Below, piece by piece: positions 1 through 33,891 of a stretch of 33,891 nt of DNA. The first letter of the stretch is position 1. The number at the start of each line of letters is the position of its first letter. This DNA comes from Fibrobacter succinogenes (GTDB taxonomy: Bacteria > Fibrobacterota > Fibrobacteria > Fibrobacterales > Fibrobacteraceae), in contig CACZII010000003.1 in assembly GCA_902781185.1 (NCBI GenBank), positions 837 through 34,727 of the forward strand, written 5' to 3'. Below the pieces are notes generated by a model, which did not search any database, had not been told where the DNA came from, and saw only the letters and a program-made list of their open reading frames with translations. The translations under genes were made by a program, and so were the position numbers.

Positions 1-962
1 AGCTTCTCGCAGAGGATTCGGTACTTGGGCAAAAGCCCGGCATGGTGAATTCCGATACCTTGCTTGAGCCAGCGTTTGACTTCGGGGCCGTAGGGGCTGC
101 TGAAACGGACCTCTTTGATAGCCTCGTTGATGGCCTGCTTTTCTTCCTTGGTGCAAAGATCCAAGCTCATGAAGTTCTGGGCGTTGGTGGCGGCAGCGGA
201 CTGCGTAAAATGAACGACGTAAACGGGAGCCTTGCCCTCGTTCACCAGCTTCTGCACTTCGGTGGAAATTTCGGTGGTACTGTAGGTGAAATCTAGCGGA
301 ACGGGCCTCTGGGCCGAACGCACTGTTACCGATTCCCGGCCCGTACGCTTTGTCATTTCATGCTCAAAGAATTCCGTAGCGCCTATGGTGGCACTCATCA
401 ACAAGAATCTGCTCTGCGGAAGGGTCAGGAGCGGAATCTGCCAGGCCACACCTCGTTCCCTGTCAGAGTAGTAATGGAACTCGTCCATCACCACATCCAT
501 AATGTCGAGCTTTTCTCCCTCGTTGAGAGCCATGTTGGCGAGAATCTCAGCCGTGCAGCACAGAATGGGAGCGTCATGATTTACTGTCGCATCACCGGTG
601 GAAAGTCCCACGTTCTCTGGCCCGAATTCCTTGCAGAGGGCCATCCATTTTTCATTTACCAGAGCCTTGATGGGGCACGTATAAACGCTCTTGCGTCCAT
701 GAACAAGACTATCGAAATGGAGAGCCAAGGCAACCATGGATTTTCCAGAACCCGTGGGCGTGTTCAAGATGACGTTCTTGCCGTCCAAAAGCTCAAGAAT
801 TGCCTCTTCTTGAGCCGGATAAAGCACTGTTCCGCGGGACTCCGCCCACTCCATAAAAGCCTCTAAAATGTCTTCAGAAGCAGGCACACCGTTACTTTTC
901 GCTGCATTTGCAGCGAGTTTTGCAATGAAAACCTTGAGAGTAGGCTTATTCGGCTCAGTCAT
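1..962 (-). CDS. DEAD/DEAH-box helicase, DUF3516/Ski2-like (partial, 3' end outside window)
   Basis: Reading the minus strand from ATG at 962 gives an open frame of 320 residues that runs off the left edge, so only the N-terminal part is seen. Visible motifs are a Q-motif-like YPAQEEAIL (about 48-56), Walker A TPTGSGKS (68-75), [11 protein letters not shown] (motif Ia, about 96-106), DEFHYY as motif II (160-165), SAT as motif III (190-192), and [14 protein letters not shown] near the edge, typical of Ski2-like RNA helicases. The DEFHYY...[10 protein letters not shown] block resembles bacterial DUF3516 helicases, which are presumed ATP-dependent RNA helicases. No Shine-Dalgarno precedes the start; a TATCTTTT box lies 6 nt before it. 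The gene is divergent from rfbA with a 29 bp gap. Helicase assignment is secure; the DUF3516 subfamily is recognised from memory. Confidence 0.85.
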
Positions 963-966
963 GGAA

Positions 967-976
967 CCAAAAGATA
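967..976 (-). promoter_or_regulatory. TAnnTTTG-like promoter box of the helicase gene
   Basis: On the minus strand TATCTTTTGG is followed by four bases and then the ATG at 962. It matches the Bacteroidetes -7 consensus TAnnTTTG apart from one extra T. No ribosome binding site fits in the gap, so a leaderless transcript is inferred. Confidence 0.5.
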
Positions 977-978
977 GC

Positions 979-986
979 TATTTTAT
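979..986 (+). promoter_or_regulatory. TATTTTAT box of the rfb operon
   Basis: TATTTTAT ends 5 nt before the rfbA ATG. It fits TAnnTT but lacks the final TG. It sits back to back with the helicase box, so both divergent genes must be served from 29 bp. No Shine-Dalgarno is seen. Confidence 0.4.
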
Positions 987-991
987 CCTTT

Positions 992-1879
992 ATGAAAGGA
1001 ATCGTTCTCGCCGGGGGTTCCGGCACTAGACTGTACCCGCTGACCATGGTCACCAGTAAACAGCTTTTGCCTGTTTACGACAAGCCCATGGTTTATTACC
1101 CGCTTTCTACACTGATGCTTGCGGGTATCCGGGATATCCTCATCATTTCCACTCCCACAGACTTACCGAATTTTGAGCGCTTGCTCGGCGACGGTTCCGC
1201 TATGGGACTGAACTTGAGCTATAAGGTGCAACCCAGCCCCGACGGACTTGCCCAGGCTTTCATTTTGGGTGAGGAATTTATTGGCAATGATTGCTGTGCC
1301 ATGGTGCTAGGCGATAACATTTTCTACGGCAACGGTTTTAGCCGCCTTTTGAAAGAGGCCGTGAAGAATGCCGAACAAAATGGCCGTGCTAGTGTGTTCG
1401 GTTACTATGTGGAAGATCCCGAACGTTTTGGCGTGGTGGAGTTCGACGATTCCGGAAAGGTGATTTCGGTAGAAGAAAAACCGAAAGAACCCAAGAGCAA
1501 CTATGCCATTACTGGTCTGTACTTTTACGACAACCGGGTTTCGGGGTTTGCGAAAACCCAAAAACCCAGTGCTCGCGGAGAACTGGAAATTACGGATCTG
1601 AATCGCACCTATTTGGAAAAGGGCGAACTAGATGTCAAGTTGTTGGGGCGCGGGTTCGCATGGCTTGATACGGGCACCATGGACAGCCTGATTGAAGCTG
1701 GCGAATTCGTGAAGATGGTGGAGAACCGCCAGGGTATTCAGATTAGCGCCATCGAAGAAATTGCTTACAGAAACGGTTGGATTTCTAAGGAAAAATTATT
1801 GGAATCTGCAGCCAAGTATGGCAAGTCCCCCTATGGTCAACATCTGCGCAAAGTTGCGGAAGGAAAGATTAAGTATTAA
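992..1879 (+). CDS. rfbA: Glucose-1-phosphate thymidylyltransferase (RfbA/RmlA)
   Basis: A 295-residue protein of the usual family length. It joins dTTP and glucose-1-phosphate to make dTDP-glucose, the first step to dTDP-rhamnose and other dTDP-deoxysugars, in the cytoplasm. The N-terminus has the nucleotidyltransferase signature [11 protein letters not shown] with the activating Arg and [33 protein letters not shown] and [20 protein letters not shown] are further RmlA family blocks. It is the first gene of a tight operon: rfbB starts 2 nt after its stop. The start is the only ATG that keeps the signature intact, and it follows a TATTTTAT box with no ribosome binding site. Its codon choice is more mixed (AAA and AAG, TTG) than that of rfbB and rfbC. 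Confidence 0.96.
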
Positions 1880-1881
1880 CT

Positions 1882-3018
1882 ATGAAACGTTCTATCGTCA
1901 TTACCGGCGGTGCTGGGTTTATTGGCAGCCATGTGGTGCGCCTATTTGTGAACAAGTACCCGGAATACAAGATTATCAACCTTGATAAGCTTACTTATGC
2001 GGGCAACCTCGCGAACCTCAAGGACATCGAGGGCAAGCCGAACTACAAGTTCGTGAAGATGGATATCTGCGACTTCGACGCCTTCTATAAACTCATGCAG
2101 GACGAGAAGATTGACGGCATCATCCACCTTGCGGCGGAAAGCCACGTGGACCGCTCCATCAAGGACCCGTTCACCTTTGCGAAGACCAACGTGATGGGCA
2201 CGCTTTCGCTTTTGCAGGCCGCAAAGCTCTACTGGGAATCTCTCCCGGAAAAGTACGAAGGTAAGCGCTTCTACCACATCTCTACCGATGAGGTCTACGG
2301 TGCGCTCAAGATGAACCATCCGGAAGGCATTACGCCCCCGTTCACCACGACGGCAAGCTCTAGCGAACATCACCTGGCCTACGGTGATGACTTCTTCTAT
2401 GAAACGACAAAGTACACGCCGCATTCTCCGTATTCTGCGTCGAAGGCGGGTTCCGACCACTTTGTTCGCGCATTCCATGATACCTACGGCATGCCGACCA
2501 TTGTGACGAACTGCTCCAACAACTACGGTCCGTACCAGTTTCCCGAAAAGCTGATTCCGCTGTTTATCAACAACATCCGCCACAAGAAACCGCTTCCTGT
2601 TTATGGCAAGGGCGAGAACGTGCGTGACTGGCTCTTTGTGGAAGATCATGCCCGCGCTATCGACGTGATTTTCCACAACGGAAAGATTGCCGAGACTTAT
2701 AACATCGGCGGTTTCAACGAATGGAAGAACATCGATATCATCAAGGTCGTGATCAAGACTGTCGACAGGCTCCTGGGCCGTGCAGAAGGTGAGGACATGA
2801 ACCTCATCACCTACGTGACCGACCGCCTGGGCCACGATGCCCGCTACGCGATAGATTCTACTAAGCTCCAGAAGGAACTGGGCTGGGAACCGAGCCTACA
2901 GTTCGAGGAAGGCATCGAGAAGACGGTGCGTTGGTACTTGGACAACCAGGAATGGCTGGACAACATCACCAGCGGTGACTACGAAAAGTATTACGAGACG
3001 ATGTACAAGAACAGGTAA
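1882..3018 (+). CDS. rfbB: dTDP-glucose 4,6-dehydratase (RfbB/RmlB)
   Basis: An NAD-dependent short-chain dehydrogenase/reductase that converts dTDP-glucose to dTDP-4-keto-6-deoxyglucose. The Rossmann motif GGAGFIGSH lies at about residues 8-16, HLAAESHVDRS follows, the catalytic STDEVYG block is present, and the YxxxK pair is in YSASKAGSDH. NCSNNYGPYQFPEKLIPLF and VRDWLFVEDHA are RmlB hallmarks. At 378 residues it is about 20 longer than many RmlB proteins; the extra residues lie between the STDEVYG block and YSASK (an HHLAYGDDFFYE stretch). It is second in the operon. Its codons are strongly biased toward AAG, AAC and CGC, unlike rfbA, suggesting high expression or a different history. Confidence 0.96.
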   Translation: MKRSIVITGGAGFIGSHVVRLFVNKYPEYKIINLDKLTYAGNLANLKDIEGKPNYKFVKMDICDFDAFYKLMQDEKIDGIIHLAAESHVDRSIKDPFTFAKTNVMGTLSLLQAAKLYWESLPEKYEGKRFYHISTDEVYGALKMNHPEGITPPFTTTASSSEHHLAYGDDFFYETTKYTPHSPYSASKAGSDHFVRAFHDTYGMPTIVTNCSNNYGPYQFPEKLIPLFINNIRHKKPLPVYGKGENVRDWLFVEDHARAIDVIFHNGKIAETYNIGGFNEWKNIDIIKVVIKTVDRLLGRAEGEDMNLITYVTDRLGHDARYAIDSTKLQKELGWEPSLQFEEGIEKTVRWYLDNQEWLDNITSGDYEKYYETMYKNR

Positions 3019-3025
3019 TTGAAAA

Positions 3026-3589
3026 ATGGGAAAGTTCAATTTTGTGAAGACGTCCATCGAGGGCGTGACGATTATCGAGCCGACGGTCTTTGGCGACCAG
3101 CGCGGCTATTTCATGGAAACCTACAACAAGGGTGAGTTCGATGCCGCGGGTCTCAATATGGTCTTCGTGCAGGACAATGAATCCAAGAGCAAGAAGGGAG
3201 TGCTTCGCGGACTTCATTTCCAGAAGAAGAATCCGCAGGGCAAGCTCGTCCGCGTTATCGAAGGTGAAGTTTTTGACGTGGCAGTGGACCTCCGCAAGGG
3301 TAGCCCCACGTTCGGCAAGTGGGAAGGTGTTGTGCTTTCTGCCGAAAACAAGAAGCAGTTCTACATTCCCGAAGGCTTTGCCCACGGTTTTGTGGTGCTT
3401 AGCGAGACGGCAACATTCGTGTACAAGTGCACCCGCCTCTACGACCCAAAGGATGAGGGCGGCCTCATGTGGAACGATCCCGAAATCGGCATCAAGTGGC
3501 CGGTCGGAAACGGTTTCGAACCTTTGCTTTCCGAGAAGGACACAAAGAACCCGCTTTTGAAGGACCTCGGCTTCGCCTTTGAACTGTAG
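3026..3589 (+). CDS. rfbC: dTDP-4-dehydrorhamnose 3,5-epimerase (RfbC/RmlC)
   Basis: A 187-residue cupin that epimerises dTDP-4-keto-6-deoxyglucose at C3 and C5. Recognisable blocks are EPTVFGDQRGYFMETY, FVQDNESKSKKGVLRGLHFQ (with the catalytic His of the LRGLHFQ motif), VFDVAVDLRKGSPTFG, YIPEGFAHGFVVLSETATFVYKCT and the C-terminal MWNDPEIGIKWP. Length is normal. It starts 7 nt after rfbB. The last enzyme of rhamnose synthesis, RmlD, does not follow: the next gene is a phosphatase. The final sugar is therefore either made with an rmlD elsewhere or is not rhamnose. Confidence 0.96.
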   Translation: MGKFNFVKTSIEGVTIIEPTVFGDQRGYFMETYNKGEFDAAGLNMVFVQDNESKSKKGVLRGLHFQKKNPQGKLVRVIEGEVFDVAVDLRKGSPTFGKWEGVVLSAENKKQFYIPEGFAHGFVVLSETATFVYKCTRLYDPKDEGGLMWNDPEIGIKWPVGNGFEPLLSEKDTKNPLLKDLGFAFEL

Positions 3590-3610
3590 CTTTTTCTATC
3601 ATTACGTACG

Positions 3611-4057
3611 ATGAAGAATATACTCGTTGTTTGCACAGGAAACATCTGTCGTAGCCCTACAGGGGAGTATCTCCTGAAAAAGGAACTGGGCGAGGGCTTT
3701 AATGTGATGAGCGCAGGGCTTGGGGCCTTGGTGGACCACCCTGCCCACGAATTGAGCCAGAAAATTGCTTTGGAACACGGGGTGGATATGAGTGCCCATC
3801 GCGCAAGGCAAATCAATATGGATATTCTCAAATGGGCTGACCTGATTTTGGTCATGGAAAACGGCCACAAGCAAGAGATTATCCGTAAGTACCCCTGGAC
3901 CGAAGGAAAGGTTTTCCGGTACGGCGATAGTGTTCAAGTGGATATCCCGGACCCTTACCGAAGACCTGAAAGCGCCTTCGTGTTGGCTTGGAATTTTATT
4001 TCAAAACTGACCCCCTATTGGGTCAAGAAAATCAAGGAAAGTGAAGGGCAGGCTTAG
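3611..4057 (+). CDS. Low-molecular-weight protein tyrosine phosphatase (Wzb-like)
   Basis: A 148-residue cytoplasmic phosphatase. The P-loop VCTGNICRSP carries the nucleophile Cys8 and Arg14 (CX5R), and the general acid is Asp114 in the DPY motif. In capsule and exopolysaccharide loci such enzymes (Wzb, Etp) dephosphorylate the tyrosine-rich tail of the Wzc co-polymerase. The Wza-like gene starts 14 nt downstream and fits that role, but no Wzc-like kinase is in the window, so the substrate is inferred. The start follows rfbC by 21 nt without a clear Shine-Dalgarno. Family assignment is secure; a role in polysaccharide control is likely. Confidence 0.93.
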   Translation: MKNILVVCTGNICRSPTGEYLLKKELGEGFNVMSAGLGALVDHPAHELSQKIALEHGVDMSAHRARQINMDILKWADLILVMENGHKQEIIRKYPWTEGKVFRYGDSVQVDIPDPYRRPESAFVLAWNFISKLTPYWVKKIKESEGQA

Positions 4058-4071
4058 GCCTGTAAATTGTT

Positions 4072-5202
4072 ATGAAAAAGATGAAGTTTTTATTGTTGGC
4101 TTCTGCGGCTTTCGTGTTGAACGGTTGCTTCTTTGCTCCGCAGATGAGGATGTCCGAACCTAGTGATTCTTCGGAATTTAACGGAATTTCCGTGTACCTT
4201 CACTCCATAGACGAAGGCGATTTTGGTGCGGATGTGAAGGCCGCGCCTGGCGGAGACAAGGCTGTGACTTATGGCGACTTGTCGGAATTGATTGTGGACT
4301 CCTTGCCGAAGTTGGAGTATCGCATCGGTCCTCTGGACATGGTCCAGGTGGTGGTGTGGGAGCACCCGGAACTGACGTCTCCCATGGGACAATATCAGCC
4401 TGCAGGCCAGAAAGTGACTACCGACGGCAAGCTTTTCTATCCCTATGCAGGAGAACTCCAAGCGGCAGGTCTTACCGCCCAAGAACTCCGGCTAGAAATC
4501 ACCAAGCGCCTTTCCGATAAAATTCTGAATGACCCGCAGGTTGATGTCCGTGTATCTGAATACAACAGTCTCAAGGCTGTTGTGTCTGGCGAAGTGAAAA
4601 ATCCGGGATATGCTTTCTTCTCTGAAGCTCCTATGACTATTCCCATGGCTATTGCTGAAGTAGGCGGATTTAACCAATATGCTGACCCTGCGGGCATGCA
4701 GCTTCGTCGTGGAAACAAGGTTTATAACATCAACTACCTGGAAGCCTTCCAGAAGGAATTACCTCTAGATAAGATGTTGTTACAACCGGATGACCAACTG
4801 TATGTGCCTGCATTGACCCAGACTCAGCGTGAAAATCGAGCCTATGTGATGGGTGAAGTTCAGAAGGTGGGCCTTGTGGATTTGGTGAACGGCAAGGTGA
4901 ACCTTGTGGAAGCCTTGTCGACAGCAGGTGGCCTTCAGGCATTGAATGCTTCGGCTCGTGCTATCTATGTGATTCGTAATACATCAGATGATAGAATAGA
5001 CGTGTTCCACCTGAATGCTAAGAATGCTATGGCGCTTGCGATGGCGGAACGGTTTGAACTGAATGCCCGTGACATTGTCTATGTAGATGCTTCCGGTCTT
5101 GCTACCTGGAACCGCCTTATCAGCTTAATACTGCCGTCTGTCCAGACCGTTTACTACGGAGTGCTGACTACGCGTAATATCCAGCTGATTAGAGACAACT
5201 AG
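4072..5202 (+). CDS. wza: Wza-type polysaccharide export lipoprotein
   Basis: 376 residues, close to E. coli Wza. A lipoprotein signal peptide ends in the lipobox LNGC (Cys at about residue 19), so the mature protein is probably lipid-anchored in the outer membrane. The poly_export domain begins at about residue 80 with YRIGPLDMVQVVVWEHPEL and includes the VTTDGKLFYPYAGEL block. Two SLBB-like modules follow, one from AVVSGEVKNPG and one from YVMGEVQKVGLV, each with an AxxxAGG-type turn (AIAEVGGF, ALSTAGGL). The C-terminal segment ending in RNIQLIRDN probably forms the outer-membrane helix. Family knowledge: Wza octamers form the export channel for capsule or exopolysaccharide. It sits between the phosphatase and manC genes in one operon. 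Confidence 0.92.
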   Translation: MKKMKFLLLASAAFVLNGCFFAPQMRMSEPSDSSEFNGISVYLHSIDEGDFGADVKAAPGGDKAVTYGDLSELIVDSLPKLEYRIGPLDMVQVVVWEHPELTSPMGQYQPAGQKVTTDGKLFYPYAGELQAAGLTAQELRLEITKRLSDKILNDPQVDVRVSEYNSLKAVVSGEVKNPGYAFFSEAPMTIPMAIAEVGGFNQYADPAGMQLRRGNKVYNINYLEAFQKELPLDKMLLQPDDQLYVPALTQTQRENRAYVMGEVQKVGLVDLVNGKVNLVEALSTAGGLQALNASARAIYVIRNTSDDRIDVFHLNAKNAMALAMAERFELNARDIVYVDASGLATWNRLISLILPSVQTVYYGVLTTRNIQLIRDN

Positions 5203-5214
5203 GGATTTTGACAT

Positions 5215-6591
5215 ATGATTAATTTGATTCTTTGTGGTGGTAGCGGAACGCGGCTTTGGCCTGTAAGTCGTTCCCTGATGCCCAAACAGTTTGCGCCTCT
5301 TTTTGATGGACAGTCCCTTTTCAGAAAGACTGTCCGGACAAACGCTTCGGTTTGCAGTTCCCAGTTTATCGTGAGCAATGCGGACCAGTTTTTCTTAGCT
5401 AAGGACCAGCTGGAAGCTGAGAGGATGAAAGGGGGCAGGTTCCTTCTGGAGCCCGTGGGCCGTAATACGGCACCTGCCATTGCCCTTGCTTGCTTGACGT
5501 TGGATGCTGAGGAAATAGTTTTGGTCTCTCCGTCGGATCATGTTATCCGCAAAAAGGAAGAGTACAAGAAGGTGCTGCTCCGTGCCGAAGAATTGGCTAA
5601 GGCTGGAAATCTGGTGACCTTCGGTATTACGCCTACTAGCCCAGAGACAGGCTACGGCTATATTGAGGCTGATGGCGAAGACGTGAAGCGTTTTGTGGAG
5701 AAGCCTAATCTTGCTACCGCTGAAAAATACCTGGTGGCAGGGAACTTCTACTGGAATAGCGGCATCTTCTGTTTTAAGGCCAAGACATTCCTGGACGAGT
5801 TGAAGAAATATTCTCCCGATATTTTGAATGCTGCGAAGATTGCTTTGAGCCGCGCAAACAAGGAACAGGGAGAACCCATCCGGATAGCTCTGGAAGATAT
5901 GAAAGCCATTCCTAGCAATTCCATTGACTATGCGGTGATGGAAAAGTCTTCCAAGGTGAAGGTGGTCCCCAGCGATATCGGTTGGAGTGACTTGGGTAGC
6001 TTTGATAGCCTTTATGGAGAATATCCACACGACGAGAATGGCAACAACGTGAACCCGCGTCATATCGCGGTAGGCACCAAGGATTCCCTGGTAATGGGGA
6101 GTCAGCGGGTGATTGCCACCATTGATTTGAATGACATGCTTATCGTGGATACCCCCGATGCTTTACTGGTAGCGCCTCGTGCAAGTAGCCAGAAGGTAAA
6201 GCAGGTTGTGGAAAAACTGAAAGAGAAAGGAAGCGATTTGGTGAGCGTGCCCCAGACGGTGAACCGCCCGTGGGGAACCTACTCTGTGTTGGAATCTTCT
6301 GAAAACTACAAGATGAAGCGCATTGTGGTAAAGCCAGGTAAGCGTCTTTCCCTGCAGAAGCATTTGCATCGCTCGGAACACTGGGTGGTGGTAAGCGGAA
6401 CCGCTACCTGTACCGTTGGCGACAAGGTGTTCCTGGTGCGCCCCAACGAATCCACCTATATCCCCGCCGGAACGGTACACCGCCTGCAGAACGAAGGCAA
6501 ACTTCCGTTGGTCATCGTGGAAGTTCAGGTGGGCGAGTACACCGGTGAAGACGATATTATTCGCATGGAAGATGATTTCCATCGAAGCTAG
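5215..6591 (+). CDS. manC: Mannose-1-phosphate guanylyltransferase / mannose-6-phosphate isomerase (ManC/AlgA type)
   Basis: A 458-residue two-domain enzyme. The N-terminal nucleotidyltransferase (about 1-340) has the signature LCGGSGTRLWPVSR, then EPVGRNTAPAIALA, VSPSDHVI, RFVEKP and YFWNSGIF-like NFYWNSGIFCFK, and makes GDP-mannose from mannose-1-phosphate and GTP. The C-terminal cupin (about 345-458) begins at NRPWGTYSVLE and contains KPGKRLSLQKHLHRSEHWVVVSG, the metal-binding His/Glu set, and STYIPAGTVHRLQN; it is the type II phosphomannose isomerase domain. It is 12 nt behind wza and extends the operon to GDP-mannose-derived sugars. An AGGGA at 5201-5205, overlapping the wza stop, may serve as ribosome binding site. 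Confidence 0.95.
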   Translation: MINLILCGGSGTRLWPVSRSLMPKQFAPLFDGQSLFRKTVRTNASVCSSQFIVSNADQFFLAKDQLEAERMKGGRFLLEPVGRNTAPAIALACLTLDAEEIVLVSPSDHVIRKKEEYKKVLLRAEELAKAGNLVTFGITPTSPETGYGYIEADGEDVKRFVEKPNLATAEKYLVAGNFYWNSGIFCFKAKTFLDELKKYSPDILNAAKIALSRANKEQGEPIRIALEDMKAIPSNSIDYAVMEKSSKVKVVPSDIGWSDLGSFDSLYGEYPHDENGNNVNPRHIAVGTKDSLVMGSQRVIATIDLNDMLIVDTPDALLVAPRASSQKVKQVVEKLKEKGSDLVSVPQTVNRPWGTYSVLESSENYKMKRIVVKPGKRLSLQKHLHRSEHWVVVSGTATCTVGDKVFLVRPNESTYIPAGTVHRLQNEGKLPLVIVEVQVGEYTGEDDIIRMEDDFHRS

Positions 6592-6618
6592 TTTAAAAAC
6601 AACAAGCAAGGAGATAAA

Positions 6619-7215
6619 ATGAAAAAACTAATCTTGATAGCAATAATTAGCCTGTTTGCTTCTGTTTCTTTTGCAGAGGGGCTTGGCGTTGGCGCTCGTA
6701 TTTCTTACCAGTCCGAAGGGATGATGGGTGACGGTGCCGAGTACTTTGCTGACGAAACCGTGTCTTCTGGCTATGCTGTTGGTGCAAGTGTGCTGTATCA
6801 TTTTTCCGAAATGATGTCTTTGCGTACCGGTTTGGAACTTCAGTTCCAGATTTATTCCTGGACGCAGGATTCTCCCGTGTCTAGCAAGGATGTTGATTAC
6901 TCCTACCTCTTCATGAACCTGGACATTCCTGTCTTGGCAAGAATCAACTTTACTCGTGGATTCTTTGCAGAAGCCGGTTTGGACGTCGCCATCAACATGC
7001 TGGCTCAAGGATATGATTCCTATAATGACGAATGGGAAGATTTCAAGGACTGGAATACAATTCAGCTGGGACCGACTGTGGGTGTTGGCTATACCATGTG
7101 GTTTGGCCTTGAATTTGGCGCCCGCATGACTTATGGCTTGCTGGAACCCGGTGACGATGCTGATTTCCGCCCGTTCCGCTTCCAGATTGACATCTCTTAT
7201 TGGTTCATGAAGTAG
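6619..7215 (+). CDS. Outer-membrane beta-barrel protein (porin-family fold)
   Basis: 198 residues with a clear signal peptide (MKK, hydrophobic core, cleavage after SFA at about residue 19). The mature part alternates hydrophobic and polar residues in strand-like segments such as YAVGASVLYHF, SLRTGLELQFQIYSW, FFAEAGLDVAINML and VGVGYTMWFGLEFGARMTYGL, and ends in an aromatic-rich strand ISYWFMK. This is the pattern of small eight-stranded barrels of the OmpW/OmpX/porin_2 group. A good Shine-Dalgarno (AAGGAG) precedes the ATG. It follows manC by 27 nt and is closed by the terminator at 7241, so it is probably the last gene of the polysaccharide operon. The precise function is unknown. Confidence 0.8.
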   Translation: MKKLILIAIISLFASVSFAEGLGVGARISYQSEGMMGDGAEYFADETVSSGYAVGASVLYHFSEMMSLRTGLELQFQIYSWTQDSPVSSKDVDYSYLFMNLDIPVLARINFTRGFFAEAGLDVAINMLAQGYDSYNDEWEDFKDWNTIQLGPTVGVGYTMWFGLEFGARMTYGLLEPGDDADFRPFRFQIDISYWFMK

Positions 7216-7229
7216 GAACGCCCCTTTTA

Positions 7230-7289
7230 TTTGGGCTTAGACCACCTGTAAACAGGTGGTTTTTTGTTTGTACTTTTCGTAAGCCCAAA
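7230..7289. repeat. 10 bp inverted repeat enclosing the terminator hairpin
   Basis: TTTGGGCTTA at 7230-7239 is the exact reverse complement of TAAGCCCAAA at 7280-7289. The arms flank the terminator, so the RNA could fold into a longer stem with the terminator as an inner branch. Confidence 0.6.
7241..7266 (+). terminator. Rho-independent terminator of the polysaccharide operon
   Basis: A perfect 8 bp stem ACCACCTG/CAGGTGGT with loop TAAA is followed by TTTTTG. It lies 25 nt after the beta-barrel stop codon and before the GH3 gene. It is nested inside a wider 10 bp inverted repeat at 7230-7239 and 7280-7289. Confidence 0.9.
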
Positions 7290-7328
7290 CAAAAAAGTTA
7301 ATTTAAATGTAATTCTCTGGAGGCAAAT

Positions 7329-9626
7329 ATGAAAAACAGACGTTTTGCTTTTCTCGTGTTGGGGGTCGTGGCTGCTGGGTTGTCTTATGCCCATGCGGAC
7401 ATTTCGGGCACCGTGGTGGATAAGTCCAAGGCTCCCATTCACAATGCGGTTGTCAGCATAAAAGGAGCTTCGGCGGTTTTGCCTACAGAGCAGACGCTGT
7501 CCGGTACAGATGGAAAGTTCCTGTTCTCTGGAAAATACGGTTCGGAAGGGTCTTCCGTTTTACGCCCAATTTCTCCGTTCTTGACAGGAAAGTCTATCAA
7601 GGTGGAAATTTCCGATTTGAACGGGCGGATTCTGAAAAGAGGTTCTGTTGAAAATGTTGTCAACTCAAGTCAAGAAATAAAGGCGCTTTTGTCGGGATTG
7701 CCCCGCGGAATGTACCTGGTGGTGGCCAATAATGGCGGCAAAAGAAGCTTGCTCGGCAAGGCCAATGCCGATGGTGGCAGTTCCCGATACACCCAGATAA
7801 ATATGTCCTCTTTGTCCAAGGCTTCTGCGGCAAGCCAGATTCTTGTTGTCCGCAAGGCGGGATTCCTGCCCGAAACGTTGCAGGTAAGTGGCGACAAGGA
7901 TTATGGTTCCATCACTTTGAAAAGGGACCCTATTGAAGATCAAATTGACGAAATCATTGCGGGCATGACCACGGATGAAATGATTGCCCAGATGACGCAG
8001 CCAGAAGTAGGCATGGGTTGTGGAACCTATGCCTGTGGTTCTGCTCTTGAAGGCGGTGGCGGTTATACATCTACATTCTATAAGTCGGCCTGGGCTGAAA
8101 ATATTCCAGTGCTGTATGGCAAGGACAATGTTCATGGCATTGGCGATGTCTCTGGCGCGACGATTTTCCCCCATAACATCGGCCTTGGCGCCACCCGCGA
8201 TTCCGCGTTGGTTCGTAAGATAGGCAAGGCGGTTGCTGTCGAAATGTGGGCGGCCCACATTGACTATAACTTTGCGCCGGCGGTGACGGTTCCCAGGAAT
8301 GAAAAGTGGGGTAGAACTTACGAAGGTTTTGGCGAAAATCCGGAGTTGGTGGCAAGTATGGGAGCTGCCTATATCCGTGGCTTGCAGGGTGACCATTTTG
8401 ATGCGGAGTGGCGTATTCCGGCAACGGCCAAGCACTTTATTGGTGACGGTGCTACAAATGGTGGTGTAGACCGCGGTAATGCCACTTTGACGGACGAAGA
8501 AGTTAGAACTATCCTATTGCCTCCCTATATTGCGGCCGTTGAACAGGGTGTCCAAACGGTTATGGCCAGTTTTAACCAGATTAATGGGGTGCACCAGCAC
8601 GTGGATTCCCTACGGCTTACGGGAATACTCAAGGTTGAACTTGGCTTTGACGGATTTGTGATTGCGGACTGGGAAGGCATTGAAAATTCAAGGACTCCTG
8701 GCGCAACAGATGCCAGCAGTTATTCGGGAGGAACTACCGGTTCCTCGAAAGATGCTGTCAAGAAGGCTATTAATGCCGGTATCGATATGGCCATGGTACC
8801 GAGCTCTTCGGGTGGGTTTATCAGCAACATGAAATCCCTGCTTTCGTCCGGTGATGTTTCTTTGGATAGGGTCAAGGACGCTGTGCGCCGCATATTGCGT
8901 GTAAAGATCCGCGGTGGACGTATTGCCAACCCCAGTGGTCCATCAGCCTATGTGGGTAAGACGGAAAACATCGGTAGTGCAGAACATAGGGCCATTGCCC
9001 GCGAGGCGGTGCAGAAGAGCCTGGTAGTTTTGAAGAATGAAAAGGTTTTGCCATTGTCTAAGACTTCCAAGATTTACTTGACGGGAAATGCCTCCGCAAG
9101 TACGGGGATCCAATGCGGCGGCTGGACTCAGGGCTGGCAAGGTGGCGGTTCTATTCCTGGAGCGACTTCTATCAAGTCCGGATTCAATGAGGTGGCAAGT
9201 GGCGCAAGCGTCTCTTCTGCAAATGATGCCGAGATAATCGTGTATGCCATAGGTGAGTCTGCCTATGCAGAATGGTATGGAGACTTCAGTAATCTTTATT
9301 ACAGTGGAATATCTCTTGGTGGTTATAACGTAAGTTACCATGCCAACCAGATTAACACTTGGAAAAATTCCGGCAAGAAGGTGGTTGTGGTGTTCATTAC
9401 GGGCCGCCCGCTCCCGGTTACCGAGATTATTGAGGCTGCAGATGCCTTTGTGGTGGCTTGGCTGCCCGGTAGTGAAGGTGCCGGTGTGGCAGATGTGCTG
9501 TTTGGGGATGTAAAGCCAACGGGCAAGTTGCCCCATACATGGCCTAAAACTTTGGACCAGATACCCATCAATGACGGTGATGGCAAGGAAGGCCTGTTCC
9601 CCTACGGGTTCGGTCTAACGTATTAA
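7329..9626 (+). CDS. Secreted glycoside hydrolase family 3 beta-glucosidase-like enzyme
   Basis: 765 residues with a signal peptide (cleavage near AHA, about residue 23). Module 1 (about 24-70) resembles a carboxypeptidase-regulatory-like fold (ISGTVVDKSKAPIHNAVVSI). Module 2 (about 80-145) has ISDLNGRILKRG, then LSGLPRGMYLVV, and resembles a type 9 secretion sorting-domain fold. The GH3 N-terminal barrel starts at about 205; it has AKHFIGDGATNGGVDRG and the nucleophile Asp447 in VIADWEG. The C-terminal GH3 domain (about 560-765) has GESAYAEWYGD with the likely acid/base Glu648, and ends at the typical LFPYGFGLTY without a fibronectin domain. A GGAGG ribosome binding site precedes the ATG. 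It probably releases glucose from beta-glucans or cello-oligosaccharides outside the cytoplasm; the exact substrate cannot be read. Confidence 0.93.
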   Translation: MKNRRFAFLVLGVVAAGLSYAHADISGTVVDKSKAPIHNAVVSIKGASAVLPTEQTLSGTDGKFLFSGKYGSEGSSVLRPISPFLTGKSIKVEISDLNGRILKRGSVENVVNSSQEIKALLSGLPRGMYLVVANNGGKRSLLGKANADGGSSRYTQINMSSLSKASAASQILVVRKAGFLPETLQVSGDKDYGSITLKRDPIEDQIDEIIAGMTTDEMIAQMTQPEVGMGCGTYACGSALEGGGGYTSTFYKSAWAENIPVLYGKDNVHGIGDVSGATIFPHNIGLGATRDSALVRKIGKAVAVEMWAAHIDYNFAPAVTVPRNEKWGRTYEGFGENPELVASMGAAYIRGLQGDHFDAEWRIPATAKHFIGDGATNGGVDRGNATLTDEEVRTILLPPYIAAVEQGVQTVMASFNQINGVHQHVDSLRLTGILKVELGFDGFVIADWEGIENSRTPGATDASSYSGGTTGSSKDAVKKAINAGIDMAMVPSSSGGFISNMKSLLSSGDVSLDRVKDAVRRILRVKIRGGRIANPSGPSAYVGKTENIGSAEHRAIAREAVQKSLVVLKNEKVLPLSKTSKIYLTGNASASTGIQCGGWTQGWQGGGSIPGATSIKSGFNEVASGASVSSANDAEIIVYAIGESAYAEWYGDFSNLYYSGISLGGYNVSYHANQINTWKNSGKKVVVVFITGRPLPVTEIIEAADAFVVAWLPGSEGAGVADVLFGDVKPTGKLPHTWPKTLDQIPINDGDGKEGLFPYGFGLTY

Positions 9627-9662
9627 TTCTGTCACTCTGGATCCGAATACGCCGGGATTCAT

Positions 9663-9696
9663 AAAAGAAAAGCGGACCTTTGGTCCGCTTCTTTCA
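9663..9696. terminator. Bidirectional terminator between GH3 and pheS
   Basis: AAGCGGACC (9670-9678), loop TTT and GGTCCGCTT (9682-9690) form a perfect 9 bp stem. On the plus strand CTTTC follows; on the minus strand TTCTTTTAT follows. It can end both the GH3 and the convergent pheS transcripts. Confidence 0.85.
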
Positions 9697-9699
9697 TAT

Positions 9700-9743
9700 T
9701 GTCACCCTGGAGCGTAGCGATAGGGTCCACGGCACGAAGTGCC
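9700..9743. repeat. REP-like palindromic element downstream of pheS
   Basis: TGTCACCCTGGAGCG... contains ACCCT (9703-9707) pairing with AGGGT (9722-9726), and is followed by the hairpin GGCAC-GAA-GTGCC (9731-9743). A related TGTCACTCTGGA occurs at 9630-9641. Such TGTCA(C/T)CCTG elements are common dispersed intergenic repeats in bacteria; copies elsewhere in this genome are assumed, not seen. Confidence 0.45.
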
Positions 9744-9756
9744 GATCTCGCACTTC

Positions 9757-10779
9757 TTAGAACTGGCTCAGGAATCTCTGGTCGTTTGCGGTCAAGAGGC
9801 CGATTTCCGGGATAGCGTGGCGCAGCATGGCGATGCGGTCGAGACCGAAGCCGAAAGCAAAGCCCGTGTACTTCTCGGAATCGATGCCGCAGTTCTTGAA
9901 CACGTTCGGGTCCACAGAACCGCAACCGCCGATTTCCATCCAGCCGGTTCCCTTGCAGCGACGGCAACCCTTGCCACCGCAGAACACGCAGCTCACGTCC
10001 ATTTCGGCAGACGGCTCCGTGAAGGGGAAGAAGCTCGGGCGGAAGCGCGTCTTGACGCCTTCGCCGAACAGCTTGTTCATGAACACCTGGAGCACGCCCT
10101 TGAGGTCTGCAAAGCTGATGTTCTCGTCCACCACGAGGCCTTCGCACTGCTGGAACATCGGGGCGTGGGTCGCATCGTTGTCGACGCGGAACACGTGGCC
10201 CGGAGCAATCATGCGGAACGGCGGCTTGTGCGTTTCCATGTAGTGGATCTGCGTGCCGGAGGTATGCGTACGCAGCATCACCTTGTCGTCCACGTAGAAC
10301 GTGTCCTGCATGTCGCGGCTCGGGTGGTCAGGCGGCGTATTGAGAGCCTCGAAGTTGTACCAGTCCGTTTCGATGTCGCGACCGAAGTCCACCTCGAAAC
10401 CCATCTGGCTAAAGAAGTCGATAATCTCTTCACGCACGTCGTAAAGCGGATGCGTGCTGCCCGCCGGGATGCCTGCGCCCGGGAGCGTGGTATCTACAAA
10501 GCCGCTTTCCAGCTTCTTCTGGAGGGCAGCCTGGTTCGCGGTCTCGGTTGCCTTGTCGATGGCCTCGGAGACGGCGACCTTAAGTTCGTTCACGAGCTTG
10601 CCGTAAGCCGGACGTTCCTCGGCGCTGAGCGTGCCCATCTGCTTCATGAGGTCGGTGACGGCACCCTTCTTGCCCAGGTACTTCACGCGGAGGTTGTTGA
10701 CGGCTTCTTGGTTCGTAAGGTCGGTTTGCGCAAGTTCTGCGTCAAACGCCTGCTTCACATTGTTAATAGCTTCACTCAT
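9757..10779 (-). CDS. pheS: Phenylalanine-tRNA ligase alpha subunit (PheS)
   Basis: 340 residues from the ATG at 10779. A class II aminoacyl-tRNA synthetase subunit that charges tRNA-Phe with PheT as an alpha2beta2 enzyme. The N-terminal coiled coil (about 1-90, with LRVKYLGKKGAVTDLM) precedes the catalytic core: HPLYDVREEI, DTFYVDD, LRTHTSGTQIHYM (motif 2 region), FRVDNDATHAPMFQQ, RPSFFPFTEPSAEMDV, a zinc-type cluster CVFCGGKGCRRCKGTGW (about 265-281) and motif 3 GFAFGFGLDRIAMLRH. A GTG at 10788 is also in frame but overlaps the TATCTTTG promoter box, so ATG 10779 is preferred. pheT is not adjacent. Codon use is strongly biased, as expected for a highly expressed gene. Confidence 0.96.
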   Translation of the reverse strand: MSEAINNVKQAFDAELAQTDLTNQEAVNNLRVKYLGKKGAVTDLMKQMGTLSAEERPAYGKLVNELKVAVSEAIDKATETANQAALQKKLESGFVDTTLPGAGIPAGSTHPLYDVREEIIDFFSQMGFEVDFGRDIETDWYNFEALNTPPDHPSRDMQDTFYVDDKVMLRTHTSGTQIHYMETHKPPFRMIAPGHVFRVDNDATHAPMFQQCEGLVVDENISFADLKGVLQVFMNKLFGEGVKTRFRPSFFPFTEPSAEMDVSCVFCGGKGCRRCKGTGWMEIGGCGSVDPNVFKNCGIDSEKYTGFAFGFGLDRIAMLRHAIPEIGLLTANDQRFLSQF

Positions 10780-10787
10780 AGTGGACA

Positions 10788-10795
10788 CAAAGATA
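10788..10795 (-). promoter_or_regulatory. TATCTTTG promoter box of pheS
   Basis: An exact TAnnTTTG match on the minus strand, ending 8 nt before the pheS ATG. No Shine-Dalgarno lies between. No convincing -33 TTG is seen at the usual distance. Confidence 0.6.
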
Positions 10796-10854
10796 GAAAA
10801 AGTAGGAAGTAGAAAGTGATTAGTGGTTAGTAAACAGTGTTTGGTGTTGGGAAA

Positions 10855-11014
10855 GGGGGGAGGTCTCCCCCTCGCTTCTGCCCCATGTCATCCCCGCCCA
10901 TTCGACATGCTCAGGGCAGGCTCCGGCGGGGATCTCCTTGTGACATATGCTACCCCCTCTACGGGCGCTCAAACGCCGCGCTAGAGCCTGCCCCGGACTT
11001 GTTCCGGGGTAACG
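10855..11014. repeat. Cluster of palindromic intergenic (REP-like) elements
   Basis: This gene-poor stretch holds three hairpin-forming parts. A GGGGGA/TCCCCC hairpin lies at 10856-10871. A nested palindrome has outer arms ATGTCA and TGACAT and inner arms TCCCCGC and GCGGGGA (about 10885-10946), enclosing the phrase CATTCGACATGCTCAGGG. CCCCGGA-CTTGT-TCCGGGG lies at 10991-11009. The last one overlaps the 3' end of the neighbouring PNPOx-like gene. These resemble dispersed repeat families such as CCTTCGACAGGCTCAGGG. No gene is supported between 10796 and 10980. Confidence 0.6.
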
Positions 11015-11517
11015 CCTGGCTTCGCTTTCCCGGTGAAATTCGTACTCGTTATCTTGAATACGGTCACGGCAGCGGCCTGCTCGGACGTGAATTTGAATTT
11101 GTGCGGGGTAACGGGTTGCGAGGCGCCTGCGGCCTGCCGTTCCATCAAGAGCGAGAGTCCGCGGCATTTCTCGGCAATGTCTTCGACGACTTCTGCCTTG
11201 CCCTGCCCGACGACACTTGCATAAAAGCGTCCGCTCTTGCAATAATTGTCCTCATGAATCTCGATGCGGTTCTCGACGCACATGCTGAATGCGACATTCG
11301 GATTCTTGCGAATGCAGTTGAGTTTTTTGCCAACGTGCGCGCAGTGGAAATACAGTTCCAGAACGCCGCCCTCCAGGCTGAACCCGAATGACAGCGGAAT
11401 CACGTAGGGCATGCCTGCATCGGCATCGTCTGCCATCGCAACATGGCAGGTCGTGCACTGCTCAATAATATGCGCGATATTTTCGTCGCCTGTAATTCCC
11501 CTGTCTTTACGACGCAT
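10981..11517 (-). CDS. Pyridoxamine 5'-phosphate oxidase-fold flavoprotein (NimA/general-stress type)
   Basis: 178 residues. MRRKDRGITGDENIAHIIEQC, MPYVIPLSFGF, LYFHCAHVGKKLNCIRKNPNVAF and FYASVVGQGKAEVVED follow the split-barrel pattern of the PNPOx-like family that includes 5-nitroimidazole reductase NimA; these bind FMN or a related cofactor. The substrate is unknown. It starts 9 nt after the stop of the upstream beta-barrel gene, with AGGAA as a ribosome binding site, so it is co-transcribed. The last 16 or so codons, after STNFTGK, lie in a palindromic intergenic element and encode a tail not expected in the family. Family assignment is moderately secure. Confidence 0.78.
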   Translation of the reverse strand: MRRKDRGITGDENIAHIIEQCTTCHVAMADDADAGMPYVIPLSFGFSLEGGVLELYFHCAHVGKKLNCIRKNPNVAFSMCVENRIEIHEDNYCKSGRFYASVVGQGKAEVVEDIAEKCRGLSLLMERQAAGASQPVTPHKFKFTSEQAAAVTVFKITSTNFTGKAKPGVTPEQVRGRL

Positions 11518-11526
11518 TACAAGTTC

Positions 11527-12219
11527 CTAGAATACCCAGTAGTTCAAGCCGAATTTAAACGAAAGATCCTTGGCTCCGCTCAGGTCAATAAACCCGCCTT
11601 TGGAATCGGGATAAAGTTCGCTCAGGCCAAAGCCTACGCGAAAATCTAGTGCCAACTTGTCTATAACGAAATAGCCAGCACCTACGGCAATGCCAAAACC
11701 AAAGGATGTCTGTTCCACCTTTTCGGGAACGGAATGGTTGATTGTTCCGGTACCCGTTTTATTGGGCACTTTAGCCTTGAGGGAAACATCATGGCTCAAG
11801 TTGAGCCCAAGCTGCGGACCTATATAGGCGTAAAATTCCGGAGTGGCGACGGCACGCACCAACAGGGGGATTTCAACATTCATCTGCTTGAACTTGCGTT
11901 CTCCCAAATCGTCATCCTGGGAATAGTTGGCGTAACGAAACAATAGTTCCGGAGTAAACTGGAGTACTGGCGTAAGCACGATACGACCCATAGCGCCCCC
12001 TTCCAAATCGATGCCCCCCGGGTTCTCATCATTTTCGCCACCGGACCAGTCGTCTTCTAGGCCCCAAATCATGCCGTAACCCACGGCAAGTCGGGCGCCT
12101 ATGCCAAACATGGCAAGCTCTGTCGCCTGTTTCTTTTGATTTGTTGACTCGTCTTCCTGGGCTTGAACAAAAGTTGCCGCACATAGGATGGCGATAGCGA
12201 ACGCTAGAACTTTTTTCAT
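11527..12219 (-). CDS. Outer-membrane beta-barrel protein (porin-family fold)
   Basis: 230 residues with a signal peptide (cleavage after VQA, about residue 20). The mature protein has a short acidic linker, then strand-like segments (GIGARLAVGYGMIW, LTPVLQFTPELLFRYANY, KQMNVEIPLLVRAVA, FYAYIGPQLGLNL, SFGFGIAVGAGYFVID, LALDFRVGFGLSEL) and a terminal aromatic strand FGLNYWVF, as in outer-membrane beta-barrel domains. GAGGAG precedes the ATG by 6 nt. It lies between ispD (32 nt upstream) and the PNPOx-like gene (9 nt downstream), probably one transcript. No specific function can be assigned. Confidence 0.8.
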   Translation of the reverse strand: MKKVLAFAIAILCAATFVQAQEDESTNQKKQATELAMFGIGARLAVGYGMIWGLEDDWSGGENDENPGGIDLEGGAMGRIVLTPVLQFTPELLFRYANYSQDDDLGERKFKQMNVEIPLLVRAVATPEFYAYIGPQLGLNLSHDVSLKAKVPNKTGTGTINHSVPEKVEQTSFGFGIAVGAGYFVIDKLALDFRVGFGLSELYPDSKGGFIDLSGAKDLSFKFGLNYWVF

Positions 12220-12251
12220 TATTTTCTCCTCGTTAAACTTGAACTACAGAA

Positions 12252-15203
<2,952 letters not shown>

Positions 15204-15230
15204 TACTGAAAACGATTAATACCGCAAGCG

Positions 15231-17015
15231 TCAGCTATTGGTTTCCTGGCTGCCTTCGATAATCCACTTGCACAGCTCCTGGATTCCCTCGAAGTCGGGC
15301 AGGCTCTTGATAAAGTCTGGCGACTTGCACCGCTCTACAAAGCCGTTCCAGGCCCCTTCGTTTTTCGCCTTGATTCCCAGGTGCTCTTCGATGGCCCCGT
15401 GGGTCCAGACCCAGATTCCCTGGCTCCGGAGCTTGGCGTGGATGCTCCTGATGGGGCGTTCCGCTTCGGGCATGGAGGCCATCATGGAATAGGCCATAGA
15501 GGCGCTGATGTTGCTGTGCTTGCTTACGGGAAGTCCGTTGTTCAACCGCATGTGATGATGAAAAGCCAGTTCCCTGAACAGGTTCCGACAGAACTTTACG
15601 TCGGGGTCGTTTGCCTCTAGGAATCCATCACGGGTGGCGGTGGTGAAGGCGTAGTCCAAGTCTACGATTGCTCGCACCGGCATGTCCATGGCATTCAGCA
15701 CCTGCATACTTTTGCGGGTGTTGCTCACACCACCCTGACGCACCAGGGCGCATTTGATAAGGGCAAAAGATTTTCCCGTAATCCGTTCAAACAGGGCAGG
15801 GAGCACTCGCCATTCAGTCTTACCTTCGGTGAGCAATACATAATCTGCGAAGAGCAACTCATTGCTGTTACTCAAGCTGAACAGCATCTGTAGCTGGCTG
15901 GGAGCGTCCTGCACCACCTGATGCACGGCATCTTCGATACGCTTGCGCATGAAGGTGCCCCGTTCCTTGTTCTTACGGATAAGCAAGGAAGTACTCACGT
16001 CTTCGCTTGTGACCATCTGGGCGCTGTGGGTGGCGAATACAATTTGGTAACCTTCGTTGGAAAGGTTCTTCAGGGCCACACGCACCAGTTCCACCGCCTG
16101 GGGGTGCAAGAACAGTTCCGGCGAGTCTATCAGGAGCATGGTTCTGCTCAGGTAGTGGTTGTTGTGGTGTTTCTTGATTTCGGAAAGGTAGCGGACCAGG
16201 GCCATCTGGATAGCGCGCTGGCTTCCGGCGCCCATGCGGTTGATGTCACGCTCGAATCCGTCGTCTTCGTCGATGACCTTTAGGCTTGCTGTTTTGAGGA
16301 AGGTTTCCAGCGTGGGAATGGGTATATCCAGTTCTACGCGGACGCTGGGGAATAAGGGCTGCAATTTCTCGTTGACTTCACGGTCAAAAGACTTGATTTC
16401 GGCGGCTTGGTTCTCGCCTCCCGGTGAAAGCAGGTCGTTGAATTTCCCGATGATATCGTTAAATTCTCCACCGAATCTACGCTCCAGTGGCTTAAAAATT
16501 TCATGCAGAAGTTTGGTAAAGGCCTTGTTTCCTTCAAAATCCCAGATGGCGATGGGTTCGGGGAACATACGCTTGAAGGCGTGCTTGAAGTCGTCGCCCA
16601 CCCGCATCCAGCCCTTGCGGCTCCCGTTCTGTCGTTGCGGTGGTACCAGTGCCCACAGCTCCACGTTCTCTGGCGGGATTCCAGGCACCCGCTGGACCTT
16701 CTTTACCCGAAGGCTTTCACCATTCAGGAACGGTACGATTTCTTTGGCTTTTTCTTCGCCTAGGCGGTTCAGCACGGTCTCCGAAATGCCCTGGAAATGC
16801 CCTTCCACTTCTACCGGCTCATTGCTGTCGTCAAAGTACGAGACATCCAGTGAAAAAGGCGACAGGAGCCACCGGATTCCCATGAGGATGTTGGTCTTGC
16901 CCGCGTTGTTGTAGCCGATCAGGGCAGTCATGTTGTTCAGGGGAAAAGTCTGCCTGTGGATAGACCGCAGGTTGCAAATCGTAATCTCGGATAATCTTAA
17001 CGGCTGGGGCTGCAT
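15231..17015 (-). CDS. OLD-family ATP-dependent endonuclease (AAA ATPase plus TOPRIM)
   Basis: 594 residues from ATG 17015. The ABC/SMC-like ATPase has Walker A GYNNAGKT (34-41), a signature-like RMGAGSQRAIQMALVRYL, Walker B LLIDSPELFLHPQ (about 295-305) and a His switch FATHSAQM. The C-terminal TOPRIM has Glu397 in LLTEGKTEWR and Asp452/Asp454 in VDLDYA. This is the OLD nuclease architecture. A UvrD-like GajB partner is absent, so it looks like a stand-alone (class 1) OLD protein. Known OLD proteins nick or cleave DNA, and some act in phage defence; that role here is inferred. Earlier in-frame ATGs (17030, 17042) exist, but a TATATTCA box 4 nt before 17015 favours this start. Confidence 0.87.
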   Translation of the reverse strand: MQPQPLRLSEITICNLRSIHRQTFPLNNMTALIGYNNAGKTNILMGIRWLLSPFSLDVSYFDDSNEPVEVEGHFQGISETVLNRLGEEKAKEIVPFLNGESLRVKKVQRVPGIPPENVELWALVPPQRQNGSRKGWMRVGDDFKHAFKRMFPEPIAIWDFEGNKAFTKLLHEIFKPLERRFGGEFNDIIGKFNDLLSPGGENQAAEIKSFDREVNEKLQPLFPSVRVELDIPIPTLETFLKTASLKVIDEDDGFERDINRMGAGSQRAIQMALVRYLSEIKKHHNNHYLSRTMLLIDSPELFLHPQAVELVRVALKNLSNEGYQIVFATHSAQMVTSEDVSTSLLIRKNKERGTFMRKRIEDAVHQVVQDAPSQLQMLFSLSNSNELLFADYVLLTEGKTEWRVLPALFERITGKSFALIKCALVRQGGVSNTRKSMQVLNAMDMPVRAIVDLDYAFTTATRDGFLEANDPDVKFCRNLFRELAFHHHMRLNNGLPVSKHSNISASMAYSMMASMPEAERPIRSIHAKLRSQGIWVWTHGAIEEHLGIKAKNEGAWNGFVERCKSPDFIKSLPDFEGIQELCKWIIEGSQETNS

Positions 17016-17019
17016 ACCT

Positions 17020-17027
17020 TGAATATA
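17020..17027 (-). promoter_or_regulatory. TATATTCA box of the OLD-family gene
   Basis: On the minus strand TATATTCA is followed by AGGT and ATG (4 nt spacing), the same geometry as at nrdR, the PPTase gene and the gene at 30556. Confidence 0.4.
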
Positions 17028-17049
17028 CATTATTAGGGGCAAAAAATTC

Positions 17050-17057
17050 TACATTCT
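17050..17057 (+). promoter_or_regulatory. TACATTCT box of nrdR
   Basis: TAnnTT-type box 4 nt before the nrdR ATG. It is divergent from the OLD-family box within a 46 bp gap. No Shine-Dalgarno is present. Confidence 0.4.
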
Positions 17058-17061
17058 GGAT

Positions 17062-17505
17062 ATGATTTGTCCTTTCTGCAAGAATGACAACGACAAGGTA
17101 GTGGACAGCCGCGTCAGCGGCGATTCCATCAGGCGTCGTCGGGAATGTACGGCCTGCGGTCGCCGTTTTACTACCCGGGAGTATATCGAAATCCAACCGC
17201 TTATCGTGGTCAAGCGCAATGGTGACCGTGAACCCTTCCAGCGAGAAAAGCTCCTGGCGGGTATCGCCAACTCCTGCAAGAAACGTCCTGTGACCCAGGC
17301 CGCTATCGAAGAAGTTGCCTCCACTATCGAAAACAACCTGATTTCCAACGACAACCTGGAAGTGACCTACGACCAGATAGGGAACATGGTCATGCAGGAA
17401 CTCAAAAAGCTGGACCCTGTGGCCTACGTCCGATTCGCCTCCGTCTATCGCGAATTTAAGGAAGTGGGAGAGTTTGTGGACCAGATCAAGACTCTGGATA
17501 AGTAG
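17062..17505 (+). CDS. nrdR: Transcriptional repressor NrdR
   Basis: 147 residues, normal length. The N-terminal zinc ribbon has Cys3, Cys6, Cys29 and Cys32 (MICPFC and ECTACG) and the RRRREC basic patch. RRFTTRE links to the ATP-cone domain (about 46-140; VVKRNGDREPFQREKLLAGI). Family knowledge: NrdR senses ATP/dATP and represses ribonucleotide reductase genes at NrdR boxes. No nrd genes are in the window, so its targets lie elsewhere. The hairpin at 17534 can terminate its transcript. Confidence 0.97.
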   Translation: MICPFCKNDNDKVVDSRVSGDSIRRRRECTACGRRFTTREYIEIQPLIVVKRNGDREPFQREKLLAGIANSCKKRPVTQAAIEEVASTIENNLISNDNLEVTYDQIGNMVMQELKKLDPVAYVRFASVYREFKEVGEFVDQIKTLDK

Positions 17506-17533
17506 CCGTCATCTCCACAAAAGACAACAAAAA

Positions 17534-17560
17534 AAGCCTCGCCTAAGCGGGGCTTTCTCG
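17534..17560. terminator. Bidirectional terminator between nrdR and tRNA-Val
   Basis: AAGCCTCGC and GCGGGGCTT form a 9 bp stem (one G-U pair) with loop CTAA. On the minus strand, immediately after the tRNA, the stem runs into TTTTTTTG, a strong terminator. On the plus strand TTTCTC follows, so nrdR termination is weaker. Confidence 0.85.
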
Positions 17561-17634
<74 letters not shown>

Positions 17635-17648
17635 AATAAGGTAGCCCA

Positions 17649-17677
17649 ATAGTAGAAACTTGCCCCCCGTTTGTCAA
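17649..17677 (-). promoter_or_regulatory. Consensus sigma70-type promoter of tRNA-Val
   Basis: On the minus strand TTGACA (17677-17672), 17 nt spacer, TACTAT (17654-17649). The expected start is about 7 nt before the mature tRNA 5' end. The -35 box sits just after the stop codon of the upstream lipoprotein gene. Confidence 0.8.
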
Positions 17678-17681
17678 GGGG

Positions 17682-18182
17682 TCAGCGGGCATCGGGGTCA
17701 ATCCAGTATCGCAAACGGCCCGTAATGTGCAGATTTGGCAGGCTGTCGCTGCATTTTCCGGAACGGCAGTCCGGGGTGTACAGTTCCAGGTCGGCAGTCC
17801 AGGTAGAGTCGTCCTTCTGGTCAAAACGGACAATGCTGCTGTCAGCAAGGATGGGAGCCTGGGTTAGGCCGCCGTAGTTGAACCAGGAATACTGCTGCAC
17901 AACGGGATTGTCCCCTAGAATGGGCCTGTTCACCATGATGGAGAACTGGTCTCCCCGCTTGCTCTCGCTAGCTCTTGTCCTTACCAGAAAATACCGGTGG
18001 TTGTTCTTGATAAACGGGACTTCCACGTCACTTTCGGCAAGTTCAATGGTGCGTTCGCCTTCTCCGTCAATCTTGTATTTCAGGTAACCGCCACCGTTGG
18101 CCTCCCAGCCGTCGTTGATATCGCTGCAGGCCATCAGCAGAAAAGAGACGGCTAGGCAGATTTTTAGGCGGGAGTTTTGCAT
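17682..18182 (-). CDS. Small predicted lipoprotein of unknown function
   Basis: 166 residues. A signal peptide with lipobox LMAC (Cys at about residue 19) predicts a lipid-anchored protein. The mature part starts SDINDGWEANGGGYLKYKIDG and is rich in beta-prone polar segments, such as HRYFLVRTRASES, WTADLELYTPDC and LHITGRLRYWID. Two further cysteines (TPDCRSGKC) could form a disulfide. I do not recognise a family. It is divergent from the PPTase gene with a 31 bp gap; TAGTTTAG precedes the ATG by 5 nt. Confidence 0.75.
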   Translation of the reverse strand: MQNSRLKICLAVSFLLMACSDINDGWEANGGGYLKYKIDGEGERTIELAESDVEVPFIKNNHRYFLVRTRASESKRGDQFSIMVNRPILGDNPVVQQYSWFNYGGLTQAPILADSSIVRFDQKDDSTWTADLELYTPDCRSGKCSDSLPNLHITGRLRYWIDPDAR

Positions 18183-18187
18183 AGCTA

Positions 18188-18195
18188 CTAAACTA
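18188..18195 (-). promoter_or_regulatory. TAGTTTAG box of the small lipoprotein gene
   Basis: TAnnTTTG-like with A in place of the third T, 5 nt before the ATG on the minus strand. It is back to back with the exact TATCTTTG box at 18202. Confidence 0.4.
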
Positions 18196-18201
18196 GAAAA
18201 T

Positions 18202-18209
18202 TATCTTTG
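18202..18209 (+). promoter_or_regulatory. TATCTTTG promoter box of the PPTase gene
   Basis: An exact TAnnTTTG match, 4 nt before ATG 18214. A TTTTG lies 22 nt upstream of the box, at roughly the distance of the Bacteroidetes -33 element. The box decides the start: the in-frame ATG at 18097 would lie inside the divergent lipoprotein gene. Confidence 0.6.
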
Positions 18210-18213
18210 GACT

Positions 18214-18777
18214 ATGGATGGCGATTTGTTCCCAGTTTCTACTTTGCATGGTACGGTCTATCTGGCCGTTGTTCCAAAGCAAGACCATAGGGCGCACATC
18301 TTCCAGGAATTATCCCGAGCCCTTGATCGCCAGGTGACCGAGCTGGACCTGAAGATAGGGGAGGGCTCGACACGTCCAGAATTTCCGGGGCTTCCTGTAG
18401 ATGCCAACTGGACCCACTCTAAGGAAATCTGCGTGCTGGCCTTTTCCAGGGAATGCCGTGTGGGAATAGATCTGGAATTCCATTCCAGAAATCGCTTAAA
18501 GCTTGCGGAGCGTTTTTTCTCCAGTGTTGAGGTGGAACGTCTGAACCAGACATTACAGAGTGATGGCGCCCCCGCCGCTCAAAACTTGTTCTATACCCTA
18601 TGGTGTCGCAAGGAGGCCTTCTTCAAGTGCCGCGGCGGGGACTTTTTCGAAGGAACCTTACGTAGGCCCATGCTCGAACCCCTCATAGAAGGAGTTTCCT
18701 TGATGAACCTGAATCCGGCCGAATTCGGCATACAGGGAGACTGCTCCCTGTGTCTTGCCACGATGGCTCTAGGCTAG
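18214..18777 (+). CDS. 4'-phosphopantetheinyl transferase (Sfp/AcpT-like)
   Basis: 187 residues from ATG 18214. The magnesium-binding motif VGIDLE (about 85-90) and WCRKEAFFK (about 131-139) are the two signatures of the Sfp-type superfamily; THSKEICVLAFS precedes the first. It transfers 4'-phosphopantetheine from CoA to a carrier-protein serine. No carrier protein, polyketide or peptide synthetase gene is nearby, so the target is unknown; it could be a fatty-acid ACP or a secondary pathway. Its stop codon overlaps the stop codon of the convergent gene (shared CTAG at 18774-18777). Confidence 0.87.
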   Translation: MDGDLFPVSTLHGTVYLAVVPKQDHRAHIFQELSRALDRQVTELDLKIGEGSTRPEFPGLPVDANWTHSKEICVLAFSRECRVGIDLEFHSRNRLKLAERFFSSVEVERLNQTLQSDGAPAAQNLFYTLWCRKEAFFKCRGGDFFEGTLRRPMLEPLIEGVSLMNLNPAEFGIQGDCSLCLATMALG

Positions 18778-19211
18778 TTCTTTACTTCGCTGTTGGCAGG
18801 GCCTGCGCCTGGCTGGGGAGCTTCCAATGCATACAAGGGCAGGGCCGCATATTCCTCGTCATCGATAATCAGGCGGACGATATACTTGTCCGGACGCTCG
18901 ATTTTCAGGCGTTGCATGTTCAGGATCAGGTTCATGGCAGCTGTGTCGAAACCCTTGGCCACAGGCTCAAAGTTAATGTTCGATTCCATGGCGGGAACAA
19001 TGGGGTGGCCGCACACGTCCTCGATGGAAAGTATCAGCTTGTGGACGCCTGCTTCAGCGCGCTGGTAGCGGACCCGGAAGGCTGCTGCACATTGGGGTAT
19101 CACCAGAGGGAACTGTGTAAAGATGCGGTCAAAGGCACCGAGAATATTCAGGCGGCCGCCGGCACCGTTGGCCGTGGCGGCATCGCAAATAGAGGCGATT
19201 TCAACAATCAT
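18774..19211 (-). CDS. DUF6941-like protein
   Basis: 145 residues. The N-terminus MIVEIASICDAATANG, then GRLNILGAFDRIF, FPLVIPQCAAAFRVRYQR and HKLILSIEDVCGHPIVPAME resemble small bacterial proteins annotated DUF6941, whose function is not known to me. No signal peptide or membrane segment is visible, so it is probably cytoplasmic. The start lies only 3 nt after the stop of the giant lipoprotein gene, so translation is probably coupled. The C-terminus is Pro/Ala-rich and disordered (ALEAPQPGAGPANSEVKN). Confidence 0.7.
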   Translation of the reverse strand: MIVEIASICDAATANGAGGRLNILGAFDRIFTQFPLVIPQCAAAFRVRYQRAEAGVHKLILSIEDVCGHPIVPAMESNINFEPVAKGFDTAAMNLILNMQRLKIERPDKYIVRLIIDDEEYAALPLYALEAPQPGAGPANSEVKN

Positions 19212-19214
19212 ATA

Positions 19215-22200
19215 TTAAGGCTTGGTGTTGATAGTCCAGTTTCCAGAAATGTTTTTCATGACAATGGGGCCGTTGTTCTTGCTTGTCGACCCAGAACTTG
19301 GCCATGAAATCATGGAGATGTATACACCTCCATTGTTGTCAATTGCGATTTGGGGGGCAAAACCGTAAAGGTTATATCCGTGACTTGCCTGGAATGGGCC
19401 TTTGAAATATGGGAGCTGATTTTCGCCATAAGGTTTCCAGCTGACGCCATCGAAGGTGTAGGCATGGCAGTGTGAGAAACCACGTCCGTTGTCATCGATG
19501 GCAGCATAGGCCTTGTTACCTTTTGCCGCAATCCGAATATTCGGCGGCGGAGTACCTTCTTTCAAGAGTGTTGTAGAATTGAATGAAAGACTTCCTGACC
19601 TAAGAGACCCCTTCTTTACGTAAACGCCCATCATGTCTACGTTGGAAGTACGATATATATAGCCCATATAGATGTCATTTACGTTATCGGTAGCAAGACT
19701 AATGCTGGCAACTTCATCACCAAGATTACCTGTAGTGGCGGCAGTCGTGTATGGTGGAGTGTTGTAAATCGCATAATAAGACTTATACCTGCTTGAATTG
19801 TCTGTATAGGTTGTAAGTAAAACACCTTCGCTAGAAAGCACAGCATTGACATCTCTGACAGTTACACCCTCGTTGATTACAACGTTATTCCACGTGTTGT
19901 TGCTCCAGTAACTAAAGGTTGGATGGCTATTCTGCGTATAAGCAACCACAAGCATTCCTGAAGTAGGATGGGTGGCCAAGTTCACAGAGGTTACCCCGGC
20001 AAAACCCGTTCCCAATGTTGCCCAAGGCGATGTGCCTCCGCTGGATTTGTAAACTTTCAAATCATTACTAGTGGTGAGAACCGCCATATACAGGTTTCCA
20101 AGACCATTTACCATCCGGATTGCGGTTACGGGGTCTAAGGTGTCCACGGAAATCGAATCTAGAGTGGACCATGCCCCACCAACGTAGTTCTTGGTAACGA
20201 TGTCTCCTGACGATGAAAGGAAGGAAACAGAAAGTCCACCACCGAGAGGGGCGATAGCAGGGGGTGTCCGGTTTGTTGACTTTTGCAGTACCGTATCGCC
20301 ATCTGCCAAGTTTTTCCAAGCTCTGCGGACATAGATGTTACGGCATGTAACTTGGGCCTGGTGCCGTTTCAAGAAAGCAGCGTCGCCGGGGTTGCTAGAA
20401 ACGCTGTCTCTAAAGTCCAGACACATGGAAATGGTCCCCTCTTGGGTAGGCCTTCTGAAGGCTTGGTTGAACTGCGCCATGGCAGTATCAATTGAAGGTT
20501 TACCTGTGGTGTCTCCGAGATAAAAGCCTCCGCCCACATTACTGAACTGCCAATAAAATTCCATGTTATTTGTGTCACCGATAGTGCCAATCTTAGACTG
20601 GAATCCACCCCATTGGGGCGAATAGTAGTAGAGGGCTTCTCCACTTTGTGCTTCGTCTCCACTCCAGGGATAGATTGTGTCCGCTGCGGTAATTTTGCCC
20701 ACAGGAAGGTCGTTGGCCGTGGTAAGCACTTTTACGTGCGTGGTGTCGCGGAATACGAGGCCTGTTAACTTTTCCTCAGCTGAGACAACGCAATACAAAT
20801 CGCGGCCTTGAGAGCTCAATGTCTCGCGGTAGTCATAGAATCGTTCGCCGTTCTTGTAGTAGTCCAACTTTCGAAGTGCCTCTGCAGCCTGCTTGTTGTC
20901 TTTGTAGAAGCATTGCCAACTATACCAGTTGATTCCTTCCCAAACGTTGTTGATAGAAGCGTTCAAAAAGAATATGTCTCCCTGTACGGCGTATATGTGT
21001 GACTCGACAACGGAAATGACTGGCAAATCTGTAGAGTATTTAAGGTACATGGTGGCGGTGACAGCGTTACCGTCGTCGTCGGTAGCGCGTGCAACACAGT
21101 AGTAATCTACCGATGCGCTTGGCGCTGTCCATGTTGTGTCAAAGGAGGATACGGTCTTCCAGTTGTTGGCTATTTCGGTGGTGTTTGCTCCACAGCTCCA
21201 TTCCCGCTTGGCGATGTAGCCCATGGTTCCTTCGTACGGGTCGCGGGCAGTCGCGCTCAGGACGATATCGAAACCGGCACGTATATAGGCTGAATCTCTG
21301 GCAAGGGTCAGTATAGGCGGAGCCAGTTCCACATCGAAGCGTGTGGTGTCGCTGGCCGTAAGGCCGTCATCGTCGGTAACCTGCACAATGCACAGGTAGT
21401 TGCTTTGTGCAGTGTTGGGCATGATGGCGTTGTAGGTGTTCTTACCAGTGCTAGTCAGTTTGTCTAAGATGTGAATGTCGCTACCGGGCCCACAGCCCCA
21501 CTCGTAAGATACAATCCTTCCTGGAAGGTCTGTTTCAGCAGAATCTTTTGCGTTTGCGTATAGGGCCACAGTATCCTTGATGGTTCTTTTGAAGTATTCG
21601 TTCACGGTAACTGTCGGCGGTGCCTTGAATACATTGTAGGTGACTGTGTCAAGCGAATAAAGGGTTGCCAAGTTTGCGTCAAGATCTTTTTCTGCTTCGT
21701 CCACGGCACGCATGACGCAATAGTACTCTCCTGGCGTTGTCGGCATGGTTACGGTTGGTACTTCGCCTTTGCGGCCTTGCCAGGTACTTTGCCAGTTTGA
21801 AACCTTTAGATTGTCCAGGTTGCTTCCGCAGATGTAATCTACGTAGATGCCACCTCCAAGAAGGTTGCTGGCCGTGTATTTCAACTGCTCCCGGTCCTTG
21901 ATGGTGACTCTATCGAATTGGATATCCAAACGTATCGTCGGGATATCCTTGATAACTTTGAACACCATGGTGACTGAGTCCCTCTGGTTGTCGTCGTCCA
22001 TAGCCCATACGTAACACTTGTAGTTGGTTTGCTCGGTATTGGGTAATTGTATTACAAGCGAACTGTCCTTTACCTTTTGGGGCGAGGCAAACGTTGTAAT
22101 ATTGTCGGCTCCTGAGCCGCAGCGCCAGCCGACCTTCTGAATGGTTCCGTACTTGTCCTTGGCGGTGTATTCCACGATATGCGTTGAATTGACTTTCTTG

Positions 22201-24587
22201 GTGATGACGCCTTCGTTGTCATCTACGGTAATGGTCGGGGGGTCGGCAATGACGTTGACCTGCAGGGTATCTGTGGCGACATCCGAGTCATTGTTGGTCA
22301 CCTTGATTGCAATCTTCTTTACACCCACTGTTGTCCAGGACTTTGTGGGACTCAGGTTGTCTGAAGCAAAGCAGTTCTCCGTTACATTAGAACCATCGAT
22401 GCAGGTCCAGGTGACGGTCCTGCCTTCGGAGGCATCGCTGTTGTTGGCGACAACCTCGGTGGATAGCGTGATTACGTCATTCAGGGTAATGGTCGTGTCG
22501 TAGGCGGGGGACTTGATGGTCACCATAGGACCACTACTATAGAAACCGAATCTTACGATATTGGAAATGGCGCCATTGTCTGCAATGGCCTGCATAGTGT
22601 AGCGGGTGTTGCTGACTGCTCCCGGGAGGTTGTCTTTTTGTAGCTGGAGCTGGGCTGTACCGTTAGAGGTGTCCACGTTTATTTGTCGTGGAGAATCCCC
22701 GGGGACATTCGTTTTCCAAGTCACCTTTTTAATCGGCGGGTCCGCCTTTTCGATGATAGCCTTGAAGGTGAGCTTTGCCGACCCACCTGCCATGGCGGAA
22801 CTGGCGTCGTTTACGGTAATGACCATATTCGTGGCAGATATGGTAAACGTAATGGTCGTGTCGGTGTGGTATCCAGCACTATCGGTAGCGGTAAGCTTGA
22901 AGCTGTAGTCTCCGTCAGGAAGGCCGAATAGGTCGACACTCCAGGCATAGCTGGTCATGTTAGAGAATTTGCACTTGTCGCTCTTTGCACTGCAGGTTTC
23001 CTTGCCCAGTACTGCTGTCGCCGTCTTGACCTGGGAGCCGTAGTCGCTGAACCTTCCCGATATGGTAAAGGCGCGGGTTGAGATGGTATCTTCAACGCCC
23101 TTGATGTTGTAGATTCTGGGAGGAGCGGGGTCCTTCAGCAAAATGGGAGGCAGTTCCTTCTCGTCGCCGGCGTTGATATTGGGAGTCCTGGTTGTGACCT
23201 TTACGAAGCCCCTGCCGGTTTCGTCCGTGGCGGTCAGCCTGAAGGTCCCTGCGGGCAGGTCGGAAACCCTGAATTCACCCTTAGGCGAAGTCATGGCCGT
23301 GTAGATGTTGTTTGTGTCGGCGATGTTCACCAGGGCAATCTTGATGCCTTCGTGATTGGAAAGCCCTTCGAACTTGGCCGTTCCCGTGAAGTCGCAGGTA
23401 GACTTGCTGGGGCCCAGATAGAAGTACCTCGGGCGTTTTCCCTTGCTGGTCTTTATCTTTTCGGCCACAACGGTATCGTAGCCGTCGGTCACCCACACAT
23501 CCCAGGAGAAGTACCTTCCTGTAAAGCCGAGCTTTTTCAAGGCGTTCTCGCCGTCTTCAATGACGGCGAAGCTGGTGGAGGTGCTGTTCTTCAGTACCAG
23601 GTCGTATACGTTGGACAGGTTCAGGTCGCTTTCCTGGTTGTCAGGCGTAGGAGCGACGCGGACATAGTACCTTAGCTGGTCTTCGTTGTCCTTGTCGTGG
23701 CCCTCGTAGAACAGTCGGAAGGACTCTACCGTGTCGCTTATCCTCTGTTGGTCGTCGGGGCCCAGAATCTTGATGGTGGGCAGCTGATTAAAATGCAGGT
23801 TAACGCTGTCCTTGGTGGTATTGTTGTCGTCATCGGTGACGAAGATGTAAATCTTTTGGTTCCCCAGGCTGTCCGTGAGGGTGGAATCATAGGGGATAGT
23901 GATAAGCAGGCTGTCCGAGAATTCGTCTTTGGTGTATTTCCAGTCCTTGGGTTCCTTCTTGCCCTTGGCATCTACATCCACCTTGAACGAGGTAATGGTT
24001 CCGAAGGAGTCCAGAGCCAGCACGGGGAAGGTTATAGAACTCTTTGCTCTGGTCCATAGGGTGTCTTTGGGAACTCCAAGGTAGGGTGGTGTGTTGATGA
24101 CCCTAATGAACTGGTCCTTGCCTGCAGTATCTGTTGCGCTGTTTCCGTCTACGGCTACGAATAGGGGTGAATATACGCCTTCTTTAAAATAGACCCAGGA
24201 CTGGGGAGTGGCGTTGTGACCCGTAACCAGGGTCTTTTTCATCTTGTCTTTTCCCTTGCCCGTGGTATCCTTCACGAGGCTATCTAGGATCCACTGGTAC
24301 AGATAAATCTTGTTGGCGTTATAGCGTAAGAAACCCATCATATGGATGGTGTCGCCGATGGTGACGGTAACGGTATCGCTAACGATAACGGAGTCGGGGT
24401 TAGGCAGGTTGATAATGGAGTCGGCAAAGGCATCTGGGTTTTCAAAGGCTGCACGCTGGACGAACACCACGGAATGGTTGTTCCGCAAGTTCACGTTTTC
24501 CTTGATGGAAGACTCCCTGGAACAGTTGATCAGGGACATCATGCACAAGGCAAGCCCGAATAAAAAAAACAAACTTTTTAACCGCAT
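19215..24587 (-). CDS. Giant surface lipoprotein with tandem cysteine-paired Ig/PKD-like repeats
   Basis: 1790 residues. The signal peptide ends in a lipobox-like LINC (Cys at about 22), so it is probably a lipid-anchored surface or periplasmic protein. Residues about 60-390 hold PKD/Ig-like modules (FVTDDDNNTTKDSV, LPTIKILGPDD). About 390-500 is a carboxypeptidase-regulatory-like fold (FTGTAKFEG, SPKGEFRVSDLPAGTFRLTA), and about 505-590 an Ig-like module. From about 680 to 1270 come tandem modules of roughly 100 residues. Five of them have one Cys in a W/Y-x-C strand (about 823, 917, 1031, 1129, 1223) and a second 34-40 residues later in a YxC...A/VxDDD strand. About 1426-1790 contains repeated short strands, such as LYMAVLTTSNDLKVY, suggesting a beta-propeller. 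AGAGGA precedes the ATG. The ligand is unknown. Confidence 0.8.
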   Translation of the reverse strand: MRLKSLFFLFGLALCMMSLINCSRESSIKENVNLRNNHSVVFVQRAAFENPDAFADSIINLPNPDSVIVSDTVTVTIGDTIHMMGFLRYNANKIYLYQWILDSLVKDTTGKGKDKMKKTLVTGHNATPQSWVYFKEGVYSPLFVAVDGNSATDTAGKDQFIRVINTPPYLGVPKDTLWTRAKSSITFPVLALDSFGTITSFKVDVDAKGKKEPKDWKYTKDEFSDSLLITIPYDSTLTDSLGNQKIYIFVTDDDNNTTKDSVNLHFNQLPTIKILGPDDQQRISDTVESFRLFYEGHDKDNEDQLRYYVRVAPTPDNQESDLNLSNVYDLVLKNSTSTSFAVIEDGENALKKLGFTGRYFSWDVWVTDGYDTVVAEKIKTSKGKRPRYFYLGPSKSTCDFTGTAKFEGLSNHEGIKIALVNIADTNNIYTAMTSPKGEFRVSDLPAGTFRLTATDETGRGFVKVTTRTPNINAGDEKELPPILLKDPAPPRIYNIKGVEDTISTRAFTISGRFSDYGSQVKTATAVLGKETCSAKSDKCKFSNMTSYAWSVDLFGLPDGDYSFKLTATDSAGYHTDTTITFTISATNMVITVNDASSAMAGGSAKLTFKAIIEKADPPIKKVTWKTNVPGDSPRQINVDTSNGTAQLQLQKDNLPGAVSNTRYTMQAIADNGAISNIVRFGFYSSGPMVTIKSPAYDTTITLNDVITLSTEVVANNSDASEGRTVTWTCIDGSNVTENCFASDNLSPTKSWTTVGVKKIAIKVTNNDSDVATDTLQVNVIADPPTITVDDNEGVITKKVNSTHIVEYTAKDKYGTIQKVGWRCGSGADNITTFASPQKVKDSSLVIQLPNTEQTNYKCYVWAMDDDNQRDSVTMVFKVIKDIPTIRLDIQFDRVTIKDREQLKYTASNLLGGGIYVDYICGSNLDNLKVSNWQSTWQGRKGEVPTVTMPTTPGEYYCVMRAVDEAEKDLDANLATLYSLDTVTYNVFKAPPTVTVNEYFKRTIKDTVALYANAKDSAETDLPGRIVSYEWGCGPGSDIHILDKLTSTGKNTYNAIMPNTAQSNYLCIVQVTDDDGLTASDTTRFDVELAPPILTLARDSAYIRAGFDIVLSATARDPYEGTMGYIAKREWSCGANTTEIANNWKTVSSFDTTWTAPSASVDYYCVARATDDDGNAVTATMYLKYSTDLPVISVVESHIYAVQGDIFFLNASINNVWEGINWYSWQCFYKDNKQAAEALRKLDYYKNGERFYDYRETLSSQGRDLYCVVSAEEKLTGLVFRDTTHVKVLTTANDLPVGKITAADTIYPWSGDEAQSGEALYYYSPQWGGFQSKIGTIGDTNNMEFYWQFSNVGGGFYLGDTTGKPSIDTAMAQFNQAFRRPTQEGTISMCLDFRDSVSSNPGDAAFLKRHQAQVTCRNIYVRRAWKNLADGDTVLQKSTNRTPPAIAPLGGGLSVSFLSSSGDIVTKNYVGGAWSTLDSISVDTLDPVTAIRMVNGLGNLYMAVLTTSNDLKVYKSSGGTSPWATLGTGFAGVTSVNLATHPTSGMLVVAYTQNSHPTFSYWSNNTWNNVVINEGVTVRDVNAVLSSEGVLLTTYTDNSSRYKSYYAIYNTPPYTTAATTGNLGDEVASISLATDNVNDIYMGYIYRTSNVDMMGVYVKKGSLRSGSLSFNSTTLLKEGTPPPNIRIAAKGNKAYAAIDDNGRGFSHCHAYTFDGVSWKPYGENQLPYFKGPFQASHGYNLYGFAPQIAIDNNGGVYISMISWPSSGSTSKNNGPIVMKNISGNWTINTKP

Positions 24588-24701
24588 TATTCAATCCTCT
24601 ATAATACGCTCTTCACGATATAAATTTATCTTTTTTTAGACGAAATAGGGTATGCGGTCTAGGCGTCCTTGTCGCATAATTGTTGAAAATGGGAGCTTTT
24701 T
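24588..24701. promoter_or_regulatory. Divergent promoter region, giant lipoprotein / prepilin peptidase
   Basis: 114 bp between divergent starts. TAAATTTA at 24621-24628 is its own reverse complement and fits TAnnTTTn on both strands; TATCTTTT follows on the plus strand at 24627-24634. Both would give leaders of tens of bases. The genes here have ribosome binding sites (AGAGGA; GGGAGC), unlike the leaderless set. Confidence 0.35.
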
Positions 24702-25532
24702 ATGGAGAATATTCCACTTTGGTATGGCTTAATCCTCTTTTTTGCGTTGGGCGCCTGCATAGGCAGTTTTTACAACGTGATTGTTTACCGGATGCCTCGC
24801 GGAATGTCCCTGATTAACCCGCCTTCTCATTGCCCCTTGTGTAAGAAGCGGATTCCTGTCCGCTACAATTTACCTATCGTGGGGTGGCTCTGGTTGCGCG
24901 GGAAGAGTGCTTGCTGCAAGCAACCCATTAGTGTGATTTACCCTATCGGTGAAGGCCTTTGTGGTTTGCTGGGTGCCCTTGCTCTTTTTTCTGCCAACTG
25001 GAATGTGGGGTGGACTGCTCCCGTGACCAACTGGGTCGATTCCCTGGCCATGCTCTGGCTGCTCCTGGGCTTGTATCCTGTGTGTGCTGTTGATATTAAG
25101 TACAAACTAATACCCGATTCCATCTCGGTCGGGGGTATCGTGGTGGGCCTTGTGCTTTCCATGTTCCCGGGGGGAGTTTCGCCCTTTGGAAGTCTGATTG
25201 GTGCCGTAGGTGCCGGTGGTGGCCTTTGGCTTTTGGGCTTTATTGCCTCAAAAATCCTGAAAAAGGACGCCATGGGTTTTGGAGATGTTAAACTGCTGGC
25301 GGGCTATGGTGCCCTCATGGGGTTGAATGCTGCTGTAGAGGTGTTAATCCTTGCCGCCTTGCTTGGCATTCTGGTCATGATTCCCTGGGCAAAAATCATG
25401 GAAAAGAGGGGTTTCGCCGATGGTACAGGTCAGATCCCCTTTGGCCCGTTCCTTGCCGTCTCGGCTCCGGTCATGTACCTGTGGGGCCAGGACCTGTTAG
25501 ACTTGTACGTACGCTTTGTCGTTGGTGAATAG
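24702..25532 (+). CDS. Prepilin peptidase / type IV leader peptidase (A24 family)
   Basis: 276 residues, an integral membrane aspartic protease that cleaves (and in many members N-methylates) type IV pilin and type II secretion pseudopilin leaders. The N-terminal domain has GSFYNVIVYRMPRGMSL and Cys44/Cys47 (HCPLC). The second zinc pair is altered: Ser69 stands where the first Cys is expected, with Cys71 and Cys72 adjacent. PISVIYPIGEG leads to the peptidase part with catalytic Asp in AVDIKYKLIPD and in GFGDVKLLAGYGALMG. Several hydrophobic helices cover the rest. No pilin gene is nearby. GGGAGC about 7 nt before the ATG can act as ribosome binding site. Confidence 0.93.
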   Translation: MENIPLWYGLILFFALGACIGSFYNVIVYRMPRGMSLINPPSHCPLCKKRIPVRYNLPIVGWLWLRGKSACCKQPISVIYPIGEGLCGLLGALALFSANWNVGWTAPVTNWVDSLAMLWLLLGLYPVCAVDIKYKLIPDSISVGGIVVGLVLSMFPGGVSPFGSLIGAVGAGGGLWLLGFIASKILKKDAMGFGDVKLLAGYGALMGLNAAVEVLILAALLGILVMIPWAKIMEKRGFADGTGQIPFGPFLAVSAPVMYLWGQDLLDLYVRFVVGE

Positions 25533-25555
25533 TTTTACAAGGGCTAAATAAGAGC

Positions 25556-25592
25556 ATAAAAAAGAACAGCCTCCCGTGGGGAGGCTGTTCTT
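25556..25592 (-). terminator. Strong terminator of the acidic-linker beta-barrel gene
   Basis: AAGAACAGCCTCCC (25562-25575), loop GTG, GGGAGGCTGTTCTT (25579-25592): a perfect 14 bp stem. On the minus strand it runs into TTTTTTATG. It may also end the prepilin peptidase transcript, but the plus side has only a short T run. Confidence 0.9.
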
Positions 25593-25614
25593 GAATGTCT
25601 TGAAACGTTCCAGA

Positions 25615-26358
25615 TTACAGGAAGAACCAGCTGAGTTCGATGCCTGCCTGGGTGCCGAAGACGAAGCGGCCAGTAGACGTTTCGTCGCCACCTGCAGTCT
25701 TGTCGTCGCTCATCAGGTAATCAAAGCCGAGGCCAATCTTGCCGGTGAGGAAGACGTTGCTTACGAGTTCAGCCTGAACACCGAAGATGACGTCGAACTG
25801 GAGGGCGCTTTCGGAATAAGTGTCATTGCCGGTTCCGTTCGGGGTTGTCTTTTCACCAGCGCTGGCATAGATGACGTCGGCACCGATGTAGCTAGGCAGG
25901 AGCGGGGTGGGGAGGAAGAAATCGAATTCGGCACCAATGAGGAGTGGGGTGTAGTCGTCTGTTCCGTCATTTGTGGTTTCGTTGCCACCATTGGGTGTGT
26001 AGGTCGTGGTGGTGACGCCATAATGGGCAAGTCCGAAGATAGCGGCAAGCTGCATGCTTTCGTTCAGGCGGAACTTGAGCTTGATGTACTCGGTAGTACC
26101 AAGGGCGGTGTTTTGGTCCCAACCCACACCGATTCCCATGAAACCGAGGGAAGTGGGAGCCGTTGTAGATTTCTTCTTTTCGGCCTTCTTAGGAGCCGGA
26201 GCCGGAGCAGCTTCTTCCTCTTCCTCTTCTTCGTAGGCAGGGGCCTTGGCTACCTTGGCAGGGGCGGCTTCTTCTTCTTCGTATTCTTCGTCGTCCTGAG
26301 CGTAGCCGTAGCTGCAAAGAGCCAGAGCAATGACGGCAGAAAGGAATATCTTCTTCAT
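25615..26358 (-). CDS. Outer-membrane beta-barrel protein with acidic Glu/Pro/Ala linker
   Basis: 247 residues from ATG 26358. An upstream in-frame ATG (26364) is only 1 nt from AAGGAG, whereas 26358 is 7 nt away, so the second is the start. The signal peptide ends near GYA (about residue 20). Residues about 21-65 are low complexity: two runs of Glu (up to seven) separated by Pro/Ala/Lys stretches. A barrel follows, with strand-like segments LGFMGIGVGWDQN, IKLKFRLNESMQLAAIFGLAHYG, LIGAEFDFFLP, ALQFDVIFGVQAEL and a terminal GIELSWFFL. A consensus promoter and a 14 bp-stem terminator suggest an abundant protein. Exact role unknown. Confidence 0.8.
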   Translation of the reverse strand: MKKIFLSAVIALALCSYGYAQDDEEYEEEEAAPAKVAKAPAYEEEEEEEAAPAPAPKKAEKKKSTTAPTSLGFMGIGVGWDQNTALGTTEYIKLKFRLNESMQLAAIFGLAHYGVTTTTYTPNGGNETTNDGTDDYTPLLIGAEFDFFLPTPLLPSYIGADVIYASAGEKTTPNGTGNDTYSESALQFDVIFGVQAELVSNVFLTGKIGLGFDYLMSDDKTAGGDETSTGRFVFGTQAGIELSWFFL

Positions 26359-26365
26359 GTACATT

Positions 26366-26371
26366 CTCCTT
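26366..26371 (-). promoter_or_regulatory. Shine-Dalgarno AAGGAG that decides the start
   Basis: AAGGAG on the minus strand is 7 nt from ATG 26358 but only 1 nt from ATG 26364, which selects the downstream start. Confidence 0.7.
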
Positions 26372-26400
26372 GTAGAGTTTTTTGTGTTAACTTGGATAAA

Positions 26401-26429
26401 ATTATAACAATTCTTTACATGTTCGTCAA
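26401..26429 (-). promoter_or_regulatory. Consensus sigma70-type promoter of the beta-barrel gene at 25615
   Basis: TTGACG (26429-26424), 17 nt spacer, TATAAT (26406-26401) on the minus strand, giving a leader of about 35 nt with an AAGGAG site. The -35 box begins 4 nt after the stop codon of the radical SAM gene. Confidence 0.85.
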
Positions 26430-26433
26430 TTTA

Positions 26434-29007
26434 TTACCATTCCATGCTGATTTTCGCCACCAGGAACCGCCTGGAAACCTCGTCCAGTTTGGCTGGGTCT
26501 ATGGAAATTCCGAGAATTCCGGCAAAAATCACGAAGGGGCTGGCCGTGGTGCCCTGGTCATTGCATTTCACCTTGATATACAGCGTCCCTTCCCGATTCT
26601 CGATAGACAAGACGTGCTGGTTCAAGTCGATTTCTTGCCCGCGGTGGTTCGTGACAGTGGGGAATGTCCTGTTTTCGAACCTCTCCATCAGGTCGGCGGG
26701 AATGGTTTCGGGTTTGTAGCGGTAGGTCATGGACTTGGGGAAATGCTTGGAAAGCTTCTCTTGCAGTGGCTCGATATTCACGACTTCCATACCGCGGGGG
26801 AAAGGCCTGCTTAGTTCTGCCATCAGGTTCGGCAGATTCTCGGGACTCAGGTCCAAGGGCTTCAGAAGTTCCACGCTGATCAGCTCGCAGTAGGTTTCCA
26901 TGCCGAGAGGGAGCGCCCCCATGTTCACGATTTTCGGCTTGGGACTGAACCCCTCGCTGAATTTCACTGGGATGCCTGCGCACAGGAAGGTGCGCTCAAA
27001 GAAGCTGAGCATGTTGTGGTGGGGGAGGAATCTGCTGAGCCCCGTCTTCTTGAAGGTAATTTTGTACTTGAAACTTTCCGTCTTTTTCGGTCGGCGATCA
27101 ATCACTAGTTTCTTGATTTCTTCGGGGGTTCGGCTGGGAGCCTTGTGGCGCACGGGGTCGTCGGCCAATTTGATTTCGGCACCGAAGCCCGGTATGCCGC
27201 ATTTCTGACAGTCACCCCACTTGCAGTTGGGCACGGGTTCGCTGTTCGGATCAAAGGCTTTTTCCCATTCCCGGCGCAGGTACTGCTTGGTGGTGCCCGC
27301 GTGAATAAAGTCCCAGGGGAACACTTCATCTTTTTCGCGTTCACGGTACACCCAGCTGGTGTCGTAACCCGTTTTCTGCCAGACAGTTTCCCACTTGGCA
27401 AAGTCAAACCGGTAGCTGTCGCTTTCGAAGATGATTCCCTGCTTGTAGGCCTCGTAGATGACGGGGGCTAGGCTTCGGTCGCCACGGCTGTAGATGGCTT
27501 CCAAAAAACTTGTTTCCCAGGCGGCCCAGTTGATTTTTACGTTGGGGTGCTTGAAGAACTTCTCCCGCACAAAACGGATATGCCCAAGGGCTGTCTCCTT
27601 GTCCATGAAGGGGGCCCACTGGAGTCCTGTAAACGACTTGGGAATGAGAATTCCTATACTGACCGCTATCTGGATTCCTCTGTTGTACTTGCGCCCGATC
27701 TTAACGAGATTAAAGATGAGATCACAGAAGGCCTGCATGTCTTCTTCGTTCTCGGTGGGGAACCCGATCATAGTGTAGAGCTTGATCTTGTTGAACCCGC
27801 TGCTGAAAGCGTGTTCGGCCGCATCGTACATGTCCTGGTCGCTGATGGTCTTGTTGATCATCTTGCGGATACGTTCGGAGCCTGTTTCCGGGGCGAAGGT
27901 GGCGCTGCGGCCTCCTTTGAGGGCCGCAATTTTACCTGCAAGGGTCTGACCGAAACTGTTCACGCGAATACTGGGAAGGCTCACGTCCACGGTATCGAAG
28001 AAAGGGTCGTCGATGATAGAGTCGGTGAGGGCTTCTACTGGTTTGTAGTCGGCGGTAGAAAGGGAGAGTAGCCCCAGTTCCCGCTCGCCGGTGGCCTGGA
28101 TTCCGGCCTTTGCAATGTCCAGAACGTCGTCGGGGTTTAGCTCGCGGCAGGGGCGGTACCATATGCCCGCCTGGCAAAAGCGGCACCCTTGGGCACAACC
28201 ACGCATGACCTCTACGCTGAATCGGTTGTGCACTAGCTGCATGTTGGCGATCAGGTTCTTGACGGGGTAGTCCTTGGGGTCCATGACCGGGATGAACAGG
28301 CGGCGAACCCCGTTGGTGGTGGCGTAGGCGCCGGCGGCAGGTTCCGCCGGCACAATCACGCCGAATTCGTTCTTCACAACAGGGCGCAAACTCGGCACAT
28401 ACACGCCGTCAATCTTGGACAAATTTTTGAGGATTTCTGCGCGATTCAGGCCCGCTTTGCGGCCTTCGCCTACGCACCGCAAAAAGTCAATCATGACTTT
28501 TTCCCCGTCGCCTATCATAAAGGCGTCAAAGAAGTCGGCGACGGGTTCGGGGTTCGCCATAGAAGGCCCGCCGGCAACTACGATAGGGTCGTTTTCTTGT
28601 CGGTCCTTCTGCCACGCTGGAATGCGGGCCAGCTCCAGCACATAGGGCACGTTGGTAAAGTTCAGCTCCGTCTGGAGCGTCATGCCCACCACCTCGAAAT
28701 CCCGTACCGGCGTGTAGGTCGCATAGCTGTACAGCGGAATGTCGTACTTCTTCATCTCGGCGGCCATGTCGTCCCAGGGTGCAAAGGAGACTTCGCACAG
28801 CAAGTCCGGCTCACGGTTGATCACGTGGTACAGAATGCGGATGCCGTTGTTGCTCATGCCGATTTCGTAGGTGTCCGGAAAGACGAACGCCATGCGGGCG
28901 AGCATTTGGCTGTGGTCCTTCACCACGCTGTTAGCCTCGCCGCCCATGTATCTAGCAGGAGATTCTACAGCGGGGAGGGCGAGGGCGATTTTCTCTAAAA
29001 TTGTCAT
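26434..29007 (-). CDS. Radical SAM protein fused to DUF2344 (TIGR03960 / TIGR03936 type)
   Basis: 857 residues from ATG 29007; an in-frame TTG at 29016 is less likely. The N-terminal B12-binding-like part has AFVFPDTYEIGMSNNGIRIL and VVAGGPSMANPEPVADFFD. The radical SAM cluster is CAQGCRFCQAGIWYRP (CxxxCxxC, near residue 267), followed by SLPSIRVNSF and FAPETGSERIRKMINK. A Cys pair in DCQKCGIPGFG lies near 610. The C-terminal DUF2344 domain (about 650-857) starts KYKITFKKTGLSRFLPHHN and has GIPVKFSEGFSPKPKI. The biochemical role is not established; links to RNA or ribosome biology in Firmicutes come from gene neighbourhood only. A TAGATTTT box lies 7 nt before the ATG. Confidence 0.88.
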   Translation of the reverse strand: MTILEKIALALPAVESPARYMGGEANSVVKDHSQMLARMAFVFPDTYEIGMSNNGIRILYHVINREPDLLCEVSFAPWDDMAAEMKKYDIPLYSYATYTPVRDFEVVGMTLQTELNFTNVPYVLELARIPAWQKDRQENDPIVVAGGPSMANPEPVADFFDAFMIGDGEKVMIDFLRCVGEGRKAGLNRAEILKNLSKIDGVYVPSLRPVVKNEFGVIVPAEPAAGAYATTNGVRRLFIPVMDPKDYPVKNLIANMQLVHNRFSVEVMRGCAQGCRFCQAGIWYRPCRELNPDDVLDIAKAGIQATGERELGLLSLSTADYKPVEALTDSIIDDPFFDTVDVSLPSIRVNSFGQTLAGKIAALKGGRSATFAPETGSERIRKMINKTISDQDMYDAAEHAFSSGFNKIKLYTMIGFPTENEEDMQAFCDLIFNLVKIGRKYNRGIQIAVSIGILIPKSFTGLQWAPFMDKETALGHIRFVREKFFKHPNVKINWAAWETSFLEAIYSRGDRSLAPVIYEAYKQGIIFESDSYRFDFAKWETVWQKTGYDTSWVYREREKDEVFPWDFIHAGTTKQYLRREWEKAFDPNSEPVPNCKWGDCQKCGIPGFGAEIKLADDPVRHKAPSRTPEEIKKLVIDRRPKKTESFKYKITFKKTGLSRFLPHHNMLSFFERTFLCAGIPVKFSEGFSPKPKIVNMGALPLGMETYCELISVELLKPLDLSPENLPNLMAELSRPFPRGMEVVNIEPLQEKLSKHFPKSMTYRYKPETIPADLMERFENRTFPTVTNHRGQEIDLNQHVLSIENREGTLYIKVKCNDQGTTASPFVIFAGILGISIDPAKLDEVSRRFLVAKISMEW

Positions 29008-29014
29008 CAAGTTC

Positions 29015-29022
29015 AAAATCTA
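29015..29022 (-). promoter_or_regulatory. TAGATTTT box of the radical SAM gene
   Basis: TAnnTTTT on the minus strand, followed by GAACTTG and ATG 29007. It argues against the upstream TTG start, which would fall inside the box. Confidence 0.4.
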
Positions 29023-29095
29023 GAAAATAAAACCCCACACCTCACATTCCACACCTGTAGGGCCCGACCTGTAGTGGAACGCCATGGCTTAGTGT

Positions 29096-29128
29096 ATTTT
29101 TTGTGTTTTTTTTTGCTTTTTTTGGGGT
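29096..29128 (+). other. T-rich tract in a 157 bp divergent intergenic region
   Basis: Three runs of T (6, 9 and 7 bases) separated by GTG and GC lie between the radical SAM and GGDEF-like genes. ACCTGTAG occurs twice upstream, around a GGGCCC. No hairpin directly precedes the T runs, so it is not called a terminator; it may be an upstream promoter element or bent DNA. Confidence 0.3.
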
Positions 29129-29164
29129 GCTTGTTGCTTTAACCCGTAGACTTTTCATAAATTA

Positions 29165-30535
29165 ATGAACATGAGTATTCTTTATTACCTCGTGTGGCTT
29201 CTCGCCTTCGTGGCGGGTGTCGTCCTTTCGTTTTATGCTCCCGAAACCACCCTCTCGGTGGGGGTGAAGTTCATCTTTGTGGGCGTCTGGGGCTCTGTTC
29301 TCGGGTTTATTTTCTACATCGTCGCCCGTCGGGCGGTTCAGGATAACGAGAGCGAAGAGGTGCCGACACCTAATCTGCGCCCCATTACGGAACTTGTTCC
29401 GGTTGTTGCTTCAGAACTTGCGAAATCTACAGCTGAAGAAACTTCAACCGAAACGCCTACTCCAGAATCCGCCGAGGCTCCGACCCCTGCGCAGGCAGCA
29501 ACGGCTCCGGAATCCTTGCTCGAACCCAAGGAGCTTTTTCCCCTTGCTGATTGGGATGATTTCTGCAAGCAGATTCTCAGAAACAGGCCGTTTTCCGAAG
29601 TGGTTGGCGTCCTAGAAAAAGTCATGCCCAAGCTGTTCCCTGGGGCGGCAGGTGTCCTTTACATGTACGGTGATGCCCAGTCCGAAATGCACAAGGTCTT
29701 TTCTTTCGGAGACTATGTCATCAGCGGCGATACCATGATGCCTGCGGAATGCGCCAGCTTCAATCTTGGTGAGATTGTGGTGAACGACTACACGGCGGAC
29801 AAGGTGACGGCGGGCTGTACGCATTTGCATTACCATAGCCAGGGTGTTGCTTTCTGTGCCCCTATCGAAGGTCTGGAAGAACATTTTGGTACGCTCTGTG
29901 TCCAGGTGGACAAGCTTCCCGATGGGGAAAGCATTGATTTCTGGAAGGCGAAGGTCAGCATTGTGTCGGCCACCTTCGGTCTGTATGTGGCGAACCAGAA
30001 TTTGAATATCCGGTTCCAGCAGCACAGCATCCGCGATAACTTGACAGGGCTTTTCAACAAGCGCTATATGGAAGAATCCCTTCGTAGGGAAATTTTCTCC
30101 GCATCTCGTCATAAGACACCTATCGGCATTATCATGCTTTATCCCGACGAAATTCCCATGCTTCAAGAAAAGCGTGGCCGTCATGCAGTGGAGCAGATGC
30201 TCTGGGAAGTGGGCCAGCGCCTGCCCAGCTATATCAGGAACGAGGATATTCCCTGTCGTTACAACGGCGACGTATTCTGCGTAATTCTGCCCGGTGCGGA
30301 CTACAAGATTACCAAGGATCGGGCCGAAAAGATACGCCACGAGATTTCTCAGCTCCAGGTGGCCTATGGTGACGGTATCCTGAAGACCACCCTGAGCATC
30401 GGTGTTTCCGTAATGCCCATCCACGCTATCGATGTTCAGACCCTGATAGCCACTGCCGAGGCGTCTATGCAGATGGCGTCGGTCAGTGGCGGAAACCGCG
30501 TGGTTCTGGCGGAGGCGTTGAACAAGCAGGCCTAA
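29165..30535 (+). CDS. Membrane-anchored GAF-like plus degenerate GGDEF protein
   Basis: 456 residues (ATG 29171 is an equally plausible start; TAAATTAA lies 5 nt before it). Two hydrophobic segments (about 4-25 and 35-58) anchor the protein. A Pro/Ala/Glu/Thr-rich linker (about 65-120) follows. A GAF-like domain (about 125-280) contains FSEVVGVLEKVMPKLFPGAAG and GTLCVQVDKLPDG. The GGDEF domain starts at DNLTGLFNKRYMEE. The signature is RYNGDVF (Asn367-Phe371) instead of RYGGDEF, so cyclase activity is unlikely. The inhibitory I-site RxxD (Arg358, Asp361) is intact at the canonical spacing. It may therefore be a c-di-GMP-binding or purely structural signalling protein. The next gene starts 20 nt downstream. 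Confidence 0.85.
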   Translation: MNMSILYYLVWLLAFVAGVVLSFYAPETTLSVGVKFIFVGVWGSVLGFIFYIVARRAVQDNESEEVPTPNLRPITELVPVVASELAKSTAEETSTETPTPESAEAPTPAQAATAPESLLEPKELFPLADWDDFCKQILRNRPFSEVVGVLEKVMPKLFPGAAGVLYMYGDAQSEMHKVFSFGDYVISGDTMMPAECASFNLGEIVVNDYTADKVTAGCTHLHYHSQGVAFCAPIEGLEEHFGTLCVQVDKLPDGESIDFWKAKVSIVSATFGLYVANQNLNIRFQQHSIRDNLTGLFNKRYMEESLRREIFSASRHKTPIGIIMLYPDEIPMLQEKRGRHAVEQMLWEVGQRLPSYIRNEDIPCRYNGDVFCVILPGADYKITKDRAEKIRHEISQLQVAYGDGILKTTLSIGVSVMPIHAIDVQTLIATAEASMQMASVSGGNRVVLAEALNKQA

Positions 30536-30543
30536 TTTTTTTG

Positions 30544-30551
30544 TAAATTTG
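30544..30551 (+). promoter_or_regulatory. TAAATTTG promoter box before the two-TM protein gene
   Basis: An exact TAnnTTTG match, 4 nt before ATG 30556, within 20 bp of the preceding stop codon. It suggests a separate leaderless transcript rather than simple read-through. Confidence 0.55.
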
Positions 30552-30555
30552 ACCC

Positions 30556-31473
30556 ATGAAAAAATTTATCGTCCCTATAGTCCTTCTGTTCTTGTGTGCC
30601 GGAGTGCTACTGTACCTGCTTTCGGACTTTTCTTCTGGACGTTCTTCGTTTGATGCCGATGCCTACCTGCAGGCCCGCGGTAAGATTGACTCCCTGGAAG
30701 TGGCCTTGTGGGATGCACGTGACAATGCCGATGCCCAACTCGCTATCCGTAATGATCTGGAAATTGCCTGGCAAGACCTGAACGCCTTGCGCCAGAAGAA
30801 TCCCGAGGGTGAATCCCAGGAATCCGACAAGGCTGTGGCTGGCATTTCCAAGTCTGCCCTTGTATGGGTGGTTGGCGGCGTCCTTGCGGTGCTGGTCTGC
30901 ATTATCCTTCTGGCTGCGTTAAGCCACCGCAAGAAGGTCCTGACCCAGAGGATGGAGGCCCTGAAGGCCGAGAACCGTTTCCGTGAGCCCAAGAATGGCT
31001 ACGAAAATGACCCGACCATTGCTCCGCGCCCCCGGGCTCCCAAGCATTCCATTATCGAAGAGGCCGATGAGTTTGCCGAAGCCAAGGAGACCAAGGTTTC
31101 TTTCGAAGACGAGAATGGCAATCCCGAGAACAAGGTTCTGTTACACGATCTAGGCAAGCGCCCCCAGCTCCGGCCTACTGCCAAGGAGCGAATCACCTCG
31201 GCTATCCAGTCCCTTTCCGAAGTTCTGCGGGCTCCCCGCGGTCTTTCCCGTGACAGGACTATGAAGCTCAGGGCCCAGAGCCACAATGTGACGGGCAATC
31301 CGACCCTCCAGGGCAGTAACCCCTTGGAGACAAGTCGATTTGATAAGGAATTTAGCGAAAAGAGTAAAATCCTTCAGATGTCCCGCCGTGGGTTCCCTGC
31401 TTCCGCTATCGCTACCCAGTTGAAGATTCCTCAGGAGCAGGTAGAAGCCGTTATCAAGAGCGCCATGGAATAG
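30556..31473 (+). CDS. Two-transmembrane protein with coiled coil and HTH-like C-terminus, unknown function
   Basis: 305 residues; no family recognised. TM1 is at about 4-23. A charged, probably helical segment rich in Ala, Asp and Leu (about 33-82) is predicted to be periplasmic. TM2 is at about 101-123, followed by SHRKK. A long polar cytoplasmic tail follows (Pro-rich PRPRAPKHS, then acidic, then basic). The last 30 residues (SRRGFPASAIATQLKIPQEQVEAVI) read like a helix-turn-helix of the kind that follows a conserved RGxxxxxIA pattern. It sits between the GGDEF-like gene and truA (13 nt to truA), so the three may be co-transcribed in part. A link to the GGDEF-like neighbour is only positional. 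Confidence 0.75.
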   Translation: MKKFIVPIVLLFLCAGVLLYLLSDFSSGRSSFDADAYLQARGKIDSLEVALWDARDNADAQLAIRNDLEIAWQDLNALRQKNPEGESQESDKAVAGISKSALVWVVGGVLAVLVCIILLAALSHRKKVLTQRMEALKAENRFREPKNGYENDPTIAPRPRAPKHSIIEEADEFAEAKETKVSFEDENGNPENKVLLHDLGKRPQLRPTAKERITSAIQSLSEVLRAPRGLSRDRTMKLRAQSHNVTGNPTLQGSNPLETSRFDKEFSEKSKILQMSRRGFPASAIATQLKIPQEQVEAVIKSAME

Positions 31474-31486
31474 GGGTTCCTTTCCC

Positions 31487-32239
31487 ATGCGCTACCGCTT
31501 CCGTTGTGAATATCTGGGAAGTGCCTTCTATGGTTGGCAAGTCCAGAACGAGGCGGGCCAGCAGAAATTCGTTACCGTACAGTCAGCCCTGGAAGAGGCG
31601 CTTTCCATAGCGCTTCGTGCTCCTATCCACATTGTGGGTTCGGGCCGTACCGACACGGGGGTCCATGCCCGCGGGCAGTGCGTTCACTTTGATTACGATG
31701 GTGAACTAGATTTACGCAAAACGGAACGCTCGGTAAACGGTCTGACCAAGAGGCTTATTCGGGTTCGCGACCTGCAACCCTGTAACGAGGATTTCAATGC
31801 CCGTTACGACGCCCTCTACAGGTATTACCAGTACACGATTTTCACGAGGCCAGTGGCGCTGATGCGGGAATACGGCTGGGAATGCGGCTCCCTGAACTTG
31901 GACCTGGACTTGATGGAACAGGAGGCGGCTTGCTTCTTGGGAGAGCATGACTTTATCGACTTCTGCATTCCCCGGAACGACGGCAAATCTACGCTCTGTA
32001 CGCTGTCCGAATTTAGACTAGATCGTGTAAATGACTGGACCGTAATCTTCCACATCAAGGGGAACCGGTTTTTGCACCGGCAGGTCCGCGCCATGGTAGG
32101 AACACTTTTCGACATAGGCCGGGGCCGTTACCCCGCCGGCACGGTTCAAGCCATCTTCGAGAAAAATTTCAAGGGCGAACGCACCTGGGCCCCGCCTCAG
32201 GGGTTAGTGCTTCACGATGTAAAGTATAGGGATTATTGA
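31487..32239 (+). CDS. truA: tRNA pseudouridine(38-40) synthase TruA
   Basis: 250 residues, normal length. It isomerises uridines 38-40 in the tRNA anticodon arm. The catalytic Asp56 is in SGRTDTGVHA. Other family features are YLGSAFYGWQVQ at the N-terminus, DALYRYYQYTI, DFIDFC, and FLHRQVRAMVGTLFDIGRG near the C-terminus. It starts 13 nt after the two-TM gene and converges on pdxJ with a gap of only 4 bp and no visible terminator. Confidence 0.96.
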   Translation: MRYRFRCEYLGSAFYGWQVQNEAGQQKFVTVQSALEEALSIALRAPIHIVGSGRTDTGVHARGQCVHFDYDGELDLRKTERSVNGLTKRLIRVRDLQPCNEDFNARYDALYRYYQYTIFTRPVALMREYGWECGSLNLDLDLMEQEAACFLGEHDFIDFCIPRNDGKSTLCTLSEFRLDRVNDWTVIFHIKGNRFLHRQVRAMVGTLFDIGRGRYPAGTVQAIFEKNFKGERTWAPPQGLVLHDVKYRDY

Positions 32240-32243
32240 GCCG

Positions 32244-32972
32244 CTAGCCGCGGATAATCTCCAGCATTTCCTTCACGGCCTTTTCCATGCCCACGTAGAC
32301 GCTGCGGGCCACAATGCTGTGTCCGATGTTCAGCTCTTCGATTCCTTCGATGGCGGCGATGGAGGCTACGTTGCGGTAGTTCAGTCCGTGTCCGGCCAAG
32401 ACCCGTAACCCGTACTTGCGGGCCAGCATGGTCATGTCTTCAATGGCCGAAATTTCCCGGTCTACTTCTTGCATGCTTCCCAGTTCACAGGCGGTGGCAT
32501 ATTTGCCGGTGTTGAATTCCACGAAGTCGGCGCCGATTTTCTTGGCGGCCTTCACCTGGTCCGTTTCCGGGTCGATGAACACGCTTACGGCGATGTCGTT
32601 GTTTTTCAGGGTCATCACGAACTTGGAAAGCTCGTCCACCTTGGCGGCCACGTTGAGGCCTCCTTCAATGGTGATTTCCTGGAGGTTTTCCTGGACCAGG
32701 GTCACCATGTCCGGCTGGACGTTGGTGGCGAACTGTAACATTTCTGCTGTGGGGGAGATTTTCAGGTTCAGCTTGGTGGTGACCATCCCGCGCAAGAGGC
32801 GGATATCGCGGTCCTGGATGTGGCGCTTGTCTTCGCGCAGGTGGGCGGTAATGCCCATGCAGCCTGCAAGTTCAGCCATCAGTGCTGCCGTAACGGGATC
32901 CGGTTCCCTGATCTTGCGGGCTTCGCGGATAGTGGCGATATGGTCGATGTTCACACCCAGTTTTACGGTCAT
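32244..32972 (-). CDS. pdxJ: Pyridoxine 5'-phosphate synthase (PdxJ)
   Basis: 242 residues. It condenses 3-amino-2-oxopropyl phosphate and deoxyxylulose 5-phosphate to pyridoxine 5'-phosphate. LGVNIDHIATIREARKIREPDP at the N-terminus (two segments of the family signature), GITAHLREDKRHIQDRDI, KLNLKISPTAEM, VTLVQENLQEITIEGGLNV, SVFIDPETDQ, EFNTGKYA and AGHGLNYRN, with the C-terminal IEELNIGHSIVARSVYVG, are all typical. AAGGAG at 5-6 nt from the ATG lies directly after the stop codon of the upstream gene, so translation is probably coupled. ispD in this window belongs to the other main deoxyxylulose phosphate-dependent pathway. Confidence 0.97.
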   Translation of the reverse strand: MTVKLGVNIDHIATIREARKIREPDPVTAALMAELAGCMGITAHLREDKRHIQDRDIRLLRGMVTTKLNLKISPTAEMLQFATNVQPDMVTLVQENLQEITIEGGLNVAAKVDELSKFVMTLKNNDIAVSVFIDPETDQVKAAKKIGADFVEFNTGKYATACELGSMQEVDREISAIEDMTMLARKYGLRVLAGHGLNYRNVASIAAIEGIEELNIGHSIVARSVYVGMEKAVKEMLEIIRG

Positions 32973-32985
32973 GATAATCTCCTTG

Positions 32986-33891
32986 TCAGTACTTCATAAA
33001 GGTAGATAAATTTACGATGGTGGTGCCCTGGGCGGCCGCTTTTTCGTCGATTGACTTCAGCTTCGCGATGTTTGCCGCATTCAGCGGGATAATGATGGTG
33101 GACATACCGCTCTTGGCGGCGGCCTTCAGTTTCCGCTTGATGTAGTCATCCAGGGCGCTGTTGGAGGGGTTGTAGGGGGTTGCCGTCTTGCAGGCCATGG
33201 ATAGGTCTTTGCAGGTTTCCCGTACCTTGGATTTGGCGTTCATGGACAAGTCCAGGAACCAGAGGCTGTTCTCCTTGGTGGGTTCCAGGGTGGCCTGCAG
33301 TAGCTGTCTGTGTTCCACCGCCTGTTCCGCGAAGCGGGTGGCGATTCCCTTGGCATTTGGCACCAATGTCTTCGCTTCCTGGATGACAGATTCAATCTGC
33401 TGTTCGGTATGGTGAATTCTCACCGGGCGGTAGCGGTTGTGCCTGGAATCTAGGCTGGTAGATTCCATCAAAAGCCAGATGACCAGTTCCTTGTTTTTTA
33501 CACGGTCCAGATCCGGAAAAAACGTCTGGGACATACCAAAGGGTGTAACCAGCAGGTCGTAGGGGAAGGTAAGTTCGTTCAGGGCCACAATCAGTTCCGG
33601 ATTCAGTTCCGTCACCTGGAAGGCAATAGAAAGGTACGAGGCGTTATTCTTGAAGATGTTGTCCGAGACGTTCAGCACCAGCCGCAGGGTGTCGCCTTCC
33701 GGGGTCAGTGCATCCAGGGCCGCCGACTGGAATACCGTGGGGTCGCCATGCAGCTCTTCCATATACAGAACTTCACCGCCGTTCTTTCGTAGGAACCGCT
33801 GGGCCTGCAATAGGTAGTGGGTGATGGTTCTTCCGTTACCCAAAACCCAGACTTCCTTCTTCTTTCTGGATTTCTGGGTCTGGACAACTTC
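32986..33891 (-). CDS. Degenerate divergent polysaccharide deacetylase (YibQ/DUF610-like), 5' part outside window
   Basis: The frame is open to the right edge (301 residues seen, entering as EVVQTQKSRKKKEVWVLGNG), so the true start is probably outside; an internal TTG at 33843 is not a convincing start. The arrangement LVIWLLMES, then LVPNAKGIATRFAEQ, LWFLDLSMNAKSKVRETC, LKAAAKSGMSTIIIPLN and GTTIVNLSTFM matches the order of YibQ motifs LHLPME, IPGAxGVNNHMGS, FFLDSRT, A-G-xAIxIGHP and the final V-S segment. The metal-ligand and catalytic His/Asn/Asp positions are replaced, so it is probably non-catalytic. This assignment is from pattern recognition by eye. It is followed by pdxJ after 13 nt. 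Confidence 0.55.
   Translation of the reverse strand, partial: EVVQTQKSRKKKEVWVLGNGRTITHYLLQAQRFLRKNGGEVLYMEELHGDPTVFQSAALDALTPEGDTLRLVLNVSDNIFKNNASYLSIAFQVTELNPELIVALNELTFPYDLLVTPFGMSQTFFPDLDRVKNKELVIWLLMESTSLDSRHNRYRPVRIHHTEQQIESVIQEAKTLVPNAKGIATRFAEQAVEHRQLLQATLEPTKENSLWFLDLSMNAKSKVRETCKDLSMACKTATPYNPSNSALDDYIKRKLKAAAKSGMSTIIIPLNAANIAKLKSIDEKAAAQGTTIVNLSTFMKY

Follow-up and report, generated by a model that had tools for sequence, protein, structure and literature searches.

The 33,891-nt stretch of Fibrobacter succinogenes DNA analysed here (the window, to which all positions refer) encodes a giant predicted lipoprotein with five tandem modules, which sequence comparisons assign to a variant of the known PKD domain rather than to a new fold or a new repeat family. 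Each module carries one pair of invariant cysteines, and the array is likely to form a disulfide-stabilised stalk. The features of the protein and its immediate neighbors are listed in Table 1. The lipid anchor is predicted from the signal peptide and the lipobox, whose cysteine was found in every complete sequence of the orthologue alignment, and the fold of the modules and the C-terminal propeller are likewise predicted. The proposal of the earlier sequence-only reading, that the modules build a stalk-like array on a lipoprotein, is supported.

Table 1. Features of the giant lipoprotein gene and of its flanking genes in the window
Feature	Position	Strand	Basis or remark
DUF6941 gene, directly downstream of the lipoprotein gene (3 bp gap)	18774..19211	-	Pfam PF22091; adjoins in 40/40 orthologous loci
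Giant lipoprotein gene, 1790 aa	19215..24587	-	ORF; lipobox Cys22, mature start CSRESS
Predicted C-terminal seven-bladed β-propeller head, residues ~1444-1779	19251..20258	-	AlphaFold2, Foldseek
Module 5, Cys1226/Cys1266	20712..21026	-	Most diverged
Module 4, Cys1132/Cys1164	21027..21317	-	
Module 3, Cys1032/Cys1066	21318..21617	-	Best PKD match
Module 2, Cys920/Cys957	21618..21947	-	
Module 1, Cys823/Cys858	21948..22244	-	
Module 0, PKD-like	22245..22526	-	Cys729 equivalent to Cys1, no Cys2; likely partner loop Cys739
Carboxypeptidase-regulatory-like domain, residues 413-477	23157..23351	-	Pfam PF13620, E 3e-6, just under curated cut-off
Signal peptide and lipobox, residues 1-22	24522..24587	-	From sequence; Cys22 in 31/31
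Prepilin peptidase (A24) gene, divergent, upstream	24702..25532	+	In 38/40 orthologous loci

The sequence-only reading had described five tandem modules, each with the pattern W/Y-x-C-G followed after 34–40 residues by Y-x-C-x-x-x-A-x-D-D-D. The five modules and their cysteine pairs are confirmed, the residue numbers given earlier being 0–3 off: the codons of the ten paired cysteines lie between 20790 and 22121 on the minus strand, the first cysteine of the pair (Cys1) recurs at intervals of 97, 112, 100 and 94 residues, and it is separated from the second one (Cys2) by 35, 37, 34, 32 and 40 residues in modules 1 to 5, respectively. The motif itself is looser than claimed: W/Y-x-C-G occurs in four modules out of five and is missing from module 5 (WQCF), and the DDD triplet is present in three modules and absent from the remainder. 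The cysteine pattern is not due to chance, as an expression closely similar to the claimed motif, slightly narrower than it, was matched 5 times, compared to a mean of 0.011 in 5000 residue shuffles.

The profile-profile analysis (31 orthologues) identified a clear relationship among modules 1–4 (E-values from ~1e-16 to 1e-31). These modules still match one another when every cysteine is masked (E-values from ~1e-12 to 1e-28); hence the cysteines themselves do not account for the homology. The profile of module 5 matches only those of modules 3 and 4, and module 0, preceding the array, belongs to the same homologous set as modules 1–5. The Pfam family PF22352 (K319L-like_PKD) was matched with the score of 31.7 bits (cut-off: 27), with the best stretch (residues 1005–1082) in module 3, and the relatives identified by sequence in the PDB include the PKD domains of Clostridium collagenases, a chitodextrinase, other PKD domains and KIAA0319L. 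With the known PKD domains (PF22352, PF18911; ColG/ColH, 4jrw, 4aqo and 2y72 in the PDB) the modules share, in addition to the sequence similarity above the cut-off, the same sandwich, a strand C with its core Trp, and a strand F of the form Y-x-x-x-x ahead of a D-D or D-G turn. They differ from them in the alignment to the collagenase PKD domain by the presence of Cys1 in place of the Phe of the WDFGDG motif and of Cys2 in place of the first Val of GxYxVxLxVxD. Consequently, the modules exhibit W-x-C-G in place of WDFGDG, with the Trp retained, the Phe replaced by Cys and the second half missing. WDFGDG is a hallmark of the collagenase-type PKD domains and not a Pfam requirement for PF22352, among whose members it varies widely, so the motif was not treated as defining for that family. 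The ligands of the collagenase-type Ca2+ site (the Asp pair of DxDG and the strand F Asp) are only partly kept: the Asp following strand F is present in most modules, and the first Asp pair is incomplete. Comparison of the strand content agrees with a two-sheet Ig-like sandwich (strands A/B/E and A'/C/D/F/G), as the modules are all-β in the AlphaFold2 model and Foldseek retrieves Ig/PKD arrays.

The earlier proposal of an Ig/PKD-like sandwich that is repeated and bears a conserved Cys pair is supported, while the suggestion of an undescribed repeat family is not, because the modules score above the Pfam cut-off for K319L-like_PKD and align to the collagenase PKD domains. Bacterial PKD arrays usually contain no cysteine and depend on Ca2+ and on packing. 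The claim that Cys pairs are unusual in such arrays holds, and the pair appears to be restricted to a single bacterial family; searches of Pfam, the PDB and the literature yielded no account of PKD domains with paired cysteines, and papers that mention Fibrobacter together with PKD and Cys were not relevant. The search for a DNA pattern encoding W-x-C-G...Y-x-C-x5-DDD across 84,980 species, which misses most true cases since it demands particular codons, returned ten Fibrobacter records and one from Latescibacterota. The latter is a chance match with no in-frame motif.

In the crystal structures of collagenase PKD domains, strands A', C, D, F and G form one sheet, the strand F Tyr forms a Tyr corner, and a conserved Trp lies in the core (PMC4356367). 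Mapped onto these structures by homology, Cys1 falls in strand C and Cys2 in strand F of the same sheet, and as the end of strand C is near the start of strand F, a bond between them would be cross-strand and intra-sheet. The Ig-type pin between two sheets envisaged in the sequence-only reading is therefore not supported (PMC4356367): the alignment places the upstream cysteine in strand C, behind the core Trp, and not in strand B. The modules resemble the Ig superfamily in the two-sheet sandwich and in the Y-x-C of strand F, whose Tyr occupies the Tyr-corner position, but differ in that the Ig disulfide joins strands B and F of different sheets, whereas here the partner cysteine lies in strand C of the same sheet. 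The AlphaFold2 model of residues 686–1292, built with 31 orthologues, has a mean pLDDT of 88.8 and a pTM of 0.45, a low pTM being expected for domains strung together with no fixed orientation to one another. According to the strand limits in this model, the sum of the two Cys positions matches the register set by where strand C starts and strand F ends to within 0–1 residue in all five modules (offsets 0–5 at the other strand end). The model is compatible with Cys1 and Cys2 lying opposite each other in all five modules, and the pair is probably cross-linked inside the module.

The nearest known counterpart of such a bond is found in CD4 domain 2, where the disulfide (Cys130-Cys159) joins strands C and F. 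It is an intra-sheet inter-strand bond between the same strand pair as that proposed for the modules, whose Cys positions and modeled register would fit it. CD4, however, is an animal receptor with a single domain of this kind, while the window protein has five consecutive ones in a bacterial stalk; no homology is claimed, and the bond in the modules is only proposed. The Foldseek search with the whole array identified Ig/PKD-type arrays, the best match being GhpA, the grappling-hook protein of Aureispira, likewise a bacterial surface protein with a long Ig-like array. The low overall TM-score and 14% identity limit this resemblance to an array of similar sandwiches.

The AlphaFold2 model of the C-terminal 498 residues (pTM 0.84) matches the LGI1 EPTP domain, the PLL/PHL lectins and sialidases in Foldseek searches (E-values from 3e-11 to 1e-7). 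The head is predicted to be a seven-bladed β-propeller with a lectin/sialidase-like fold, the number of blades having been read from the predicted strands and from the Foldseek matches to seven-bladed lectins. The identities to the Photorhabdus PLL/PHL lectins, sialidase propellers and LGI1 EPTP are about 10–14%, and the comparison covers the fold. The head may bind a ligand, and we infer surface exposure and an adhesin-like role of the protein from its architecture. The main text of the report on the envelope proteome of F. succinogenes S85 lists lipoproteins with carboxypeptidase-regulatory domains and no PKD protein, so that, as far as this text goes, the giant lipoprotein is not tied to an expressed protein (PMC6851124).

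Orthologues were found in 31 of the 37 genomes of the genus searched, counting that of the window. All ten paired cysteines are present in 31/31 of these sequences as well as in 10/10 orthologues (one of them a fragment) from three further genera. They are thus fully conserved across four genera of a single family, in 41 orthologues with protein identities of about 34–74%. Of the 12 Cys columns in the module region, 11 are invariant, compared to 77 of all 607 columns (hypergeometric P ~8e-10). The cysteines of module 0 are conserved as well, Cys729 in 31/31 orthologues and Cys739 in 27/31. The four exceptions (L058, L059, L061 and L067), which form one Fibrobacter clade, retain Cys729 without Cys739. 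They possess a cysteine near the equivalent of residue 953, which is shared by L036-L039; the loss of Cys739 together with this additional cysteine suggests that the partner in module 0 has changed or is missing. Cysteines elsewhere in the protein vary, and those at 1389/1415, 543/549, 532/539, 107/116 and 137/140 are present or absent as both members of the pair in 31/31 orthologues. Two of these five column pairs underwent at least 2 changes each on the tree and the other three changed once. These are few independent events, yet the pattern is that expected from disulfide bonding. The total number of cysteines in the mature protein is even in 13/31 orthologues; hence not every cysteine is paired.

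Outside the family, the distribution of the two cysteines is very different. Among 86 modules from other families of Fibrobacterota, a sample biased towards Cys2 since a part of it was collected through its resemblance to the window protein, 44 have Cys2 only and 40 have neither cysteine; of the remaining two, one carries both and the other Cys1 alone. Modules collected with the Pfam profile alone comprise 15 with Cys2 only (nine of them from one protein), 27 with neither, one with Cys1 only and none with both. The Cys1 position outside the family is mostly occupied by Ile, Phe, Val or Leu, and 42 of the 44 Cys2-only modules contain no other cysteine, so a conserved cysteine need not be engaged in a disulfide there. 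Inside the family, 190 modules have both cysteines, 39 have neither, five have Cys1 only (module 0, with Cys729 and Cys739 as its other candidate partner, is a known case) and none has Cys2 only. On these sequence data, the simplest reading is that the lone strand F cysteine is old and that this family's lineage gained Cys1. The PKD array of one protein (L127, G091:C204; a 1573-aa ORF in frame +2) offers a natural counterpart with lone cysteines to the window protein: it has nine PKD modules, each with a single cysteine in strand F and none at the strand C position.

The search for a DsbA-like enzyme, which the sequence-only reading had suggested, revealed in the same genome a DsbA-family lipoprotein with the CPYC motif and the cis-Pro loop GTPNF (G000:C1:24000-30000, L075), and PF01323 is matched above the cut-off in 39/41 genomes of the genus. 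DsbD was found in 19/21 genomes of the genus and not in the incomplete genome of the window, and neither DsbB nor VKOR (PF02600, PF07884) was identified in any of 41 genomes of the genus, although the positive controls were detected; the search thus yielded no partner that would reoxidise the DsbA-like protein. The latter could also serve another thiol role.

With a fair degree of confidence, we propose that the protein is a PKD stalk with a propeller head, in which a lipid-anchored, elongated chain of sandwich domains would hold out the head. The cysteine at the end of strand C and that near the start of strand F would bond within each module, stiffening the five modules by intradomain cross-strand disulfides into a segment just before the head that resists force and proteases. 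These bonds would be made in the cell envelope by the DsbA-like thiol oxidase, and the pair would have arisen in the lineage leading to the family of Fibrobacter by the gain of the strand C cysteine opposite the older, lone cysteine of strand F. Or perhaps the cysteines are buried and reduced, kept for the packing of the core and conserved without a bond, like the lone Cys2 of other families? The numerous Cys2-only modules that contain no other cysteine indicate that it works unpaired, and no DsbB or VKOR was found in the genus. We regard this as rather unlikely, given that both Cys1 and Cys2 are invariant in five modules of 41 orthologues, that the 190 two-cysteine modules of the family are set against no Cys2-only module, and that several other cysteines of the protein change strictly in twos. 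Disulfides between neighboring modules or between two chains, which two cysteines per module in a tandem array would permit, appear very improbable, because the modeled register places the two cysteines of each module opposite each other and the mapping to PKD structures puts both on the inward face.

A further question is whether the bond, once formed, is permanent. A reversible, redox-active cross-strand disulfide, as proposed for CD4 domain 2, could switch the stiffness of the stalk or the presentation of the head with the redox state of the envelope. Fibrobacter is anaerobic, which counts in favor of such a switch, and the genus possesses both the DsbA-like protein and DsbD. The strand pair is that of the bond in CD4 domain 2. 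The inward position of the cysteines also recalls CD4 domain 2, whose inward-pointing inter-strand disulfide is reduced by thioredoxin (PMC3352085). The full invariance of the pair in five modules, however, fits a structural role equally well, and we consider the switch improbable. We would give as little credence to a scheme that combines these elements, in which the strand C-F disulfides locking the five PKD domains are reversibly reduced and re-formed in an anaerobic envelope by Dsb proteins that operate without either DsbB or VKOR, making the mechanics of the stalk redox-responsive, with Cys1 added opposite an older, buried lone Cys2. The structural disulfide remains our preferred reading. 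The invariant pair in five modules, together with the lone-Cys relatives, provides a natural series for the gain of a cross-strand disulfide in a sandwich domain. It also draws attention to an unstudied lipoprotein with a predicted propeller head in Fibrobacter of the rumen and gut, which are major degraders of plant fibre, and suggests that disulfides are formed in the envelope of anaerobes without a recognisable DsbB or VKOR.

No second protein with such modules was found in the same genome, which is 72% complete, and NCBIfam contains no family for the giant lipoprotein or for its two neighbor proteins. The analysis of the genomic neighborhood revealed a conserved context (Table 1); at least one of the two loci without the prepilin peptidase gene is on a contig that ends too early. 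In the six Fibrobacter genomes without an orthologue (L143-L148), the flanking genes are directly adjacent, their matches lying about 70 bp apart, and the tree of the two flanking proteins groups these genomes in one clade with full support. As the gene occupies the same slot in other genera of the family, its absence is best read as a single loss, which implies that the protein is dispensable in some lineages. The DUF6941 gene, for which no literature was found, is kept where the giant gene was lost; hence its role is not tied to the latter. A small predicted lipoprotein of 166 aa (17682-18182, minus strand), with no match in Pfam or NCBIfam, is encoded close to the giant gene in most of the orthologous loci and is also kept in the clade that lost it. 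Elsewhere in the window, a GH3 protein (7329-9626, plus strand) shows a weak match to the type IX secretion C-terminal sorting domain at residues 88–139, i.e. near its N-terminus, an odd place for a sorting tail.

Follow-up and report, generated by a model that had tools for sequence, protein, structure and literature searches.

One gene in a stretch of 33,891 nucleotides from Fibrobacter succinogenes (the whole stretch is hereafter the window) probably encodes a membrane-anchored c-di-GMP receptor derived from a former diguanylate cyclase. Judged from its sequence and those of its relatives, the protein is very unlikely to be able to make c-di-GMP and is probably a sensor of it, and the comparisons below support a selective retention of the I-site while catalysis was lost. 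The protein is a direct candidate for a c-di-GMP receptor of Fibrobacter, a digester of plant fibre in the gut, and among the papers listed by searches for Fibrobacter with c-di-GMP or with GGDEF there was none that, by its title or the start of its abstract, has such a receptor as its subject. It also offers a natural case of an enzyme turned presumed receptor of its own product, for which intact relatives and an intermediate form allow comparison.

The gene is a complete ORF of 456 aa on the plus strand (29165..30535; the parts of the protein described below lie on the same strand), for which translation, Pfam and AlphaFold2 give two transmembrane helices joined by a linker to a GAF domain, after which comes a degenerate GGDEF domain. 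The AlphaFold2 model, made from an alignment of 49 orthologues, has a mean pLDDT of 81.7 and places helices at residues 3-24 and 32-63, a low-confidence linker at 63-120 and a mixed domain at about 127-275. Membrane anchoring, proposed in the initial annotation, agrees with both hydropathy, which finds two hydrophobic segments, and structure prediction: predicted transmembrane helix 1 (residues 3-24; 29171..29236) carries a Kyte-Doolittle peak, and predicted helix 2 (about residues 32-55; 29258..29329) is followed by R55-R56. In the model a long helix at residues 257-287 (29933..30025) connects the GAF domain to the GGDEF domain (residues 289-445; 30029..30499). The latter is matched by Pfam PF00990 over residues 289-445 with 98.8 bits against a cut-off of 23.8, and its model is matched by solved GGDEF domains at Z 22-27 in a fold search, including PDB 6d9m (Z 26.9, rmsd 1.7, 164 aligned). 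Two ATGs stand at the start of the frame, at 29165 and 29171, and most orthologues align from the second. Translation may begin at M3, and as most orthologues appear to start there the residue numbering might move by two.

Orthologues were gathered in two rounds, in which 69 matched loci yielded 54 distinct proteins including that of the window, and 40 more matches added 23. The resulting set of 77 distinct sequences comes from Fibrobacteraceae, apart from one probable orthologue outside the family, and includes four partial rows (L075, L076, L106 and L113); numbers of changes were counted by parsimony on a FastTree tree of 74 of the 77. The closest named relatives are from Fibrobacter, with up to 90% identity. 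The gene was found in 36 of 36 genomes of the same genus that were searched, and the best matches in all 36 hold a reading frame without internal stops, two of them cut by contig ends. A profile of the GAF domain matched 95 of the 167 genomes of a phylum sample, all from the same family except G038; it had no match in one genome of the same genus (G122, 70% complete) and in several genera of the family, including genus g16 with 0 of 12 listed genomes. The receptor candidate is thus widespread in Fibrobacteraceae, though not universal. The assembly from which the window derives is itself a bin of 2.2 Mb, 72% complete.

By the residues compared here, the loss of catalysis goes further than the initial annotation saw. 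The destroyed active site described there, with N367-G-D-V-F371 (30263..30277) in place of GG[DE]EF, was confirmed, and metal-, guanine- and phosphate-binding positions are lost as well. Positions 326, 334, 343 and 439 have metal- or guanine-binding roles that we assign from PleD; the window protein has Y326, Q334 and E343 for the D, N and D of active cyclases, and its residue 439 is not Lys. It consequently has neither the GG[DE]EF signature nor the metal and guanine residues of an active diguanylate cyclase. The degeneration is shared by the orthologues, none of which (0/77) reads GGDEF or GGEEF, the signature occurring in 32 variants; an acidic residue (E/D) stands at 370 in one of the 77 and at 326 (D/E) in one. 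Inferred changes at positions 367 to 370 number 20, 8, 15 and 14, where the mean for the GGDEF domain is 7.3 on the tree of 74, and the active-site positions together (326, 334, 343, 367-370 and 440) average 14.0 changes against the same domain mean, a value that random sets of positions reach in 0.7% of cases.

Such free drift of the active-site positions is what a decaying pseudogene would show, but this explanation is largely refuted and retains practically no chance of being correct: the frame is open in the best matches of the 36 genomes of the genus searched, and the rest of the protein is strongly conserved. Residual diguanylate cyclase activity from a non-canonical signature is hardly more credible. 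A single change in the signature need not abolish activity, since V. cholerae VCA0965 is reported to be active with AGDEF (PMC3974145); here, however, E370 has become V and the equivalents of D326, N334, D343, K439 and R443 are lost in addition. It is also very unlikely that another nucleotide, such as cGAMP, ppGpp or allosteric GTP, is bound by the I-site or by the active site in its altered form. PleD with ppGpp or pppGpp plus c-di-GMP does appear among the fold matches (PDB 9g85 and 9g86), and an acidic residue (D or E) occupies the position of D369 in 61 of the 77 orthologues, but the orthologues have for the most part lost the residues that bind guanine, metal and phosphate, with N334 kept in 4 of 77, D343 in 11, K439 in none and R443 in 2.

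The evidence for a receptor of c-di-GMP resides in the I-site. Its motif, R358-N359-E360-D361 (RxxD; 30236..30247), lies five residues ahead of the pentapeptide and has R-A-I-D as its counterpart in the alignment with PleD, in agreement with the canonical spacing reported initially; the coordinates given at that time are exact, with the codon of R358 at 30236-30238, that of D361 at 30245-30247 and NGDVF at 30263-30277. Loss of RxxD among orthologues, which would have spoken against the proposal, is seen in none of the 77: all carry RxED, and the 74-sequence tree gives no inferred change at R358, E360 or D361, in a domain that drops to 33% pairwise identity, which argues that the conservation is not due to chance. 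Taken alone, two invariant residues are weak statistics (p ~0.02 for such a pair by chance), because 24 of the 159 positions of the GGDEF domain are invariant, R290, D291, T294 and N298 among them. The region also contains R386 and K389 (30320..30331), the former present in 77/77; because R386 joined the I-site set only once its invariance had been noticed, the p of 0.0033 obtained with it is left out of the argument. Position 389 corresponds in the alignment to R390 of PleD, the third arginine of its I-site, and is K in 52, R in 24 and M in one of the 77 orthologues. PleD R313 we take to be the arginine that a second subunit contributes to the I-site, and the residue aligned to it is S, A or E in the orthologues, with no counterpart arginine. 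The I-site called intact in the initial annotation is therefore so in its RxxD, and departs from that description in having K389 for the third arginine and nothing corresponding to R313. For PelD the third I-site arginine is given as R402/R395, and alanine at the matching residue of the B. cereus protein is reported to have abolished detectable binding (PMC7112168), though K389 differs from the alanine of that mutant.

These same features can be turned to another explanation, in which the degenerate GGDEF domain is a module for dimerisation or protein contact, RxED is kept for folding or contact, and the GAF domain is the real input. The many further invariant positions, the lysine at the third I-site residue and the missing second-subunit arginine all fit it, as does E360, which is as invariant as R358 and D361 and is, to our knowledge, no ligand of c-di-GMP. 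We regard this alternative as unlikely, if deserving of some weight, in view of two observations. First, the fold can spare RxxD: the alignment, as read here, gives degenerate signatures for eight GGDEF domains of the same genome (L007, L119, L121, L123_12, L124, L125, L126 and the window protein), of which only L007 (RNND, GPDVF) and the window protein keep the motif, so the fold does not require it. Second, 76 of the 77 orthologues have a basic residue at 389, against 0 of 10 relatives from outside the group that have an intact active site, as though the I-site had become stronger in Fibrobacteraceae. As a separate observation, L007 (G000:C41:4947-5423) is a GGDEF-EAL-like protein, EAL having been recognized by eye, and its GPDVF and RNND make it a further candidate of this type.

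The outside relatives bear as well on the origin of the presumed receptor. Plasmid records were searched by tblastn with the full-length protein as query, and collinear GAF-GGDEF matches (27-33% identity) came from Chroococcidiopsis, Leptolyngbya, Deinococcus, Nitrobacter, Novosphingobium, Eleftheria and Rhizobium; the set of ten compared here consists of nine of the ten listed matches (H23 was left aside) and one Legionella record. All ten have GGEEF with the D/N/D substrate residues, all ten carry the Cys-Cys-His-Cys set of the GAF domain described below, and nine retain the R and D of the I-site. Through collinear homology and the four GAF residues the window protein belongs to this subfamily of GAF(C-C-H-C)-GGDEF cyclases of Deinococcus, cyanobacteria and Proteobacteria (for example WP_015162917.1 and WP_249396439.1), whose ten members compared here differ from it in their intact active-site motifs and in having no basic residue at 389. 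The outside relatives are, we infer, active enzymes, and their intact GGEEF alongside the same GAF domain argues for descent of the window protein from active diguanylate cyclases. The simplest history would have an active cyclase of this subfamily lose its active site en route to Fibrobacteraceae. RxED is also present in Deinococcus relatives with intact active-site motifs; what is seen is therefore retention of the motif, not gain. A protein from another family within the order (L077), a probable orthologue, has D at 326 and R-E-G-E-F, and by these partly degenerate motifs represents an intermediate state.

A GAF-like domain had also been proposed, and a GAF fold was found by structure prediction and fold search at about residues 127-275 (29543..29989). 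The domain modelled alone has a pLDDT of 91.8, and its best PDB match is the NLH2 GAF domain (Z 15.6, rmsd 3.2, 152 aligned). Pfam gave no GAF match in the window protein, GGDEF being the only domain found, and GAF_3 matched only 3 of 31 family members; compared by sequence with solved proteins, the GAF domain had no match at E <=1 and marginal ones only up to E 10. Four of its residues are strictly conserved: C196 (29750..29752) in the 76 of 76 orthologues that cover the position, and C218 and H220 (as C-T-H, 29816..29824) together with C231 (29855..29857) in 77 of 77, each also in ten of ten outside relatives. The C-x-H...C motif is missing from the 30 GAF_2 loci listed, as it is from the three that the same genome has. 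The presence of such a set in one small GAF domain suggests a metal or redox input, and lends some substance to the earlier idea that the protein joins two signals. No assigned function for this set was found in the literature searched, where the CSK/Hik2 sensor kinases provide an analogy only for a possible role of the cysteines: a GAF-domain cysteine is reported to help hold a redox cluster there (PMC6949291), but these are kinases with another cysteine pattern. A fuller proposal, in which the four residues form a metal or redox centre that gates c-di-GMP binding and adhesion to cellulose or its breakdown answers to both signals, is a doubtful one to which we give little credence.

The surroundings of the gene provide no conserved functional operon. 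The neighbours scanned were TIGR03960 (radical SAM), a coiled-coil protein, TruA and PdxJ, with no pel genes among them. The gene is divergent from that for the TIGR03960 protein and is usually followed by genes for a coiled-coil membrane protein and truA. In the window the coiled-coil gene (30556-31473) encodes 305 aa with two hydrophobic segments, seen by eye, and a weak C-terminal match to DUF6115. It was considered as an operon partner and rejected, the downstream link being broken in several species: the neighbourhood scan puts it about 3 kb from the orthologue in L050, L054 and L055 and did not find it nearby in L056, L058, L059 and L070. No operon function is claimed for it. Elsewhere in the window, on the minus strand at 15231-17042, lies a gene for an AAA ATPase with an OLD-like TOPRIM domain, an OLD-family nuclease; nucleases of that family are often tied to phage defence.

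How the candidate receptor might act can be sketched in outline. Intact cyclases of the same cell would supply c-di-GMP, the genome having 18 GGDEF matches, several with GGEEF or GGDEF, and one PilZ match. The ligand would bind at R358 and D361, aided by K389 and R386, and could then alter or cross-link the GGDEF domains of a dimer, with the GAF domain adding a second input, perhaps the state of a metal or of redox at its Cys-Cys-His-Cys set. Because the protein is without an output domain, its effect would be exerted by contact with another protein at the inner membrane, in a PelD-like manner. The sole PilZ match of the assembly (L131, G000:C95) lies at a locus whose longest frame appears PilM-like by eye. 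Measurable c-di-GMP is reported for F. succinogenes S85, about 2.5-fold higher on cellulose, along with changes in three GGDEF proteins upon growth on that substrate (PMC6851124). The same source describes FSU_2692 of S85 as GGDEF, GAF, GAF2 (PMC6851124), a protein that more likely corresponds to the paralogue found in L004/L130 than to the orthologue of the window protein.

Receptors with a degenerate A-site and an I-site of this kind are already known. PelD proper was rejected as an identification for lack of both a profile match and a pel operon context: PelD_GGDEF (PF16963) has no match in the window protein at E <=0.1, and the same result for its whole genome does not imply absence there, 14 control genomes being equally silent. 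PelD structures are absent from the fold matches listed, which is no argument against similarity. PelD has about four transmembrane helices, differing in this from the window protein with its two. The PelD proteins of Pseudomonas aeruginosa and Bacillus cereus otherwise resemble it in combining membrane helices, a GAF domain and a degenerate GGDEF domain with RxxD, although with R402/R395 in place of its Lys, and PelD is reported to bind c-di-GMP at the I-site and to work by contact, without catalysis (PMC7112168). SgmT of Myxococcus xanthus, likewise reported as a c-di-GMP receptor, shares the GAF domain, and its GGDEF domain combines a degenerate A-site (GGGVF) with an RHPD I-site (PMC3509222). 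Between these two domains SgmT carries kinase and receiver domains, neither of which the window protein has. PopA of Caulobacter is soluble, with receiver domains, whereas the window protein is membrane-anchored and has a GAF domain. Nevertheless PopA, a reported c-di-GMP effector, is similar in its degenerate A-site and intact RxxD (PMC12564702). Since a degenerate A-site and an RxxD five residues ahead of the signature are what the window protein has in common with all three, its likeness to PelD, PopA and SgmT offers, by analogy, the best reading of what it may do.
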